A stretch of 64,000 nucleotides of DNA, taken from positions 226,818-290,817 of the forward strand of contig JACPUC010000007.1 in NCBI GenBank assembly GCA_016192455.1. The letters are read 5' to 3'. The notes beneath the pieces are model-generated. The model was not told where the DNA came from, ran no database searches, and saw nothing but the letters and a program-made list of their open reading frames with translations. Source of the stretch: Candidatus Tectimicrobiota bacterium. GTDB lineage: Bacteria; JACPUC01. Made by a program: the position numbers and the translations under genes. Below, piece by piece: positions 1 through 64,000 of this stretch; within the stretch, counting starts at the first letter, position 1, and each line of letters starts with the position of its first letter.

Positions 1-1199
1 GCATCGAACTCGTGCGGCTCGTAGGGAAGAATCTGCAGCTCGCACTCGCCGGTGCGCTGGAGCGCCGCGCAGAGACGCCGGTTCACGAGGGCCAGGCTGT
101 GGTCGACGAACTGCGTCCCTTCCCAGATGAGGCGCAGCGGTTCGCCCCGCCGGTCTCCGGCGGGAGCGCCGCCACGCCGAGCGGGTGCGGAAGCTGGCCG
201 TTCCTCAGGCCGCAGCAGGCCACGGAGATCCTGCCGCGCGGCCTCGAGGTCAAGCCGGCGGAGGAGCGAGGCGCGCCCGGCCTGACCGATGGCCCGCGCC
301 TGCTCGGCGGCCGCGAGGATGTCGCCGGCCCGCGCCCGCAGCATGCCCACATCGTTGCTCGCGAAGCAGTTCACCCCGTCTTTGAGGCCGGCCCCGGCGA
401 ACGTCAGGCAGAGGGTCGGCGTTCCCGTCAGGCGCGCTTCCCACCACTGGTAGGTCGGCGCGCTGTTCATGCCGCGAGCCGGCAGATGGAGGAGCGCGGC
501 GTACGCCTGAAGGGCCGCAGTCCAATCTTTCCAGGAGCGCGGCCGGCGCGCGTTTGGGACATCGGGGAAGTCTCCGAGCAAGAAGTGCGGCGTCGGCCCA
601 AGGGCGTGCCGGCGCACGGCGTCGCGCTGCTCAATGCCGTCATGCCTTGCATCGCCCGCGTAGAGGATCGCCGCCACGCCGCCGCGATGCGGCGTGTAGC
701 GCTCCGGCAGGAGCGGCGGCATGGTGAGGAAGACGTGCCGCGCCTCGGGGAACCGCTGGTAGCCGTAGGCCGTCCCCTGCTCCCGCAGGTGCACGAAAGT
801 GGCGCCCCGCAGCCGCGGGCGGAGACTGGCAAGGGCGGCGGCTTGCTGCGCGTCCTCCAGGAGCTCGTCAAACCCCGACCACGGCAGGATGAAGGCGCCC
901 CGCTGCGGCATGGGCAGGGTGCGCAGCGCCGTCGGGGTGCCGAAGAGCACGACTTCATAGGAACCGGCCTTGATCGCCTCGGCGGCCGTCTTCGGCTCGA
1001 TGCCGGCAAGGCGCCCCGCAGCTCCGTTGAGGCTCTCTCCACGCGCCGCTGTCACCTCTTGGGCGGAGGGCTCTCCGACAGTGGGGACAAAGAGCGGATC
1101 GCCCGAGCAGTTCACCGCCTCGACGCAGTCCCACAACGGAGCCAGAATCTCGCCGAGGGGGAAGTAGAGGTCGCAGAAGAGAGCGCGGCGTTCACGCAC
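1..1199 (-). CDS. Glycosyltransferase, C-terminus beyond the window edge
   Basis: An open frame runs from a GTG at 1199 to the left edge with no stop (about 400 residues seen). Residues 1 to about 330 look like a CgeB/YkvP-type GT-B glycosyltransferase half, with a C-terminal stretch reading ARGMNSAPTYQWWEARLTG followed by TPTLCLTFAGAGLKDGVNCF. After a basic Pro/Ala linker a second domain begins near residue 348 with LIWEGGTQFVDHSLALVNR, typical of the first strand and helix of family-4/1 glycosyltransferases. The start is a choice: the GTG follows an AAGGGGG stretch, and no ATG exists in this frame before the upstream radical SAM gene. It would act in glycan assembly together with the two genes upstream. 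The exact sugar and acceptor cannot be read. Confidence 0.72.
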   Translation of the reverse strand, partial: MRERRALFCDLYFPLGEILAPLWDCVEAVNCSGDPLFVPTVGEPSAQEVTAARGESLNGAAGRLAGIEPKTAAEAIKAGSYEVVLFGTPTALRTLPMPQRGAFILPWSGFDELLEDAQQAAALASLRPRLRGATFVHLREQGTAYGYQRFPEARHVFLTMPPLLPERYTPHRGGVAAILYAGDARHDGIEQRDAVRRHALGPTPHFLLGDFPDVPNARRPRSWKDWTAALQAYAALLHLPARGMNSAPTYQWWEARLTGTPTLCLTFAGAGLKDGVNCFASNDVGMLRARAGDILAAAEQARAIGQAGRASLLRRLDLEAARQDLRGLLRPEERPASAPARRGGAPAGDRRGEPLRLIWEGTQFVDHSLALVNRRLCAALQRTGECELQILPYEPHEFD

Positions 1200-1266
1200 G
1201 AAGGAGGTCCCCCTTGCAGCCCTGAGGTCCAGCGCGGCTTGGGCTGCGTACTTATGAGACTCACGG

Positions 1267-2733
1267 CTAGGCCGCGGCGCGCGCCCGCAGCCCCTTGAAA
1301 TCGAGCAGGTGGCCGACGACCGGCCTGACGCCGCGCAGGAGGTAGCGCACGTCATCGACGGTGCGCACCTTGCTGAGCTTGCGCGCCAGGAAGCGGACAT
1401 CGAGGAAGCCGCGGTAGAGCCCGCGGCACATCGCCATCACCTCATCGGGCGTCATATCGGGGGTAACGAAGACCGGCTCCCGCATGTCGAGGCGCTCGTA
1501 CTCGGTCGGCCCGATCCGCAGCCAGCCGTTCGCCACGGCGTCGCGAAAGAGCGGCGTCCCCGGGTAGGGCATCACCACGGTGGCCTGGAGCATCTCCGCG
1601 TAGCCTTCCGCCATGAGCTGCCGGGCCAGGGCCAGGGTGCGCTTGGCATCCTGGCGCGTCTCCCACGGGTAGCCCACCATGGTGGTGAGGTGGAGATCGA
1701 GGCCGGCCGCCTTGGCGATGCGGCAGCCCTCCCAAATCTGCTCCACGGTGATCCCCTTCTTCAGACGGTCGAGGGTTGCCTGGTTGGCCGATTCCAGGCC
1801 GATCTTCATGAGCCGGAATCCAGCCCGCTTCATAAGCTCCGCGTTTCGTTCCGTCAGCAGGTCGAAGCGGAAGTTGAGGTCGAAGAGAATCTGCCGGTGC
1901 AGCCCTCTCTCGATGAGCCCCTCGCAGAAGGTGCGCAGCCAGCCGCCGGCGGGGAAGGTGCCGGTGTCATCGAAGACCTCGCGCACCCCGTAGCGGCTCA
2001 CCAGCATCTCGATCTCATCAAGGAGGCTCTTGGGCGAGCGGCTGCGGAACTTCGGGAAGAGCGTGGTCCAGGAGCAGAAGGTGCAGGCGTTCTTGGCGCA
2101 GTCGCGGCCGACCATGGTGCGGATGAAGGGGGCGCGCTTGTAGAACTTCTCGCCATAGTTGAACCACTTCGTGAGGTCCCGGTCGATGAGGGGCAGGCTA
2201 TCGAGGTCGTAGTCCTGCTCGAATCCGCCGCTGCTCTCGATCTCCCCCTGCCTGCGATGCCAGACGCCGGACGGCAGGGCGGCACGCCCTTGCAGGGCCT
2301 CGACCAGCCCTTTCAGTTGGAAGTCGAAGTAGCCGCCGGTGATGACGAAGTCCACGGGCGAGGCCCGCAGCGATTCTTCCGGGAACGCCGTGACGTGGTC
2401 GCCCATGAGTACGAGGCGCGTCTCGGGGAGCTCCGCCTTCAGCCTGGCGATGATCCCCCAGTGCTGCTTCACCACCGGGGATTTCGTCTCCATGGCGACA
2501 AGCTGGGGGCGCACCTCGAGAACGTGGGCCATGAACTGGTCAAAGGACCAGCGCTCGGCCAGGCCGTCACTCCAGAGCACCTCATGGCCGGCATGCTTGA
2601 GGAGCGTCGCCGCGCTCGCGGGCACGACGGGGTAGAGGAAGGTGGGATTGTGGAACCACTGGAACTGGCGGTTCTGTCCCAAAAGCGGTGTCCCCTCCCC
2701 CTGCAGCGGGGGATAGGCGATCATGATCTTCAT
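1267..2733 (-). CDS. B12-binding-type radical SAM protein
   Basis: 488 residues. The N-terminal 150 residues form a Rossmann-like cobalamin-binding-type domain (MKIMIAYPPLQG start; LVLMGDHVTAFPEE), but no DxHxxG cobalamin-ligand motif is visible. The middle is a radical SAM barrel whose cluster motif reads CAKNACTFCSW, i.e. CX4CX2C rather than the commoner CX3CX2C. This is followed by the glycine-rich stretch FDDTGTFPAGGW and the MKIGLESANQ strand typical of this superfamily. ATG at 2733 is preceded by AAGGTG. The gene lies between two glycosyltransferase genes, so a role in modifying a sugar or lipid carrier is an inference. The substrate is unknown. Confidence 0.85.
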   Translation of the reverse strand: MKIMIAYPPLQGEGTPLLGQNRQFQWFHNPTFLYPVVPASAATLLKHAGHEVLWSDGLAERWSFDQFMAHVLEVRPQLVAMETKSPVVKQHWGIIARLKAELPETRLVLMGDHVTAFPEESLRASPVDFVITGGYFDFQLKGLVEALQGRAALPSGVWHRRQGEIESSGGFEQDYDLDSLPLIDRDLTKWFNYGEKFYKRAPFIRTMVGRDCAKNACTFCSWTTLFPKFRSRSPKSLLDEIEMLVSRYGVREVFDDTGTFPAGGWLRTFCEGLIERGLHRQILFDLNFRFDLLTERNAELMKRAGFRLMKIGLESANQATLDRLKKGITVEQIWEGCRIAKAAGLDLHLTTMVGYPWETRQDAKRTLALARQLMAEGYAEMLQATVVMPYPGTPLFRDAVANGWLRIGPTEYERLDMREPVFVTPDMTPDEVMAMCRGLYRGFLDVRFLARKLSKVRTVDDVRYLLRGVRPVVGHLLDFKGLRARAAA

Positions 2734-2864
2734 CGCGCACCTTTACCTTGTGATCCCGCGAACCTCCGCGTCCGGCGCGGGGAACGCCGCCGCGGCATCG
2801 CCGGGGGTTGCCTCGTGGTGGACGCACCCATTCAGGGTGACCCCGCGCACGCAGCCTGCCAGGG

Positions 2865-5657
2865 TTAAGCAAGGTCCTCGATTTCCGGCCGGGCCGGCGC
2901 CGGCGGGCTGGTCTCCCTTGCCGGCCGCGACTGCGCCGCCGCGCGACGTGGGCCGTCGAGGTGCTTCCGCCGGCGCTGGCGGGCGTCATCGAGGTCGCGC
3001 GCCAGCAAACCGCGCAGGAAGTAGAGGCCGTAGGTCCAATGCGTCGCCAGGCTGCCGGCCATCACCAACAGGGAGGACGAGAGGCTGAGGGTGCTCAGTC
3101 CCGTCAGCGCGGCGGCCGCGGCGTAGGCGGCGAGCATGCCGGCGTAGCCCCACCAGCCAACGGGGTGGACGAGCCCGGCGAGCCAGCCAAAGGCGCACGC
3201 CGCCGTGAACGCCGAGGGAAGGAAGTAGCCGGCGCGCCGGGAGGTTGCCGGGAAGCGCTTCACGAAGAAGCCCCGGTGCAGGGCATAGCGCCGCACCTGC
3301 CGAAGGTGCGCCCGGAAGAGCGCCCGGCGGTGATGGAAGACGACCGCATCGGGATCGTAGATGATGCGCTGCCCCAGCTCGTGGACGATGCGGCTGCAGA
3401 GGACGGTATCCTCGCCGGGCCAGTAGTCGCACTGGCAGCCGCCGAGGGCCGCCAGGACGCCGGCGCGCACCAGGAGGTTGCAGGTAGGGAAGTCATCCAC
3501 CTCTTGGTAGGTGCCAGGCAGGTAGCGGTAGCGGTAGGGCCCGCTCACCAGGCGCGAGGCGAAGAGGACGCCGCTGAGCCGCTGCCGGCGCGAGTCGCTG
3601 CTGGGGGTCACCCCCGGCCCGCCGACCGCCGCCACGTCGGCAAGCTGGAAGTTGCGCACCGCCATCCGCAACCAGTCGCGACGCGGGTAGGCATCGTCAT
3701 CGAGGAAGGCGATGATCTCGCCGCGGGCGCTGCGCCACCCCTGGTCACGCTTGGCCGCCGGCGAGAGCGGCCCGGTGGGGATGATGCGCACGTTCGCCTG
3801 CGCCGTCGTTATCGGCTCATCCGGCAGGACGATGATCTCCACGTCCGGATAGTCAAGCTGGGCGCAGTGCCGCAGGCACTCCTCGAGGTACGGCGAGGCG
3901 CCCCCCGCGGCAATCACCACGGAGACCGACGGAGACGCCAGGAGGGGCAGACGCGGGCGCTCGTAGTAGCGCAGGTAGCGCAACCGATAGTAGATGCCAA
4001 GGGTGTCGAGGGCGGTGCGCAGCACATCCTGCATGCCGATGCGGCTGCGAGCCCGGGAGAAGTTCAGCTCGATGGGCGCCTCGGCGATGCGGTAGCCGAG
4101 CTGCCGGGCCACGACGAGCAGCTCGACGTCGAAGGCGTACTGCTTCTCGATCAGGCGCGGCAGCACGTCCTGGAGCACCTGCCGCTTGAAGAGCTTCAGC
4201 CCCGTCTGGGTATCGCGCACCGGCAGCCCGAAAAGCAGCTTCAGCACCGCCGCGTAGAGCGTGCTGAGGAGGCGGCGGCGCAGCGGGTAGTGGAGGCGTG
4301 ATTGCGGATGCCGCTTCGAGCCCACGACGATGTCGGCCCCCTCGCGCTCCATGGTGTCGAGAAGCCCGGCAATAAGCCGGGGGTGGAGCTCGAGATCGGC
4401 GTCGAGGAAGACGACGAGGTCGCCGCTCGCTGCCTGGCTCGCCCGCCGCAGGGCCATCCCCTTCCCCTGGTTCTCGCCGTTGCCCCAGACGTGGACGTTG
4501 TCCAGGTTGTGCGCCAAGAGCTCGGCCACCGCCTTGGTGTCGTCCTTGCTCCCGTCATCGGCCACGATGATCTCGAAGTCGCAGCCGAGGTCCCGCAGGA
4601 CGCGCTCCGTCTCGCGGATATTGCTGAGGAGGTGGGCGCACTCGTTGTACGCCGGCATGAGGACGGAAATCTTGCGCCCAGGCCTGCCGGCGCGCGGGGG
4701 CGTCAGAGGCGACGGCCGGCCGGGAAGGCCGGTCCACCTCTCCTGGCCAGCCGCCACGGGCTGAGGCTGGAGAGACGCGCCCTCCTCGTGCCAGAGCTGA
4801 CGGGCCCGCTCCACCATGCCGCGGCGAGCGTAACAGGCGGTGAGGCCATGCTTGGCGGCGGCATGGGCGGGCTCGATGTCGAGACAGGCGGTGAACGCTT
4901 CGCTGGCGGCCTCCAGGTTTCCAAGGCTGAAGAGCGCGGCGGCAAGGCTGTAACGGTACGCCGCGTTGCGGGGTTCGAGGGCCACCGCTTCCCGATATGC
5001 AGCCGCCGCTGCCTCCGCCGCGCCGTGCTCCGCTTCCAGGGCGCCGCGCAGGTGGTGCGCCAAAGCGTTGCGCGGCTCGAGCTCCGTGACCCGCCGCAGG
5101 TGCTCGAGCGCCGCCGCCGGCCGCCTCGTCTCCATGGAGAGGACGCCGAGGTTGAAGTGCGCATCAGCGGAGTTCGGCTGGAGCTGCAGCGCGCGGGCAA
5201 AATGGTCCTCGGCTTTCCGCAGCTCCCCGACGAGTTGGCAGAGGACGCCGAGATCATTGGCGAGGGAGCAGTCATCAGGGTTGCGACGGCTGGCGCGCTC
5301 GAGATAGGCCCGGGCGCGTTCGAGGTCATGTTGGTGGTAGGCGATCTGCCCCAGGGCGCAGAGGAGCTCGGCATCCTCAGCTGCATCCTGGAGCAGCCCC
5401 TCATAGAGCCGCGCCGCGGCCTTGAACTGAGCACGGTGCAGGTAGAGCTTCGCCAACACGCGCCGCACCTCGCGATCCGCGGGCTGCGTCGCAAGCGCCG
5501 CCTCGAGGTGCTCGCAGGCGTCGTGCACATCACCGCGCGCCATGGCATGCCACCCCAGGGCGAGGTGCGCCTCGCGGTGCTGCGGCTGGCGCTTCAAGAT
5601 ACGTTTGGCGCGCTTCAGCTTGGCGTGGGAGAGAGCTTGACCCATTGCTTGCCCCAT
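2865..5657 (-). CDS. TPR - GT2 - GT2 membrane glycosyltransferase fusion
   Basis: 930 residues from the ATG at 5657; the frame stays open to a GTG at 6047, but the added 130 residues turn Arg/Ala-rich and look non-coding near the junction. Residues about 20-300 are tandem TPR repeats. From about 331 comes a dolichol-phosphate-mannose-synthase-like GT2 domain (KISVLMPAYNE, VADDGSKDDT, FLDADLELHP). From about 576 comes a second GT2 domain (VSVVIAAGG, IIAFLDDDAYPR, and CDYWPGEDTVL near its acceptor-site region). Two or three membrane segments follow (about 809-870) before a basic tail. It probably transfers sugars from activated donors at the inner membrane. TPR modules could hold a protein acceptor or partner. 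The neighbours are also glycan genes. Confidence 0.85.
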   Translation of the reverse strand: MGQAMGQALSHAKLKRAKRILKRQPQHREAHLALGWHAMARGDVHDACEHLEAALATQPADREVRRVLAKLYLHRAQFKAAARLYEGLLQDAAEDAELLCALGQIAYHQHDLERARAYLERASRRNPDDCSLANDLGVLCQLVGELRKAEDHFARALQLQPNSADAHFNLGVLSMETRRPAAALEHLRRVTELEPRNALAHHLRGALEAEHGAAEAAAAAYREAVALEPRNAAYRYSLAAALFSLGNLEAASEAFTACLDIEPAHAAAKHGLTACYARRGMVERARQLWHEEGASLQPQPVAAGQERWTGLPGRPSPLTPPRAGRPGRKISVLMPAYNECAHLLSNIRETERVLRDLGCDFEIIVADDGSKDDTKAVAELLAHNLDNVHVWGNGENQGKGMALRRASQAASGDLVVFLDADLELHPRLIAGLLDTMEREGADIVVGSKRHPQSRLHYPLRRRLLSTLYAAVLKLLFGLPVRDTQTGLKLFKRQVLQDVLPRLIEKQYAFDVELLVVARQLGYRIAEAPIELNFSRARSRIGMQDVLRTALDTLGIYYRLRYLRYYERPRLPLLASPSVSVVIAAGGASPYLEECLRHCAQLDYPDVEIIVLPDEPITTAQANVRIIPTGPLSPAAKRDQGWRSARGEIIAFLDDDAYPRRDWLRMAVRNFQLADVAAVGGPGVTPSSDSRRQRLSGVLFASRLVSGPYRYRYLPGTYQEVDDFPTCNLLVRAGVLAALGGCQCDYWPGEDTVLCSRIVHELGQRIIYDPDAVVFHHRRALFRAHLRQVRRYALHRGFFVKRFPATSRRAGYFLPSAFTAACAFGWLAGLVHPVGWWGYAGMLAAYAAAAALTGLSTLSLSSSLLVMAGSLATHWTYGLYFLRGLLARDLDDARQRRRKHLDGPRRAAAQSRPARETSPPAPARPEIEDLA

Positions 5658-6583
5658 GTCGCGCTCGGCGTCCGCCGCGGCCGCAGCAGCCAGCGGGCGG
5701 GCGCGCCTCCTCCGTCCTCGGTCCGCGGGGCGCACGCTGGCGCGGCGGCGGCGTTGCGGCGCGCCAGCAGCAGCCCCCCGCGCGGACGGCTCCGCTCTGA
5801 CGAAGAGCAAAGGGCATGCCAGGCCGCGCTGGCCTCGGCGCTTCGCCGCCTCGAGTGTCATTACGGGGAACCGCGCCTCAGGCACGGCGTCCAGGAGGAT
5901 GTACCGCTTGGAGCCGTTGGCGCGGGGTGTGCGCAGCGAGGCGGCGAGGATGCCGTCCCCGGCAACGACGGCCTTGAGGTTGCGAGGCGGGAAAGGTGTT
6001 GTGGCGAGCTCCTGGCAATTGTCCTGAGGTTTTCCCAAGGGAGGCACGGAACGTTTGACGCCGGCGCGGTAAATCTTGCCGATTCGGCGGGGAGCGGGCG
6101 GCGCGGCATGCTGCCGAGAGCGCGTCTTCCTGCGCTGGACGTTACGACTTGGGGAGGGGGGTACGGGAGGTCCGGATCGCCGCAGAGTGTGAGGCTGAGG
6201 AACGCGAGGGGGCGGGAGAACGGCTGGCAGTCAAGGGTGGGCGCGCCTCTGCGGCTGGGAGATGCGGCGCGCTGGGCGCGCCTGGGGCAGCTTCGGTCTG
6301 AACCTGTCGCCCCGGTCCCCACCGCAACCACCCTTGTGGGAACTCTGCCGTTGAGCGCCAGGTGGAGAAAGGAGGCGGCGCCAGACTGCCGAGATTCACC
6401 GTTGGGCAACGTGCCAGCATGCCTGCTCTTGCTCGCTGGGGCGACGCTGTCTCAAACAACCTGCGCCAAACTCCATCGCGCTCCAGGTACGGCGGCATTC
6501 CACCGGGCACCACGAGGCCCCAGATTTGTCAGGCCGGCGGGAGCTCCTCGCGCGGCGGCGGACCATCACCCCGCCAGTGCGGG
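5658..6583. other. 926-bp gap between fliW and the glycan genes
   Basis: No convincing gene is seen on either strand. The frame of the downstream TPR-GT2 gene stays open on the minus strand back to 6047 and has a moderately protein-like start (MPPLGKPQDN; later RYILLDAVPEARFPVM), so an N-terminal extension or a small lost gene is possible. No sigma-54 element was found here. A short plus-strand stretch, TAAATCTTGCCGAT near 6070, resembles a sigma-28 element but has far too short a spacer. The gap separates the flagellar block from the glycan block. Confidence 0.5.
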
Positions 6584-7030
6584 TCAGACATTCACGAGCT
6601 CGCGCATCTCCCGCAGGATGTAGTGCCGCGTGGTGTACTGGCTGTCGCTGAGGACGATCTGCTTGCCAAGCAGGGTGCGGTGGTTGAACAGGAGCGGTCC
6701 CTGGAGGTTCGCGCTGATGTCCTCCGGAGCCTCCCGAACCGTCACGATGACCGCCAGCACGAGGTCGCTCGACTCCGTCACACCCAGCTCCCGCCGCAGC
6801 GCCTCGGTCAGCGCCACGTGGTAATCGGGTCTGAACAGGAGGGGATCGATGATGATGAACGCCAGGTGCGGGTCATCGACCGACTGCAGCCACTTGAAGG
6901 GAGAGTCGTCGGCGTAGTTCAGGACGACAAAGCGGTGGACCTGGGGGAACCCCAGCAAGCCCTCCGGGAAGGAAAAAAGCTTCTGCTCTCGCAGGTCAAT
7001 CTCACCAAGTCGTTTCGTGGACAGCTTCAT
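6584..7030 (-). CDS. fliW: Flagellar assembly factor FliW
   Basis: 148 residues, normal for FliW. FliW binds flagellin and, when free, antagonises CsrA, tying flagellin translation to secretion. The sequence shows the family pattern: an N-terminal [19 protein letters not shown] block, the middle [18 protein letters not shown], and the late [19 protein letters not shown]. It overlaps csrA by 4 nt (ATGA), so the two are translationally coupled. It is the last gene of the flgF-fliW run. No flagellin gene follows it, although this family often sits beside one. Confidence 0.96.
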
Positions 7031-7296
7031 GTCCGCATCTCCTTCGTGGCGCGCCGCTGCGGCCGGGTCGACTGCACCATCAGCCGATGCACCGCATCGA
7101 GCCCGAGCGAGCTCGAGGCGGCGGCGAGGCGGTTCTCCTCTTGAATGCGTTCGTAGATTTCCTCGCGGTGCACCTTGACGTGCGGCGGCGCCTCGATGCC
7201 GAGGCGAATGTTGCCGCCGCGGATGTCAAGCACCGTCATGGTAATCTCGTCGCCTATCCGAATTCGTTCTCCGACGCGGCGCGTAAGGATGAGCAT
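7027..7296 (-). CDS. csrA: Carbon storage regulator CsrA
   Basis: 89 residues. The N-terminal 60 match the RNA-binding CsrA/RsmA fold: [18 protein letters not shown], then [16 protein letters not shown] and [10 protein letters not shown]. The C-terminal 25-30 residues are longer than in most CsrA proteins and basic at the end ([12 protein letters not shown]). In FliW-containing bacteria CsrA represses flagellin mRNA translation and is neutralised allosterically by FliW binding to its C-terminal extension, which fits the long tail here. ATG at 7296 follows GGGAGGGTGATCA. It overlaps fliW by 4 nt. Confidence 0.97.
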
Positions 7297-7407
7297 TGAT
7301 CACCCTCCCTGGTGTGCGCGTTGCATCCCTGCTTCACCGCACGACAAGCGCGCCCGCCCTCCGCCGTCGTGGCGCCGCCGCACGGGCGCGCAGCCGGCTC
7401 GCCCGCC

Positions 7408-8304
7408 CTAGCGCAAGAAGTCCAGCAGGCTCAAGGGCAGGACCTGCGCCGCCACCGCCATCGACACCTCCAGGTTCGACTGCTGGCTGGCAAGGTCCGA
7501 CAAGGCCTTCGTAAGATCAACATCCTGCGTCTCCGAGAGCGCGGTCTGCAACGTCAGCTCCACGTCGTTGAGGCCTTGCTCCATCACCTCAAGAAGCGCC
7601 ATGCGCGAGCCGACGCTTGAGACTTCGCGCTCCACCTGCTCGAAGCTCTCCGTCATCCGATCAATCTGGGCTTCAATACCCGTCACATTGTTCGAATTCA
7701 GGGCTGTGATCAGGGTCTGGATCTCCGTGAAGATATCCACCTCCCCGCGCGTGGATTGGAACACCCGGCTTCCCGGCGAGGTGCCCGCGATGCGCGTCGA
7801 GTCGCCGACCTGGAGCTCGATCGCGCCGTCGTCTCCGGCATAGGAGACCGTCCCGTCGGCCTGCAGGCTGAAGGGGACCACATCGGTCCGGCGCCCGGCG
7901 AAAAGGGAGTTGCCGCCAAACTTCGCATTGGCGAGCTGCAGCAACTGGTCGCGCAGCGCTTGCACCTCGTTGGCCGCGATCGTTCGCTCGTTGCTCGTGA
8001 GCGCCGAGTTCGACTGGGCGATCGCCAGGCTGCGCACCCGCTCGATGAGGCTGGAGGCGCTGGTCAGCGTCCCCTCCGCGGCGCGGAGCTGCGCGTTCAG
8101 GTGCGACACATTGCGGAGGTACTGGCGCGTGCGATCCAGGCCGGCGCCCTGGGTGACCACCTGATCCGCCGCCACGGGATCATCGGACGGCTTGGTGACC
8201 CGCTTCTGCGTCACGGCCTGGGTCTGCAACGCATCCAAGCGCCGCCGCTGCGCCTGCAAGGCACTCACCAGGCGATCCTGCATCATCTTCTGGGTAACCC
8301 GCAT
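7408..8304 (-). CDS. flgL: Hook-filament junction protein FlgL (HAP3)
   Basis: 298 residues. FlgL is the second of the two junction proteins joining hook and filament. The N-terminal flagellin-like helix starts MRVTQKMMQDRLVSALQAQ and carries a PSDDPVAADQ block. The middle (FGGNSLFAGRRTDVVPF) is the small variable domain. The C-terminal helix ends SNLEVSMAVAAQVLPLSLLDFLR, as in flagellin-family proteins. ATG at 8304 is preceded by AAGGATCGGCAG. It is encoded directly after flgK and before csrA-fliW. Confidence 0.96.
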   Translation of the reverse strand: MRVTQKMMQDRLVSALQAQRRRLDALQTQAVTQKRVTKPSDDPVAADQVVTQGAGLDRTRQYLRNVSHLNAQLRAAEGTLTSASSLIERVRSLAIAQSNSALTSNERTIAANEVQALRDQLLQLANAKFGGNSLFAGRRTDVVPFSLQADGTVSYAGDDGAIELQVGDSTRIAGTSPGSRVFQSTRGEVDIFTEIQTLITALNSNNVTGIEAQIDRMTESFEQVEREVSSVGSRMALLEVMEQGLNDVELTLQTALSETQDVDLTKALSDLASQQSNLEVSMAVAAQVLPLSLLDFLR

Positions 8305-8477
8305 CTGCCGATCCTTCCCGCGTCGCTCCCCAGCCTGGTGTGCGACCCCCCGGCAGAGAGCCTTCCCCGGCCAGGCTCGCCCGCGGGCTTGCGTGCCCGC
8401 GCCAGCCCCGTCCCCCGAGGACGCTCACAGGTGCGTCCACGACGCGCCACGCCTCATCTTCGAGAACCACTCAGTCG

Positions 8478-10877
8478 CTAGATCGACACCAACACCTCCA
8501 GGAGCCGATCGACGATGCTGAGGAGACGGGCCGCGGCCTCGAAGGAACGCTGGTACTTGATGAGCGACAGGAACTCATCCTCCAGGGAGACCCCGGCAAC
8601 CTCCTCGCGCCTCTGTTCCAGGTGCTCGACGATCCCCTGCCGAAACGTCAGGTCCTGGGTGATCCCCCGCGCCGCCGCCCCGATGCCGCCGACGAGCGCG
8701 CCGTAGGCCTCATGGAGCGTCGAGGCGCCGTCGTTCATCGACCGCGCCATGGTAAGCGCGCCGATCTCCAGGGCCACCGCGTTGTCTCCGGCGGCATTCG
8801 GGCGCCCGGCGGCCGCGATCGCCAACGCATTGGCGAGGAGCGTGTCGTTCATTGCCAGGTGGGCGGCGGCGTCACGCACGGTCTCGATGGCGAAGGCGTC
8901 GCCGGCCCGCGGACCGCTCGTCGCGAGGTCGCTGGTCCAGGTGCTGCCGGGGGCCAAGGCCGCCGCTGTCGCACCGGCAAAACCGAGCACCTGCGCGGCC
9001 GTGGAGGAGGCATTCTGGAAGCTCACGGTCAACGAGCTCGTATTACCGCCGTTGTTGGTGATGGCGAACCGCTGCGTCGCCGCGTTGAACGTCACGCCGT
9101 AGGTATCATCGCTGCCATTGGCGGCTTCGAGCTGCGTCTGGAGGTGCGTGGCGAGTTCGCTGCCGGTGTAGACGCCGGCCTGGAGCGTGATGGTGGTCGC
9201 ACCCGCTCCCGCATCGACGACAAGCTGATCATTCACGCCGCTCACGATGGTGAAGACATCGGCGCGCGAAGCGATGACCGTGCTGATGCCCGCGAAGCTG
9301 ATGACCCCGCCGGACGTGTACGTCTGGTTCGGCGTGCCGACGAGGGCATCCGCGGAGCCGCTCGTGCTGAGCACGCTGAAGAGCGCCTCCTCGCGGCGCG
9401 CACTGTTTGAGGTGATGCTGGCCGCCGCGCTGGGGGCGCTGGTGAAACCGAACGTCTCATCGGCCGTTCCCTGCGCGGGATCGAGCGTGAGGTTGATGCC
9501 GCCGCCCGTTTCGGTGATCGTGAAGGTGCCGGCGGCGGCATCGTAGGCCACCTGGTAGGTGCCGTTGAGCGTTGCGCTGGCGTTGAGCTGGGTCTGCAGG
9601 TCCGCGGCCAACGCCACGCCGGTCCGCCCGTTCAGGTTGGCGCCGAGCGTGATGGTGTCGGCGGCGCTGCTGCCGCCGCTCTCCACCACGCGCAGGGTAT
9701 CGTTCACGCCGCTGGCGATGACGAAGCCGAAGCGCACCTCGTAGCTCTCGCCGGTGACCGCGGAGCGGCTGCTGATGCGGCTGGCCACGACGCCGGCGCC
9801 GGCGGGGTTCGCATTGCCCGAGGCGCTCCTGGCAACCACGGAGAGGGTGCTTGGATCAGCGACGATGCCGTCAACGGGGGTGAGGGACTCGAAGAACGTC
9901 GTCCCGGTCGTCCCATCGAGGCCGTACCCCAGCACGTGCTCGCCGTTCACCCTGGCGATGAGGGACGCGGCGAGATCGTTCAAGGTCGCCTTGTAGCTCG
10001 GGATGAGGCTGTCGCGCACCTCGAGGTAGCCGCCCACGTCTCCCCCGGTGATCTCACTCGTGATGAGGCCGACGAGGCCGTTGGAGTCGTTGAGGTTCAC
10101 ATCCTGCACCAGGAGCGTCCCGGCGGCGCGGTCCGAGCGGCTCAAGCTCCCCGCCGCCCCTCCCGTCACCAGGGGCCTGCTGTTGCCGATGAGGATATTG
10201 ATGTTGCCGGAGCCGTCCTCGAAGGTGGTGATGTTCACCAGCCCGGCCAGCTCGCGCACGCGCGTATCGCGCTCGTCGCGCAGGCTGGCAGCCTGGCCGT
10301 TCACTTCTTGGGTAACGATCTCGCCATTGAGCCGGGCGATCTGCTGGGCCAGCCGATTGACCTCGGTGACCGCGGCTGCCACGGCGTTGTTCGCGGCGCG
10401 CTGGATGTCGGTGAGCGTCTCGTAACTGGTGCGAAACTGCGCCGCCACGCGCATGCCCTGCTGCTGCACGTTGGTCCGCGCTCCGTAGTTCCCCGGCGCC
10501 GCGGCCAGCTCCTGGAAGGCGTTGAAGAAATCGCTCAGCGCCTGCCCGATCCCCGCCGCCCCCGACTCGTTCACCAGCGCCTCGATGCGGTTCAAGAGGC
10601 CCTGCATCGTCTCGGCCCGCCCTTTCTGTCCGAGGGCCGCCTCGAGCTGCGCGTTGAGCGACTGGTCATAGAGCCGGCGCACCTCCGTTACCTTGACGCC
10701 GGCGCCAAGGAGGTTCCCCCCCACGGAGAGCGGGCGCGCCGCCTCAAGCTGCACCTCCTGGCGCGAGTACCCCGGCGTATGCGCATTGGCGATGTTGTTC
10801 GACGTCACCTGCAAGGCGGTCTGGTTCGCCAGGATCGACTGCCGTGCAATATCGAGTACGCTACTTAGGCCCGACAT
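8478..10877 (-). CDS. flgK: Hook-filament junction protein FlgK (HAP1), enlarged
   Basis: 799 residues, about 250 longer than the enterobacterial protein. The N-terminal rod/hook motif (ALQVTSNNIANAHTPGYSRQ) and the C-terminal helix (EEVAGVSLEDEFLSLIKYQRSFEAAARLLSIVDRLLE region) are canonical. The extra length is in the middle, where two related beta-rich modules occur at about residues 385-465 (SGVNDTLRVVESGG) and 545-620 (SGVNDQLVVDAGAG). Each runs SGVND-x-L ... TITLxAG/AN ... LQTQL ... Y.V.(Y/F)(D/N)AA...F.IT. They resemble flagellin hook-IN type repeats and would project from the filament junction surface. Confidence 0.95.
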   Translation of the reverse strand: MSGLSSVLDIARQSILANQTALQVTSNNIANAHTPGYSRQEVQLEAARPLSVGGNLLGAGVKVTEVRRLYDQSLNAQLEAALGQKGRAETMQGLLNRIEALVNESGAAGIGQALSDFFNAFQELAAAPGNYGARTNVQQQGMRVAAQFRTSYETLTDIQRAANNAVAAAVTEVNRLAQQIARLNGEIVTQEVNGQAASLRDERDTRVRELAGLVNITTFEDGSGNINILIGNSRPLVTGGAAGSLSRSDRAAGTLLVQDVNLNDSNGLVGLITSEITGGDVGGYLEVRDSLIPSYKATLNDLAASLIARVNGEHVLGYGLDGTTGTTFFESLTPVDGIVADPSTLSVVARSASGNANPAGAGVVASRISSRSAVTGESYEVRFGFVIASGVNDTLRVVESGGSSAADTITLGANLNGRTGVALAADLQTQLNASATLNGTYQVAYDAAAGTFTITETGGGINLTLDPAQGTADETFGFTSAPSAAASITSNSARREEALFSVLSTSGSADALVGTPNQTYTSGGVISFAGISTVIASRADVFTIVSGVNDQLVVDAGAGATTITLQAGVYTGSELATHLQTQLEAANGSDDTYGVTFNAATQRFAITNNGGNTSSLTVSFQNASSTAAQVLGFAGATAAALAPGSTWTSDLATSGPRAGDAFAIETVRDAAAHLAMNDTLLANALAIAAAGRPNAAGDNAVALEIGALTMARSMNDGASTLHEAYGALVGGIGAAARGITQDLTFRQGIVEHLEQRREEVAGVSLEDEFLSLIKYQRSFEAAARLLSIVDRLLEVLVSI

Positions 10878-10916
10878 GGGTGTCTGTCCTCTCCCCGCGC
10901 CCGGGGCCCCCCCTGG

Positions 10917-11444
10917 TTACATCCGACTGCGGATGAAGACCCCTGAGCGCTCGGCGCCCCCCAGCGCGCCCGACGGCCCGTACGTGGCGCCCGGTGCGCT
11001 TGCCTGCGTGAGAAGCTGCAGCGAGTCCTTGATGCTGCGAAGTGAGTAATCGATGTAGGCGCGGTTCTCGGCGATCAGCTCACGAATGCCGCCGCTGAGG
11101 GCGCGCAGGACACTCGCCCGCTCCTCCAGGGCCGCGCGGCAAGCGTCCGGCACCCAGCCGCAGAGGTCGCGCAGCGTGACACCGTGCGCCTCGCAGCCGA
11201 CCGCCGCCGCCACCTGCTCAACGAGCACCCCGCGCGTCTCCTCCAGCATGCGCAGCCGAAGCGCCACGGTCTCCTTCCGCTTGTTGCACGCTTGCAGTGC
11301 CTCCAAGGCGAAGGAGAGGTAGACCCGCTTCTCCTCCTGGAGGAGGCCAACCAGCTCTCGGAGCTCCTCCTCCTCCTCGCGCAGCAAGGCGACGAGGTCG
11401 AGGCATCTCACTTCCAGGGTCTGCTCATGATCGGTTGAGTGCAT
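10917..11444 (-). CDS. flgN: FlgN-type chaperone for FlgK/FlgL
   Basis: 175 residues, almost wholly helical and rich in Glu/Leu/Arg. FlgN proteins keep FlgK and FlgL soluble and deliver them to the export gate. The sequence has the expected features: LREEEEELRELVGLLQEEK near the N-terminus, a long heptad-like middle, and a final ENRAYIDYSLRSIKDSLQLL helix that matches the FlgN-family end. It sits immediately upstream of flgK, the usual place, between flgJ and flgK. Confidence 0.87.
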   Translation of the reverse strand: MHSTDHEQTLEVRCLDLVALLREEEEELRELVGLLQEEKRVYLSFALEALQACNKRKETVALRLRMLEETRGVLVEQVAAAVGCEAHGVTLRDLCGWVPDACRAALEERASVLRALSGGIRELIAENRAYIDYSLRSIKDSLQLLTQASAPGATYGPSGALGGAERSGVFIRSRM

Positions 11445-11461
11445 GGAAGATGTATCCTCGC

Positions 11462-12481
11462 TTACGCTTCACGATCCACGCCGCCACGCTCCGCACCGTC
11501 ACCCTCCAGGTAGACGAGGGGATTGACGGCCCGGCCAGCGCGGCGCATCTCGAAGTGCACATGGGGGCCGGTGGAGCGACCTGTGGAGCCTGCCTCGGCA
11601 ATGACCTCTCCCTGCGCCACCCGCGCCCCCGGCCGCACATGGTTGCTCGCATTGTGGGAGTATTGCGTCGTGTAGCCGTCGCCATGGTCGATGATGATGG
11701 TGTTCCCGTGTCCCGGCTGCGCGCCGCTGAAGACGACGGTCCCGGCCTTGGCGGCGCGCACGCGCGCGCCCTCGGGCGCCGCGAGATCGACCCCTTGATG
11801 GAACGCCAGCTTCGCCGTGTAGGGATCGTGGCGGACACCGAAGGCGGAGCTGATGGTGCCCTGCACGGGCAGGCGGTAACTCTGCGGCGGCGGGCTCACC
11901 TCGCCCGCGGCGGCTGGGGAGTGCGGCTCGTACGGCGGTTCCCCGGCCTCGCCCGCCGAGACTCCCTGTGGCGGCTCGGTCCAGGGCTCGGCTGGGAGGC
12001 CGGCCGGCGGCAGGGCGCCGCTGGCATGCTGGCGTGGCGCCGCGGCCCGGGACCCCTGCTGGAGCTGCTGCAGGAGGCGCTCTCCCAGCCCGAGACCGCC
12101 TTGCTTCGCCACCTCGGTGGCAACTTCCTGATCGAGGAGCGACTCGTAGATTTCCATCGACTGCCCCTGGCCGAAGAGGCTGCTGCGCTCGATCGTGGCG
12201 CGCATCTGCTGCAGCATGAAGTGGACGAAGAGCGCCTCGAACTTGTGGACCGCCTCGCGCAGCTCGGCGTCGTCCCCGCCTCCCTCCCGCCTTTGCAGTG
12301 CCTCGCTGAGATTGCGGCTGATCTCGTCGCCGCGGCTCGCGTCGAGCTGCTGCGCGAGGCCCCGCAGGTCGAACGAGCCGTTCTCCATGGTGGCAAGGTT
12401 TGCCACGCCTCCGCCTCCAGCCGCCGCCGGATCGCGGGGCCAGGCGCCGGGGTATGCCGCGCTTGCCTCGATGCGCGTCAT
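11462..12481 (-). CDS. flgJ: FlgJ rod-binding domain fused to an M23 (LytM) peptidase
   Basis: 339 residues. Residues 72-125 form the rod-binding region of FlgJ (HKFEALFVHFMLQQMRATI, SLFGQGQSMEIYESLLDQE). A Pro/Ala linker follows. Residues 203-327 are an M23 zinc metallopeptidase of LytM type with H228 and D232 in HQGVDL, YSH at 274-276, and HVHFE giving H307 and H309, so the metal and catalytic residues are present. Enterobacterial FlgJ carries a glucosaminidase in this position instead. Here the protein would cut peptide cross-links in the wall to let the rod through. No signal peptide is seen; export through the flagellar apparatus is expected. Confidence 0.93.
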   Translation of the reverse strand: MTRIEASAAYPGAWPRDPAAAGGGGVANLATMENGSFDLRGLAQQLDASRGDEISRNLSEALQRREGGGDDAELREAVHKFEALFVHFMLQQMRATIERSSLFGQGQSMEIYESLLDQEVATEVAKQGGLGLGERLLQQLQQGSRAAAPRQHASGALPPAGLPAEPWTEPPQGVSAGEAGEPPYEPHSPAAAGEVSPPPQSYRLPVQGTISSAFGVRHDPYTAKLAFHQGVDLAAPEGARVRAAKAGTVVFSGAQPGHGNTIIIDHGDGYTTQYSHNASNHVRPGARVAQGEVIAEAGSTGRSTGPHVHFEMRRAGRAVNPLVYLEGDGAERGGVDREA

Positions 12482-12538
12482 GCGAACGTCGCCTCCCTGC
12501 CTCGTGGCGCCGGCCTCAGGCGCTCCGCCGCACCTGCG

Positions 12539-13795
12539 CTAGAGGACTTCGAGCTCGGCCTGCAGCGCCCCTGCGGCCCGAATCGCCTGGAAGACCGCGA
12601 TCAAGTCGCGCGGCGTGACGCCGATGGCATTGAGCGCCTGCACAACCTCCGCGATAGTGACGCCGCGCGGCACCACCAAGAGGCGGGCATCCTGCTCTTT
12701 CACCTCGATCTGGGTATCGGGTTTCACCTCGGTGGTCCCTTGCGAGAAGGGCAGCGGCTGCGACACCCGCGGCTGTTCCTTGATCTGGATGCTCAGGTTG
12801 CCGTGCGACACCGCCACGGTGGAGACGCGCACGTGCTCGCCCAGGACGACGGTGCCGGTGCGCTCATCGAGGATCACCCGCGCCCGCGAGTCGGGATCGC
12901 CCTCCAGCGCCTCGAGCTCGGCCAGGGTGCGGACGAGATCGCTGCGCATCGGCTCGGAGAGCGCCACCGTGATGGTCCCTGCATCGGCCGGCTGGGCCAC
13001 CTCACCCTTGAAGCGCCGGTTGATGCTGCGGGCGATGCGGTCGGCCGTCGTGAAGTCGGGATCCCGCAGAGTCATCGTGATGGCGCGGCGCTCCGTGAAC
13101 CCCACGCCGACCTCACGCTCGACGATGCCGCCTTGGGGAATCGTCGCCACGGTCGGATGATTCTTCGTTGCGGTGGCGCCCTGGCCACCGAAGGCGAAAC
13201 CGCCGCCGATCGACAGCGGCCCCTGCGCCAGGACGTAGACGTTCCCATCGTGGCCGCGCAGCGGCGTTACCAGGAGGGTGCCTCCTTGCAGGCTCGTGGC
13301 GTTGCCGATGGAGGAGACCAGCACGTCAAGGCGCGTTCCCGCCTTGGCGAACGGCTGCAGCTTTGCGGTGACGATGACCGCGGCCACGTTGTCGGTGCGG
13401 ATCAGGTTCGGATCGATGCTCACGCCTTGGCGCTGCAGCATGTTCGCGAGCGTCTGGAACGTGAAGCCGGTGCTTCGGTCATCGCCGGTGCCGTTCAAGC
13501 CGATGACGAGGCCGAAGCCGTTAAGCTGGTTCAGCCGCACCCCCTGGATGTCCACGAGGTCCTTCAAGCGCGCCGCCCAGGCCCCCCTCCCTCCCAGGAG
13601 AACGAGCATGAGGAGGAGCGCGGTGCAGGCAGCCACACCTGGGCGCAGCGGCAGGTGAAGGAAGGCCGCCGACGCCCTGCGTCGCCGCTGCGTCGCCGGC
13701 GGCAGCGACCGCGTTGCGCGCGGCGGCTCCGCGGCGGGGCCCGCTCCGCGAGTCCCAGCGTCGTTAGAACGGCCAGATCTTATCGAAGAGCACAT
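12539..13795 (-). CDS. flgI: Flagellar P-ring protein FlgI
   Basis: Up to 418 residues. FlgI forms the P-ring around the rod in the peptidoglycan layer. A hydrophobic signal core (ACTALLLMLVLLGG, cleavage near AWA) is followed by the family opening ARLKDLVDIQGVRLNQLNG and GLVIGLNGTGDD. The end, AQALNAIGVTPRDLIAVFQAIRAAGAL, is also canonical. The start is uncertain: ATG at 13795 overlaps flgH by 32 nt and gives an unusually long, Arg-rich pre-sequence, and a GTG just before the hydrophobic core is an alternative. Confidence 0.96.
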   Translation of the reverse strand: MCSSIRSGRSNDAGTRGAGPAAEPPRATRSLPPATQRRRRASAAFLHLPLRPGVAACTALLLMLVLLGGRGAWAARLKDLVDIQGVRLNQLNGFGLVIGLNGTGDDRSTGFTFQTLANMLQRQGVSIDPNLIRTDNVAAVIVTAKLQPFAKAGTRLDVLVSSIGNATSLQGGTLLVTPLRGHDGNVYVLAQGPLSIGGGFAFGGQGATATKNHPTVATIPQGGIVEREVGVGFTERRAITMTLRDPDFTTADRIARSINRRFKGEVAQPADAGTITVALSEPMRSDLVRTLAELEALEGDPDSRARVILDERTGTVVLGEHVRVSTVAVSHGNLSIQIKEQPRVSQPLPFSQGTTEVKPDTQIEVKEQDARLLVVPRGVTIAEVVQALNAIGVTPRDLIAVFQAIRAAGALQAELEVL

Positions 13796-14588
13796 GCAGG
13801 AACCCCGGCTTCTGCTTGTCCGCTAGGAGACCCGCACCCGAGTAAGTGATGCGGGCATCGGCGATGGAGGTGGAGAGGATGCTGTTATCCGTCAGGACGT
13901 CCTCCGGGCGCACCATCCCACTCAGCATGATGTACTGCGTCTCCTGGTTGACGGTGATCTCGCGGTATCCCTCGATATAGAGGTTCCCGTTCGGGAGCAC
14001 GCGGCGCACCGTGGCGCTGATCGTCGCCGTCAAGTTGTCGGTGCGCGAGGTGGCGCCGTCGCCCTCGAAGTCATTTTCCGTCTGGGCGCCGAGGAGCTCC
14101 TGCGCGGAAAGGTTGCGGTTCTTGCGCCGCAGCGACTCCATGAGGCCGAAGAGATGCGCCACCTGCAACGACTGCGAGGATTTCCGGCTGAGGTTCGTGC
14201 TGGCGCTCTTCGAGGCGCTGGAGGTCTCCACGATGCGCACCCTCAGGACATCCCCCACCCGGCGCGCCCGGATGTCTTCGAAAAGCACCGAGGTGCGGTT
14301 CTCGCCCCGCCAGAGCGACCCTTCGCTCGCCGCCGGCTGGGCGGGAGGCGCTTCTTGCGACATGACGAGGGGCGCCGGCCGCGGCAGGGCAGCCTCATTC
14401 AGACCGCTCGTGAGACAGCCGGACGTGCCCACGAGGAGCGCCAGGAGGAGTCCGAGGAGCAACGCCGAGCGCGGGGCTCGATCAAAGGCCGCAGGCAGTC
14501 GTCCCGGGCCGGCCGGCGTGCCCAGGCTCCGCCGCCGCAATCGGCGCCACCGGCGCTGGAGCTCCGCGTTGAGTGGTCTTGTGTCCAT
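13764..14588 (-). CDS. flgH: Flagellar L-ring protein FlgH (lipoprotein)
   Basis: 274 residues. FlgH builds the outer-membrane L-ring. It has an Arg-rich N-terminus, a hydrophobic stretch (ALLLGLLLALLVG) and a lipobox-like TSGC at the cleavage site. The mature part shows SLWRGENRTSVLFEDIRAR, VGDVLRVRIVETSSASKSA, GNLYIEGYREITVNQETQYI and LSGMVRPEDVLTDNSI, all family signatures. The tail (DKIWPF) overlaps the beginning of the flgI frame. It lies in the usual flgA-flgH-flgI order. Confidence 0.96.
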   Translation of the reverse strand: MDTRPLNAELQRRWRRLRRRSLGTPAGPGRLPAAFDRAPRSALLLGLLLALLVGTSGCLTSGLNEAALPRPAPLVMSQEAPPAQPAASEGSLWRGENRTSVLFEDIRARRVGDVLRVRIVETSSASKSASTNLSRKSSQSLQVAHLFGLMESLRRKNRNLSAQELLGAQTENDFEGDGATSRTDNLTATISATVRRVLPNGNLYIEGYREITVNQETQYIMLSGMVRPEDVLTDNSILSTSIADARITYSGAGLLADKQKPGFLHVLFDKIWPF

Positions 14589-14594
14589 GCTGGG

Positions 14595-15704
14595 CTAGAA
14601 CTCCACAACCACGGTCTTGGCATCGAGGACCTTGCCGATGACCTCGCGCTGCGAGCTGAGATTCACCGTGCGCACCTGTTCGCCGCGACGCGCATCGCCG
14701 AGCACCTTGCCGCGGGTGCGGACGGTTAACCCCGGCTTCTGGGCCAGGAGCGTCACGAGGTCGCCCCGACGCACCAGCGGCGGCACCTCGAGCATGTCGC
14801 GCCGTAGGATGACGAAGCTGCTGAGGGGTCGTTTGGCCTGCTGGCCGATGACCTCCTGGGGATCGTTGAAGACGCCGTTGGGCAGCGCGGCAAGATCAGC
14901 CTGCTCCACCCGCAGCATCTCCGCCCCGACGATCTCGCCCCGTTGCAGCGGCCGCAGCAAACGGACGACCTTGGCGCGCACGGTGATGGCGAGATTGACG
15001 TTGAAGCGCTTCACCGCCACACCATCGACAAGGGTGGCGACGGTGAGGGTGGTGGGCCCGCGGAAATCCTCCAGACCGCTCGCCGCGATCCGCAGCTCCA
15101 CCTCGCCGTCCGGCAGGAGGATGGGCGTCGGCGCCGAAATCGGTCCGATCTCCACCTGCTCGGGTGCCCAGGGTATGGTGCGACGCAGAAAATCGCGCAC
15201 GGCCTGTTCAAGGTCGTTCTGCTCGATCGTGGTGTAAGCCCGCAGCACCTCGATGTGCTCGGGAACCTCGAGGCTCGTGCTGTCCAGGGGGAAGCCGGCG
15301 CCGCGCAGGCGTGCCTCAACCTGCCTGCCATCGAAGCGCCGCGTCTGCCCCGGCAACGGCGCCTGGCCAAGTACTAAGCTCTGCCAGCGCTCGGCGCGCG
15401 CCGGCGTGCCCGCCTCGATCTGCGCCACATCGCCAAGGCGCACCTGATCACCCATCACGATGGCCGCTGCATTGACGGTGATCTTTGCCGCGGCCGTCGG
15501 CGCGGCCTGCGGCGCGGAGGGCGGCGCGATGGCAGCGCGGAGCGGCGGTGGCGGGGCGGGGCTCGGCGCGCCCGCCACCTCGCCGGCCGAGGCAGGGGCG
15601 GGCAGCAGCGCGAGGCCCAGGAACGCCGCCAGGGCGATCAGGGCGCCGAGGCGCAGGCGGCGCGGCTCCTTCCCGGCGGTCGCGTGCAGTTCGAGTGCGT
15701 GCAT
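14595..15704 (-). CDS. flgA: P-ring assembly chaperone FlgA
   Basis: 369 residues from the ATG at 15704, chosen because AAGGG sits 9 nt upstream; an ATG 9 nt earlier abuts the AAGGG directly. A signal peptide (LGALIALAAFLGLALLPAPASA) and a Pro/Ala-rich spacer precede the FlgA body. The C-terminal SAF/FlgA domain shows LLRPLQRGEIVGAEMLRVEQ, DPQEVIGQQAKRPL, LVRRGDLVTLLAQKPGLTV and VRTVNLSSQREVIGKVLDA. FlgA is a periplasmic chaperone for FlgI. It is longer than the roughly 220-residue enterobacterial protein. Confidence 0.94.
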   Translation of the reverse strand: MHALELHATAGKEPRRLRLGALIALAAFLGLALLPAPASAGEVAGAPSPAPPPPLRAAIAPPSAPQAAPTAAAKITVNAAAIVMGDQVRLGDVAQIEAGTPARAERWQSLVLGQAPLPGQTRRFDGRQVEARLRGAGFPLDSTSLEVPEHIEVLRAYTTIEQNDLEQAVRDFLRRTIPWAPEQVEIGPISAPTPILLPDGEVELRIAASGLEDFRGPTTLTVATLVDGVAVKRFNVNLAITVRAKVVRLLRPLQRGEIVGAEMLRVEQADLAALPNGVFNDPQEVIGQQAKRPLSSFVILRRDMLEVPPLVRRGDLVTLLAQKPGLTVRTRGKVLGDARRGEQVRTVNLSSQREVIGKVLDAKTVVVEF

Positions 15705-15754
15705 AGGCTTCATCCCTTAGACGCCCGGCCCGAAGCATGGCGGGACTGCACCGG

Positions 15755-16537
15755 CTAGGTGCGGTTGCTGTACTGCAGCATCTCATCCGCCACGCGGATG
15801 ACGCGGGCGTTGAGCTCGTAGGCGCGCTGCGCCGAGATCATGCTGACGAGCTCCTCCGCGATGTTGACGTTGGAGTTCTCCAGGAACCCCTGGGCGACCG
15901 TCCCCAAGCCGTTGTTCCCCGGCGTCCCATTGACGGGCTGGCCGGAAGCCTCGCTCTGCTTATAGAGGTTGCGCCCCAGCGACAGGAGCCCAGCCGGGTT
16001 GAGGAAGGAGACGAGGGTGATCTTGCCGATCTCGGTGGGGCTGATCTGCCCGGCCTGGATGACGGAGACCGTGCCATCAGGACCGATGGCGACCTGGACG
16101 GCGTCGCCAGGGATCGTCAGCTCGGGCTGCAGGAGATAGCCGTCCGAGTTCACGATGCGCCCCTGCGAGTCACGCTTGAAGGCCCCGGAGCGGGAGTAAG
16201 CGACATCGCCGCCCGGTTGCAGAATCTGGAAGAAGCCGCGCCCCTCGATCGCCAGGTCGAGCTCATTCTTCGTCTGCATGAAATCACCCTGGCTGAAGAG
16301 CTTCTGCGTGGCCACCGGACGTGTCCCCTGCCCCACCTGGATGCCGGTCGGCACCTGGGTGTCGCTCGAGGACGCGGTGCCGACGGCCCGCTCGGTCTGG
16401 TAGAGGAGGTCCTGGAAATCGCCGCGCACCCGCTTGAACCCCGTGGTGTTCACGTTCGCCAGGTTGTTCGCGATGATATCCACCCGAAGTTGCTGGGCTT
16501 CGACGCCCGTGGCAGCGCTGAAGAGAGCTCGAATCAT
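15755..16537 (-). CDS. flgG: Distal rod protein FlgG
   Basis: 260 residues, the expected FlgG length. It opens MIRALFSAATGVEAQQLRV with IIANNLANVNTTGFKR, the rod/hook N-terminal motif. It has QVGQGTRPVATQKLFSQGDF and ELDLAIEGRGFFQI in the middle, and closes SNVNIAEELVSMISAQRAYE with ADEMLQYSNR. FlgG forms the distal rod crossing the periplasm. ATG at 16537 follows a GGGAGGTG ribosome-binding site. It directly follows flgF (14-nt gap). Confidence 0.98.
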   Translation of the reverse strand: MIRALFSAATGVEAQQLRVDIIANNLANVNTTGFKRVRGDFQDLLYQTERAVGTASSSDTQVPTGIQVGQGTRPVATQKLFSQGDFMQTKNELDLAIEGRGFFQILQPGGDVAYSRSGAFKRDSQGRIVNSDGYLLQPELTIPGDAVQVAIGPDGTVSVIQAGQISPTEIGKITLVSFLNPAGLLSLGRNLYKQSEASGQPVNGTPGNNGLGTVAQGFLENSNVNIAEELVSMISAQRAYELNARVIRVADEMLQYSNRT

Positions 16538-16551
16538 CTGCTCACACCTCC

Positions 16552-17316
16552 CTAGCCGACCTTGCCGACCTCGTTGACGGTGCCCGAGGTGATGCCGTTG
16601 TTGCCGAGGATTTGCTGAATGCTCTTCTGGTACGTCTCGTAGGCCCGCTGGTACTCAATGAGGCGCACCATGCCCTGGATGGCATTGACATTGGAGCGCT
16701 CCAGGTAGCCCTGGTGCACGGTGATCCCCTTGGCTTTCTGCGTCGCGCGCTGGCTGGCGGGGAGGTAAAAGCCGTAGCTGGATTTGGCGGCTTGGTTGGG
16801 CTGGTTCAGGCTCACGAGCGCCAGTTTGGCGCGCTCCTCGCCATCCACCCGCAGGCGCCCATCGCGGTCGACGCTGATCTTGCTCCCGTTCACCGCCACG
16901 GGGCCGGAATCGCTCAGGAGTGGAAATCCCTCCTGGGTCACGATCTGACCTTGCTCATTGAGGCGGAAATTTCCGCCGCGGGTGTACTGCACCCCTTTCG
17001 GCGTCTGCACCGAGAAGAACCCTTCGCCTTGCAGGGCGAGGTCGAAGGCATTGCCCGTCTGCATCAGGGCGCCCTGGGAAAAGTCGATGAGCATCCTCGA
17101 GAAGCGCACGATCGTGGCCCGGTCGTTCCAGACTGCGCTCTGGGCGGCCTCGGGGCTGGCATCCGCCCGAACCGCGTCGCTGACGTAGAGGTCGAAGAGC
17201 GGGCGCTCCTCTTTGAAGGCGATGGTGTTCACATTGGCAAGATTGTGCGCCAGGATTTCCAGGTTGACCTCCTGGGCCATGCTGCCTGAGACTAAGGCGT
17301 AGAGACCTGTATCCAC
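16552..17316 (-). CDS. flgF: Proximal rod protein FlgF
   Basis: 254 residues from a GTG at 17316. The frame continues upstream as low-complexity basic sequence, but only this start begins with the rod-protein pattern (VDTGLYALVSGSMAQEVNL, LAHNLANVNTIAFKEERP) and it has GGGAGAA upstream. The middle has NAFDLALQGEGFFSVQTPKG. The C-terminus has SNVNAIQGMVRLIEYQRAYE and IQQILGNN. FlgF forms part of the proximal rod. It is the first gene after the sigma-54 element at 17495-17510. Confidence 0.94.
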   Translation of the reverse strand: MDTGLYALVSGSMAQEVNLEILAHNLANVNTIAFKEERPLFDLYVSDAVRADASPEAAQSAVWNDRATIVRFSRMLIDFSQGALMQTGNAFDLALQGEGFFSVQTPKGVQYTRGGNFRLNEQGQIVTQEGFPLLSDSGPVAVNGSKISVDRDGRLRVDGEERAKLALVSLNQPNQAAKSSYGFYLPASQRATQKAKGITVHQGYLERSNVNAIQGMVRLIEYQRAYETYQKSIQQILGNNGITSGTVNEVGKVG

Positions 17317-17791
17317 CCAAGGTTCTCCCACCGCTGGAGGCCGGTCGTCGTATCGCGGGGCACGCGCCCCACTCGTCAGCCCCAAGCCGGCAACACGCTC
17401 CACGATGTGCAGCGAACGGACGACGTGGAGGACCCTGGTAGGGTGTGGCCGGTGGCCCTGCGCGGGGCGCGTCCCTCTTCTCCTCGGAGCGGGTTGCAAG
17501 GCAGGTGCCAAAGACGGGCCGGGAAGTGCGACTCGGAGCCGGGCGCGGTTTGGCAAGCTGGGCGGAGGGCTGTGGCGCCGGCTGCAACGGCTGCGGCGTC
17601 CGGGCGGAGCGCCTCGCGCCGGTGCCGCCTGGCGCCGCAGCGCGGGGGGGGACGGGGCGGGGGATGTCGTCTCCACCCGGGCCGCGTCAAGGCAATCCGC
17701 GGCTGCCTTGACGCGCCTGTGTCGGAGGGAGGATCGGAACCGTCTACCGCTGCCGCGGATCACGATCTCTGCCTAGCGGCCTAGGCATTTC
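17317..17791. other. 475-bp leader and gap upstream of flgF
   Basis: No gene is seen. The gap holds the sigma-54 element described at 17495-17510 and a leader of roughly 165 nt to the flgF GTG. The rest is very GC-rich, with runs of C and G (for example near 17645), and lacks a recognisable terminator for the FlhB-like gene that ends at 17792. Confidence 0.7.
17495..17510 (-). promoter_or_regulatory. Sigma-54 promoter for flgF-flgG-flgA-...-fliW
   Basis: Minus-strand sequence TGGCACCTGCCTTGCA matches the sigma-54 consensus TGGCACG-N4-TTGCW almost perfectly, with the required 10 nt between GG and GC. The predicted transcription start near 17483 leaves a leader of about 165 nt before flgF. It is the closest match of the set in this window. 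Confidence 0.85.
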
Positions 17792-18115
17792 TTACCTGTC
17801 GGGGGGAGCGAGAGCACTGACGATGGTCCCTGGTGCGAGACGTTCGACAAACTCGCCCAGCGAGCCCAACACAACGATGGTAAGGGCCACGAGATCCTCG
17901 GGAAACTCGCCGTTTGCCCCCGCCGCGAGGAGAAGCCGCAGGAGGTCCAGGTCAGCCGCAACAGGGATGCCGCGGGCGCCGGCTCGGCGGGCGAACTCCG
18001 CCGCGTTCTCCGTTTCCCCTCGTCCTGCGGAGGCTGCTCCGCCCGAGGCGCTGCCTGACGCGGCGCGCCCGTCCGGGGGGGCGGCGCGAGGGGTATCATA
18101 GCGCTGGCTCGGCAT
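17792..18115 (-). CDS. Stand-alone FlhB C-terminal-like protein (FlhX/EscU-type)
   Basis: 107 residues with no membrane segment. Residues about 35-105 match the cytoplasmic C-terminal lobe of FlhB after the NPTH cleavage site: EFARRAGARGIPVAADLDLL aligns with REVAQEHGVPIVENQPLA of the FlhB in this window, and EFPEDLVALTIVVLGSLGEF aligns with PVNLYKAVAEVIAYVYRL. Small proteins of this kind (FlhX/FlhB2) can stand in for the cleaved FlhB-C fragment in Campylobacter. ATG at 18115 has AAGGTG 8 nt upstream, overlapping the stop region of the FliK-like gene before it. A role in export-substrate switching together with that gene is inferred. Confidence 0.83.
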   Translation of the reverse strand: MPSQRYDTPRAAPPDGRAASGSASGGAASAGRGETENAAEFARRAGARGIPVAADLDLLRLLLAAGANGEFPEDLVALTIVVLGSLGEFVERLAPGTIVSALAPPDR

Positions 18116-18119
18116 CGGT

Positions 18120-19274
18120 TCACACCTTCAGGTTGATCAGTTCGAGCCCGGCCTGGGCGACAGCGGCAGGGCCGCGCCGCGCCAGACTCTCCTCCTCGAG
18201 CACCTCCACCCGCACCTCCCCAAGCTGCAGCTCCAGGCTCTCCAGGCGTCGCCTCAGGATGCCTACGAGCGCCTGCAAGGGGACGAGGAGCCGCACCGAA
18301 TCCGTGGCGACCCGGCCGCTGAGCTGACGCCGCGCGAAATCGACCCGCAGCTCCACGACGACGCGGCCGCTCCCCTTCAGCTCGAGGCTGAAGAGGAGGT
18401 GATAGGCGCGCCCCGCACGGCTCTCGTCGAGCGGCGGCGCCTCTTCTCCTGGCGGTTCCTCAACCTCGATCGTGACGCCGATGAGCTGATCGAGGAGGCC
18501 AAGGGGCACCTGGAAGCGACGTCTCCTGCCCCCGCCGCGCTCCCGCCCCAAAGCATCGAGGAGCTGCTGGGCCTGCAACGCCTGGAGAAATCCATCAACC
18601 GCGAACATCTGCCGCTGCAGCGCAAGCTGGGCAAGGGCATCACGCTCTTCCAGGGAGGCGCGCATGAGCAAGAGGAGGCCCTTGAGATCGCTCTCGACCA
18701 GCGCTCGCGCCGCCGCGGCATCCGCATCGCCTCGCAGCAGCGCCGCAAGCCGCGCCTCGTAGTGCATCCCCGAACCCAGGAGGAGCTGGCGGAACTTCGC
18801 CGGCGTCATGTCCCCTGACGTTGAGAAGATGAGGGAGTGGAGGAGCGCTGAGAGCTTGGCAACCTGCGCGGCGAGGTCGGGGGGAAGCCTGGCTGGCTCC
18901 ACCGCACGAAGCTGGGCGGCAAGCTGCTGCAGGATTTCTTCGTGGGGACGCCAGGCCGGCAAGCTGGTGCGCAGCGCCTGGATGAGAGGCTGGAGCAGCG
19001 GCACGCCCGCCGCGCCGTTCGGCGTCACCAGGCGCAGGAGGATCGTCGGCTGGAGCTGAACGACCTGCAGCTTGATCTGCTCGCCCTGCCGCAAGGCGAC
19101 CAGGGACTGCGCCGGAACCGTCAGCCCCTTGATCTCCAGGCTTACGGCGCCGGACTCGTCCGCCTGACGGACGACCGCCGTAAACTCCTCCGCCGGGCGC
19201 AGGGAAGCCTGGCGCCCGTCTCGCATGAGGAGGAGCGCCGTTGCCGTGGTGCTTGCGGAGATGCCGTCGAGCAT
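18120..19274 (-). CDS. Second FliK-like hook-length-control family protein
   Basis: 384 residues. The N-terminal half is Leu/Gln-rich with short beta elements (VSLEIKGLTVPAQSLVALR, EQIKLQVVQLQPTILLRLV). The C-terminal third carries a FliK-C-like fold: AYHLLFSLELKGSGRVVVEL, RRQLSGRVATDSVRLLVPL, then LRRRLESLELQLGEVRVEVL, mirroring the LRPEELGRLSLKI / LRASLHDQGLRFDGLQV pattern of the true FliK at 47033-49390. It is followed at once by the FlhB-C-like gene, the same partner logic as FliK and FlhB. The function in substrate switching is inferred; family assignment rests on pattern only. Confidence 0.7.
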   Translation of the reverse strand: MLDGISASTTATALLLMRDGRQASLRPAEEFTAVVRQADESGAVSLEIKGLTVPAQSLVALRQGEQIKLQVVQLQPTILLRLVTPNGAAGVPLLQPLIQALRTSLPAWRPHEEILQQLAAQLRAVEPARLPPDLAAQVAKLSALLHSLIFSTSGDMTPAKFRQLLLGSGMHYEARLAALLRGDADAAAARALVESDLKGLLLLMRASLEERDALAQLALQRQMFAVDGFLQALQAQQLLDALGRERGGGRRRRFQVPLGLLDQLIGVTIEVEEPPGEEAPPLDESRAGRAYHLLFSLELKGSGRVVVELRVDFARRQLSGRVATDSVRLLVPLQALVGILRRRLESLELQLGEVRVEVLEEESLARRGPAAVAQAGLELINLKV

Positions 19275-19513
19275 GCCGAGCCCCGCTCAGGTTGGCGGTG
19301 CCATCGGGAGCTGCTTAGCCGGAGCCTGGCGGGAGCGCGCGGGACCGAGGCGCAGCACCACGAGGCGCGCCTGGCACGCCGAGGGAAGAGTGCCCCGGCC
19401 GCCTCGGCGCCGCCTCAGCACCGGAAGCTCCTGGCGGGAAAACGGCGCAGAAGGAGAGGCTGGCGTGCCCGGACGCTCCTGGAGCGAAGCCCGCGGCGAC
19501 CCTCCCCGGCACC

Positions 19514-19777
19514 TCAGGCAACGAGGTTGATGCCAGCGGCATGGCCTGGAGCCGCTTGCTGCTCCGCAGCGGTGGGCGGTGGAGAGGCAGTCGAAGGGGA
19601 GTCCCCCTCCTTGCCGGCGCCCGGCGCCTGCTGCTCTTCCCGCTCCTGCTCCTCATCCTCCAGGGTCTCGAGCACGAAGCGACGATCGGGGCGTGTTTCG
19701 CGCTTCTTCTCGGCGGAGGTGACGCGCTGGTCGCGGGGCGGAGGAGGAATGACCTCACGCTGGATGCCACTGATCAT
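19514..19777 (-). CDS. Small charged protein of unknown function
   Basis: 87 residues, strongly charged, no membrane segment and no recognised domain. It begins MISGIQREVIPPPPRDQR, has a Glu/Arg-rich middle (LETLEDEEQEREEQQ) and ends in a Pro/Ser/Ala tail (GHAAGINLVA). A ribosome-binding site GGGAG lies 10 nt before the ATG. It is the first gene after the sigma-54-like element at 19985-20000 and precedes the FliK-like gene, which argues for a real flagellar-associated gene. No function is proposed. Confidence 0.6.
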   Translation of the reverse strand: MISGIQREVIPPPPRDQRVTSAEKKRETRPDRRFVLETLEDEEQEREEQQAPGAGKEGDSPSTASPPPTAAEQQAAPGHAAGINLVA

Positions 19778-20256
19778 GGTTCTGGCACTCCCTTCGGCGC
19801 CGTGGCTGCCGCAGCCCTCCTGGGGGAGGCTGGATCAGCCGGGCGCCTCGCTGCATGGGGAGGAGCGCCACTCGTCGGGTCACACCATCCATCTCTTGCA
19901 GCACGCCGGCGCGGGCCGGGCGGAGCCTGCTACCGCCCTCTCCCCCTGCCGTGTGGCGCACCCTCTTCGTTTCAAGAGTACCTTAGCAAATTCCATTCCA
20001 TTTGCGCCGCAACTTACCTCCCGCCAGCCACCCGACAGGGGCTGCGTCTCTTTGCCGATGAGCGTGCCGACTTGGGGAGCCTGCCGCCGCCCCAGGCTTG
20101 TCGCGCCGCCGCAGGCGCGGCCGACATGCTGGCCGCCGGCGTGGAGGGGAAGTGCCGCCGGCGCGCGCCGCGTCCCGCCTGGCTGGGCGAAGCAGCGGCT
20201 TGCTGACGGGCCCGGGAGGCCCGCGGCTGTCGTTCGCGCCGCTACGACCCCGACGC
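19778..20256. other. 479-bp gap between the antiporter and the FliK-like block
   Basis: No gene is supported. The stretch around 19970-20010 is clearly more AT-rich than its surroundings and contains the sigma-54-like element at 19985-20000. No terminator with a T-run was recognised for the antiporter gene ending at 20257. Confidence 0.65.
19985..20000 (-). promoter_or_regulatory. Probable sigma-54 promoter for the FliK-like/FlhB-C block
   Basis: Minus-strand TGGAATGGAATTTGCT keeps the TGG and TTTGC blocks with 10 nt between GG and GC, but lacks the CACG part of the consensus. It sits in an AT-rich island. The leader to the 87-residue gene would be about 195 nt, the longest of the set, so this is the least certain of the seven. 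Confidence 0.6.
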
Positions 20257-21612
20257 TTACGAGGGAGCGGCGAGCGAGGCAGCAGCCTCTTCGCCCGGCG
20301 CCTTCTGCCGCCCAAGCAGGAGCTTCAGCAGGGGGGGCGTGATGAAGGTGGTGATGATGACCATCACCAGAATGGCGGAGTAGAGCGAGGCGTCGATGAT
20401 CTGGTTCGCCAGGCCATAGCCGGCAAAGATCAGCCCCACCTCGCCGCGCGGGATCATCCCCACGCCGACGATGAGCTTGTTAAGGAGGGGACCGGGCTGG
20501 GCGACGCCACACACCAGCTTGCCGATGACGGCGAGAACGGTGATGAGGAGCGCAATGCCCAGGACTTCGGGGCGCAGGAAGGAGCGCAGATCAACCAGCA
20601 TGCCCATGTGCACGAAGAAGAGCGGCACCAGGAGGTCTGCCACCGGCCGGATGAGCTGTTGGAGATTGATCTTCTCGCGGAACCCTGCCAGGTTCACCCG
20701 CTCCAGCAGGAGCCCCGCCGCGAACGAGCCGACGATGGTGGCCAGGCCGATCCGATGGGAGATGAATGAGAGGACGAACGCCATGACCAGCACCGTCACG
20801 ATCATCATGCCGCGAACGCGCAGCTTCTGGGCCACATTCACGAAGGGCTGGGCAAAGTAGTTGCCGGCGACAAGCGCCCCGACGAGGAAGAGGAAGGCGG
20901 TGACTGAAATCTTCGCCACCGTCATCGCCTCGAAGCCGCCGCTCTTGATCAAGCCGACAATGATGGCAAGCAGCATCAAGCCGAGGACATCGTCGATCAC
21001 GGCGGCCCCCAGCACCACGCGGGCCTCGTCGGTTCGCAGTCTCCCCAAGTCGGTGAAGACGCGCGCCGTGATGCCGACGCTGGTCGCCGCCAGCGTCGCC
21101 CCCATGAACAGGTGGAGCACGAAGTTCTCGCCGCCGATGTTCAACCAGGTTGTGGCCAGGATGCCCAGGATCATCGGCGTCACCACGCCGATGACCGCGA
21201 CGAGCAACGAGCGCGCCCCCACCTTCATCAGCTCCCCCAGGCTCGACTCAAGCCCAACTTCGAAGAGGAGGATGATGACGCCGATCTCGGAGAGAATCTC
21301 AATCACCCCGTCAATCTGCACGAGGTTGAGGACGCTCGACCCGATGAGCACCCCGCCGATAAGCTCCCCCAGGACGGCCGGCTGGTGGAACCGCGCCAGC
21401 ACCGCGCCGCAAATCTTCGCGGCGGCGAGCATGAGGATGATTTTCAGCAGCACGCTGCCGATATCGAAGTGAACCGCCCCGCCGGCTGGCGGCGCTTCCG
21501 CCCCCAAGGCCACGCGGCCGAGCAGCACACCCGCCGCCAGAGCCCCAGCCCAGAGCGCCCAGCGCGGTTGCAGACGAGTTCCGCCACCTGAGGTGAATCG
21601 ATGGCTGCGCAT
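20257..21612 (-). CDS. CPA2-family monovalent cation/proton antiporter
   Basis: 451 residues with about 12 hydrophobic membrane segments and an N-terminal signal-like stretch. This is the Na+/H+ exchanger domain of Kef/Nap type: AVLGELIGGVLIGSSVL, IGVIILLFEVGLESSL, LGAAVIDDVLGLMLLAI with the Asp-Asp pair expected in electrogenic exchangers, and VGMIPRGEVGLIFAGYGLA. No TrkA-N/RCK domain follows, unlike KefB/C. It would exchange Na+ or K+ for protons at the inner membrane. It has no flagellar role by homology, and no sigma-54 element precedes it. Its position between flagellar blocks may be chance, or may relate to ion gradients used by the motor. Confidence 0.9.
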   Translation of the reverse strand: MRSHRFTSGGGTRLQPRWALWAGALAAGVLLGRVALGAEAPPAGGAVHFDIGSVLLKIILMLAAAKICGAVLARFHQPAVLGELIGGVLIGSSVLNLVQIDGVIEILSEIGVIILLFEVGLESSLGELMKVGARSLLVAVIGVVTPMILGILATTWLNIGGENFVLHLFMGATLAATSVGITARVFTDLGRLRTDEARVVLGAAVIDDVLGLMLLAIIVGLIKSGGFEAMTVAKISVTAFLFLVGALVAGNYFAQPFVNVAQKLRVRGMMIVTVLVMAFVLSFISHRIGLATIVGSFAAGLLLERVNLAGFREKINLQQLIRPVADLLVPLFFVHMGMLVDLRSFLRPEVLGIALLITVLAVIGKLVCGVAQPGPLLNKLIVGVGMIPRGEVGLIFAGYGLANQIIDASLYSAILVMVIITTFITPPLLKLLLGRQKAPGEEAAASLAAPS

Positions 21613-22046
21613 GATCCCTCCTTGCCAAGCGGACTCAACTCGGCACGGGGCCGGCTGCAGAGCTCCGCCGCCGACCCGTCACGCGCTGCACCGCGGTGCA
21701 GCTCCTCCCCGCAGCAGCAACTTCAACCCGATGAAGCGTAGCTGAAGCGCGGGCCGCAAGCAAGCAGACCTTCCGCGGCCCGTCATCACCCGAGCTGGTT
21801 CGCCCGCAGCGCCGCCTATCATAGGAAGGATGGATTGAGCTGGAGAGCTCAACGACTGACACCAATGAGGGGGAGATCTCGGCCACCGCGGAGGAAGCAG
21901 CCGATCTCAAGCCCCCTGCTCCCTGCCCGGCTGTTTCAGATGCCAGGGGCTTGTTCGCCACGCCGCCGCCTCCGGAGCGAGGCTCCCATGGCAGGGCGCA
22001 GGCGGGCCGTCCAGGGAGGCGCGCCGTCCGGACCTGGCAGGGACCG
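21613..22046. other. 434-bp gap upstream of the antiporter
   Basis: No supported gene. The gap includes an 18-bp perfect palindrome at 21685-21702 and the probable 3' end of the fliR-fliL transcript. No sigma-54 element was found. Confidence 0.6.
21685..21702. repeat. 18-bp perfect palindrome, possible operator
   Basis: GCTGCACCGCGGTGCAGC is fully self-complementary and lies about 75 nt upstream of the antiporter ATG. It could be a dimeric regulator site. It has no loop and no T-run, so a terminator is less likely. Confidence 0.5.
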
Positions 22047-22658
22047 TTACTGCACGACGAACTCGGTGAAGTAGAGTTGCTTCACCTCCCCCCGCGGCAG
22101 GAGCTTATTCAAACGCGCGATGAGCTGGCTGCGGAGCTGATTCTTGCCGAGTGAGGTGCTGATATCGGCGTAGCGTTTACTGCTGAGCAGCACCAGGATG
22201 CTGTCGCGCATTTGGGCTTGGCGTTGGTCGATCTCCTTCTGGAGTTCCTTGTCGGAGATTTCGATCTCCATGTTGAGCTTGAGGTAGCGCTTGCCGCTGG
22301 TGTCGGCAAGATTCACGATAAAGGTCTTCATGGGGATGATTGGCCCAGGCTCGTTTCGGTTCCCCTCCTTCCCGGCTGGTCGTGCGCTCGCTTTCGCTTC
22401 CGAGGTGGGGCGCGCCAAGAAGGTCGTGTAGGCGACGTATCCACCCGCAAGCAGAACGAGGACGAAACCACCCAGCAGGATCATTGTCATCAGCCCGCGC
22501 TTTTTCGAGCTTGAAGCAGTCTCGTCCCCCGTCTCCCCGGCGGCCGCATCGCCTCGCTTCTTCCGGGCAGGTCCTTTCGCTCCTCCCTTCTCGGCCTCTC
22601 GGTCGACCCCTTTCTCGACCCCTTTCGCGGCCCCTTTCTCAACTCCTTTCTCGACCAT
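22047..22658 (-). CDS. fliL: Flagellar basal-body-associated protein FliL
   Basis: 203 residues. An unusual Lys/Gly/Glu-rich N-terminus (repeats of KGVEKG within the first 30 residues) leads to one membrane segment (MTMILLGGFVLVLLAGGYVA). A periplasmic FliL domain follows, with MKTFIVNLADTSGKRYLKL and the end LPRGEVKQLYFTEFVVQ. FliL surrounds stator units and supports torque and stator stability. It is the last gene of the fliR-fliL run, after cheY. Confidence 0.95.
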   Translation of the reverse strand: MVEKGVEKGAAKGVEKGVDREAEKGGAKGPARKKRGDAAAGETGDETASSSKKRGLMTMILLGGFVLVLLAGGYVAYTTFLARPTSEAKASARPAGKEGNRNEPGPIIPMKTFIVNLADTSGKRYLKLNMEIEISDKELQKEIDQRQAQMRDSILVLLSSKRYADISTSLGKNQLRSQLIARLNKLLPRGEVKQLYFTEFVVQ

Positions 22659-22725
22659 GGATGGCGTCTCCCTGCGATCCCCGAGGCGTCACGGCGCGGC
22701 TCCCCGCCGACGCGCCGAGGCTGCA

Positions 22726-23106
22726 TCAGCTGGTGAAAATCTTCTCAATCTTGTCCTTCAACGTCTCCGCAGTGAAGGGTTTGACGATGTAGTTGTTCGC
22801 GCCTGCCTTGGCCGCCTCGATGACGTTCTGGCGTTGCGCCTCCGCGGTCACCATGAGGAGGGGAATCTGCTTCAGGCTCTCATCGGCGCGGATCGCCTTG
22901 AGGAGCTCGATGCCCGTCATCTTCGGCATGTTCCAGTCCGAGATGACGAAGTCGATCTTCTCCTTCCGCAGCATCTCCAGCGCCGCCATGCCGTCGTCGG
23001 CCTCGACGACATTGTGGAAGCCAAGCTGCTTGAGGATGTTCTTGATAATTCGACGCATCGTCGAGAAGTCGTCGACGGAGAGAATCCGCATGTTGGTATC
23101 GGGCAT
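22726..23106 (-). CDS. cheY: Chemotaxis response regulator CheY
   Basis: 126 residues, a single receiver domain. The active-site set is complete: D12 and D13 (SVDD), phospho-acceptor D57 (ISDWNMP), T87 (MVTAE) and K109 (IVKPF). The length and the [17 protein letters not shown] block match CheY that binds FliM to change rotation direction. FliM in this window has the CheY-binding N-terminal motif. It sits between fliA and fliL, a common arrangement. No CheA, CheW or receptor gene is in the window. Confidence 0.95.
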
Positions 23107-23286
23107 CCCTGCGTTCCTCTAGGCGCTGATCCGTGAGCTGGGCGCTGGGCCATGTTCCTGGTGCGCGTCGCACCCTGCCTCCCCGTGGTGCAGCGCGGGG
23201 CGGCAGCACTCTCTCCTCTCCCAGGCCAAGCGCGGGCCGCGGATCCCCTGCACGACCCCGGTCGGGCAGGAATCAGGCCACGCTCC

Positions 23287-24045
23287 CTAGTCGAACGTCC
23301 TGCGCAGGCGTCCGCGCAGGGTGAGCATCGCCTTGGAATGGATCTGCGAGACCCTCGACTCGGTAATCCCGAGGACCTCGCCAATCTCTTTCATTGTCAA
23401 CTCTTCATAGTAGTAGAGCGTGATCACGAGGCGCTCCTTCTCGTTCAGCTCGTCGACGGCCTTGGCCATCACGCCTTGCAGCTCCTGCTGATCGAGCTGC
23501 CGTTCCGGCTGCGGTGCGTCGTGGCCCGGCGCGGCGCCGCTCGGTTCGCGCTGGTCACCCGGTATGACGCCTTTGCCAAGGTCCTCCAAGCTGACGAGGA
23601 GGGAGCCATGCACCTCGCCGAGCAGTTCATGGAGCTCGTCCATCGGCAGGGCGAGGTGGGCGGCCAGCTCCTCCTCGCTCGGCTCGCGTCCAAGACTCTG
23701 CTCGAGGTGGAAGTAAGCGGTCTCGAGTGCGTGGGCCTTTTGGCGCACCGAGCGCGGCACCCAGTCCATGGCGCGCAGATCGTCGAGGATGCTGCCACGG
23801 ATACGGAACTCCGCGTAGGTCTTAAACTTGATGTCCCGGCTTGGATCGAAGCGCTCGATCGCTTCGATCAGCCCGATGACCCCGGAGTTGATGAGGTCGT
23901 TGAGCTGCACGTGCGCCGGCAAGCGCGAGGCGATGCGATGCGCGATGTACTTGATGAGGGGGGCATAGGCCACGATCAGCTCCTCGCGCTCCTGGGCGCT
24001 GAGCCGACGCTTCGTAGAGACGCCCCCTTGAGCCAGCCCTGCCAT
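23287..24045 (-). CDS. fliA: RNA polymerase sigma-28 factor FliA
   Basis: 252 residues. Region 2 is clear (LIKYIAHRIASRLPAHVQLN, then IRGSILDDLRAMDWVPRSVR, the hallmark of FliA/WhiG sigma factors), as is region 4 (LNEKERLVITLYYYEELTMK, LGITESRVSQIHSKAMLTLR). FliA directs late flagellar genes. No FlgM anti-sigma gene is seen in the window. ATG at 24045 opens MAGLAQGGVSTKRRL. The gene follows flhF-flhG and a tiny membrane-protein gene, as in many polar-flagellate clusters. Confidence 0.97.
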   Translation of the reverse strand: MAGLAQGGVSTKRRLSAQEREELIVAYAPLIKYIAHRIASRLPAHVQLNDLINSGVIGLIEAIERFDPSRDIKFKTYAEFRIRGSILDDLRAMDWVPRSVRQKAHALETAYFHLEQSLGREPSEEELAAHLALPMDELHELLGEVHGSLLVSLEDLGKGVIPGDQREPSGAAPGHDAPQPERQLDQQELQGVMAKAVDELNEKERLVITLYYYEELTMKEIGEVLGITESRVSQIHSKAMLTLRGRLRRTFD

Positions 24046-24090
24046 GCTGACACCCCGCTGCTTGCAACGAGCTCGGCCTCATGGGCCGGG

Positions 24091-24264
24091 TTAAAGCAAT
24101 CGGCTGAAGACACCCCCGACGAGCACGCCGAACGCCGCAAAGAGCGCCCCCGCGGCGACGCCCGTCAGGAGGGCTGTGGAGAGTGGATGCCCGGCCAAGA
24201 GTTGGCCGCCGAGCCCCACCAGGAGAGCCAGCGCAAAGAAGGCCAGGGCGGTTCGTCGCAGCAC
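24091..24264 (-). CDS. Tiny two-helix membrane protein
   Basis: 57 residues from a GTG at 24264 with AAAGGA 8 nt upstream; an in-frame TTG at 24285 would add 7. The protein is two hydrophobic helices (ALAFFALALLVGLGGQLLAG and LLTGVAAGALFAAFGVLVGG) with a short turn and basic ends. There is no recognised family. Its place between flhG and fliA within a tight run suggests it is translated with them. The function is unknown. Confidence 0.6.
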   Translation of the reverse strand: MLRRTALAFFALALLVGLGGQLLAGHPLSTALLTGVAAGALFAAFGVLVGGVFSRLL

Positions 24265-24432
24265 CGTTGCTCGTCCTTTCTCCAACTAGCCGCTGGTCGG
24301 GAAAGCGGCGGCCCTGCCGCGAGTCCCAGGAATCCCCCCGGAGATCGCGACGGCCCGCTCTGTCGCACTCAGCCGCGGCGCCCGGCCGCCGGGGCACTCC
24401 TGCTCTTTGCTTTCTCCACGCGGCGGGGGGCG

Positions 24433-25419
24433 CTACGCCCGTGCGTCTCGGTTCACCCCTCTTCCTGACGGCGGCTCAGTTCCAGGGGAGGAGGCGTTCT
24501 CGAGGAGCTGCCGCCAGAAGAACTGCAAGCTCCCCTTCGGCTCGAAGCTCGGCGTCATCTCCAGGAGGCGCTCGCCGAGGGAGACGAAGCAGAGGCTGGC
24601 GCTGCTCGTGGGGTAGCGTTCCAGCACCGCGCACTGCTCCTTGACCGCCTGGACGACCTTCTCATCGCGCCGCACGTAGCCCAGGTACTCGAGGCGCACG
24701 TTCAGGTAGCGTCCAATGACCCGCAGGAGACGATGGTACACCGCCTCAGCATCCTCGGAGCTTTTGACCCAGTTCACCACGAGCTTGAAGGAGCGCTCCG
24801 CATAGCGCATCGAGAGCACCTTCATCATGGCATAGGCATCCGTGATCGAGGTCGGTTCAGGTGTCACCACGATGATGATCTCCTGCGCCGCCACGGCGAA
24901 GTAGAGGACGTTTTCCGAGATGCCGGCGCCGGTATCGAGCAGGAGGAAATCAAAGCGCTCACCCAACTGGTCAAAGGCATCGAGGAGCATCAGCCGCTGC
25001 GCATCGCTCAGCTCGGTGAGCTCCTGGATGCCGGAGCTGGCGGGCAGGACCCGCATGCCACCAGGGCCGCAGATGAGGACGTCGCGCAGGCGCTTCTCAC
25101 CCCGCAGAACGTGTTGCAGGGTAAAGCGAGGTGTTAAGCCGAGCAGCACGTCAAGGTTCGCCAGGCCGAGGTCGGCGTCACAGACCAGCACGCGCCGGTT
25201 CTGACGTGTCAGCGCGTAGGCGAGGTTGGCCACCAGGTTCGTCTTCCCCACCCCTCCCTTGCCACTCGTCACGGCGATCACCCGGGCCGGTGGAGCCGGC
25301 GCGACCAGCCCATCCCGAGGTTCAACAAGGGCGCTGGGGGAGAGCCTCGTCGGCGACAGCCGCATCGCGGCGCTCTGTCGCTCCCGCGCTAACTCTCGCA
25401 GCCGCTTCGCTTGATCCAT
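24433..25419 (-). CDS. flhG: MinD-like ATPase FlhG (FleN)
   Basis: 328 residues. FlhG is an ATPase that limits flagellar number and acts with FlhF. The N-terminus MDQAKRLREL contains the DQAxxLR motif that activates FlhF GTPase. The deviant Walker A motif is TSGKGGVGKT at 51-60, followed by VCDADLGLANLDVLLG and LLLDTGAGIS. The C-terminal part ends beyond the usual core with a Ser/Pro tail. ATG at 25419. It lies directly downstream of flhF. Confidence 0.95.
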   Translation of the reverse strand: MDQAKRLRELARERQSAAMRLSPTRLSPSALVEPRDGLVAPAPPARVIAVTSGKGGVGKTNLVANLAYALTRQNRRVLVCDADLGLANLDVLLGLTPRFTLQHVLRGEKRLRDVLICGPGGMRVLPASSGIQELTELSDAQRLMLLDAFDQLGERFDFLLLDTGAGISENVLYFAVAAQEIIIVVTPEPTSITDAYAMMKVLSMRYAERSFKLVVNWVKSSEDAEAVYHRLLRVIGRYLNVRLEYLGYVRRDEKVVQAVKEQCAVLERYPTSSASLCFVSLGERLLEMTPSFEPKGSLQFFWRQLLENASSPGTEPPSGRGVNRDARA

Positions 25420-25492
25420 GCCCCTTCCTTCGAATCGTCTCGTGGCTGGTTCGCCCGGCGATGCTCGAGGCGCCGCGGCCTCGTGGTCGGCG

Positions 25493-26935
25493 TTAGGCCG
25501 CAGCCAGCACGCCGCTGAGGTTCAGGATGAGATCGGCGAAACGCTCCGCCGTTGCCACCTCGATGTCCTCCGGAACTCGCTGCCCCGTGGCCAGGTACGA
25601 GACCGGCTTCGCCGCCCCCACCGCGAGGTTGAGGAGCGTGCCGAAGCTTTCCGCCTCGTCGAGCTTGGTGAAAAGGAGACGGCTGTACCCCAACCGGCTG
25701 AACCGGCGCACCGTGCCGTGCAGATTGGCGTCGCGCGTGGTGCAGCTTAGGACAAGGTGCACCTCGATGGCGGGAACTGCCGCAAAGCAGGCCTCCAGCG
25801 CCTCCAGTTGCTGATCATCCCGCGGGCTGCGGCCGGCGGTATCGACGAGCACCAGGTCGCTCCCCGCGGCGGCCCGCAGCGCATGCTGAAACTCCGTGAC
25901 GTTGCCCACCACCGCGACGTCAAGCCCCATGATCTCCGCAAAGGCGCTCAGTTGCTCGGCCGCGGCGATGCGAAAGGTGTCCACCGTGATGAGGGAGACG
26001 CGCTGGCTCTGCTGCAGGTGGTACTCCGCCGCAAGCTTCGCCACGGTCGTCGTTTTCCCCACTCCCGTCGGCCCCACCAGGGCCACCACGCGCTGCTGCT
26101 TCGGGCGCAGGGCAATCGGCCCCGACACCGCCACCAGCTTCATCACCTCCTGGGCGAGGAAGGCCTTGCCATAGACGTCGCCGAGCCAACCGCGCTCGCC
26201 ATGAGCCTGGTAGGCACGGCTGAGCCGATCGAGGAGCTGCTCCGCCAGGTTCGCCTCCACGCCCTGCTCAGCCAGGAGGCTGACAAACGGCTGCACGAAC
26301 GGCTGCACGAACGGCTGGCGACCCCCGGCAGGCTCAGCACGGCCGGCGGCGGGCGCCACGGCAGCATCGTCACGCCGCTGCACCCCGGAACCGCCCACCG
26401 GGAACTCCAGCCGCTCGAGCCGCGCGATGACCTCCTGCGAGAGCGCCTGCCGTCTCCCCTTGCGGCGTGCCAGGGAGATTTCCTGCACCAGGCCCGTAAG
26501 CTGCGAGACTTCATCCTGGAGGCGTGGGGCTTGGGATGCCGCAGCGCCTGGAGTATCCAGCAGCGGCTGGCGGGCGTGCTCCGGCGGGGGGAACGCCTCC
26601 GGCAGGCCGCGCCGCAAGGTCGGACCTTCCGACAGGGTGGCCAGGGCAGCCCGGCTGACGAGGCGCTTCTCGGTTTCCCCTCGGCCGCCGGGTGCGGGAG
26701 GCCGCGCCGCTGCCACCTTCGGCCGCGCCTCGGCGGTCGGTGAGGGCGTCCTGGCGGTCGCCTCCTTATCAACGGCGGCGGTGACCTCAACGCGAGGCTT
26801 GCCAAAAATCCCCAGCCCCAGGGGGGTGCCGCGGGAGGTGCGAGAGGAAAGGATCACCGCATCCTGGCCGAACTCAGCCTTCACCAGGCGCAACGCTTCC
26901 TGCATACTCGACGCGCTAAATTTTTTGACGTGCAT
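25493..26935 (-). CDS. flhF: SRP-type GTPase FlhF
   Basis: 480 residues. FlhF marks the pole where the flagellum is built. The N-terminal B domain begins MHVKKFSASSMQEALRLVK and is followed by a long variable linker. The NG domain carries G1 GPTGVGKTTT near residue 291, a DTFRIAAAEQLSAFAEI block, G3 DTAGRSPRD near 363 and G4 TKLDE near 425, all intact. The linker contains a short direct repeat (QPFVQPFVQPFV). It follows flhA with a 1-nt gap. Confidence 0.96.
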   Translation of the reverse strand: MHVKKFSASSMQEALRLVKAEFGQDAVILSSRTSRGTPLGLGIFGKPRVEVTAAVDKEATARTPSPTAEARPKVAAARPPAPGGRGETEKRLVSRAALATLSEGPTLRRGLPEAFPPPEHARQPLLDTPGAAASQAPRLQDEVSQLTGLVQEISLARRKGRRQALSQEVIARLERLEFPVGGSGVQRRDDAAVAPAAGRAEPAGGRQPFVQPFVQPFVSLLAEQGVEANLAEQLLDRLSRAYQAHGERGWLGDVYGKAFLAQEVMKLVAVSGPIALRPKQQRVVALVGPTGVGKTTTVAKLAAEYHLQQSQRVSLITVDTFRIAAAEQLSAFAEIMGLDVAVVGNVTEFQHALRAAAGSDLVLVDTAGRSPRDDQQLEALEACFAAVPAIEVHLVLSCTTRDANLHGTVRRFSRLGYSRLLFTKLDEAESFGTLLNLAVGAAKPVSYLATGQRVPEDIEVATAERFADLILNLSGVLAAA

Positions 26936-26936
26936 C

Positions 26937-28994
26937 TTAGAGACTCACCACCCCAAGGGTTTGGACCTTCGCCGACGGTGCGACCTCATGATGTGAGAGG
27001 ATCGCCAGGTTCGGCAGGAACCGCTCTGTCAGTCGCTTGAGCTGACTACGAATCGTGGGGGCGGAAAGGATGACCGGTTGCGCCTGCAGCCCGGAGAACT
27101 GCTCGAGCGCCTGGGAGAGTTTCCAGATGAGCTGTTGCGCCACCGCCGGCTCGAGCGCCAGGTAGGAGCCGTGCTCGGTGCGCTGAATCGCCTTGGCGAT
27201 CGTCGTCTCGAGCTTCGGATCCAGGGTGAGGAGGTGCAGGTTCCCGTCCGTCGCCTCGTACTGCTTCGTGATGCTCCGCGACAGCGCCTGGCGCGTGCAC
27301 TCCGTGAGGAACTCGGCATCCTTCGAGGTCAGCGCCACATCGGCGAGGGTCTCCAGAATCGTGCCGAGATCGCGAACGGAGACCCGCTCCCGCAGCAGGT
27401 TCTGCAACACTTTCTGCACCTGCCCCAGGGTCAGGAGGTTCGGGATCAGCTCCTCCACGACCTTGGCGTTCTCCTCGCGGAGGCGGTCGATGAGCCGCTG
27501 CACGGCCTGGCGATCCAGGAGCTGATGGGCATGCTGCCGGATGAGCTCGGTGATGTGGGTCGCCAGCACCGTCGAGGCGTCCACCACCGTGTAGCCGACA
27601 AGCTGCGCATGCTCTTTCTGTGCCTGGGTGATCCAGTAGGCGGGGAGACCGAAGGCGGGCTCCGTGGTGGCGAGCCCGTCAATGGCGCGCGCCCCGGCGC
27701 CATGGTCCATGGCCAGGTAGTGATCGGCGAGGAGCTCGCCCCGAGCGATCTCGGTAGCGCGCAGATTGACGCAGTACTCATCCGGGCGCAGGCGCAGGTT
27801 GTCGCGAATGTGGATGGGCGGCACGACGAGACCCAGGTCCTGGGCGAACTGGCGCCTGATCGATTTGATGCGCTCAAGGAGATCACCGTGTTGCTGCGCA
27901 TCAACGAGGGGGATCAGGGCGTAGCCGATCTCCAGGGCGAGGACATCGATCCCCAGCAGGGTTTCCACCGCCTCCGGAGCCTGGGCCGGCGCCGCGGCGC
28001 GCTCCTTCGCCCGCTGCAGCGCGGCCTGCCGCTGGCGCTGATGCAGGAAGTACGCCACGCCGCCGGTCACCGCGGCCAGGCCGAGGAAGGGCACCTGGGG
28101 CAGGCCGGGCACCAAGCCCACCGCCGCCAGGACGCCCGCCGCCACCCCCAACGCCCGCGGCTGGACGAGGAGCTGACCGATGATATCCTGGCCGAGGTTC
28201 GACTCGGAGGCCGCGCGCGTCACCACGATGCCGGCCGCCGTCGAGGTGATGAGGGAGGGAATCTGGCTCACCAAGCCGTCGCCGATGGTCAGGATCGTGT
28301 AGTTCGTCGCCGCTGTGGCAAGGCTCAGGTTGTGCTGCAGCACCCCAACGATGAGGCCGCCGACAATGTTGATGACGGTAATGACGATGCCGGCGATGGC
28401 GTCGCCGCGGACAAACTTGCTCGCGCCATCCATGGCGCCGTAGAACTCCGCCTCGCGGCTGATGGCGCGCCGACGCGCCCGGGCTTCGTCCTCGTTGATG
28501 AGGCCGGCGTTGAGGTCCGCATCGATGCTCATCTGCTTGCCGGGCATGGCGTCGAGGGTGAAGCGCGCCGCCACTTCGGCGATCCTGCCGGCGCCTTTTG
28601 TGATGACGACGAAGTTAATGATCACCAGGATGGAGAAGATGATGAAGCCGACGATGTAGTTGCCGCCGACGACGAACTGCCCGAAGGACTGGATGACGTG
28701 GCCGGCGGCGCCCACCCCCTCATTGCCGCGCAGCAGGATGAGCCGCGTCGAGGAGATGTTGAGGGTCAGCCGGAAGAGGGTGACAAGGAGGAGGACCGAG
28801 GGAAAGACGGAGAAGTCGAGCGGCTGATTCACGTACATCGCGATGAGCAGGATGAGGAGGCTCAGGGTGATGCTGAACGCCAGAAAGGCATCGAGCAGGA
28901 ACGGGGGCATCGGGATCACCATGAGCAGGAGGATCCCAATAACCCCGATGGCTATCACTGCGCCGCTGTAGCTGGAGACGCGTGAGGTGGCCAT
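26937..28994 (-). CDS. flhA: Flagellar export gate protein FlhA
   Basis: 685 residues. FlhA forms the nonameric cytoplasmic ring and proton-using gate of the type III export apparatus. The N-terminal 310 residues hold about eight membrane segments and the FHIPEP-family block (RLTLNISSTRLILLRGNEG). The linker and the large cytoplasmic domain follow (GIDVLALEIGYALIPLVDA, PPIHIRDNLRLRPDEYCV, LTLDPKLETTIAKAI). The end (ERFLPNLAILSHHEV) is typical. It is normal in length. Confidence 0.98.
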   Translation of the reverse strand: MATSRVSSYSGAVIAIGVIGILLLMVIPMPPFLLDAFLAFSITLSLLILLIAMYVNQPLDFSVFPSVLLLVTLFRLTLNISSTRLILLRGNEGVGAAGHVIQSFGQFVVGGNYIVGFIIFSILVIINFVVITKGAGRIAEVAARFTLDAMPGKQMSIDADLNAGLINEDEARARRRAISREAEFYGAMDGASKFVRGDAIAGIVITVINIVGGLIVGVLQHNLSLATAATNYTILTIGDGLVSQIPSLITSTAAGIVVTRAASESNLGQDIIGQLLVQPRALGVAAGVLAAVGLVPGLPQVPFLGLAAVTGGVAYFLHQRQRQAALQRAKERAAAPAQAPEAVETLLGIDVLALEIGYALIPLVDAQQHGDLLERIKSIRRQFAQDLGLVVPPIHIRDNLRLRPDEYCVNLRATEIARGELLADHYLAMDHGAGARAIDGLATTEPAFGLPAYWITQAQKEHAQLVGYTVVDASTVLATHITELIRQHAHQLLDRQAVQRLIDRLREENAKVVEELIPNLLTLGQVQKVLQNLLRERVSVRDLGTILETLADVALTSKDAEFLTECTRQALSRSITKQYEATDGNLHLLTLDPKLETTIAKAIQRTEHGSYLALEPAVAQQLIWKLSQALEQFSGLQAQPVILSAPTIRSQLKRLTERFLPNLAILSHHEVAPSAKVQTLGVVSL

Positions 28995-29028
28995 AGCCTC
29001 ATCTCTCGTGCTGCAACGCCGGCAAGGG

Positions 29029-30096
29029 TTAGGAGACGGCCTTGCGTTTCAGGCGGTAGACGTACGCGATGACTTCGGCAACCGCCTTGTAGAGGTTCAC
29101 CGGAACGGCGTGATTCAGCTCGGTGCTGTCGTAGAGCGCCCGGGCGAGGGGTTGATTCTCCACGATGGGGACCCCGTGCTCCTGGGCCACCTCCCTGATC
29201 CGCAGGGCGAGGTGGTTGCGTCCCTTCGCCACCACCTGGGGCGCTTCCATCTTGCCGCGCTCGTAGAGGAGCGCGACCGCGACGTGGGTGGGATTGGTGA
29301 CGACCACGTCGGCTTTCGGCACCGCCGCCATCATCCGCCGTCGTGCCATGTCACGTTGCAAACTGCGTACCCGTGCCTTGATGTGGGGGTCGCCTTCGCG
29401 CTGCTTCGTCTCGTCCTTGACCTCCTGCTTGGTCATCTTTAGGCCGCGCTCGAATTCCCAGCGGCGCACGCCGTAGTCGAGAATCCCAAGCAGGAGGAGG
29501 AGGGCGCAGACGCGCCAGATCAACTGCGAGGAGACCGTCACGATGTAGCGCGCGATCTCGGTGACCTCGAGCATCGGCAGCGTTGGGATTCTGTCGATTT
29601 CGCCGCGCACCGTCACGTAACCGACATAGCCGATGATGAGGATTTTGATGAGCGACCTGCCCAGTTGGAGGAGCGCTTCCTTCGAGACGATGCGGCTGAA
29701 CCCCTTCAGGGGATTGATCCTGTCGAAGCTCGGGGCGACAGCCTGGGTGCTGAAGAGGAGCCCGACCTGGAGGAAGTTGCTGCCCATCGCCGCCACGGTG
29801 ACCGCCGCCAGCACCGGCGCCAGCATGATCGCCAGTTGCAGGAGGAGCGTGTGCATCAGCTCGTTCGTCTGCGCGGCGCCGAGCTGCATCGAGGCCAGGT
29901 TGCCGAAGAGCTGGCGCCAGAGCTCGCCGAGTCTGCCGACCAGGTGATCGCCGTAGGCAACAAGGACGGCGAAGCCGGCGGTCAGCACCAGCGCCGAGTT
30001 CAACTCGAGGCTCTTGGCAACCTTCCCCTTGCGATGGGCTTCCTCCCGTCGTTTTGGAGTAGGCGCCTCGCTCCTTGCCTGATGCTCATCTGGCAC
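29029..30096 (-). CDS. flhB: Export switch protein FlhB
   Basis: 355 residues from a GTG at 30096. It opens with the basic cytosolic segment SEAPTPKRREEAHRKGKVAK, then four membrane segments to about residue 210. The cytoplasmic domain contains the autocleavage motif NPTH (ADVVVTNPTHVAVALLYER) and the C-terminal block HGVPIVENQPLARALYD. FlhB switches export from rod/hook to filament substrates when FliK signals hook completion. It lies between fliR and flhA. Confidence 0.98.
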   Translation of the reverse strand: MPDEHQARSEAPTPKRREEAHRKGKVAKSLELNSALVLTAGFAVLVAYGDHLVGRLGELWRQLFGNLASMQLGAAQTNELMHTLLLQLAIMLAPVLAAVTVAAMGSNFLQVGLLFSTQAVAPSFDRINPLKGFSRIVSKEALLQLGRSLIKILIIGYVGYVTVRGEIDRIPTLPMLEVTEIARYIVTVSSQLIWRVCALLLLLGILDYGVRRWEFERGLKMTKQEVKDETKQREGDPHIKARVRSLQRDMARRRMMAAVPKADVVVTNPTHVAVALLYERGKMEAPQVVAKGRNHLALRIREVAQEHGVPIVENQPLARALYDSTELNHAVPVNLYKAVAEVIAYVYRLKRKAVS

Positions 30097-30250
30097 TGCG
30101 ACTCATCCCCTCGCCTGGGCGGCATGCCGCTTCCCCGCCGCGGCGAACGACGATGCGCGCTCGCGGGCCCGCGGACGCGGCTCGAGGCGTAGCGCCCGGC
30201 CGCGCCGCCGCACCTCCTTCCCGTCCTCTCTCCCCGCGCCTCCCCGCCGG

Positions 30251-31042
30251 TTACGTCACCCTCCCCATGAGGTGGAGGAGCAGGGAGAACTGTTCTCCGA
30301 GGTTCTCGTAGAGGCGCTGGATGAGGCCCATGATCATCGGCAGCGAGGCCCCGAGTACGAGGAGCCCGACAGCGATGTTGAGCGGCATGCTCATGATGAA
30401 GACGTTGATCTGCGGCACGGTCTTCGCCAGCAGTCCCAAGGCCACCGTGGTGAAGAGCAGCGTCGCCATGAGGGGGGCGGCAAGGTGCAGGCCGATGAGG
30501 AACATCGCGCCGCTCAACCGCACCAGCGTTTCCATGAGCGGCTCAGACAGGCTCAACCCGAAAGGCGGGACGAGCTGAAAGCTCCGCACCAGGGCGTAGA
30601 TGAACCAGTAGTGGATGTTCAGCGTCACGAAGAGGAGCATCGCCAGGACGTTCTTGGCCTGGCTGAGCACCGAGACCTCGCGCTGCGTCAGCGGATCGAT
30701 GACGTTCGCAATGGCCAGGCCCATCTGGAAGCCGGCGAGCTCGCCACCGAGCTGCACGGCCGCGAACAGCAGGCGCACGGTGAACCCCAGGATCGCGCCG
30801 ATCAGCAGCTCGGCGACCAGCGCGGGGACGAGCGCGAACGCCGATTGTTGCAGCGGCCACGCCGGAACCTCGATGATGGGGAGCAGCACGAGGCTGAAGA
30901 TGAGGACAAACCCAAGCCTGACGTTCATCGGCATCTCGTTGCTGCCGAACACCGGCGCCAGCAAGAGAATCGCGCCAACCCGCGTAAAGACGAAGAGGAA
31001 AGTCAGGAGCTGAGCTGGTGAGAAGGTGAGCACATCCGCCAT
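30251..31042 (-). CDS. fliR: Export gate protein FliR
   Basis: 263 residues from the ATG at 31042. The frame is open further upstream, but that part is Pro/Gly/Arg-rich and unlike FliR. The protein starts MADVLTFSPAQLLTFLFVFT and has about six hydrophobic segments, with FGSNEMPMNVRLGF and LAGFQMGLAIANVIDPLTQR typical of the family. FliR completes the FliPQR export channel. It is the first gene after the sigma-54 element at 31111-31126, with an estimated leader of about 57 nt. Confidence 0.95.
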   Translation of the reverse strand: MADVLTFSPAQLLTFLFVFTRVGAILLLAPVFGSNEMPMNVRLGFVLIFSLVLLPIIEVPAWPLQQSAFALVPALVAELLIGAILGFTVRLLFAAVQLGGELAGFQMGLAIANVIDPLTQREVSVLSQAKNVLAMLLFVTLNIHYWFIYALVRSFQLVPPFGLSLSEPLMETLVRLSGAMFLIGLHLAAPLMATLLFTTVALGLLAKTVPQINVFIMSMPLNIAVGLLVLGASLPMIMGLIQRLYENLGEQFSLLLHLMGRVT

Positions 31043-31443
31043 CGTTGTTCCGTTGCTCCCGAGCGCCATCCCAGAGCGCGCGGCACCCAACATGCCCATC
31101 CCCACGCTGGAGCAAGTCCTATGCCAGGGGGAAAGCCAGCGGGCCCGCCACGAGACACCGGGGGCAACCACCGGCTGCCGGGGGGACGAGCACTTCCCGC
31201 CCCCGGCTGAGGGCGAGGACAGGGGCCGGAGCATGATTTGCCCACCCCTCGGTAATTTCCTCCCTCGCCCTTCGACCCCCTGGGGGCGATGTCGCGGCCG
31301 GCGCCCGCCCGGCGGCCCCGCGCACCGATCGCCAGGCGGCGGAGGTCCCGGCGTAACCCCGGCTCGAGGAGGCGCAGGCAAACCCCGCTGTGACGCCCCT
31401 CCAGGCGCCGGACAGAGGCGCCACGCCGCCGGGCTTGCCGGCC
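31043..31443. other. 401-bp gap between fliQ and fliR
   Basis: fliQ and fliR are usually adjacent; here about 400 bp of GC-rich sequence separates them. The gap contains a strong sigma-54 element (31111-31126). The remainder shows no gene on either strand. Confidence 0.75.
31111..31126 (-). promoter_or_regulatory. Sigma-54 promoter for fliR-flhB-flhA-...-fliL
   Basis: Minus-strand TGGCATAGGACTTGCT keeps TGGCA and TTGCT with 10 nt between GG and GC. The predicted start near 31099 lies about 57 nt before the fliR ATG. It falls in the unusual fliQ-fliR gap, which supports an operon boundary here. Confidence 0.85.
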
Positions 31444-31713
31444 TCAGCGGATGTAGAGCGGGATGTTGGTGATGAGGTTGGCGGTGAAACTGGTGAGGAG
31501 GGCGAGCATCCAGGGGAGGAAGATCACCAGGGCGATCATCACCGCGATGATCTTGGGAATGAAGGTCAGCGTGATCTCCTGGATCTGCGTGACCGACTGG
31601 AGGATGGCAATCACCAGGCCCACAAGCAGGCCGGCGCCCAGGAGCGGCGCCGCGAGCAGGAGCGTGAGCTGCATCGTGTCGCGACCCAGGCTGACAACAA
31701 AATCAGGCGTCAT
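31444..31713 (-). CDS. fliQ: Export gate protein FliQ
   Basis: 89 residues from the ATG at 31713, chosen for length and the GGGGAG ribosome-binding site. It has two hydrophobic hairpin helices: LLLAAPLLGAGLLVGLVIAI and IIAVMIALVIFLPWMLALL, with VTQIQEITLTFIPK between. This is the standard FliQ layout. It forms the export channel with FliP and FliR. Confidence 0.96.
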   Translation of the reverse strand: MTPDFVVSLGRDTMQLTLLLAAPLLGAGLLVGLVIAILQSVTQIQEITLTFIPKIIAVMIALVIFLPWMLALLTSFTANLITNIPLYIR

Positions 31714-31855
31714 CGGCACTCCCCACAGCAGGAACAGTCGCCGCGCCTTGCGGTGCGCCATGCGGCGCCGGCGCTTCATGTCGCCTCCCCGCCTCTGACC
31801 TCGGCCGCCGGTCTCTCCTGCGGAGAGGCCCCCGGCTGCCCCGCGCCCTGGAGCC

Positions 31856-32647
31856 CTAGCCGAAGCTTCGCACCAGCGAGCCGACGATGAGGTTCCACCC
31901 ATCCACGAGGACGAAGAGGAGGAGCTTGAACGGCAGCGAGATGAGGATCGGCGGCAGCATCATCATCCCCATGGAGAGCAAGATGCTTGCCACCACCATA
32001 TCCAAGACGAGGAAAGGGATGTAGAGCAGGAAGCCGATCTGAAAGGCCGTCTTCAGCTCACTGATCATGAAGGCGGGAATCACCACCCAGGTGGGCAGGG
32101 AGGCGGTGCTTTGCGGTCGCTCCAGACGGGCGAGGGAAACGAAGAGCCCCAGGTCCTTTTCGCGCGTCTGTTTGAGCATGAACTCGCGCAGCGGCGCGGC
32201 GGCCCGGGTGAGCGCCTCCGGCTGGCTGATCTCATGGGTGAGGTAGGGCTGCAGCGCCTTGCTGTTGATCTGCTGCCAAACCGGAAACATGATGAACAAG
32301 GAGAGGAAGAGCGCCAGACCGACGAGGACCTGATTCGGCGGCATCTGCTGGGTGCCCATCGCCTGGCGCAGGAAGGCCAGCACCACGACGATGCGGGCGA
32401 AGCTCGTCATCATGATGAGGATGGCCGGCGCCAGGGAGAGGATGGTGAGGAGAAGGAGGATTTGCAGGCTCAGCGCCACCTGCTCGGGGTTGTTTGCCTG
32501 GCCCACCCCCACCTGGAGCGAGGGGAGCGGAATCTGCTGCGCCTGCACCGGCAAGGTGCCGAGGAGCAGGAGGAGGCTGAGGCCCACGATGCGACGCCCT
32601 CTGCTCCGGCGCTCCGCACCCCTCTGCGAACAAGACTCGCACCGCAT
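31856..32647 (-). CDS. fliP: Export gate protein FliP
   Basis: 263 residues. A cleavable signal (IVGLSLLLLLGTLPVQAQ) precedes the FliP body: LLLLTILSLAPAILIMMTSF, LRQAMGTQQMPPNQVLVGLA, then VVIPAFMISELKTAFQIGF, LDMVVASILLSMGMMMLPP and ISLPFKLLLFVLVDGW. Pentameric FliP is the core of the export channel. The N-terminal dozen residues are Cys/Arg-rich and the start could be slightly downstream. Confidence 0.97.
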   Translation of the reverse strand: MRCESCSQRGAERRSRGRRIVGLSLLLLLGTLPVQAQQIPLPSLQVGVGQANNPEQVALSLQILLLLTILSLAPAILIMMTSFARIVVVLAFLRQAMGTQQMPPNQVLVGLALFLSLFIMFPVWQQINSKALQPYLTHEISQPEALTRAAAPLREFMLKQTREKDLGLFVSLARLERPQSTASLPTWVVIPAFMISELKTAFQIGFLLYIPFLVLDMVVASILLSMGMMMLPPILISLPFKLLLFVLVDGWNLIVGSLVRSFG

Positions 32648-32684
32648 GCTCGTGCATCCTCGCCAGCGGCCGCCGCTGGCCCGC

Positions 32685-34445
32685 TTAGCGTTGCCGCATG
32701 GTGGTGATCTTTTCCTGGATGGAGCTCGCCAGGCGCGTCAGCGACTCTTCTTCGCGGTCCTGCGCCTCGAACCCCACGCTCGCCTCGGCGAGGTCGCTGC
32801 CGAAATCGGCCCGCGGCCTCTCCCCCTTGGACTCATCGTGCCAGCGTTGCGCGGCCCCGTTCGGCTGCGTGAGTGATCCGCCGACCGCACCTCCGGGAGG
32901 TCCTGGCAAGCTGGCCAGCAGGGTGATCGACTGCGGCGTGACGCCAAGCACGAGGCGCTGCCCCTCAACCTCGACCACCGCCAGCGATTTCTTTGCGCCC
33001 AGGTAGTGCGTAGCGTGGACCTTGACGCTGCTCCCCTGACCGAGGAGGCCGCGCCCCTTCAGCCCGTACCGCCGCACCAGGTGCGCGCCCACCAGGAGCA
33101 TGCCGAGCAGGAGCGCCAACGCCGCCGCCATCTTCACGGACGAGGTGAGGAGGTCCGGGGTTTCCAAGAGTGCCGGGCCCGGCAGGTCTTTGCGGGCGGG
33201 GGACTGGCGCGGCGGCTCTCTCCGCTCGGTGGCGGCAGGCTCTTCGGCAGCCTCCTCGGCTGGCTTATTGGAGACCGCCGAGGACGCGGCATCGACCTGA
33301 CCATCCGGTTCGACAGGTGCGGCCGGGGGGGCGGGCGCGGCGGCTTCCGCTGCCGCTCCGCGCGGCGCCGCTGCGGCGCCTGCCTGGCGCGCAAGATCGC
33401 GGAGCTCCGGGATCGGTTGAATTCGCCCGCCGGCCACCTGCTCTTCAGCCGCGGAACCTGGCTTCTCCCTGCCACTCTGACGCGCCTTCCGCGCCGAGGG
33501 CCGCGGGGAGGCTCCTGCTCCCGCCGCGTCCCGTTTCCCCTCCGCGAGGGCGGCGCGCTGCTCCTCTGGAGCCGCCGCCGACGCGGCGCGGGAGGCTCCT
33601 CGCTTCCCTTGGTTGGCAGCTTTCGGCCCGTCGCTTGCGGCGCCGGCGGCGCGCACCTCAGGAGGCCGCAGGAGCGCCTCGATAAGCTGCTGCGGCGTGG
33701 GCCCCTGCCCGTCCGCCTCGGACCCCCCCGTCGCATCGCGCGGCTGCGGCTGCTCCTCTGTCTCCTGGGCGGCGCGCTCGTTCGCCGGCTGGGGGATCGT
33801 CTCCTCTTTCGCCGTCTCTCCTTCGGGAGGGCGCGGCGCGGCGGCCGGTCGCTCTCTTTCCGTCGTCGCCGGGGCCGGCGGGGAGCCCTTCTGGAGGCGG
33901 GGCGGCTTGATGGTTCTGGCCGTTTTCGTCTCCACGACCGGCGCCTCGGAGGAGGTCTCGGGCGCTAAGCGCCCCTGCGGCTGCGCGGGCGGCGCCGCGA
34001 CCCGCGGCAGCAGGATGGCCAGCCGCTGCTCACCCTCATCGACGCGGAGCGTCTGACGCCACGTCTCGGCGGGCTGAGCCAAAACCAGCCGCAGGCGGAC
34101 GTCGCGCGTGTTAAGCTGCAGCGCGGAAATCTGCCGAATCACCGAGCCCTCGCCACTCAGCATCTGGCGGGAAGGATGGATATAGGCCTGCGGAATATCG
34201 ACCTCGAGAGCGTTCGGCGTGAACCGCAGCCACTCCCGTTTGAAGCTGACGGGTCGCTTGAAGTGCAGGATGATCCCCTCTGTGCTTGCGTCGCTCTGCA
34301 CCTCGATGCGCTGCAGATAGTTGAGAACCGCGAGCGGTTGCGCAGGCGCGGGCGCGCTCCACGCCAGGAGGGTGAGCAGCGTCAGGAGCTGCGCCACCCT
34401 CCGCCCGCTGTCGCTCCGGGGAATGTATTGCACCTGCCGAGCCAT
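32685..34445 (-). CDS. fliO: AMIN domain - long linker - FliO fusion
   Basis: 586 residues, about five times usual FliO. A signal peptide (LLTLLTLLAWSAPAPAQP) leads to an AMIN-like beta domain at about 25-150 (RIEVQSDASTEGIILHFKRP, ISALQLNTRDVRLRLVLAQP), a type found in periplasmic, peptidoglycan-associated proteins. Then comes a roughly 270-residue Pro/Ala/Glu/Arg linker. A membrane segment near 432-455 (AAALALLLGMLLVGAHLV) and the cytoplasmic FliO domain follow (VKVHATHYLGAKKSLAVVEV, RLVLGVTPQSITLLASL). The position between fliN and fliP is exactly that of fliO. FliO helps FliP assemble; the AMIN part may tether the complex to the wall (inference). Confidence 0.9.
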   Translation of the reverse strand: MARQVQYIPRSDSGRRVAQLLTLLTLLAWSAPAPAQPLAVLNYLQRIEVQSDASTEGIILHFKRPVSFKREWLRFTPNALEVDIPQAYIHPSRQMLSGEGSVIRQISALQLNTRDVRLRLVLAQPAETWRQTLRVDEGEQRLAILLPRVAAPPAQPQGRLAPETSSEAPVVETKTARTIKPPRLQKGSPPAPATTERERPAAAPRPPEGETAKEETIPQPANERAAQETEEQPQPRDATGGSEADGQGPTPQQLIEALLRPPEVRAAGAASDGPKAANQGKRGASRAASAAAPEEQRAALAEGKRDAAGAGASPRPSARKARQSGREKPGSAAEEQVAGGRIQPIPELRDLARQAGAAAAPRGAAAEAAAPAPPAAPVEPDGQVDAASSAVSNKPAEEAAEEPAATERREPPRQSPARKDLPGPALLETPDLLTSSVKMAAALALLLGMLLVGAHLVRRYGLKGRGLLGQGSSVKVHATHYLGAKKSLAVVEVEGQRLVLGVTPQSITLLASLPGPPGGAVGGSLTQPNGAAQRWHDESKGERPRADFGSDLAEASVGFEAQDREEESLTRLASSIQEKITTMRQR

Positions 34446-34457
34446 CGTTGCACCACC

Positions 34458-34931
34458 CTAACGCAGTTGCTCAATGCGTTCCGTCGGGCTGATGATATCC
34501 GTCAAGCGGATGCCGAACTTCTCGTTCACCACCACCACTTCGCCTCGAGCCACGAGCTTGTGGTTGATGAGGACCTCCAGCGGCTCGCCGACGAGCTTCG
34601 TCAACTCGATGACTGATCCCGGGTCAAGCTGCAGGAGGTCGTTGATCAACATGCGGGTGCGTCCCAGCTCAACGGTCACCTGCAAGGGGATGTCGAGAAC
34701 GAACTCCAGGTTCGGCGGCACTCCCGCTCCGCTCTGCCCCCGTCGTCCCGGAGATGCCGCCGGCACTGGCGCGGTGAGTGGTCGCGGCGGCGCCTCCTCC
34801 TTGGTCCTGGTGGCCTCCCGGATCATCTCCCGCTGCTTCTGCAGGTCCTCCTGGGCGTCTTCCCAGGAGAAGCTATCGGCATCATCACCCCCAGGCTGGG
34901 CGGGGGGGCTCACATCGTCGCGATTCGCCAT
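34458..34931 (-). CDS. fliN: Flagellar switch protein FliN
   Basis: 157 residues. The N-terminal 70 are an acidic, then Pro-rich extension. The C-terminal SpoA domain is canonical: LEFVLDIPLQVTVELGRTRM, LLQLDPGSVIELTKLVGEPL, LINHKLVARGEVVVVNEKFG, IRLTDIISPTERIEQL. FliN forms the lower C-ring and docks export chaperone complexes. It lies 36 nt after fliM. Confidence 0.97.
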   Translation of the reverse strand: MANRDDVSPPAQPGGDDADSFSWEDAQEDLQKQREMIREATRTKEEAPPRPLTAPVPAASPGRRGQSGAGVPPNLEFVLDIPLQVTVELGRTRMLINDLLQLDPGSVIELTKLVGEPLEVLINHKLVARGEVVVVNEKFGIRLTDIISPTERIEQLR

Positions 34932-34967
34932 CGATGCTCTCCTGTCGCCGACCTACGGCTGGACCTT

Positions 34968-35957
34968 CTACGCCTGTTGGCAGTGCAGCCTTGTGGCGAC
35001 CTGCACCGCTTTGCTTCCCTTCAACGAGCCGGCATGGCCGAGGAATTTCCGCACGCCCTCCACGTTGACGACGAGCTTGGCGCCGGCATCCTGGGTCAGT
35101 TGAATCAGATCGCCGGCGGCCAGCGTCAGAAGCTCGCGCACCGAGATTTCCGCGCCGCCGAGTTCCACCGCGATCTCCACCTGGGTTCCCGCCACGTTCT
35201 CCGCAATGCGGCGGCGCCAGGTGTCATCCACCCCCTCTTCTTTCGTCTGGAAGCCGGTATTGAGCTTGTGGCGAATCGGCTCGAGCATGGAGTAGGGGAT
35301 GCAGATGGAGATGCGTCCCGCGCGTTGCATCTGCTCGATCTCCACCTCAAAGTGGGCCACCACCACAACCTCGGCGGGGGGGGCGATGGAGGCAAACTGC
35401 GGAATCGCTTCCTCGCGCTCGACGACCGTCCGCACCGGCAACATCACCTGCCAGGTCTTCTCGACATCCAGGAGAAGTTGCTTCACCACCTTGCGCATCA
35501 TGCGCAGCTCGATTCCCGTGTAGTCGCGCCCTTCGACGCGCGACTGGAACTGGCCGCGCCCGCCGAAAAACGCATCGATCATGTCGTAAACCAGGCGACT
35601 CTCCACGACGAGCATCGCCAAGCCATGCAGCGGCTCCATGCGGAAGATGTGCAGACTGGTGGGCAGGGGCAGAGACTTGACTAAGTCGCCAAGTTTCACG
35701 AAGGCGCTGGTAAGGAAGTTGACATCGACAGGCCGCTGCAGGCTGGTGGTGAGCGTGACGCGCATCCGGCGCCCCAGTTTTTCCTGGATCATGTCGAAGG
35801 AGGGCATCGGATCCCGTTTGACCTTCCCCTGCGACGTGAGGTCAAAGGGCACCACTTCACCGGCCGCCGGACCCGGATCGGTGCCGGTCTTGACCTCTCC
35901 CTCAACCACGCCCTTCAGGAGCGCATCCACCTCTGCCTGCGACAGGATCTGATTCAT
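34968..35957 (-). CDS. fliM: Flagellar switch protein FliM
   Basis: 329 residues, normal for FliM. The N-terminal CheY-binding motif is present (ILSQAEVDALLKGV). The central domain holds the GGxG-type loop in AFFGGRGQFQ. The C-terminal SpoA-like domain has LGGAEISVRELLTLAAGDLI and LVVNVEGVRKFLGHAGSLKG. FliM links FliG to FliN and receives CheY-P; a cheY gene is in the next transcript. Confidence 0.98.
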   Translation of the reverse strand: MNQILSQAEVDALLKGVVEGEVKTGTDPGPAAGEVVPFDLTSQGKVKRDPMPSFDMIQEKLGRRMRVTLTTSLQRPVDVNFLTSAFVKLGDLVKSLPLPTSLHIFRMEPLHGLAMLVVESRLVYDMIDAFFGGRGQFQSRVEGRDYTGIELRMMRKVVKQLLLDVEKTWQVMLPVRTVVEREEAIPQFASIAPPAEVVVVAHFEVEIEQMQRAGRISICIPYSMLEPIRHKLNTGFQTKEEGVDDTWRRRIAENVAGTQVEIAVELGGAEISVRELLTLAAGDLIQLTQDAGAKLVVNVEGVRKFLGHAGSLKGSKAVQVATRLHCQQA

Positions 35958-36021
35958 AGTTCAGTGTCGCCTCATGCCCGAAGCTGGTCTGCCATGTGCC
36001 GTGCACCGCGCCGCTGCGGGT

Positions 36022-36804
36022 TCACTCCTGCCGGGGTCGCAGTTCAAGCCTCTTCGACTCACTCCTGCCCTCGTCTGGACGTGTGAGCACTACGTCGGCG
36101 CGCTCATTGCGCTCCCGCTCGGTTGACAACAGGCTCGACACGGCAGGCCGGCTACTGCCATAACTCCAGGCGCTGAAGCGGCTCGGGTCGAGCTTGCTGG
36201 AACGCTGGAGCAGGTGGAGCACGGTCATGGCCCGCGCCATGCCGAGCTCCCAGGCAGAGGCGTAGGCGCCGCGCGCCGCCAGCTTCTGGTCCGCGTGCCC
36301 CTCGATCAGCACCTTCACCTCAACCTCACGGATGATCCGGGCAAGCTCCATCAACTGCTGCCGGCTCTGCGGGAAGAGCTCCGCCGTGCCCTCCATGAAG
36401 CGTAAGGCGGGGTTGAAGCTCACCAGGTAGCGCCCGTCATCATCGCCGGCGAGGTTGAGGCGTTTCGAGAGGTAGCCGATGGCATCCTCCTCCTCCTCGT
36501 CACGCGCCTTGGCGAGGAGATTTTGCAGCAGCTCCTCGGTCACGGGAGCCCCCTCAAGATTGCCACCTTTGCGGGGGGCAATATCTTCCTGGAGGCGGAC
36601 CTCGCTTTTCGTCCCCTTCTCCAGCACCCCCAGGGCTTCGGGGAAGAAGCTGAACGCGACTTGAACGGACTTGTTGTCCATCGAGGACATCGAGAGAAGC
36701 ATCACGAAGAACGTCAGGAGCAACGTCAACAAGTCGGAGAACGTCACCATCCAGGCGTTCGGATCGAGACTTGCGCCTGCCGGCTCCTGGAGCTTGCGGG
36801 CCAT
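36022..36804 (-). CDS. motB: Stator protein MotB with ion-binding Asp
   Basis: 260 residues. The single membrane helix begins at about residue 18 (WMVTFSDLLTLLLTFFVMLL) with the ion-binding Asp at residue 24. The C-terminal OmpA-like domain is present but divergent: EGHADQ replaces EGHTD, and the usual NRRVE block reads RERNERADVVL. MotB anchors MotA to peptidoglycan and forms the ion path. It is the second of two MotB-type genes after motA; the other lacks the Asp. Confidence 0.93.
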   Translation of the reverse strand: MARKLQEPAGASLDPNAWMVTFSDLLTLLLTFFVMLLSMSSMDNKSVQVAFSFFPEALGVLEKGTKSEVRLQEDIAPRKGGNLEGAPVTEELLQNLLAKARDEEEEDAIGYLSKRLNLAGDDDGRYLVSFNPALRFMEGTAELFPQSRQQLMELARIIREVEVKVLIEGHADQKLAARGAYASAWELGMARAMTVLHLLQRSSKLDPSRFSAWSYGSSRPAVSSLLSTERERNERADVVLTRPDEGRSESKRLELRPRQE

Positions 36805-37024
36805 ACGCGCGCACTTTCTGTCGTGGTCCCCGCGGGGTGGGACCGGGAGTCTCTCCTAGAGGCGCCTCGCCTCCCGTCGTCGCATGCTGCGGGCGCCAGG
36901 TCGGTCCTAGGACTCCGCCACGGGGGTGCATCGCGCGATTTGCCGCCAGCCCCGCGCGCTCCACGGCTGCCGCCGCCAGAGGCTCCGCGCTGACCGCGGG
37001 GGAAGGAGGCCGCGCGCCACCCAT

Positions 37025-37813
37025 TCAGAACGTCGTCGAGAAGGTGAACCCCTTGAAATCGAAGAGGCGCTGCTTCACGTTCCGTTTGCGCAGCGGGCCG
37101 ACGAGCCTGATCTCGACGCGCCGATTCCGCACCCTGCCCTCTTCCACATCGTTGGTGTCAATCGGATGCTCCGCCCCGCGACCCACGGCCATGAGGCGCC
37201 GTGCCGCCACCCCCCGCCGCTCCAGGTAGCGCAGCACCTCCACGGCGCGCGCGCCCGACAGCTCCCAGCTCGTCGGGAACAGTCCCCCCTGGGGTGGAAC
37301 ATTGTCGGTATGCCCCTCAACGACGATGTTGTTCGTTGTCTGCAAGGCGAGGCCCGCCACCGCGTCGAGGTACGTATAAGCCTGGGGCTTCAAGGTGGCG
37401 CCGCCCGGCAGGAAGAGGAGACTGCTGCCGAGCGAGATCGCCACGTTCTCTTCGCGGGAGATGACCTCGTCCTCGCTCGTCGCCTCATCAGCGGGGTCGC
37501 CGGACCATGCCTTCACCTTCATGCCCAAACGACGGAACGTCTCGAGACTTGCCTTCAGGCCTTCATCCTCCGGGTTCAGGATCGGGGCCTGCGGGGGCAT
37601 CAGCGACTTGCCCGGCTCAAATTGCACCCCTCCCGGCAGAATGCCGAAGCTGCCCAGCAGCGAGCCGATCGCCAGGCGCTGCCGGTTATCGTCCTTCACC
37701 GAAATCGAGTTCAGGAGGATGAAGAACGCCAGCAGCAAGGTAGCCAACGCGGTCATCAGCACCACGAAGGAGCCCGCCTGCTGGGCCTCTTGCTTGGCTT
37801 TCCCGCGCGCCAT
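37025..37813 (-). CDS. MotB paralogue lacking the ion-binding Asp
   Basis: 262 residues. The membrane helix SFVVLMTALATLLLAFFILL aligns with that of the neighbouring MotB, but the Asp position is Ala22 (MTALATLLL against FSDLLTLLL), so it cannot carry ions the usual way. Its OmpA-like domain is canonical: IVVEGHTDNVPPQGG and VRNRRVEIRLVG. It lies directly downstream of motA with a GGGGGAG ribosome-binding site. It may pair with the Asp-bearing MotB in a mixed stator, supplying wall binding, or play a separate structural role. The Ala is read directly from the GCG codon. Confidence 0.9.
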   Translation of the reverse strand: MARGKAKQEAQQAGSFVVLMTALATLLLAFFILLNSISVKDDNRQRLAIGSLLGSFGILPGGVQFEPGKSLMPPQAPILNPEDEGLKASLETFRRLGMKVKAWSGDPADEATSEDEVISREENVAISLGSSLLFLPGGATLKPQAYTYLDAVAGLALQTTNNIVVEGHTDNVPPQGGLFPTSWELSGARAVEVLRYLERRGVAARRLMAVGRGAEHPIDTNDVEEGRVRNRRVEIRLVGPLRKRNVKQRLFDFKGFTFSTTF

Positions 37814-37851
37814 TCCACTCCCCCAACCTTGGTGTGCCGCGTCTCGACGAG

Positions 37852-38613
37852 CTAGAAGGATGACTGCCGCAGCCGCGGCGACAGGAACGCATGCAGCTTC
37901 TGCTCGACGATGCGCGGGTTATCGCCGGCGGTGATCGAGAGGATGCCCTCGATCATCAGCTCCTTCTCGAGCTGCTCTTCGCTGGAGCGCGTGCGCAGCT
38001 TGCCGGCGATGGGCAAGAAGAAGACGTTGGCGAAGATGGCGCCGTAGAAGGTGGTGATCAGGGCGACCGCCATGGCGGGGCCGATCCTGCTCGGGTCATC
38101 GAGAGCTTGCAACATCTGCACCAGCCCCACGAGGGTGCCGATGAGGCCCATGGCCGGCGCGAAGGTGCCCAGCGTTTGAAACAGCTCCGCTCCCAGGCGG
38201 TGGCGGTTCTGCGAGAACTCCAGCTCGGTCTCGAGGATATCCTCGATCGCCTTGGGTTCCATCCCATCGATGACGAGCTGGAAGCCCTTCGCCAGGAAGC
38301 TGTCGGTAATTTCGTCCGCCACCCCTTGCAAGGCCAGGATGCCGTCCCGCCGCGCCACGGTCGAGAACTGCACAAACTTCGGGATCCACGCGTGCGGCGT
38401 CGTCGACTTGAAGAAAAACGCATGCCGCACCACCGCGAGGCTGCCGATCATCTCCTTCAAGGGGTAGTTGACGAGGCCCGTGCCCAGGGTGCCGCCGGCC
38501 ACGATCATCAGCGAGGGGATATCCCAGAAGGCCATCAGGCCACCGCCGCTCAGGATCGCGAAGAAGATGAGCCCGAATGCCGAGGCGATCCCCAGGAGAG
38601 TTGCAAGGTCCAC
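37852..38613 (-). CDS. motA: Stator protein MotA
   Basis: 253 residues from a GTG at 38613 with GAGGAG just upstream. Four membrane segments are visible: two near the N-terminus (GIASAFGLIFFAILSGGGLM, PSLMIVAGGTLGTGLVNYPL) and two after the cytosolic loop (GTFAPAMGLIGTLVGLVQML, MAVALITTFYGAIFANVFFL). The loop between has the charged DGILALQGVADEITDSF region that contacts FliG. It is the first gene after the sigma-54 element at 38723-38738, followed by two MotB-type genes. Proton or sodium use cannot be read with confidence. Confidence 0.96.
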   Translation of the reverse strand: MDLATLLGIASAFGLIFFAILSGGGLMAFWDIPSLMIVAGGTLGTGLVNYPLKEMIGSLAVVRHAFFFKSTTPHAWIPKFVQFSTVARRDGILALQGVADEITDSFLAKGFQLVIDGMEPKAIEDILETELEFSQNRHRLGAELFQTLGTFAPAMGLIGTLVGLVQMLQALDDPSRIGPAMAVALITTFYGAIFANVFFLPIAGKLRTRSSEEQLEKELMIEGILSITAGDNPRIVEQKLHAFLSPRLRQSSF

Positions 38614-39096
38614 GATGGCTCCTCGAAAGGATGGGGGTGCGTCAGGTCACCTCGGCGCGCCTGGCCGCCTGGTCATTAGGAAGCGGGCTTCCAGCGCCGG
38701 CGGGGCGACGCCCTCGATCAGGTGCAAGCAATATGCCATGCAGGGGGCCGACGCTGGCCGGCGCATGAAGGCCGGCCGAAGCGGTGACGGCCAGGTCTGA
38801 GCAGCCTTCCCCGATGAAGCCAGGGAGGGGAGCTGTTAGATTTTCGTCCCTCTCCAGGAGAAGCTGACGATCCGTTGACGCTGCGGTGGAGTACTGCTTG
38901 CCGCCGGCTTGCCACGAAGGACGGCGTGCCCGGGGGCTGCTCCCGTGGCCCTGCCCATGCGCCGATTCCGTGCCCGACCAAGCCCTGCGCCGCGGCCAGC
39001 CGGGAGCGACGCGCCTCGGGCGGTCAGCCGCGGGCAGGTGGTTCGGGGTGTCCGGCGGAACGCTTCGGAGCAAGCCCGGCGGCGGCCGGAGGAGGC
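38614..39096. other. 483-bp gap upstream of motA
   Basis: No supported gene. The gap contains the sigma-54 element at 38723-38738, about 100 nt of motA leader, and the 3' flank of the frameshifted repeat-protein gene. A purine-rich/pyrimidine-rich pair around 38822-38858 with an intervening ATTTTC could form a weak hairpin, but the pairing is imperfect. Confidence 0.65.
38723..38738 (-). promoter_or_regulatory. Sigma-54 promoter for motA-motB-fliM-...-fliQ
   Basis: Minus-strand TGGCATATTGCTTGCA has TGGCA and TTGCA with the required 10-nt GG-to-GC spacing. The predicted start near 38711 is about 98 nt upstream of the motA GTG. Confidence 0.85.
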
Positions 39097-39800
39097 TCAG
39101 CGAAAGATGAGGAGGGCTGCAAGGAGGAGCAGGCCAAGCCAGGTGAGCGGGAAGTAGTAGGAGAGGATGAGGCGCTGTCGACGAGCCACGCTGCCCAGAT
39201 CGGCGAGCTTGTCATCGAGGTGCTGCACGAATTCGAGCTGGTGCTGCCAGATTTTGGTCAGGGGACTCCAGATGCGGTGCTGAGAGTTCTGCAGGAGGGC
39301 CGCGTGACTCTTGTGGAGCTGTGCCGCTAGCGAGGCTTCGAGCTGCTCAAATCGCAGCGCAAGATCATCCACCCCTTCCCCGGAAGAATCCGGCGTGAAC
39401 TGCGCCGCCTCAGCCGCCGGGAAGGAAACTTCCAGCGGATCATCCTCGGGAAACTCAGGACTCTGGTCAGGCGGAGGCAAACTTCCAGCGGATCATCCTC
39501 GGGAAACTCAGGACTCTGGTCAGGCGGAGGCTGCCGATCCACCCCTTCCCCGGAAGAATCCGGCGTGAGCTGCGCCGCCTCAGCCGCCGGGAAGGAAACT
39601 TCCAGCGGATCATCCTCGGGAAACTCAGGACTCTGGTCAGGCGGAGGCTGCCGAACCTCTGCGGCAATCTCTTGGGGCGTCACCGGCGATTCCAGCTTGG
39701 AGGCATCGAGCGAGAACTCACCGATGGAGATGTGACCATCTCCATCGAACTCAACCTTTTCAGGCATCCCGTTCTGCGGCTCCTGATCACTCCGGGCCAT
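39097..39800 (-). pseudogene. Frame-broken tail-anchored protein with 39-residue repeats
   Basis: Two frames together read as one protein. The first (from ATG 39800) gives a 50-residue head, one full 39-residue repeat (RQPPPDQSPEFPEDDPLEV then SFPAAEAAQLTPDSSGEGVD) and half of the next. The frame then slips into nonsense. The other frame picks up the last repeat and continues to a coiled region (FEQLEASLAAQLHKSHAALL, LEFVQHLDDKLADLG) and a C-terminal membrane helix (FPLTWLGLLLLAALLIFR) ending at 39097. Adding back 64 nt would give three full repeats and a single frame of 255 residues. The head holds EFDGDGHISIGE (residues 17-28), which fits an EF-hand loop except for Glu at position 1. It shares the transcript of the receiver-TPR gene. 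A true mutation or an assembly collapse are both possible. Confidence 0.75.
39367..39653 (-). repeat. 117-bp tandem repeat, 2.5 copies with a 64-nt loss
   Basis: Nearly identical units occur at 39367-39478 (112 nt), 39479-39536 (58 nt, partial) and 39537-39653 (117 nt, complete). The full unit is 117 bp or 39 codons. The junction of the first two lacks 64 nt relative to two complete units, which is not a multiple of three and breaks the reading frame. Confidence 0.9.
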
Positions 39801-40027
39801 CCCTCACCTCTCAGCACGCGTCGAACCTGCGACGACGCGCCTCTGGCGTTCACGCGCTCCCCCCGCTCACCGACCGGGAATTGCCTCCACGACCACGCGG
39901 CCCGCCGACCGCGGTCCGCATGCCGCAACCAAGCTAGCAGCCGGGCGGGTTGGTCCGCCGCCGGCCATCGTGCCGCGCCCACCTTCCGCGGGCCTTGCGC
40001 AGGCCGAGGCGCGCACCCCCGCCACGC

Positions 40028-41623
40028 TCAAGCGGCCTGGCCAGCCTCCGACTCGACCATCGCCGCCGATCCTTCCTGGCTCGTTGCCCGCTGAAGGCTG
40101 CTTTCAACGAAATGGAGGAGCTGCTTCACCCTCTGATTCGTCGGGTCCATCTCGAGGGCGCGGTGCAGCACCGGCACGGCCTCCGCGGCTTCCTGCGCCT
40201 CGATGTGCGCCCGCGCCAAGTTACAGAGAATCACAACGTTCCTCGGATCGAGGTCCAGAGCCTTGGTGTACTCTCTCATGGCCTCCTGATACTTCTTCTG
40301 CTTGCGCAGCAGCAGCCCGTAGTGGTTGTGCGCAATGACCGCCCGCTGCAGGTGCCCGGAGCGGCTCCAGACGTTTGCCGCTTCCTCGTACAAGCCGGCT
40401 CGAAGATTGGCCTCGCCAATCTGCCGTTGCAAGCTGAGGTCGTTGGGCTTGAGAGTGGTGGCCTGATCGAAGGCCTCCTTCGCCTTCTCTCGATCCCCCG
40501 AAGCAAGCAACGCTTGGCCGAGGTAGCTCCAGTCCTGCGCGGTGGTCGGCGTTTGCTGCGTCAAATCTTCCAGCACGGCTTGCGCTTTTTCCTGATCGTG
40601 CATCGCCTCGTAGGAGACCATGAGGTTGTACTTTGCCGAGATTCGTTCTGGATCGAGCGCCAGGGAGCGTTCATAGCTCTGGGCAGCGCGAAGCTGCAGG
40701 GACTCATCCCCCGAGCTGAAGGCCAAACATGCGAAGACCTGACCAAGGCCATCGTAGTGAGCCGCAAACACCTTCGGGGGCGTGTCGAAGAGCTCCGCGA
40801 ACTGAATCCCTTCCTCGAAGACCTGCATCGCCTCATCGTACTGCTCAGCCTGAAGATAGGCCTCGCCAAGTTTTTGACATGCCTCGGGGCTGCGGGCAAT
40901 CTGCTTGAAACGCGTCAGCACTTTTATTGCGGCGGCGTAGTCCTCCCGATCCATGTGGATTTGCGCCAGCTCGAGGTGGGCGATCGGCTTACGCCGGTCA
41001 ACGTTGATCCCCTGGTGATAGAGACTGACGGCGTAGGTGTACCGCCCCTTCAGGACGGCCACCTGAGCCAGGGCGCAGAGCGCCTCATAGTGCTCGGCGT
41101 CGACGCGTAAGACGCGCACGACGTACGTTCCGGCTTCCGTGAGAAGCTGCTCGCGTCTGCTCACCGTCCCAGCTTCCCCCTGCCCGGACGCTTCCGCCTT
41201 CGCCTCCTCGGCCGCAGCTACCAGCTCTTGCGCGCGCTTCACCTCGTTGGCGCAGAGGCGATCGAGCATCTCCTCGATGGACGCCGGGATGAGCGGCTTG
41301 CTGAGACAGTAGGGAATCCCCCCGGAATTGGCCGCCAACACGTCTTCCTCGGTTTGGAAACTGCCGGTCAGGATGAACGGAATGTGCTGGGTTGCCTCTG
41401 TCTCGCTTAGCAAGGTGAAGAATTCGGGCGCCGTCTTATCGCCGAGGTCCTGATCGGCGACGATGACGTCGACACTCGACTGTTCGAGAATGCGCAGGGC
41501 CTCCTGGCAGCTCAACGCCTCCGATGTCTCCCGGAACCCCAAGGCGCGTATGGCCTGGCGTGTGGCCGCGCGGCTCGGCTTCGAGGCGTCGACAAGGAGC
41601 AGATGGGCGGTTCGTTTGCTCAC
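40028..41623 (-). CDS. Response-regulator receiver domain with TPR repeats
   Basis: 531 residues from a GTG at 41623 with AAGGGAG 8 nt upstream; an ATG 30 nt earlier is an alternative. Residues 5-125 are a receiver domain with D12 (LLLVDAS), phospho-acceptor D57 (VIVADQDL) and the conserved Lys in CLSKPL. Only one Asp of the usual acidic pair is visible. From about 150 to 510 are eight or more TPR repeats (ALCALAQVAVLKGRYTYAVS, AKYNLMVSYEAMHDQEKAQA, NHYGLLLRKQKKYQEAMREY). There is no DNA-binding or enzymatic output, so it probably acts by phosphorylation-controlled protein binding. It is the first gene after a strong sigma-54 element. The partner is unknown. Confidence 0.85.
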   Translation of the reverse strand: MSKRTAHLLLVDASKPSRAATRQAIRALGFRETSEALSCQEALRILEQSSVDVIVADQDLGDKTAPEFFTLLSETEATQHIPFILTGSFQTEEDVLAANSGGIPYCLSKPLIPASIEEMLDRLCANEVKRAQELVAAAEEAKAEASGQGEAGTVSRREQLLTEAGTYVVRVLRVDAEHYEALCALAQVAVLKGRYTYAVSLYHQGINVDRRKPIAHLELAQIHMDREDYAAAIKVLTRFKQIARSPEACQKLGEAYLQAEQYDEAMQVFEEGIQFAELFDTPPKVFAAHYDGLGQVFACLAFSSGDESLQLRAAQSYERSLALDPERISAKYNLMVSYEAMHDQEKAQAVLEDLTQQTPTTAQDWSYLGQALLASGDREKAKEAFDQATTLKPNDLSLQRQIGEANLRAGLYEEAANVWSRSGHLQRAVIAHNHYGLLLRKQKKYQEAMREYTKALDLDPRNVVILCNLARAHIEAQEAAEAVPVLHRALEMDPTNQRVKQLLHFVESSLQRATSQEGSAAMVESEAGQAA

Positions 41624-41693
41624 GCCGGAGCTCCCTTGTAGGTCACGCGACATCCACTTGGCGCCACACCACGCCCCGTCGCTGGCTCTGATG

Positions 41694-41709
41694 AGCAACA
41701 ACTATGCCA
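41694..41709 (-). promoter_or_regulatory. Sigma-54 promoter for the receiver-TPR gene
   Basis: Minus-strand TGGCATAGTTGTTGCT has TGGCA and TTGCT with correct spacing. The predicted start near 41683 is about 60 nt before the GTG. A 12-bp inverted repeat GGGGAAGTCCCC lies at 41725-41736, just upstream of the -24 region. Confidence 0.85.
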
Positions 41710-41836
41710 ACTTCGAAGACCCACGGGGAAGTCCCCGGCCCTTCGCCCGCTCCTGCGTCCCCGGACGTTCGCCTCCACCGGGCTCGTGCTGGCGCCGCCC
41801 CTGCGGCAGAGGTCTGGCAGAGGTGGGGCAGGTCGC

Positions 41837-42883
41837 TCACCCCGCCAGGAGGAGGGCGCGGTTGCGCTGCGCCTGCTCATGGTCGGGGTTCAGGGCGAGG
41901 GCATGCTCGTATGCCTGCAAGGCATCGGCGTCACGCTCCTCGTAGTAGTAGAGGTTGCCGAGGTTGACGTAGGCATCGGTGTAGGTCGGATCGCAGCGCA
42001 GCGCGGCCCGCAGCGCCGCCTCCGCGTCGCCGCTGCGGCCTTCACGCCGCAGCAGCACGCCGAGGTTGTTGTAAGCGACCGCAAACTCCCCTTCGAGCTG
42101 GGTGGCGCGTTGCAGCGCCGCGATAGCTTCGGCGCGGCTGCCGACACGTTCACGCAGCAACCCCAGCCGGTTCCACAGGGCCGCCGAGCGCGGCGCCAGA
42201 CGCAGCGCCGCCTCGTACACCGCAACCGCTTCATGCAGCTTTCCTTGACTGCAGAGCACGCCGGCGAGATTCGTGTACCCATGGAGCGACTGCGGGTTCA
42301 CCTCCAGCGCGCCCCGTAGGTGCGCCAGCGCCGCCGTGTCGTCCCCCTCCGCCAGCTCGATGGCGGCAAGGTTCGTCGCGGCGCGGTAGTCTCCCGCATC
42401 CGCGGCGAGCACCTCTTCGTAGAGACGGCTCGCCTCAGCCCGCTCTCCCACCCGCTCGCGGCAGACCGCGAGCCCGAACGCCGCCTCCTGCCACTGCCGC
42501 GGCCTCGCGGCACCGCCATGTGCCGCCGACACGACGCGGCGGAACAGGGTGGCGGCCTCCTCCAGCTCGCCGAGGCGCTCGAGCGTCTGTGCCAGCCGCA
42601 GCTCCAGCCAGGTGCGCGCGGACAACTCTTCGCCGCAGCCGCGCGCCGGGCTTGCGGCGCCTTCCGCTGACCCGGCGGCGCCACAGGGCGCAGGCGAAGC
42701 GCGCGGCGCATCGCCGTTTGACGCCTCCCCGCCAGCCTCTCCCGGTAGCACGCGGAGCGCCTCCCGAAACGCCGCCCGCGCCTCCTCCCAGGCTCCGCCC
42801 TGCAGGGCCGCGATACCACGCTCAGTCGCAGCCGCGGCGGGAGCCGGAAAATTGCTCGGGAGGGTGTTGCCAGTGAGGCTCAT
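41837..42883 (-). CDS. TPR-repeat protein
   Basis: 348 residues from the ATG at 42883, which has AGGAG upstream and overlaps the preceding gene's stop (ATGA). Residues about 25-45 and 80-340 are TPR repeats (AAIELAEGDDTAALAHLRGA, TNLAGVLCSQGKLHEAVAVY, NNLGVLLRREGRSGDAEAAL, VNLGNLYYYEERDADALQAY). There is no signal peptide and no enzyme domain. It is translationally coupled to a GT2-TPR glycosyltransferase and likely acts with it, for example in recognising a protein acceptor (inference). Confidence 0.85.
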   Translation of the reverse strand: MSLTGNTLPSNFPAPAAAATERGIAALQGGAWEEARAAFREALRVLPGEAGGEASNGDAPRASPAPCGAAGSAEGAASPARGCGEELSARTWLELRLAQTLERLGELEEAATLFRRVVSAAHGGAARPRQWQEAAFGLAVCRERVGERAEASRLYEEVLAADAGDYRAATNLAAIELAEGDDTAALAHLRGALEVNPQSLHGYTNLAGVLCSQGKLHEAVAVYEAALRLAPRSAALWNRLGLLRERVGSRAEAIAALQRATQLEGEFAVAYNNLGVLLRREGRSGDAEAALRAALRCDPTYTDAYVNLGNLYYYEERDADALQAYEHALALNPDHEQAQRNRALLLAG

Positions 42884-44322
42884 GGCAGGCTCCTTTGAAG
42901 GTTGGTGCGCAGCATCCCTGCCTCGCTGACGTGCGTGGCCAGGCACGCCGCCTCAACCGCTCGCTCCTCCTCCGTCGAGGGAGCGCTCGGCAGCGGCGGC
43001 AACTTCCGCGCGGCACTGCGACCCCCAGGCAGACGGCGCTCCAGCAGCTCCCCATAGTGGCGGGCTGCGTGGAGGTCTGGCGCGCGGGCGAGGGCCTCCT
43101 TGAACTTCGGCGCGGCCTCCTCTTCCCTCCCCTGCGCCAGGAGCGCCAGCCCCCAGTTCAGGTAGGTCGGGGCATAGGCCGCGTCGAGCTGCGCCGCCTC
43201 TGCGAGGCAGCCCAGCGCGCGCCGCGTGTCGCCACTGCGGTGGGCGAGGCCCGCAAGCTCGTTGAGGGCCTCGGCGCCGCGCGACAAGGTGGTCAACATG
43301 CCGAAGGGGTAGAGCGCCGCCGCGTCGGTGCTGAAACGGGGGAGCAGCGCCAGGTAGCGCTCCAAGGCGCGACGCGCCTCGCGCAGACGGCGCCGCTGCA
43401 GGCAGACCTTGGCGAGGAGGAAGTGCGCGTCGAGGTAGTCGTCACGCAAGTGGAGAAGGCGCCGGCAGCACTCCTCCGCCTGGGCCAACTCCCCTTGGCG
43501 CCAGAGGAGCACTGCCTCCAAGTGCGCCGTGAGCAGGGCGAGGCTGCCGGGGGCAGGCTCCGCCGCCAGCGCGGCACGGGCCTGACTCGCCTGCCGCAGC
43601 CCCTCCTGCCAGTCGCCGAGGAGGTAGCAGGTGCGCGCCAGGTAGTAGCGGTAGGCAGGGTTTGCCGGCTCGGCTGCCAAGGACTTGAGGAGGAGCCGCC
43701 GGTCGCGCTCGAGTTTGGGACGCATGGCCTGGGGATCGGCGCGGTAGCCTGTATGGACGATGCGCAGGCTCGTTGCCAGCGCCTCGCCCCGCACCCCCAC
43801 CTCCTCATGGATGGCGCCGCGGAAGCGGACTCCGGGGGTGTTGCGGAACATCCGAACGGCAACGTGCATTCCCAGGGGGGTGCCGTCCGGATCAACGTTG
43901 ACGATCCGGAAGTAGGCCGCAGTGAAGCGCGGCATGGCGAGGAGCGCCCGCACGCGGCTGAACTCCTCCACGGGGACCTGCTCGTCGGCATCGAGGACGA
44001 GCACCCAGGAGAACCGCGCTGCCCGCAAGGAGGCATTGCGGGCGGCGCTGAAGTCATCACACCAGGGGAACTCGAACAGCCGCGCCCCATGCGCCGCGGC
44101 GATCTGGCGCGTGGCGTCGCGCGAGCCGGTGTCGACGACCACCACCTCCTGGACCAAAGGGCGGTGGTGGCGCAGGAACCCCCCAAGCCGCTCCGCCTCG
44201 TTGCGCACGATCATGCACAGGCTGATGCCCGTCGGCTTGCCGGAGCGAAGTGCGCCGGGCATCTCCAAGGGCCCGCCGAGAGGCGTTCCTCCGGCGGCGG
44301 CAGGAAACGGTACGGCAACCAT
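42880..44322 (-). CDS. GT2 glycosyltransferase with C-terminal TPR repeats
   Basis: 480 residues from the ATG at 44322; the frame is open to 44475 inside the flgE 3' end. Residues about 30-230 are a GT2 domain: ISLCMIVRNEAERLGGFLRH, VVVVDTGSRDATRQIAA, and VLVLDADEQVP with the DAD metal-binding motif. From about 255 to 450 are TPR repeats (YRYYLARTCYLLGDWQEGLR, DAHFLLAKVCLQRRRLREAR, YLNWGLALLAQGREEEAAPK). It matches the SunS-like/TPR glycosyltransferase class that acts on proteins. Its location directly after flgE suggests glycosylation of a flagellar protein (inference). The start is uncertain. Confidence 0.88.
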   Translation of the reverse strand: MVAVPFPAAAGGTPLGGPLEMPGALRSGKPTGISLCMIVRNEAERLGGFLRHHRPLVQEVVVVDTGSRDATRQIAAAHGARLFEFPWCDDFSAARNASLRAARFSWVLVLDADEQVPVEEFSRVRALLAMPRFTAAYFRIVNVDPDGTPLGMHVAVRMFRNTPGVRFRGAIHEEVGVRGEALATSLRIVHTGYRADPQAMRPKLERDRRLLLKSLAAEPANPAYRYYLARTCYLLGDWQEGLRQASQARAALAAEPAPGSLALLTAHLEAVLLWRQGELAQAEECCRRLLHLRDDYLDAHFLLAKVCLQRRRLREARRALERYLALLPRFSTDAAALYPFGMLTTLSRGAEALNELAGLAHRSGDTRRALGCLAEAAQLDAAYAPTYLNWGLALLAQGREEEAAPKFKEALARAPDLHAARHYGELLERRLPGGRSAARKLPPLPSAPSTEEERAVEAACLATHVSEAGMLRTNLQRSLP

Positions 44323-44340
44323 CAGGAACCCCGCTTGGGC

Positions 44341-44379
44341 AAGCCTGCGGCGACCGTTGCGCAAAGTCCCCGCAGGCTT
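44341..44379 (-). terminator. 10-bp-stem inverted repeat after flgE
   Basis: AAGCCTGCGG (44341-44350) and CCGCAGGCTT (44370-44379) are perfect complements around a 19-nt loop, 60 nt after the flgE stop. There is no T-run, so it may be an mRNA-stabilising or attenuating hairpin rather than an intrinsic terminator. It lies within the extended open frame of the GT2 gene. Confidence 0.45.
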
Positions 44380-44437
44380 GCGAGTGCCGGTGCTGCGTTC
44401 CCGGTCGCCGGCCGTGGGCGACTCGGGTTGCGACGCA

Positions 44438-45715
44438 TTACCGGATGAGGTTGACGAGTTCCGCCAGGAGCTCATCGGTCAGGGTGATCGTGCGGGAGTT
44501 CGCCTGGAACCCGCGCTGGGTGGTGATGAGCTTCACGAACTCATCGGTCAGGTCGACGTTGGACAGCTCCAGGGAGTTGGAGTTGATCGAGCCGCGTCCG
44601 CCGCTCCCCGGGATGCCGATGATCGGTTGACCCGAGCTGCCCGACTCCAGGTACTGGTTGCCGCCAGCCGACGCCAGGCCGTCGGGGTTATCGAAGCGCG
44701 CCAGACTGATCTGGGCCAGGGGGAGGGCCTCGCCGTTCGTATAGTTGCCAGTGATGAGGCCCTGGTTGTCGATGGCGAAGCTCAGCAGGGAGCCCGCGCC
44801 GAACCCATCCTGCGATTGGAACGTCGTGGCCGCCGCGCTGGCGAACTGGGAGAGCTGCGAGAAATCAAAGCCGATTGCGGTGGAGTCGGCGCCGCGGAAG
44901 GCAAACGTGGCCGTCGCCCCGCTGACGCTGGTCACCGTCCCACCCGTCGTGAAGGTGATGGAGCCCTGGCCGCCCTGGATCAAGCCGGTGGAGCCGGCGG
45001 TGACCTCGCCCGCGTTCCCCATGATGTGGAAATCGTAGGCGTTCTGGGTGCCGCTGCTCTTGCGGAAGAAGATCGTCAACGTGTGGTCGTTGCCGATGGA
45101 GTCGTAGGTGGTGAGGGCGGTCTCGAAGTTCGAGGCGGCGGTCGCGTCATCCGCGGCGATGGTGTTGTTGCCCGCGAGGGTGAAGGCGGTGCTCGGCACG
45201 CTGGCCTGGGCATCCAGGTTCGCCACCAGCGTGACGTTCTGGCTGGGGCGCGTTGCCGCGGTGACCAGGCTGGAGAAGTCAATATCGGTGACGGAGCCGG
45301 AGAAGGCGCCGCTCTCGTTCGTCACACGCCCCTGCACCACCAGGTTGTCCTGATTGACGAGCTGCTTGTTCTTGTCGAGCCGAAACATGCCGGCCCGCGT
45401 GTAGGTGCGCAGGTCGCCCTTGCGCATGATGAAGAATCCATCGCCGTCAATGGCAAGATCGGTGCTGGAGTTCGTTGATTCGAAGGAGCCCTGCGTAAAC
45501 ATCTGACGGATATTCGCCAGCTCCACGCCGCCGCCGATCTGGGCACTGCCGCTGCCACCCTCCAGGCCTTCGCTCAGGATGTCCTGAAACTCGGAACGGC
45601 TGCTCTTGAAGCCCACCGTGTTGACGTTGGCGATGTTGTTGCCGATGACGGCAAGCGCAGAACCATTGGCGGCGAGGCCGCTCGAACCGCTGAAGAGCGC
45701 ACTGGTGATCGACAT
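44438..45715 (-). CDS. flgE: Flagellar hook protein FlgE
   Basis: 425 residues from the ATG at 45715 with GGAGGT 8 nt upstream; the open frame extends further but is unlike FlgE. It has MSITSALFSGSSGLAANGSA, VIGNNIANVNTVGFKSSRSE, SSTDLAIDGDGFFIMRKG, a middle variable domain and the end ELSNVDLTDEFVKLITTQRG then QANSRTITLTDELLAELVNL. Many copies build the hook. It is the last classical flagellar gene of the flgB run, followed by a hairpin and the GT2-TPR gene. Confidence 0.97.
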   Translation of the reverse strand: MSITSALFSGSSGLAANGSALAVIGNNIANVNTVGFKSSRSEFQDILSEGLEGGSGSAQIGGGVELANIRQMFTQGSFESTNSSTDLAIDGDGFFIMRKGDLRTYTRAGMFRLDKNKQLVNQDNLVVQGRVTNESGAFSGSVTDIDFSSLVTAATRPSQNVTLVANLDAQASVPSTAFTLAGNNTIAADDATAASNFETALTTYDSIGNDHTLTIFFRKSSGTQNAYDFHIMGNAGEVTAGSTGLIQGGQGSITFTTGGTVTSVSGATATFAFRGADSTAIGFDFSQLSQFASAAATTFQSQDGFGAGSLLSFAIDNQGLITGNYTNGEALPLAQISLARFDNPDGLASAGGNQYLESGSSGQPIIGIPGSGGRGSINSNSLELSNVDLTDEFVKLITTQRGFQANSRTITLTDELLAELVNLIR

Positions 45716-45882
45716 GAGAGGTGACCTCCACTTTGCGAGTTGTAAATCTGCGGCGTGAGCCACGTCAGTCGCTCGGTGGCTCCAGGCTTCCTCCGAGAGG
45801 TCCAGCCTGTTGAAAACGCCCATGCTTGCCCGGACGCTTGCGCGCCCGGTTCCTTTCGCTACGCTGCTGCTAGCCCTTTCTG

Positions 45883-46272
45883 CTAAGCGATCACGGCGCT
45901 ATCGATGCGCGTGAACACTGCACCCGCAAGATCGCGCGCCGCCATCGCGGTGACGACGGTTCGGTTGGGGATGTTCACTACCAACGCCATGCCATCCATC
46001 ATCACGAGGGAGTCGCGGGCCCCCTTTTCGGCTGCCCGGTCCACAGCCCCCGCCAACCTTGCGAGCTGTCCCTCAACCAGGGTGAGGTCGCGCTGGGCGA
46101 GGCGCTGTTGGGCATGCGCCGAGAGTCTCACCTGCGACGGCTGCAGCTCCCGCTCCAATACTTGTTCAAACTCCTCCCGATGCTGGAGGCCTGGTGTTGG
46201 AACGGCGGTCGGCGGCCGCGACGCCGGTGCGAGAGGGGGAACGTTCTGGAAGTGAACTGGGTGAATGGTCAT
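45883..46272 (-). CDS. TIGR02530-family flagellar operon protein
   Basis: 129 residues. The family core is clear: VRLSAHAQQRLAQRDLTLVE, ARLAGAVDRAAEKGARDSLV and NIPNRTVVTAMAARDL. Proteins of this kind lie between flgD and flgE in many bacteria (Firmicutes, spirochaetes, delta-type lineages). Their function is poorly defined, and an association with hook assembly is inferred from position. It overlaps flgD by 4 nt. Confidence 0.87.
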   Translation of the reverse strand: MTIHPVHFQNVPPLAPASRPPTAVPTPGLQHREEFEQVLERELQPSQVRLSAHAQQRLAQRDLTLVEGQLARLAGAVDRAAEKGARDSLVMMDGMALVVNIPNRTVVTAMAARDLAGAVFTRIDSAVIA

Positions 46273-46952
46273 GGTGTGGTGCCCTGTGGTTGACGCACCG
46301 CTGTGATGCCCTCGAGCGCCACCTCCGAGTTCCCGACGCGCAGGACGCTCACGCCGTTTCGCTGCGCAATGCCGGTGACGAGGCCCTCGACGAACGGCGT
46401 GACCGGCAGGCGCGAGCCCTGTCCGTCCTCGGCGGTGACGGCGAAGCTGTACTGGCCATCGGGCAGCGGCGAACCGCTGGCGTCGAGGCCATCGAAGGGG
46501 ATGCGCTGCAAGCCCGTTCCCTGGTTCGCCAGCTCCAGCCGGCGCACGAGCCGCCCGCTGTCGTTGAGGATGTCCACCGTCACCCGGCGCGCCTCGCCGA
46601 AGAGTTCGTAGGTGATGGGATCGGCCGCTCCTCCGTTGAGGCCGAGGGTATTCCCCTGGGCGCTGACCTCCTTGCCCAGGTAGTTGAGCGCCATCGTCCC
46701 GTTCGCCTGCTGCTGGGTGCGCATGACGCCGCCGAGCTGCTGGTTGAGGTTGATTAACTGCTCAAGGCTGCTGAACTGTGCAAGCTGGGCGGCAAACTCA
46801 CTGCCGTCCTGCGGCTTCAACGGGTCCTGGTGCTTCATCTGCGCCACCAGGAGGTTCAGGAACTCATCCCGCCCGAGCGCCTTGAGCGCACCGCTGCCGA
46901 ACGCCGACTTTGTCAGACCTTGAGTGGTGATTTCCGCTGTACCCTCAATCAT
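46269..46952 (-). CDS. flgD: Hook-capping scaffold FlgD
   Basis: 227 residues. The N-terminal export/capping segment is canonical: LGRDEFLNLLVAQMKHQDPL then FAAQLAQFSSLEQLINLNQQ. The C-terminal FlgD Ig-like/tudor part has DPITYELFGEARRVTVDILN and FDGLDASGSPLPDGQYSFAV. FlgD caps the growing hook and is removed at completion. ATG at 46952 is preceded by AAAGGT. It lies after fliK and before the TIGR02530 gene. Confidence 0.97.
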   Translation of the reverse strand: MIEGTAEITTQGLTKSAFGSGALKALGRDEFLNLLVAQMKHQDPLKPQDGSEFAAQLAQFSSLEQLINLNQQLGGVMRTQQQANGTMALNYLGKEVSAQGNTLGLNGGAADPITYELFGEARRVTVDILNDSGRLVRRLELANQGTGLQRIPFDGLDASGSPLPDGQYSFAVTAEDGQGSRLPVTPFVEGLVTGIAQRNGVSVLRVGNSEVALEGITAVRQPQGTTP

Positions 46953-47032
46953 GCTGACGACCTTTCGTGGCGGTTGCCACGTGCAACGTTGTGATGCTCA
47001 CGCCGTGGTGACCTCACCTGCCGATCAGGCAG

Positions 47033-49390
47033 CTAGGCCACGAGGTGCACGACGCCGCGGTGGCCGAGAGCGAGCGATCCGGCCGCGGCCCCGCCCGGTT
47101 GCGCGCCAGGGTCGATCGCCTCGGTCAGGCGCTCGGCCCGATCCCACCCCGGATGCGGTCCCCGCTCGGAGCCGAGCTGCTGCTCGAACCCCTGCCTCGG
47201 CTGATTCGAGATGTTGACCTGCAGACCATCGAACCGCAGGCCCTGGTCGTGCAAGCTGGCGCGGAGTTGGGCCACGTTGTTCTCCAGCAACTCCTTTACC
47301 GCGGTGGACTCCACCAGGAATGACGCCGTCACCTTGTCATGGTTGGTAACGATCTTCAGGCTGAGCCGGCCAAGCTCCTCGGGCCTGAGCTGGATCTGCA
47401 GCGTGTGCTGCCCCTGGCGCACCAGGCTGGTGGCCCGTCCGGCTATCTGCTCCAGGAGCTGGGTTAGCATCTGCGCGGGAGGCGGCGGGTTGGCCCCGGT
47501 TCCCAAGGTTTGCGGAGCGGCCGCTGACGCTCTCCCCGCATCGCCCTGCGTGCCGAGGCCTGCCGCCAGTCCCCCGTCTCGCCCGAGGTTCCCCAGCGTC
47601 AGATCGAACGCTTCATCGGCGCGCTGGGCGTGGACCTCCGCTCCGCCTCGCGCCGCCCCGCCAAGCAGTGAGGCATCATGATGCTGCGGCGGCGTGCCCG
47701 ACTGTGAGAGATCGAAGGGTTTGCCGACTTTTTCGGGGTGGAGGGCTGGCTTTCCCGTGGCCAAGAACGATGCCAGGCTGGCTTTGTCATCGGGTCGCTC
47801 TGCCGGCCCTCCCCCCGGAGCCTCCGCGCCGGCGTCGCCGGCAGCACCGGCAAGCGCTGGGTTCGCCGCAGCCGATGCGGCGCCCCCGAGAGTTGGGGCC
47901 ACAGCCGCTGACCGCGCCGCGCTGGCCTGTCGATCAGCCTGGCCGTGCGACGTTCCCGTGTCGAGGTTCACGTCGAGAGCCATCGCGCCTGAGGGGAGAT
48001 TGCCCTCCTGGAGAGCGACAGCGGCATCCTCCGCCGCCGCGCTTGCCAGCGCCACAGCTCCAGACGTGGAGAGCTGCGCCGGTTGCCCCGCCAGCTTAGG
48101 AGACCCTTGGCGAGCAGACGCCATCCGAGCCAGATCAGCCGGCATCGTCTCTGCCCCATCGGCCGCAGGAGCCGCCACTGCCGAGTGGCCAGCCAAAGCC
48201 ACGGTCGCCGCGCTGGCCTGTCGATCAGCCTGGCCGTGCGACGTTCCCGTGTCGGGGTTCACGTCGAGAGACGTCGCGCCGGAGGGGAGATTGCCCCCCT
48301 GGAGAGCGACAGCGGCATCCTCCGGCGCTGCCGCCGCGCTTGCCGGCGCCACAGCTCCAGGCGTGGATAGCTGCGCCGGCTGCCCCGCCAGCTTGGGAGA
48401 CCCTTGGCGAGCAGACGCCATCCGAGCCGGACCAGCTTGCGGCGTCTCTGACGACTGGCCAGGCGAAGCCACGGTCGCCGCGCCTGCCGCAGCCTGCCCA
48501 ACTCCGGTCTCCGCCCCCACGGGAATGCCAGCGCCGGTCGGAAGCGCCGCGCGCAGACCTCCCTCAGTCGCCTCGGCCACGGGACCGCCGACGCCCCGGG
48601 TCGTGGATGCCCCCTCCTGCGGGGCTCCGTCCTGAGCCGTTTGCGGCAGCTCCCCCCTCGCCGCGCTCATGCCGAAAAGAGAGGCAGGTGTTGCCCCAAG
48701 GTGATCCTGGTTCGAACTCCCTGCCGTCTCCTGAACGAGGAGTTGGCCTTCGCCGCCCGATGACGGCGAGGCTGCAAAGGCCTGCCCGAACGCGCCCAGC
48801 CGGGCGTACTCGGACGTTGCCTGACCGCCGACATCACCCCCTCCGGCAGGCCCATCACCCACTTCGGCAGCCTGGATGGAACCGAATCCCTGCGCGGCAT
48901 TCGCCGCCCCCCAGGGGAGGGACGCTGCTGACGCGGTGGTTCCGGGAGGCTGAGCCAGCGGTTCCTCGTGCTCGTGCGGCTCCGACTCGAGCGGCGGCGA
49001 CACTTCCTGTTCCCCTCGTGTGGAAGACAGCGGAGCCTCAGGCGTGTCCCGCAGTGTCGGCGCTGCCGCCGATGCTTGGTACGGCGCCTCGTCCTGTTTG
49101 CCGGCGCCTTGAGGCCCGCCCGGGGCCCGCGATTTCGCCTCCTCGCCGCGCCTGCGCGAGCCGGGTTCAACCGAGGATCGTCGCGCGAGCGCAGGCTGCC
49201 GAGTCGGCGGGCGCCCTGGCGCGGCTGCTGGGGAGGGTGTGCCCTCCTGGCTTGCCACGGAAGCATCCAAGGTGGCGCCAAACCGATCGTCAGCGCCGCC
49301 TGGCGGACTGCCACGCGCCTTGCCACCGGCAACCGCCGCAACTTGGGATGCGGGCGTTGCCGGCAGTTGAGCCAAGATCGTGCTCGGCAT
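47033..49390 (-). CDS. fliK: Hook-length control protein FliK
   Basis: 785 residues from the ATG at 49390, chosen because AAGGAGG ends 8 nt upstream. The first roughly 600 residues are Ala/Gly/Pro/Ser-rich and disordered, including a duplicated block of about 73 residues (MASARQGSPKLAGQPAQLS in both copies, about 320-395 and 420-492). The C-terminal FliK switch domain is clear: LQIQLRPEELGRLSLKIVTN, VKELLENNVAQLRASLHDQG, LRFDGLQVNISNQ. FliK measures the hook and signals FlhB. It is long for FliK; ruler length scaling with hook length would predict a long hook. Confidence 0.95.
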   Translation of the reverse strand: MPSTILAQLPATPASQVAAVAGGKARGSPPGGADDRFGATLDASVASQEGTPSPAAAPGRPPTRQPALARRSSVEPGSRRRGEEAKSRAPGGPQGAGKQDEAPYQASAAAPTLRDTPEAPLSSTRGEQEVSPPLESEPHEHEEPLAQPPGTTASAASLPWGAANAAQGFGSIQAAEVGDGPAGGGDVGGQATSEYARLGAFGQAFAASPSSGGEGQLLVQETAGSSNQDHLGATPASLFGMSAARGELPQTAQDGAPQEGASTTRGVGGPVAEATEGGLRAALPTGAGIPVGAETGVGQAAAGAATVASPGQSSETPQAGPARMASARQGSPKLAGQPAQLSTPGAVAPASAAAAPEDAAVALQGGNLPSGATSLDVNPDTGTSHGQADRQASAATVALAGHSAVAAPAADGAETMPADLARMASARQGSPKLAGQPAQLSTSGAVALASAAAEDAAVALQEGNLPSGAMALDVNLDTGTSHGQADRQASAARSAAVAPTLGGAASAAANPALAGAAGDAGAEAPGGGPAERPDDKASLASFLATGKPALHPEKVGKPFDLSQSGTPPQHHDASLLGGAARGGAEVHAQRADEAFDLTLGNLGRDGGLAAGLGTQGDAGRASAAAPQTLGTGANPPPPAQMLTQLLEQIAGRATSLVRQGQHTLQIQLRPEELGRLSLKIVTNHDKVTASFLVESTAVKELLENNVAQLRASLHDQGLRFDGLQVNISNQPRQGFEQQLGSERGPHPGWDRAERLTEAIDPGAQPGGAAAGSLALGHRGVVHLVA
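47915..48131 (-). repeat. Direct repeat in fliK, copy A
   Basis: A 217-bp stretch about 90% identical to 48206-48428 in the same orientation and frame, separated by 74 bp. It encodes the second copy of the duplicated block in FliK. Confidence 0.9.
48206..48428 (-). repeat. Direct repeat in fliK, copy B
   Basis: A 223-bp partner of 47915-48131, longer by 6 bp (two codons) in a GCC/GCG-rich run. The close identity implies a recent tandem duplication inside the disordered ruler region. Confidence 0.9.
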
Positions 49391-49478
49391 GTCCATCACC
49401 TCCTTTCATGATGTGGAGAACCCAGGCCTACTCAGCCTGGGGCCGGGGCGGCTCGGGCCGCGGCCCTTGCCGCCGGTC

Positions 49479-50393
49479 TCAGAGCGTCCTCTTCTGCAGC
49501 GACTCCAACGACAACACACGCTGGATGGTGCTGGCCCGAGCCGGGTCCAGGAGATGCAGGATGACGCGCGCCCGCGGCTGGGGCAGTTTCTGCAACATCA
49601 CGAGCAGCGTGCCATCCGAGAGGTTCTCCGTGAGGTCCGCCGCCAGCCGTGGCGGGAGCCGAGTCGCCAAGCGGACCAGGCGCTCGAGGTCCTGCGGCTC
49701 AGCCATCGATTCCAGCCGGACGGGCTTCAAGAATGCGGTGGTGATTCTGGCAGCCAGGCCTGCGTTGAGCTGCTCGAAGATCTTTGCAGCCTTCGTCTCC
49801 CGCAGCTCTCGCAGCAGCTTCACCGCCATTTCCAGGGGCAGCCGCTGGTAGAGCTTGGCCGCAGCCTCGGCCCGCATCGACTCATAGAGCTGCACAAAGG
49901 AGCCAATCTTCTTCGCCTCGAAGGAACGCTGTTTGGTCTCGAACTGGGCCACGATCGCCTCGATGAACCGCACGTATTCGAGGTTCTCCCGCACCTCCAC
50001 CGCCAGCAACTGGAGAGCCGCCTCGCGTCGTTCGACCTCTTGACGCCGCGCCGCCAATGCTCGTTCACGCTCGACTCTCTCCTTCAGCACGTCGCGCAAC
50101 CCATGTGGAGAGGCAAGGATGCGGCGCTCCAGTTCCTCGCCGCGACCCGACTCCTGTCCAGCCTCCTGCTCCGGCGCCCCGCCCGCAGTGGTTCGGGGAA
50201 TCCTGGTTGCCGCGGCCGCCGGGGAGGCAGTTGCAGGCTCGTCCGAGGGGGCGTTCTGCGGCTCCGCCGCCTCCCGAGGGGACCTTGCACGTTGGCCCGG
50301 CGGTGCGTTCTGGGCCAGCGCCTGGGCCGCCAGCAGCACGCCGCCGAGGAAGATTGTTGCGATGACTGCCGCCAACGCCTGGAAACGGATCAT
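49479..50393 (-). CDS. MotE-like/MgtE-N-domain flagellar protein (first)
   Basis: 304 residues from the ATG at 50393, with GGCAAGG upstream. A signal or membrane anchor (ALAAVIATIFLGGVLLAAQA) precedes a Pro/Ala spacer and a long coiled region (LERRILASPHGLRDVLKERV, LQLLAVEVRENLEYVRFIEA). An MgtE-N-like helical domain follows: GSFVQLYESMRAEAAAKLYQ, LPLEMAVKLLRELRETKAAK, then a second helical block (LPPRLAADLTENLSDGTLLV) absent from the sister gene. MotE-type proteins act as periplasmic chaperones for stator MotC in rhizobia. The role here is inferred from domain and position between fliJ and fliK. Confidence 0.75.
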   Translation of the reverse strand: MIRFQALAAVIATIFLGGVLLAAQALAQNAPPGQRARSPREAAEPQNAPSDEPATASPAAAATRIPRTTAGGAPEQEAGQESGRGEELERRILASPHGLRDVLKERVERERALAARRQEVERREAALQLLAVEVRENLEYVRFIEAIVAQFETKQRSFEAKKIGSFVQLYESMRAEAAAKLYQRLPLEMAVKLLRELRETKAAKIFEQLNAGLAARITTAFLKPVRLESMAEPQDLERLVRLATRLPPRLAADLTENLSDGTLLVMLQKLPQPRARVILHLLDPARASTIQRVLSLESLQKRTL

Positions 50394-50492
50394 CCTTGCC
50401 TCTCGGTTCGCCTGCTGTCGCCTTTGCGAGTCTTCGCATCGGCGCCGGGAACCGTCCAGACCCAACCGCCCGCGGCCCGCGGCGGTAGCGGG

Positions 50493-51329
50493 CTACTTTT
50501 CCGCCTTTGCCGTGGAGACGCGCATGAGCGCCGCACTCACCGCGGTGCCCCGCTGCGCCTCGAGGTTCGCCAGCACCTTCGCCGCCTTGGCGCTCCGCAT
50601 GCCGCGCATGAGACGCACGGTGGTGGAGAGTGGCAGCTCGTTGAAAATCCTGGCGGCGTGCGTCGGCCGCATCGACTCATAGAGCTTCACGAGCCGGCGA
50701 AGCTGCCGGTCCTTGAAAAGGTTCTGCGCCTCGAGCTGCTTGATGACCCCTGCTTGCGTTGTCATCATGAGCTGGATTTCGCGGCGCAGCTTTTCCTGGA
50801 GATCGCTCAGCTTCGTCTCCCGGGAAGCAAGCTCGCGTTCTTGTTCGACAATCGCGTGCTCGCGACGGAGGATCGCGCCGATGAGGCCCGCCACCGCCTC
50901 CTTCGAGAAAGGGGACGAAGCAGCCTTCTCGTCGTCCGCGCCATCGTCCTCCGCGGCGCCTGTCTCCCGAAGTTGCCCGGGGCTCGCGCTGTCCGTCTCC
51001 TCAGAAGACGCCTGCGACCGATCCGCGCTGGTGGGACGCGGGTTCGCCGGGCCCGACGATTGAGCTGCGCCGGCGTTCACCTTCATCGGGGTGCTGGATC
51101 GGCCCTGCTCGCTCGCCGCCGCAGGCACGCCCTCAGGCCCAGCGGCGCTTTCCAACGGCGCCGCCGTTGGGGGGGCAGGAGCCGCCCCGCTCGGCGCCGC
51201 TGCCTTGGAGTCGCGCTCGACCTGCGGCGACTGGGCCTGGCCAGGCAGGGCGACGATGAGGAAGCTTAGGAGCGCCGCAAGCAGCAGCGCGCCCCAGCCT
51301 GAGCGGACGTACGCTTTTTCGGACCTCAT
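50493..51329 (-). CDS. MotE-like/MgtE-N-domain flagellar protein (second)
   Basis: 278 residues. An N-terminal membrane/signal segment (GALLLAALLSFLIVALPGQA), an acidic Ser/Ala/Pro spacer, and a coiled coil (LRREHAIVEQERELASRETK) lead to an MgtE-N-like end (RRLVKLYESMRPTHAARIFN, LPLSTTVRLMRGMRSAKAAK). It overlaps fliJ by 4 nt and is followed by the longer paralogue. The KLYESMRP/QLYESMRA and ELPL/RLPL elements shared by the two proteins indicate duplication. Confidence 0.78.
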   Translation of the reverse strand: MRSEKAYVRSGWGALLLAALLSFLIVALPGQAQSPQVERDSKAAAPSGAAPAPPTAAPLESAAGPEGVPAAASEQGRSSTPMKVNAGAAQSSGPANPRPTSADRSQASSEETDSASPGQLRETGAAEDDGADDEKAASSPFSKEAVAGLIGAILRREHAIVEQERELASRETKLSDLQEKLRREIQLMMTTQAGVIKQLEAQNLFKDRQLRRLVKLYESMRPTHAARIFNELPLSTTVRLMRGMRSAKAAKVLANLEAQRGTAVSAALMRVSTAKAEK

Positions 51330-51796
51330 GCCGAGCCTCCCGAGGTTCCCCGATCACGGCTGAGACGCCGCGCGACATCACGCATGGCGCGCTCATCAAA
51401 GCCAAGCTGCTCGGCGCGACGCTGCTCTCGCCGGTAGGCGCGCCAGCGGCGCTCATACAATGTCTCCAGCGCTTGCCGAGCGGTCTCGGCCTGCAGGTAC
51501 GCCTGCCGCGCAGCAGCGAGGCGTTCCTCGCATTCCGCGAGCCGCCGGTGCTGCGCCGCGATCCGGCCGTCGAGTGCCTCGCGGTAAGTCTGGTGCAGTT
51601 GCACGTTCCGCATCACCGTGCCACCGGCAAGGCAGTGCACGAGCGTCTGCTCCGCCGCCGTGTGCTCCTCCTGCAGCCGCTGCAGCTCTGCCTGTGCGGC
51701 GACGAGCTCGGCGGTCGCGCGCCCCACGACCCGCTCACACGCCTCGCAGCGGCGCCGACGGTGCTGCAGCACACTCTGCAGGTGAAAACGGAACAC
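51326..51796 (-). CDS. fliJ: Export chaperone-escort FliJ
   Basis: 156 residues, one long antiparallel coiled coil. The start MFRFHLQSVLQHRRRRCEAC and the closing RRWRAYRREQRRAEQLGFDE are typical of FliJ, as is the richness in Glu, Arg, Ala and Gln. FliJ inserts in the FliI hexamer and contacts FlhA. It is encoded directly after fliI. Confidence 0.9.
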   Translation of the reverse strand: MFRFHLQSVLQHRRRRCEACERVVGRATAELVAAQAELQRLQEEHTAAEQTLVHCLAGGTVMRNVQLHQTYREALDGRIAAQHRRLAECEERLAAARQAYLQAETARQALETLYERRWRAYRREQRRAEQLGFDERAMRDVARRLSRDRGTSGGSA

Positions 51797-51862
51797 GTCA
51801 CCCTCACCGGATCGGGGGGCAGGGCGCCATGTGGTCCGGCCTCGGTCGTGCCAGCCCCGAGG

Positions 51863-53185
51863 CTAGGCAACGACGCCGCGAAGCTGCTCCACCGTCGCCT
51901 GCATGGAAGCCCCGACCTCGACGCGCTGCTGCAAGAAGTCGTTGACCGCGCCGATGCGGTCGATGGCATCGTCGATGCGCACATTGCTCCCCCGCACGTA
52001 GGCGCCGATATTGATGAGGTCCTCCGCCTCGGCGTATGTCGCGGCGATGCGGCGCAGCCGGCCCGCCCATTCCAGGTGCTCAGGAGGCACCACGTCCTTC
52101 ATGGGCCGGCTGAGGCTGCGCAAGACGTTGATGGCGGGGAAATGGTTCCGCGCCGCCAGCTCGCGCGACAGCTCGACGTGGCCATCGAGGATGGAGCGCA
52201 CGGCGTCGGCGATCGGCTCGTCCATGTCGTCCCCTTCGACGAGCACCGTGTAGATGCCCGTGATGCTGCCGGCCTCCGCCGCGTTGCCGGCGCGCTCAAG
52301 GAGCTTCGGCAGCAGCGCGAAGACGGAGGGGGTGTAGCCGCGCGACGTCGGCGGTTCGCCGATCGCCAACCCCACCTCGCGCTGCGCCATGGCGAAGCGC
52401 GTCAGCGAGTCCATCAGGAGCAGCACGTCACGCCCGCAGCCCCGGAAGTACTCCGCCACCGCGGTCGCCACGTAGGCCGCGCGCATCCTGATGAGGGGCG
52501 GTTGATCGGAGGTGGCGCAGACGACGACGGAGCGCCGCAGCCCGGCCGCGCCAAGATCGTTTTCGAGGAACTCGCGCAGCTCACGACCACGCTCTCCAAC
52601 GAGCGCGATGACGTTGACGTCGGCTGTGGTAAAGCGGGCAATCATGCCCAGCAGCACGCTCTTGCCCACGCCGCTGCCCGCCATGAGCGCCAGGCGCTGC
52701 CCCTTGCCGATGGTGAGGAGGCCGTTGATCGCCTTCACGCCGACATCGAGCGGCTCACGCAAACGGCGCCGCGTCATCGGGTTGAGCGGCTCTGCATAGA
52801 GGGGATAGGCCGTCTCCGCCTCGAGCGGTCCCCGCCCGTCGATCGGCTCCCCCAGACCGTTGAGGACACGCCCCAACAGCTTCGGGCCGACGGGCGTCGT
52901 GGCGACACTGTTGCGGGAGAGGATGGTGGAGCCTGGGCCGATGCCCCGCAGCTCTCCCAGCGGCATGAGGAGAATGCGCTGATCCCGGAACCCGACCACC
53001 TCGGCAGGAACTCCCGCGGCGCCGTGCTGCGGCAGGATCACGCAGGCGCCACCGACGGACGAGGCCGGTCCCAGACCTTCGATCACCAGCCCGAGCACCT
53101 GGGTAACCCTCCCCTGCACCTTCAGGGGCTGGGCGCGACGCGCTGCCCCGAGGTAGCGCCGAGCAGTCGTCAGGAGTCGTTCCAT
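51863..53185 (-). CDS. fliI: Export ATPase FliI
   Basis: 440 residues from the ATG at 53185 (GAGGAG just upstream); the frame remains open back into fliH. Walker A is AGSGVGKS at 169-176. It also has VIALVGERGRELREFLENDL, the Walker B region VLLLMDSLTRFAMAQREVGL, and the flagellar-type EPPTSRGYTPSVFALLPKLL block. The C-terminal helices (RIAATYAEAEDLINIGAYVR) are normal. FliI hydrolyses ATP to help export at the cytoplasmic base of the motor. Confidence 0.98.
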   Translation of the reverse strand: MERLLTTARRYLGAARRAQPLKVQGRVTQVLGLVIEGLGPASSVGGACVILPQHGAAGVPAEVVGFRDQRILLMPLGELRGIGPGSTILSRNSVATTPVGPKLLGRVLNGLGEPIDGRGPLEAETAYPLYAEPLNPMTRRRLREPLDVGVKAINGLLTIGKGQRLALMAGSGVGKSVLLGMIARFTTADVNVIALVGERGRELREFLENDLGAAGLRRSVVVCATSDQPPLIRMRAAYVATAVAEYFRGCGRDVLLLMDSLTRFAMAQREVGLAIGEPPTSRGYTPSVFALLPKLLERAGNAAEAGSITGIYTVLVEGDDMDEPIADAVRSILDGHVELSRELAARNHFPAINVLRSLSRPMKDVVPPEHLEWAGRLRRIAATYAEAEDLINIGAYVRGSNVRIDDAIDRIGAVNDFLQQRVEVGASMQATVEQLRGVVA

Positions 53186-53321
53186 CGCTCTCCTCATGGC
53201 CTCCGCAACGGATGTCGACGGGCGGCCCTCGCCCGGCGGCTGCACAGGCGGCGCGTGCGGCGCCATCGGAGCCGCCGCCCCACTCCCGGGGGCCACCGAT
53301 CTGGCTGGGTCGAACTCGACC

Positions 53322-54206
53322 TTACCCTCCTGGGCCGTTTCGCTCGCCCTCCTGGGGGTCGCCTGCCGTGCCGTCACCCGCCAGGGTGCGCGCGTCATCT
53401 GTGTGGGGCGCCGGGCGGGGCTCGAACCCCACCTCCTGATTCATCTGCGCCAGAAGTTCCTCAAGCTGGACCTCCAGGCGCGCATCGACATCGCCGCTCG
53501 TGGTGCGCACGCGGCAATCTCCCGAGCGCAATGCATCGTCCACGATGATCTGCACCTGCCGGATGTTCTCGCAGCCCGCCAGCAGGTCGGCTTGACGCTC
53601 GCTGATGAGCCGGTGGTCCGCGGCGCTCACGAGCAGTTCCATCTCGAAGGCCCCATGCACGGCCGTGAGCGCGGCGCGCGCCATGGAGAGGACCACCCCG
53701 GGATCACTGTCCAGCTCGCGTCTCACGAGTTTCATGGCCATGCTGCGAACAATGTCCACGAGGTGCGCCTCGAGGTGTCGGCAAAGTCGCGCCTCGAAAG
53801 ACTGCAGGTTTTCCGCGACGCCGCGAACCGCCTCGACCGCCTGCGCGATGCGGGCTTCCGCCTCCGCTGCGGCCTGCTGGAATCCGTCTTGCGCGCCGCG
53901 CGCGTAGCCGCGCTGATAGTCCGCCTGGCGCTCAGCCTGGTGCTCCGCCGCAGCCTGGTGAAGCGCCAGGTCGACGCGCCGGCCGTCCTGATAGCTGATG
54001 CGCCCCTGCGCATCCGTGTAGGTGTTCGGAGTCCAGGTCGCGCCGCTGCCGCTCCCCCCATGTTGATCTGCACGAAAGCGGGCCGTCGGGCGGGACGTGG
54101 GGTCCGGGGGATGGGTGAAGGCGCGCAGCACAAACGGCGTTGCGGCGTCCGCGGGATCAAGGCGCCGCTTCACCAGGGCTCCCTCGTCCTTCCTAGAGGA
54201 TGACAT
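53322..54206 (-). CDS. fliH: Export ATPase regulator FliH
   Basis: 294 residues from the ATG at 54206, overlapping fliG by 14 nt. The central region is Ala/Glu/Gln-rich with small-residue repeats (DYQRGYARGAQDGFQQAAAE), typical of FliH. The C-terminal domain shows VDIVRSMAMKLVRRELDSDP and VQIIVDDALRSGDCRVRTTS with GDVDARLEVQLEELLAQMNQ. FliH dimers tether FliI to the C-ring via FliN. It is encoded between fliG and fliI as usual. Confidence 0.94.
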   Translation of the reverse strand: MSSSRKDEGALVKRRLDPADAATPFVLRAFTHPPDPTSRPTARFRADQHGGSGSGATWTPNTYTDAQGRISYQDGRRVDLALHQAAAEHQAERQADYQRGYARGAQDGFQQAAAEAEARIAQAVEAVRGVAENLQSFEARLCRHLEAHLVDIVRSMAMKLVRRELDSDPGVVLSMARAALTAVHGAFEMELLVSAADHRLISERQADLLAGCENIRQVQIIVDDALRSGDCRVRTTSGDVDARLEVQLEELLAQMNQEVGFEPRPAPHTDDARTLAGDGTAGDPQEGERNGPGG

Positions 54207-55188
54207 CGTCGGACCCACCCCGGCTGATCATGATCTTCCCCTCGTCTTCGAGTCGACGCGCCACCTGGATGATGTTCTGCTGCGCCCCCTCGACATCACT
54301 CAGGCGCACCGGGCCGAGAGCTTCGAGGTCTTCCCGCAGCATCTCCGCAGCGCGCTCCGACATGTTCTTGAAGAAGAGCTCCTTTACCCCCTCGCTGGCC
54401 GATTTCATCGCCAAGATGAGCTGATCATTCTGGACCTCCTTCAGCACCGCCTGGATGCCCAACCCATCGATGTGCGCGAGATCCTCGAAGACGAACATGC
54501 GCTTGCGAATCTCTTCGGCGAGGTCGGAGCGGAACTCCTCCACGGCGCTGAAGATCGATTCCTCGCTTGCCTTGTCGAGCTGGTTGAGAATCTCCGCGGC
54601 AGTCTCCACGCCCCCTATCTCGCGCCTCTTTGCGCCGCTGCTCTCCTGCAGTTCGCGGCAAATCATCTCGCTCACCTCATCGAGGACCTCGGGGGCGACG
54701 GGTTCAAGGGTGGAGACGCGCACGATGATCTCGGACCGCATGCGCTCCGGTAACAGCTTCATTACCGTGGCAGCCTGGCGGGGCTCCATGTGGGCCACCA
54801 CCAGCGCCGCCGTCTGCGGGTGTTCGTTGCCGAGGAAGCGCGCGAGCGCTTTCTCATCAATCCTTCCGAGGCTCTCGAAACGATCGCCCGAATTCGTCTG
54901 GTCGCCGACCATGGCCTCGGCTTTCTTATCGCCGACAGCTTTGCTGAGGAGACGCTTGAACTGATCCTGGCTGCCGATGAGATGCTCGCTCTGCGCCAGA
55001 TCGATGAACTCGCGGATCACCACGGCGATCTCTTCCGACGGCACCCGCTCGAGCTCGGGCAGGCAGTCGCGGATGCGTTGGATGTCGCGCGGATCGAGGA
55101 AGCGAAAGACGGCGGCGGCCACCTCCTCGCCCAGGGAGAAGAGGACGATCGCCGTCTTCATGGCTCCCGACAGGCTAGCTGCTGCCAT
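54193..55188 (-). CDS. fliG: Flagellar switch protein FliG
   Basis: 331 residues, normal length. The middle domain carries FLGNEHPQTAALVVAHMEPR with the EHPQ motif that contacts FliM. The C-terminal torque domain carries EEIRKRMFVFEDLAHIDGLG with the charged residues that meet MotA, and ALKSASEGVKELFFKNMSER-like sequence (here AMKSASEGVKELFFKNMSER). FliG joins the MS-ring to the stators. It overlaps fliF at its start and fliH at its end. Confidence 0.98.
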   Translation of the reverse strand: MAAASLSGAMKTAIVLFSLGEEVAAAVFRFLDPRDIQRIRDCLPELERVPSEEIAVVIREFIDLAQSEHLIGSQDQFKRLLSKAVGDKKAEAMVGDQTNSGDRFESLGRIDEKALARFLGNEHPQTAALVVAHMEPRQAATVMKLLPERMRSEIIVRVSTLEPVAPEVLDEVSEMICRELQESSGAKRREIGGVETAAEILNQLDKASEESIFSAVEEFRSDLAEEIRKRMFVFEDLAHIDGLGIQAVLKEVQNDQLILAMKSASEGVKELFFKNMSERAAEMLREDLEALGPVRLSDVEGAQQNIIQVARRLEDEGKIMISRGGSDDVIL

Positions 55189-56815
55189 GCTGAACGGCTC
55201 CTTCCTTCAGCCACGTCTTCAGGAGCTGCGTCGTGACCTCGGGTTTCTGGCGCGCGAACTCCTGGAGTTGATCGCGGTCGGCGAGCTGCTTGCGTCCTTC
55301 GCCGGAGGCCGGCAGGGCCAGCTCAGCCTCGAGCTCTCGCAGGCTCTTGGGGAGCTGTTGGATGAAGGCGATCTCCTCGCCGGTGCGCGTCAGCCAAGCA
55401 AGGAGCGGGCGGAGCACGAAGAGGAAGAGCAGGAGGACGACGACCGCCGTGAGGCCATAGTTGAGGTAGGGGCTGAGCTGCTGCGGGAGACCTTCCGGAG
55501 CGGCCTGCGGAGCCTCGACCGCATCGGCCGGCGCGGGCCGAAACGGCACGTTCACGAGGGAAATCTGATCCCCCCGCTGCTCGTTGAAGCCGACGCTGCG
55601 CTTGATGATCTCCTCAAACTTCTTCAGCTCCTCGGGGCTGCGCGGCACGAACGATGCCGGACCGCCCTCCCCCGCCCCCTTCTTGCCGTCACCCGCCTCG
55701 CGGCCATCGATGAGCACCGCCACCGACAACCGTTTGATCTCGCCCGGCGCCTCGATGACGCGCTGCACCACGCGCCCGACCTCATAGTTGAGCGTCTCGT
55801 TCTGGCGGCTGAAGCCACGATCGCCGCCGCGCGAGGCGACCGCGCCGGCGCCACGGGCGTCCGGCACATTCGAGTCGACCCCGGGCACGCCGCTGGCCGG
55901 CGCGCGGCCGCCATTCGACTCCTCGGTGGTGCGCTGCTCGCTCCGCAGCACCACCTGATCGGGATCGTAGTTCTCTTCGGTGCGCTCGACGCGCTTCGCG
56001 TTCAGCTCGACGGCGACCCGCGCCAGGACCTTCCCCGCCCCCATGACGCCGCCGAGCATCGTCTCAATGCGGCGCTCTAGCTTGCGCTCGAGGTCGGCCT
56101 GGAGGTCGAGCTGCGCGCCGCTGAGGCGCTCGCCGGACATGTCCCCGGTTTCACCGCCGGCGAGGATCTGCCCCTGCTGATTGACCACCGTCACCTTCTC
56201 CGGCTTCAGCCCCTCGACGCTGCTGGCGACGAGGTGAACGATGCCGGCCACCTGGCGTTTCTGCAGCGTCTGCCCGCGCCGCAGTTGGAGGATGACGGAG
56301 GCGCGGGCTTCCGCGGCGTCGCGCACGAACAGCGACGGCTCCGGCACGACGATGTGAACGCGCGCGCGTTCCACCGACTCGAGTTGCCCGATCGTGCGTG
56401 CCAGTTCACCCTGGAGGGCGCGGCGATAGTTGAGCTTCTGGACGAACTCCGTGGCGCCGAAGCTCATCTTGTCGAAGAGCTCGAAGCCCACCCCGCCGCC
56501 GCGCGGGTAGCCCGCGCTGGCGAGTTGCAGGCGCAGTTCACTCAAACGCTCCGCCGGCGCCAGGATGGTGGCGCCGTTGTCGGCGATCTGATACGGCACC
56601 TTCATGGTGCGGAGCTGCTCGACGATCGCCGCCGCATCCTCGGCATCGAGGCCGCGATACATGATGCGGAGGTGCGGCTGGCTCGACCAGAGGAAGAGCG
56701 CCACGAAGCCGCCCAGCGTGAGGGCGCCGACAAGCAACAGACTGAGTTTCCTGCCGAAGCTCAGGCCGTCGAGGAGCGCCTGCACCTGACTCATCAACTC
56801 ATGGAAGAACCCCAT
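55175..56815 (-). CDS. fliF: MS-ring protein FliF
   Basis: 546 residues. The first membrane helix lies at about 24-45 (KLSLLLVGALTLGGFVALFL), then the ring-building motifs (LDAEDAAAIVEQLRTMKVPY, LNYRRALQGELARTIGQLES, VERARVHIVVPEPSLFV). After a variable periplasmic loop comes a second helix (LTAVVVLLLFLFVLRPLLAW), and the cytosolic tail binds FliG. FliF is the foundation of the basal body. ATG at 56815. Confidence 0.98.
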   Translation of the reverse strand: MGFFHELMSQVQALLDGLSFGRKLSLLLVGALTLGGFVALFLWSSQPHLRIMYRGLDAEDAAAIVEQLRTMKVPYQIADNGATILAPAERLSELRLQLASAGYPRGGGVGFELFDKMSFGATEFVQKLNYRRALQGELARTIGQLESVERARVHIVVPEPSLFVRDAAEARASVILQLRRGQTLQKRQVAGIVHLVASSVEGLKPEKVTVVNQQGQILAGGETGDMSGERLSGAQLDLQADLERKLERRIETMLGGVMGAGKVLARVAVELNAKRVERTEENYDPDQVVLRSEQRTTEESNGGRAPASGVPGVDSNVPDARGAGAVASRGGDRGFSRQNETLNYEVGRVVQRVIEAPGEIKRLSVAVLIDGREAGDGKKGAGEGGPASFVPRSPEELKKFEEIIKRSVGFNEQRGDQISLVNVPFRPAPADAVEAPQAAPEGLPQQLSPYLNYGLTAVVVLLLFLFVLRPLLAWLTRTGEEIAFIQQLPKSLRELEAELALPASGEGRKQLADRDQLQEFARQKPEVTTQLLKTWLKEGAVQHGSS

Positions 56816-56844
56816 GCTTCGCTACCTCGCAGCCGGCACGAGCC

Positions 56845-57159
56845 CTACACCTGCAGGCGCATGATCTCCTGGTAGGCGCCCAGGAGCTTGTTACGGACCT
56901 GAAGTAAGAGACGGAAGGAGAGATCAGCCTTCTCGATGGCGAGCATGGTCTCGTGCACGTTCTTCTCATCGCCAACGGCCAGGGCCTTCATGGATGCCTC
57001 GGCCTGGCCTTGAAGTCGCTGCACGTCTTCCACCGCCCGCGCCAGGAAGGTGCTGAAGGGGGGCGCGGCAGGCCGTCCGCCCGCGGCGGGCCGGGCGCTC
57101 GCGGGAGCGGCGGAGATGCCCGGCAATGGCTGCCCCGTTGGGAGAGGGGAGGTCTGCAT
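56845..57159 (-). CDS. fliE: MS-ring/rod junction protein FliE
   Basis: 104 residues from the ATG at 57159; a GTG 9 nt upstream is possible. The C-terminal two-thirds match FliE: FSTFLARAVEDVQRLQGQAE, KALAVGDEKNVHETMLAIEK, ADLSFRLLLQVRNKLLGAYQ, EIMRLQV. The N-terminus is Pro/Ala-rich. FliE seats the rod on the MS-ring and is exported first. Confidence 0.96.
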   Translation of the reverse strand: MQTSPLPTGQPLPGISAAPASARPAAGGRPAAPPFSTFLARAVEDVQRLQGQAEASMKALAVGDEKNVHETMLAIEKADLSFRLLLQVRNKLLGAYQEIMRLQV

Positions 57160-57197
57160 GCGGATCACCCCGAGGTTAGGCCGTCAGGCTCTGCGGC

Positions 57198-57632
57198 CTA
57201 GCGGCCGATTTCCATGGCTTTCAGCGTCATATCCTTCGTCGCCCGCATGGCGGTGACGTTGGCTTCGTAGGAGCGCGTTGCGGAGAGCATGTTCACCATC
57301 TCCGCCACGAGGTTGATGTTGGGATAGGCGACGTTGCCGCTCCGGTCCGCGTCCGGGTGCTTCGGATCATAGACACGCCGCGGCGGACTGGTGTCCTCCA
57401 CCACATCGACCACCCGCACCCCCGCGAGCGGCGAGGTGAAGCGCTGCAAGGTGGAAGCGAACCCCTCCTCCACCGGCGTCGTTTGGAAAACCGGGCTCTT
57501 GCGGCGGTACGGCCCGCCGCCCGCGGTGCGCGTCGTGGAGATGTTGGCGAGGTTCGACGCGATGACGTCCATGCGCAGGCGCTGGGCACTTAGGCCAGAG
57601 CTGCTCAGGTTGAGCGCGGTGAGGAAGCTCAC
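57198..57632 (-). CDS. flgC: Proximal rod protein FlgC
   Basis: 144 residues from a GTG at 57632 that overlaps the flgB stop (GTGA). It has LNLSSSGLSAQRLRMDVIAS, NLANISTTRTAGGGPYRRKS, DPKHPDADRSGNVAYPNINL and the C-terminal MVNMLSATRSYEANVTAMRA. All are standard for FlgC. Confidence 0.97.
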   Translation of the reverse strand: MSFLTALNLSSSGLSAQRLRMDVIASNLANISTTRTAGGGPYRRKSPVFQTTPVEEGFASTLQRFTSPLAGVRVVDVVEDTSPPRRVYDPKHPDADRSGNVAYPNINLVAEMVNMLSATRSYEANVTAMRATKDMTLKAMEIGR

Positions 57633-58033
57633 GGCAACTGTCCTCCTTCCTGGATCGCCAGGCGGATGCTCTGGAGCTGCTTCGTCAACATCTGCACGGT
57701 GGCGTTGTACATGAGGTGGTTCTCAGCCAGCTTTGTCATCTCGCGATCAATATCGACGAGGTTCCCATCGGTGCGCGGCTGCCCCGGCACCTCGATCACC
57801 TCGGGGCGCACGTCGCGCAACGAGGAGCCGCCGCTCAGGTGCCGCGGGTTCGTGGCGAGGGCGCGGGCGCCGTCCATGGCGCGCTTGAGCTGGCTTTCGA
57901 AGCGCACCTCCTGGGCGCGGTAATTCGGCGTGTCCACATTAGCAAGGTTCGCCGCCACGACGCCGTGCTGCAGGGTGCGGAAGTCGAGCGCGCGGGCCAG
58001 GAGGGCCACCGTCGATCCGAAGAGGTCTGCCAT
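57629..58033 (-). CDS. flgB: Proximal rod protein FlgB
   Basis: 134 residues. It opens MADLFGSTVALLARALDFRT and has GVVAANLANVDTPNYRAQEV, and ends MTKLAENHLMYNATVQMLTK with LQSIRLAIQEGGQ. It is the first gene of the large flgB-flgE run, about 104 nt after the predicted start of the sigma-54 element at 58148-58163. Confidence 0.97.
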   Translation of the reverse strand: MADLFGSTVALLARALDFRTLQHGVVAANLANVDTPNYRAQEVRFESQLKRAMDGARALATNPRHLSGGSSLRDVRPEVIEVPGQPRTDGNLVDIDREMTKLAENHLMYNATVQMLTKQLQSIRLAIQEGGQLP

Positions 58034-58147
58034 GCGGGGTCTCTCGCTGCCGGTGTTGCTGCAGCCTCGATCTCATCGCTCACCGCTGGAGGGGGCTGCG
58101 AGGTCGCCGCGCGGGCGGCTCATCAAGCGGCGCTGCGGTTCCACCAG

Positions 58148-58163
58148 AGCAAGGCACGTACCA
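58148..58163 (-). promoter_or_regulatory. Sigma-54 promoter for flgB-flgC-fliE-...-flgE
   Basis: Minus-strand TGGTACGTGCCTTGCT matches the consensus at TGG-ACG and TTGCT with 10-nt GG-to-GC spacing. The predicted start near 58137 is about 104 nt before the flgB ATG. Confidence 0.85.
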
Positions 58164-58192
58164 CCGGCGCCGTCCTCCACTCCTCCCCGCGA

Positions 58193-58206
58193 GAGAAAAT
58201 TTTCTC
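58193..58206. repeat. 14-bp perfect palindrome upstream of the flgB promoter
   Basis: GAGAAAATTTTCTC is fully self-complementary and stands out as an AT-rich block in GC-rich sequence, 30-43 bp upstream of the -24 element. It could be a binding site for the NtrC-family activator encoded next door or for IHF/another regulator. No identical copy was noticed at the other promoters. Confidence 0.55.
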
Positions 58207-58594
58207 CTTGCACCTCAACGAGTTGTAGAGATTTTCAGGAAAACCCCGCGGCGCTCGGGCGCGAACCCGAACGCGTCTGCCAACAGAGCTAGGCATAAAG
58301 TTCCGCATGCGCTCCGCGGGCATGGGAAAAATTGATCGAGCGCCACACCGCCATGTCCGGTCGCTGCGGAGCTGTCGTTCGCCCGCCAAGTCCCGGGGGG
58401 GCAGTGCGAGGCTATCGCCTGGCAGATCGAATTGGGACGGTGGATTTTTCTGGCAGGCGAACGCTCCCCCCACCCCTGAGAACCGCGGGGGCTCTGTCTT
58501 GGCGAGGAGGGGGGTGGCAGGTGGCAGGATGAACCGAGTTGAGGAGGAGATCACCAGAGCCGCGAGGAGTGGGTGGGGCCTGGCTCTGACGTGG

Positions 58595-59977
58595 CTAGAG
58601 GTTAGCGAGCTCGCCGCTGGTCCGGTACTCGCGCAGCTTGTTCCGCAGGGTGCGGATACTGATGCCCAGCAGCTTGGCGGCATAGGTGCGATTGCCGCCA
58701 ACCTCTTGCAGGGTCTTGACGATGAGCTGCTTCTCCATCTCCCGCATCGTCAGCCCCGGCTGGATGGTCGTCGCCTTCGGGGCCGGCTCGGGCCCGGCGA
58801 CGTTCTCGAGCGTCGATCCATCAACGAGGAAGTGCTTCGCCTCAAGTTCGCCATCGTTGGAGAGGAGGAGCGCCCGTTCGACGATGTTCTCCAGTTCCCG
58901 CACGTTGCCGCGCCAGGTGCACGCCTGCAGGATGCCAAGGGTGCGCGGCTCAACGGTGGGGACGCTGCGCCCATGCAGGTGCGCGTGCTTCGCCAGGAAA
59001 TACTCGACGAGGGTGGGGATATCCTTGGGACGGTCCCGCAGCGGCGGCAGGCGCAGGGGGATGACGTTGAGTCGATAGTAGAGGTCTTCGCGAAAGCGGC
59101 CCGCCTTGATCACCTCGGTCAGCTCTCGATTGGTGGTGGCGATGATGCGGAGGTCCAGCCGGACGGGTGTCGCACCGCCGATGCGATCGATCTCCTGCTC
59201 CTGGAGGACGCGCAGAAGCTTCGCCTGCAGCGGCAGCTCCATTTCGGTAATCTCATCGAGCAGGAGGGTGCCCCGGTTGGCGAGCTCGAACTTGCCGATC
59301 TTGCGGCTGATGGCGCCGGTAAAGGAGCCTTTCTCGTGGCCAAAGAGCTCGCTCTCCAGGAGCCCCTCCGGCAGGGCGGCACAATTCACGGCGACGAACG
59401 GTCGATCACAGCGGTCACTCTCGCGGTGGATGAAGCGCGCGAAGAGCTCCTTGCCGGTGCCGCTCTCACCTTGGATGAGGACGGTGGCTTTGGTCGGCGC
59501 GATGTGCCGAGCCAGCTCGAGACATCCCTGCAGGGCCGCGTCTTCTGTAATGATGGCGCGCCCTCCCGAGACCTCCTCGTACAGCGCGCTCCCCACCCTG
59601 CCGGAGTGGTGATTTCCCGCCAAGGCGCGGCGGACGACGTGTTCAAGCGTCTGGGACGTGAACGGCTTCACCACATAATCGAAGGCGCCGCGTTTCATCG
59701 CATCCACCGCGTTGTCGATCGAGCCGTAAGCGGTGATGACAATCACGGGGGTGAGGGGGGAACGCTCCTTGATACGCGCCAGCACTTCCAGGCCGTTCAT
59801 GCAGGGGAGTTTCACGTCGGTGATGACGGCGTTGAACGGGCGCTCAGCGAAGTGCGTCAGCGCCTGCTCGCCTGACTCCACGCAGAGGACCTCGCAGCCG
59901 CAGCGGCGCAGCGATTCGTGCAGCGCCTCGCGCATCTCTCGCTCATCATCGATGACGAGGACCGACGCCGCGGCCAT
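58595..59977 (-). CDS. NtrC-family sigma-54 activator (FlrC/FlgR-like)
   Basis: 460 residues from the ATG at 59977, overlapping the kinase stop by 1 nt. Receiver domain 1-120: D10 and D11 (VIDDE), phospho-acceptor D54 (VITDVKLP), and the Lys in YVVKPF. AAA+ domain: Walker A GESGTGKE at 170-177, the sigma-54-contact loop GSFTGA at 217-222 (Ser for the usual Ala), LLLDEITEMELPLQAKLLRV, and the R-finger region FREDLYYRLNVIPL. A Fis-type HTH ends the protein (NRTYAAKLLGISIRTLRNKL). It very probably activates the sigma-54 elements found through this window, paired with the upstream kinase. Confidence 0.95.
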   Translation of the reverse strand: MAAASVLVIDDEREMREALHESLRRCGCEVLCVESGEQALTHFAERPFNAVITDVKLPCMNGLEVLARIKERSPLTPVIVITAYGSIDNAVDAMKRGAFDYVVKPFTSQTLEHVVRRALAGNHHSGRVGSALYEEVSGGRAIITEDAALQGCLELARHIAPTKATVLIQGESGTGKELFARFIHRESDRCDRPFVAVNCAALPEGLLESELFGHEKGSFTGAISRKIGKFELANRGTLLLDEITEMELPLQAKLLRVLQEQEIDRIGGATPVRLDLRIIATTNRELTEVIKAGRFREDLYYRLNVIPLRLPPLRDRPKDIPTLVEYFLAKHAHLHGRSVPTVEPRTLGILQACTWRGNVRELENIVERALLLSNDGELEAKHFLVDGSTLENVAGPEPAPKATTIQPGLTMREMEKQLIVKTLQEVGGNRTYAAKLLGISIRTLRNKLREYRTSGELANL

Positions 59978-61332
59978 CAGTTCACCCCTTCGCCAGGCGT
60001 GCCCGGTCCCGGCGCTGCGCCGCCGGCAGTGAGGCAGGCAAGGTCCACGGCCCCCGCGGCAAGCCGCGGCAGTCGAATGGAAATGGCGCAGCCGCGCGGC
60101 TCGCGATTCCTCGCCTCCACGGTGCCGCGGTGCACCTCGACGATGTGGTGCACGATGGAGAGACCAAGCCCCGCCATGCCGGGCTTCGAGGAGACGAAGG
60201 GATTGAAGACCTCGGCAAGTTCCTCCTCGACGATGCCGGGTCCGCAGTCGCTGATGCGCACTTCGAGGACGCCGTCGTCGGCCTCGCCGGCTGGCGGGCT
60301 CGTCGTGAGCTCGGTTCGCCCTGGCAGGGGGTGCGCACGGCCGTTGAAGCGCCGCGCGGCATCCGGCGCCCGGCCCGCCGCCGCGCGCCGGGGCGCTGCC
60401 GGCTGCGGGCGAGGCGCCTCGCCGTCGAACGTTTCCACCATGATCATTCCACCTTCCGGTTGGGCCTGGACGCTGTTCTGAAAGATGTTCAAGAGCATCT
60501 GCTTGATGAGCTCGTGATCGGCCAGGACGACGGCCCGCCGCGCCCGCAGCGAAGTCTCGATGACCAGATCGCGCCGACGGGCGATCTGCTCGATGAAGAA
60601 GAGCACCTCCCGCACCTGGCGATGCATGTCGAGCGGTTGCAGCACCGGCTTCAACTGCTTGGCGAACCACTGCATGGCCGTGAGGATGCGCTCCACCGCC
60701 TGCACGCCCTGGGTGATCTTCTCCCCGTAGCGTTGCAAGGCGTGGGGCTCGAGGTCATCGAGATTCTGCAGCAGCGAGGCATAGAGCTGGATTGAGGTGA
60801 GCGGGTTGCGGATCTTGTGCGCCACTCTGCCGGCTAGACGCTCGAGGCTTTGCAGGCGCCGGGACCGTTCCTCTTGCGCCTGCTGCCGCAGCTCAGCCGT
60901 CAGATCCCGCAGCGCGAGGAGGAGCGCCGGCCGGCCGTTCGCGCGCGTGGCGACGATGGAGAGGCGCAACTCGCGGCCGGGCCGCGAGGGGGGAGAGTAG
61001 GGCGTTTCCAGCGTGCGTCCTTGCGCCCGGCGCAGCACCGTCCAGTCGCGGCAGGCTGCGCAGCCGAAGCGCGCCCCATAGCGTTCGACAAAGGGCGCGG
61101 CGAGCAGGTGGCGCCGCTTGGTACCGAGGAGTCGACAAGCCGCGCGGTTGGCGAAGGTGACTTGGCCGTGCTCGCTCAGGAGGAGTATCCCGAGCTGCAG
61201 CCCCTCGAACGTTGCGAGGAGATCAAGGCCTGCCACCTCCACCGACACATGGGCCTTGGATTCCCCGCTCCAAGGGTGGTCCCCCGGTGCGCAAGCCTCT
61301 TCTCCGCAAGCGCGGATTTTGCTGGCCACCAT
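59977..61332 (-). CDS. Sensor histidine kinase (FlrB/FlgS-like)
   Basis: 451 residues, no membrane segment, so cytosolic. A PAS-like domain lies at about 38-150 (LLSEHGQVTFANRAACRLLG), and includes CAACRDW with two Cys. The dimerisation helix has H172 in RVAHKIRNPLTSI (Lys where Glu is usual). The ATPase domain has the N box LLNIFQNSVQAQPEG, G1 DCGPGI and G2 GLGLSIV. Between N and G1 lies an insert of about 55 residues rich in Pro/Arg/Ala. It is coupled to the NtrC-family gene and would phosphorylate it. The signal may be export-gate status as for FlrB/FlgS (inference). Confidence 0.92.
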   Translation of the reverse strand: MVASKIRACGEEACAPGDHPWSGESKAHVSVEVAGLDLLATFEGLQLGILLLSEHGQVTFANRAACRLLGTKRRHLLAAPFVERYGARFGCAACRDWTVLRRAQGRTLETPYSPPSRPGRELRLSIVATRANGRPALLLALRDLTAELRQQAQEERSRRLQSLERLAGRVAHKIRNPLTSIQLYASLLQNLDDLEPHALQRYGEKITQGVQAVERILTAMQWFAKQLKPVLQPLDMHRQVREVLFFIEQIARRRDLVIETSLRARRAVVLADHELIKQMLLNIFQNSVQAQPEGGMIMVETFDGEAPRPQPAAPRRAAAGRAPDAARRFNGRAHPLPGRTELTTSPPAGEADDGVLEVRISDCGPGIVEEELAEVFNPFVSSKPGMAGLGLSIVHHIVEVHRGTVEARNREPRGCAISIRLPRLAAGAVDLACLTAGGAAPGPGTPGEGVN

Positions 61333-61417
61333 GCTGCTGAGCCTTTCTTCCTCGCCGGCGTGCCGCCTGCGCCTCCCCTTGCGACAGCCGCGGTCAGATC
61401 ATCGGCGCGCGCCCGCC

Positions 61418-63526
61418 TCAGCCGTCGCGATCACTCGAATGGCGCCGCAGTTCCTGCAGGAGGCGGCTGACGCGGGTCTGCCATTGCCGCGATGATTGCG
61501 CCTGCTCGGCGACGAGCGGCCAGAGTCCCTCGCTGCGCTGCGCCAGGGACTTCCAGGCGCGCTCCAACCTGACCCCTTCGCCTGGACTGCGGCGCAGGCG
61601 ACGCACCTCTTCAAGGATGCCGGCAACATGGTACATGCCGAAGCTTGCGGCCGTCTCCTCTCCGCGTCGCGCGATGAAGCCATAGTAGGCGGCAAGCGCC
61701 TTGTCGTACCAGCGCTGGAGGAACCAGGCATTGGCCAGCGTGAAGGCTGCATCGTCGAGGAGGGGCTGAAGCTGGCGCAGCGCCGGCGCCGCCTCGTTCA
61801 GCTTCAGCAGTCGCACGAGCGCGGCACTCGTCTCACGCTGCCGCCCCGCCGCGGCGTAGGCCTTGCCGAGGCGGTAGAGGGAGAGGGAGCGACGCCAGGG
61901 CGGCACCGTTTGGCCGAGGGCGCGGAGATACCAGGTGATCGCCTCTTGCCAGGCAGCGCGTCCGTAGCTGATGTCAGCGCGCAGGTGCGGCAACAAGACC
62001 AGGTAGGAGCTCGCCGGGAAGCGCGCCTGGAAGCGCTCCATGAGCGCGGTGGCGCGCGCCACGTCACCCTGCGCTTGGAAGACCTCGTAGATATGCCAGA
62101 GGAGCTGCTCCGGCATGCCGGCATGATCGAGCTCGAGGTAGAGCGCCTGGTAGGTGTCGAGGGCGAGATCGAGAAACCCCAGCTCCTGCAGGCTGCGAGC
62201 TATCTTGAACTGGGCGGCGTAGGACAATTGATCGCGAGGCAGGTAGGCGAAGTTTGCGTAGTAGGTTTCGACCACGGAGAGATATTGCTGCTGGGAGAAT
62301 TTCTCCTCGATCTCTTCTTCGTTGATGATCTTCATCGCATCGTGCGCGTTCACCAGCAGTTGACTGTTCGGATACTCGGCCAGGAGACGACGCAGGGGAT
62401 CGAGCGCCTCCCCACGGCGCCCGAGCAGGCGAAGGGCGTGCGCCGCCTTCAGGAGCGCCAGCTCGGCCAGCGGATGGCCGCGATTCGCACGCGCTACCTC
62501 TTGGTACGTGGCGATCGGTTCCCGAAAGTTCGTGTAGGGGCCATCAGAGCGCTGCGTGAGCTTCGGGTTTTGCACCCCGAGATCGGCAAGCCGCAGGCGC
62601 GCCACAATCGCCGCGTCATTGCCTGGGTACAACTCGAGGGTGTGCGCGTAGAGGGGCAGCGCCATGTCGAACCGCTTTTCTTGCATGAACGTGTCAGCGG
62701 TGCGCACCAGGAGATGCGGCGTTTCCTGGCTCTCGGGGAAGAGCTTGGTGTGCTGCAGGAAGGCTTCGCGGGCTTCCTGGTAGCGACGCAGGGCATAGTG
62801 GGTTTCACCGAACTGGCGCAGCAGCTCGGAAGAACGTCGCAGCTCCTCCGGCGCAGTTTGGATGCCCTTCTGGAAAAATTCGAGGGCTTCCCCGTAGCGC
62901 TCCTTCTTGAAGCTCGCCATCCCCAGGTAGTAGTAGCCCAGGCGTGCCGGCTGGCTCCCTTTATGCTCGCGCAGCAGCCGCTCGAAGAGCCGCATGGCCT
63001 CATCGTAGCGCTCCTCACGCAGGGCCAGCTTCCCCAGATCGAAGAGCGCCGTCGCTGCGTTCGGGTGCCGAGGGAAGCGCTCGATGAGATCCGTGAGAGT
63101 ATCCCGGGCTTCGATAATGAAGTTCTCTTCGGAGTAGAGGCGCGCTACTCGTAGCATCGCGGCAGGAGCCCGGGGAGAGGTTGAGTCCGCTAGCAGGGCG
63201 TCGCGATACTGGCTGATGAGCTGCGGCAGATCCACCTTGGTATCGCCGGCGTTGAGCACGTCCTCCGATTCCGCGAGCAAGTAGAGAGCCCGCGACCGGT
63301 AGGGGTTCTCTGGATACTTCTGGAGAAATTCCCTCAGGGCGGCAGACGCCTCGAAGAAGCGGTGATTCGCGAAGTGCTCCACGCCGCCGCGGTAACTTGC
63401 CGGGATTTCCGGCGCGGCCGGCGCCTCGGGCGCCGCCTTGAGCTCTGCGCCGGCGGAGGTGACGAGAGGCCGGCAGAGGCCGGCGAAGACCAGCATTGTC
63501 GCGAGGAGATAGAAGGTGCGTCGCAT
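61418..63526 (-). CDS. Exported TPR-repeat protein upstream of the kinase pair
   Basis: 702 residues. A signal peptide (YLLATMLVFAGLCRPLVTSA) is followed by repeated TPR-like helices over nearly the whole length, of the BamD/YbgF kind (EHFANHRFFEASAALREFLQ, FDLGKLALREERYDEAMRLF, YYLGMASFKKERYGEALEFF, YRLGKAYAAAGRQRETSAAL). No enzyme domain is seen. It is the first gene of the run that continues with the kinase and activator, behind a sigma-54 element, so it may be a periplasmic sensing or assembly factor for the flagellum (inference). Confidence 0.83.
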   Translation of the reverse strand: MRRTFYLLATMLVFAGLCRPLVTSAGAELKAAPEAPAAPEIPASYRGGVEHFANHRFFEASAALREFLQKYPENPYRSRALYLLAESEDVLNAGDTKVDLPQLISQYRDALLADSTSPRAPAAMLRVARLYSEENFIIEARDTLTDLIERFPRHPNAATALFDLGKLALREERYDEAMRLFERLLREHKGSQPARLGYYYLGMASFKKERYGEALEFFQKGIQTAPEELRRSSELLRQFGETHYALRRYQEAREAFLQHTKLFPESQETPHLLVRTADTFMQEKRFDMALPLYAHTLELYPGNDAAIVARLRLADLGVQNPKLTQRSDGPYTNFREPIATYQEVARANRGHPLAELALLKAAHALRLLGRRGEALDPLRRLLAEYPNSQLLVNAHDAMKIINEEEIEEKFSQQQYLSVVETYYANFAYLPRDQLSYAAQFKIARSLQELGFLDLALDTYQALYLELDHAGMPEQLLWHIYEVFQAQGDVARATALMERFQARFPASSYLVLLPHLRADISYGRAAWQEAITWYLRALGQTVPPWRRSLSLYRLGKAYAAAGRQRETSAALVRLLKLNEAAPALRQLQPLLDDAAFTLANAWFLQRWYDKALAAYYGFIARRGEETAASFGMYHVAGILEEVRRLRRSPGEGVRLERAWKSLAQRSEGLWPLVAEQAQSSRQWQTRVSRLLQELRRHSSDRDG

Positions 63527-64000
63527 TGTAGAACCACGAGCTTGGTGCGAGCGGCTCGGCGCCGGTGGGGGCTCGCCGGGCTGGCAAGGATACCAGAAAC
63601 CGACTTACTCCTGCGGGATCGAGCAAGATTTATACCAGCCGCAGGCGTCGCCTCCTGAACTCCCTTCCCCTTGCTTCGGGAGTCAGATTCTCCGGCCTCC
63701 GCAAGAAAGCTCATGGAGCACGACACGGGCCGTCGCGCCCGCCGCGGCGGCACCGCTGCGAGAGGGTGGGGAGCGGCAGAAACGACGCGGAGACGGTAAC
63801 GCCCCAGCGTGCCGCGAGCGTCATGACGTTGACAAGGCAGCCGGTGGGAGATGTGGCGCCTAGGAGCCTGTCGGGGTAATGGTTCCCGGCAGGGGTGATA
63901 GGTCAGGGTGCGGGGGTCGTCGTCCTGGTGCGTCGGGTTCAGGAAGCTGGACGACGCCTGCCTGCCCGCAGGCGCCTGTCTGCGTCAACGGAGAGGGAGA
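63527..64000. other. 474-bp right-end region
   Basis: No supported gene. It contains the sigma-54 element at 63622-63637 and a 6-bp inverted repeat (ACTCCC at 63659-63664, GGGAGT at 63678-63683). The remaining sequence to the window end shows no coding pattern on either strand. Confidence 0.6.
63622..63637 (-). promoter_or_regulatory. Sigma-54 promoter for the TPR-kinase-activator run
   Basis: Minus-strand TGGTATAAATCTTGCT keeps TGG, A at the fifth base and TTGCT with 10 nt between GG and GC. The predicted start near 63610 is about 84 nt before the ATG. If real, the regulator gene is under sigma-54 control itself, implying feedback. Confidence 0.72.

Follow-up and report, generated by a model that had tools for sequence, protein, structure and literature searches.

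The window (the whole stretch of 64,000 nucleotides analysed here) carries on its minus strand a flagellar operon in which Pfam matches identify fliK, flgE, motA, motB', motB, fliM, fliN, fliO, fliP, fliQ, fliR, flhB, flhA and flhF/flhG-like genes. A motA gene is followed by two tandem genes of the MotB family, both with intact reading frames, and these in turn by fliM-fliN-fliO (Table 1). The upstream paralogue, here denoted MotB', lacks the ion-binding Asp, and the downstream one, denoted MotB, retains it. The nearest solved structures to MotA are those of C. sporogenes MotA (6YSF/8UCS) and PomA (8BRI) (phmmer against PDB, 5.6e-64). The two MotB genes are separated by a gap in which a scan for promoter- or terminator-like sites found none; in many relatives the two genes abut or overlap, with overlapping reading frames in several of them, vs. 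the 220-bp gap of the window.

Table 1. Genes and protein features of the stator locus, with the next genes downstream (positions are those of the window)
Feature	Position	Strand	Evidence
motA, 253 aa, PomA/MotC-type A subunit	37852..38613	-	PF01618, 109 bits; PRK08990 (PomA), 281 bits, below cut-off
MotB', 262 aa, Asp-less MotB paralogue	37025..37813	-	PF13677, 29.1 bits (cut-off 24); PF00691, 71.3 bits
MotB' transmembrane helix, residues 16-38 (16-FVVLMTALATLLLAFFILLNSIS-38)	37700..37768	-	Ala22 (37748-37750) at the Asp position; F30 and F31 invariant
MotB' plug helix, residues 41-60 (..AIGSLLGSFGILP..), canonical motif retained	37634..37693	-	Predicted helix 42-55; plug score 24.3 vs. 19.5 for MotB
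MotB' OmpA-like wall-binding domain, residues 116-238, with D170 and R189	37100..37468	-	Pfam; residue states; Foldseek to MotB/MotS/TssL wall-binding domains
motB'/motB gap, 220 bp, non-coding	36805..37024	-	Between the two ORFs
MotB, 260 aa, ion-binding D24 (36733-36735)	36022..36804	-	PF13677, 56 bits; PF00691, 52 bits
MotB ion-path helix, residues 18-40 (WMVTFSDLLTLLLTFFVMLLSMS)	36685..36753	-	W18, M19, F22, D24, T31, F32, F33, V34, M39 invariant in 19 paired MotBs
MotB plug region, residues 43-62, degenerate (DNKSVQVAFSFFPEALGVLE)	36619..36678	-	Plug profile scores
MotB OmpA-like domain, residues 118-241; D172 and R191 kept, NER in place of NRR	36082..36453	-	Residue states
fliM, next downstream of motB	34968..35957	-	PF02154 and TIGR01397 above cut-off
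fliN	34458..34931	-	TIGR02480 above cut-off

The first-pass annotation had placed Ala at the ion-binding position of MotB' and Asp at that of MotB, and both assignments were confirmed: the codon of Ala22 is GCG (CGC on the plus strand) and aligns with that of D24. Restoration of the Asp at another position of the MotB' helix is ruled out for the window protein, because residues 16-38 contain no acidic residue. MotB' has both domains that define a MotB (PF13677 and PF00691) but not the ion-binding Asp, and we therefore regard it as a MotB-like paralogue rather than an ion-conducting MotB. Its plug segment carries the GSLxGxxGxL motif, and its single-chain structure model predicts a plug helix at residues 42-55. 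The single-chain models of the two proteins, built from 11 and 8 sequences and with mean pLDDT values of 71 and 65, both contain a helix and an OmpA-like domain, with the wall-binding domains of MotB, MotS, PomB and TssL as the best Foldseek matches. The C-terminal tail of MotB' is aromatic and ends in Phe (VKQRLFDFKGFTFSTTF; 37025-37075, minus strand), a feature not seen in the other MotB' proteins.

The wall-binding domains of the two proteins were initially read as canonical in MotB' (EGHTDN and NRRVEI) and defective in MotB (EGHADQ and RNERADV). The motifs are present as described in both proteins, but the domain of MotB, although divergent, cannot be called defective because it retains D172 and R191, which we take to correspond to the diaminopimelate-binding pair D271/R286 of Acinetobacter OmpA. 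Judged by these residues, both window proteins retain the Asp and Arg of a putative wall-peptide-binding site, which argues against the proposal that one of them conducts ions and the other anchors the stator to the wall.

To follow this gene pair beyond the window, we searched 386 genomes with the window MotA and inspected the neighbourhoods of about 120 motA loci; since the loci were picked by similarity to the window MotA or MotB', their frequencies do not stand for all bacteria. A scan of genome contigs with MotB' yielded distant relatives only. In this first survey, 94 loci were called as having a single MotB, all with Asp; one of them (L104) was a pair on reading, with MotB' inside a longer ORF, and none of the ~93 single-MotB loci was Asp-less. 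Tandems of two Asp-plus MotBs were found at 8 loci, including L057 of genome G010, which has an arrangement like that of Aquifex. Pairs of one Asp-less and one Asp-plus MotB were found at 17 loci, 12 in the order A-B'-B (the window, L060, L073, L078, L079, L082, L083, L094, L104, L116, L117 and L124) and 5 in the order A-B-B' (L097, L098, L108, L125 and L172). An Asp-less copy was thus present in 17 of 25 tandem loci vs. 0 of ~93 single-MotB loci (Fisher p ~8e-15, for rows that are not phylogenetically independent). Searching six of the phyla concerned yielded 13 further pairs, all with the same split, so that motA accompanied by a tandem of an Asp-less and an Asp-plus MotB, whichever comes first, is found in 30 genomes from 19 families and at least 8 phyla (the six phyla searched do not overlap and do not include the window genome, and the remaining families f154, f196, f194 and f67 belong to at least one more phylum). 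At the Asp position, MotB' has A, S, T, C or N, and its partner always has D. The recurrence of the pattern excludes a chance origin, and the loss of Asp at the window locus is no local accident; a sequencing error at Ala22 was likewise rejected, because relatives carry S, T, A, C or N at this position.

An Asp-less MotB need not adjoin an Asp-plus one, since in Clostridium manihotivorum motA is followed by one MotB with Ser at the ion-binding position (L011, 5983-6690, plus strand), and a second MotB sought within 12.7 kb was not found.

Comparison of the paired proteins to a position profile of 93 single MotBs indicates which parts each copy has kept. The ion-path helix was scored without the Asp column, and the plug segment was taken as residues 40-62 of MotB', matched to residues 52-71 of the Salmonella plug by distance from the Asp (PMC7564593). 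The score of the ion-path helix was higher for MotB than for MotB' in 28 of 28 pairs (19/19 for A-B'-B and 9/9 for A-B-B'), with L172 about equal. Conversely, the plug score was higher for MotB' in 28 of 29 pairs (18/19 for A-B'-B, 9/9 for A-B-B' and 1/1 for a further pair), and the contrast is mild in the window (Table 1; single-MotB median, 29.5 bits). At the 8 Asp-plus tandems, the helix scores of the two copies were alike except for the very divergent L138, and there was no systematic plug split apart from L057 and L141. The ion-path residues of MotB given in Table 1 show no variation among 19 paired A-B'-B MotBs, whereas in 20 MotB' proteins the Asp is gone, as is most of the ion-path motif, while their FF pair is invariant (20/20). 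The mean pairwise identity of MotB' is 51% in the helix vs. 28% in the OmpA domain; conservation of the helix well above that of the wall-binding domain, together with the invariant FF pair, suggests packing against MotA rather than the role of a generic anchor.

For the OmpA domain, there was no score direction common to the A-B'-B and A-B-B' groups. The expectation that the state of the OmpA motifs co-varies with that of the Asp found no consistent direction across the pairs, and complementarity between Asp and wall-binding domain was rejected. By profile score, the split lies instead between the ion-path helix, which MotB has retained, and the plug helix, better preserved in MotB'. The wall-binding site is degraded in the Asp-less copy of L094 and L117; at L097, L098, L125 and L172, one or both copies have Cys where the Asp that binds the wall peptide would be expected (GHTC/GYTC), which may reflect a different wall ligand.

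In a MotB tree, the 12 MotB' proteins of A-B'-B loci form one clade (SH-aLRT 93), 4 of the 5 MotB' proteins of A-B-B' loci and their MotBs form two strongly supported clades near each other, and the two copies of L172 group together. The unconstrained tree, which requires three changes, suggests three origins, and the groups are unlike in gene order, but AU tests did not reject a single clade of all MotB' proteins (p = 0.49 with the helix and p = 0.126 without it) or a single clade of the pair-associated MotAs (p = 0.147). We therefore do not claim convergence or three independent origins. Because the rows are related, the pair counts are not independent, and may represent one to three independent events.

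The pair provides the only MotB_plug matches in 10 genomes that are 83-99% complete (G034, G179, G314, G315, G180, G272, G134, G237, G366 and G066), each with only one MotA passing the 1e-15 threshold. If these bacteria swim, the pair must therefore power the motor. Comparison of congeners G179 and G314 gave dN/dS values (Nei-Gojobori) of 0.063 for MotA, 0.26 for MotB' and 0.23 for MotB, and comparison of G134 and G417, for which dS is near saturation, gave 0.012, 0.069 and 0.058, respectively. Purifying selection on MotB' is about as strong as on MotB. Based on these values and the sole-stator genomes, we rejected the possibility that MotB' is a pseudogene or subject to drift.

The window genome itself is not among these ten. 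Its assembly (4.46 Mb, 88% complete), searched with PF13677 and PF01618, contains one more complete motA-motB on contig C23, whose MotB2 (WVTTYGDLMSVLLVFF; EGHTDE and NRRVEI) has a normal Asp helix and OmpA domain. The observation that both MotBs follow a single motA thus holds for the locus and not for the genome. A second complete motAB had been named as what would speak against the initial reading, and it is found in the window genome, where the Asp-less/Asp-plus pair may therefore be redundant, but not in the ten others.

The PomA/PomB, MotC/MotD and MotP/MotS stators have one B gene each, with Asp; the window MotA is nearest PomA, and the best NCBIfam model for MotB' is MotD, well below its cut-off. 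The closest arrangement is that of Aquifex aeolicus (motA/motB1/motB2), where one motA also precedes two tandem motB genes and the wall-binding parts differ strongly between the copies (PMC4525482). Across their N-terminal and membrane regions, the two Aquifex MotBs share 97% identity, and a chimera made from either one can power E. coli motors together with MotA (PMC4525482). Because these regions differ by one Gly/Ser change only, both keep the ion site; in the window, in contrast, one copy has lost the Asp as well as large parts of the ion path, so that the Aquifex pattern of Asp in both copies and near-identical helices does not apply. The AglR-AglQ-AglS gliding motor of Myxococcus xanthus likewise combines one MotA homologue with two different B-type proteins (PMC9389320, PMC3169522), and whether AglQ and AglS form a heterodimer or homodimers is named as an open question in a review (PMC9389320). 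Unlike the window proteins, both are ExbD/TolR proteins (PF02472) described with a conserved Asp (PMC9389320, PMC3169522); no PF02472 match is listed for MotB' or MotB, both of which match PF13677 and PF00691, and the pair is thus not of the AglRQS type.

With the canonical MotA5-MotB2 stator (6YSF, 8UCS, 6YKM), the window locus shares the A subunit family and the helix-plug-linker-OmpA layout of B. The canonical unit has two identical B chains, two Asp and two plugs, whereas the window encodes two unlike chains with one Asp. In the 5:2 stator, the two MotB chains alternate in ion binding, with ten 36-degree steps per turn (PMC9175137, PMC9389320). A search of open-access papers found no description of an Asp-less MotB paralogue partnering a MotB. 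In a recent family-wide study, B subunits were inferred from proximity to MotA (PMC12505986), and a term search of its text found no mention of Asp-less MotB partners. Tandem motB genes (Aquifex) and a MotA homologue with two B-type partners (AglRQS) are already known, each with Asp in both B proteins.

The recurring split suggests that such motors are driven by two unlike MotBs that together have only one ion-binding site. The first-pass annotation had put forward a mixed MotA-MotB-MotB' stator, and this composition, although not the accompanying conduct/anchor split, is supported by the recurrence, the sole-stator genomes, purifying selection and the reciprocal loss of features. We somewhat favour a central B dimer that is, at least mainly, a MotB-MotB' heterodimer within one MotA ring, for which the genes offer four indications: tandem placement in the flagellar operon, loss of the Asp in exactly one copy, reciprocal retention of ion path and plug, and purifying selection on both copies. 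In such a unit, a MotA pentamer would enclose one MotB, bearing the only ion-binding Asp, and one MotB', the helix of which would pack within the ring without binding an ion. The plug helix of MotB' would be the better-kept gate, keeping the unit closed as long as it has not docked at the rotor, and anchoring would proceed through the wall-binding domains of both chains. The two chains would then have degenerated in complementary ways, one keeping the ion path and the other the plug, while sharing one ring. Loss of the plug causes an ion leak that harms growth (PMC7564593, PMC9389320). The pattern of losses fits one shared complex, because a MotB homodimer would be without a normal plug and a MotB' homodimer would be unable to conduct. 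We infer heterodimerisation, a 5:1:1 stoichiometry, one conducting site and a plug acting in trans; one conducting site would in turn imply 5 rather than 10 ions per MotA turn. A more far-reaching and tentative proposal, which we hold to be possible rather than probable, is a stator class present in at least 8 phyla, and possibly evolved repeatedly, in which a conducting MotB with a weak plug and a non-conducting MotB' with a plug form an obligate heterodimer (5:1:1) with a single ion site, passing 5 ions per MotA turn in steps of 72 degrees. MotB mutants at the Asp site can be dominant-negative. A dimer with one Asp would need adaptation for this reason and because such mutations abolish the channel activity of model MotBs (PMC7564593).

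MotB' might instead build its own non-conducting MotA5-MotB'2 units, which would vie with active MotA5-MotB2 units for sites at the rotor and could serve as a brake, as a load adjuster or as a reserve. The retained packing residues of the helix, plug and wall-binding domain would allow such a complete but silent unit, and the lone motA-MotB'(Ser) operon of C. manihotivorum is consistent with it, but it leaves unexplained both the loss of the canonical plug motif in MotB of the same loci and the tandem placement in sole-stator genomes, and we consider it unlikely. No likelier is a structural role outside the MotA ring, in which MotB', anchored in the membrane and bound to the wall, would be an accessory protein that positions or stabilises stator units. 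The intact OmpA-like domain, the lost ion-path residues and the much changed N-terminal half of the helix would suit such a protein, but the helix is the most conserved part of MotB', with FF in 20 of 20, and the plug motif is retained, neither of which an accessory anchor needs. Both explanations account for the helix and plug data less well than the mixed ring.

Continued conduction by MotB' with the same MotA through other polar residues appears very improbable: Ser, Thr, Cys or Asn are common at the position, and some (not all) A-B-B' copies have an acidic residue five positions ahead of the Asp site, but Ala occupies the site in 4 of 20 A-B'-B copies and in several A-B-B' copies, most copies have also lost the W and T of the ion path, and the window helix contains no acidic residue. 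Least credible is a decaying duplicate made redundant by the complete motAB on C23, which is largely refuted by the intact gene, the purifying selection in relatives, the sole-stator genomes and the distribution over at least 8 phyla.

The 5:2 model assumes two equivalent B chains, and a natural stator with one Asp, if real, would test whether both sites are needed. A mixed stator would likewise offer a ready test of how many steps and ions make up one revolution and of whether a single plug can gate the unit. For annotation, an Asp-less MotB beside an Asp-plus MotB should be treated as a retained partner rather than an error.

Several loci show further variants. In genome G335, which has other stators, the reading frame of the Asp-plus partner at L082 (2859-3821, plus strand) is interrupted behind the helix by an in-frame TAA, which may be a read error or a true loss. 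L163 (2230-3160, plus strand; genome G008) encodes a reduced stator, in which motA precedes a short ORF of 111 aa and another of 145 aa; the latter has an Asp helix and is without a recognisable OmpA domain. L138 (2287-3737, plus strand; genome G135) is a very divergent Asp-plus tandem, the second copy of which keeps the Asp, has the LLAFFIVLNSL helix end typical of MotB' and possibly represents an intermediate state. In the window, FliO is unusually long (586 aa; 32685-34445, minus strand), with an Ala/Pro/Glu-rich low-complexity stretch preceding the FliO domain (residues 456-515). The sole FliL match of the genome (22047-22658, minus strand) is located far from the stator genes, at the other end of the flagellar cluster; several relatives have a FliL-like ORF between motB and fliM.
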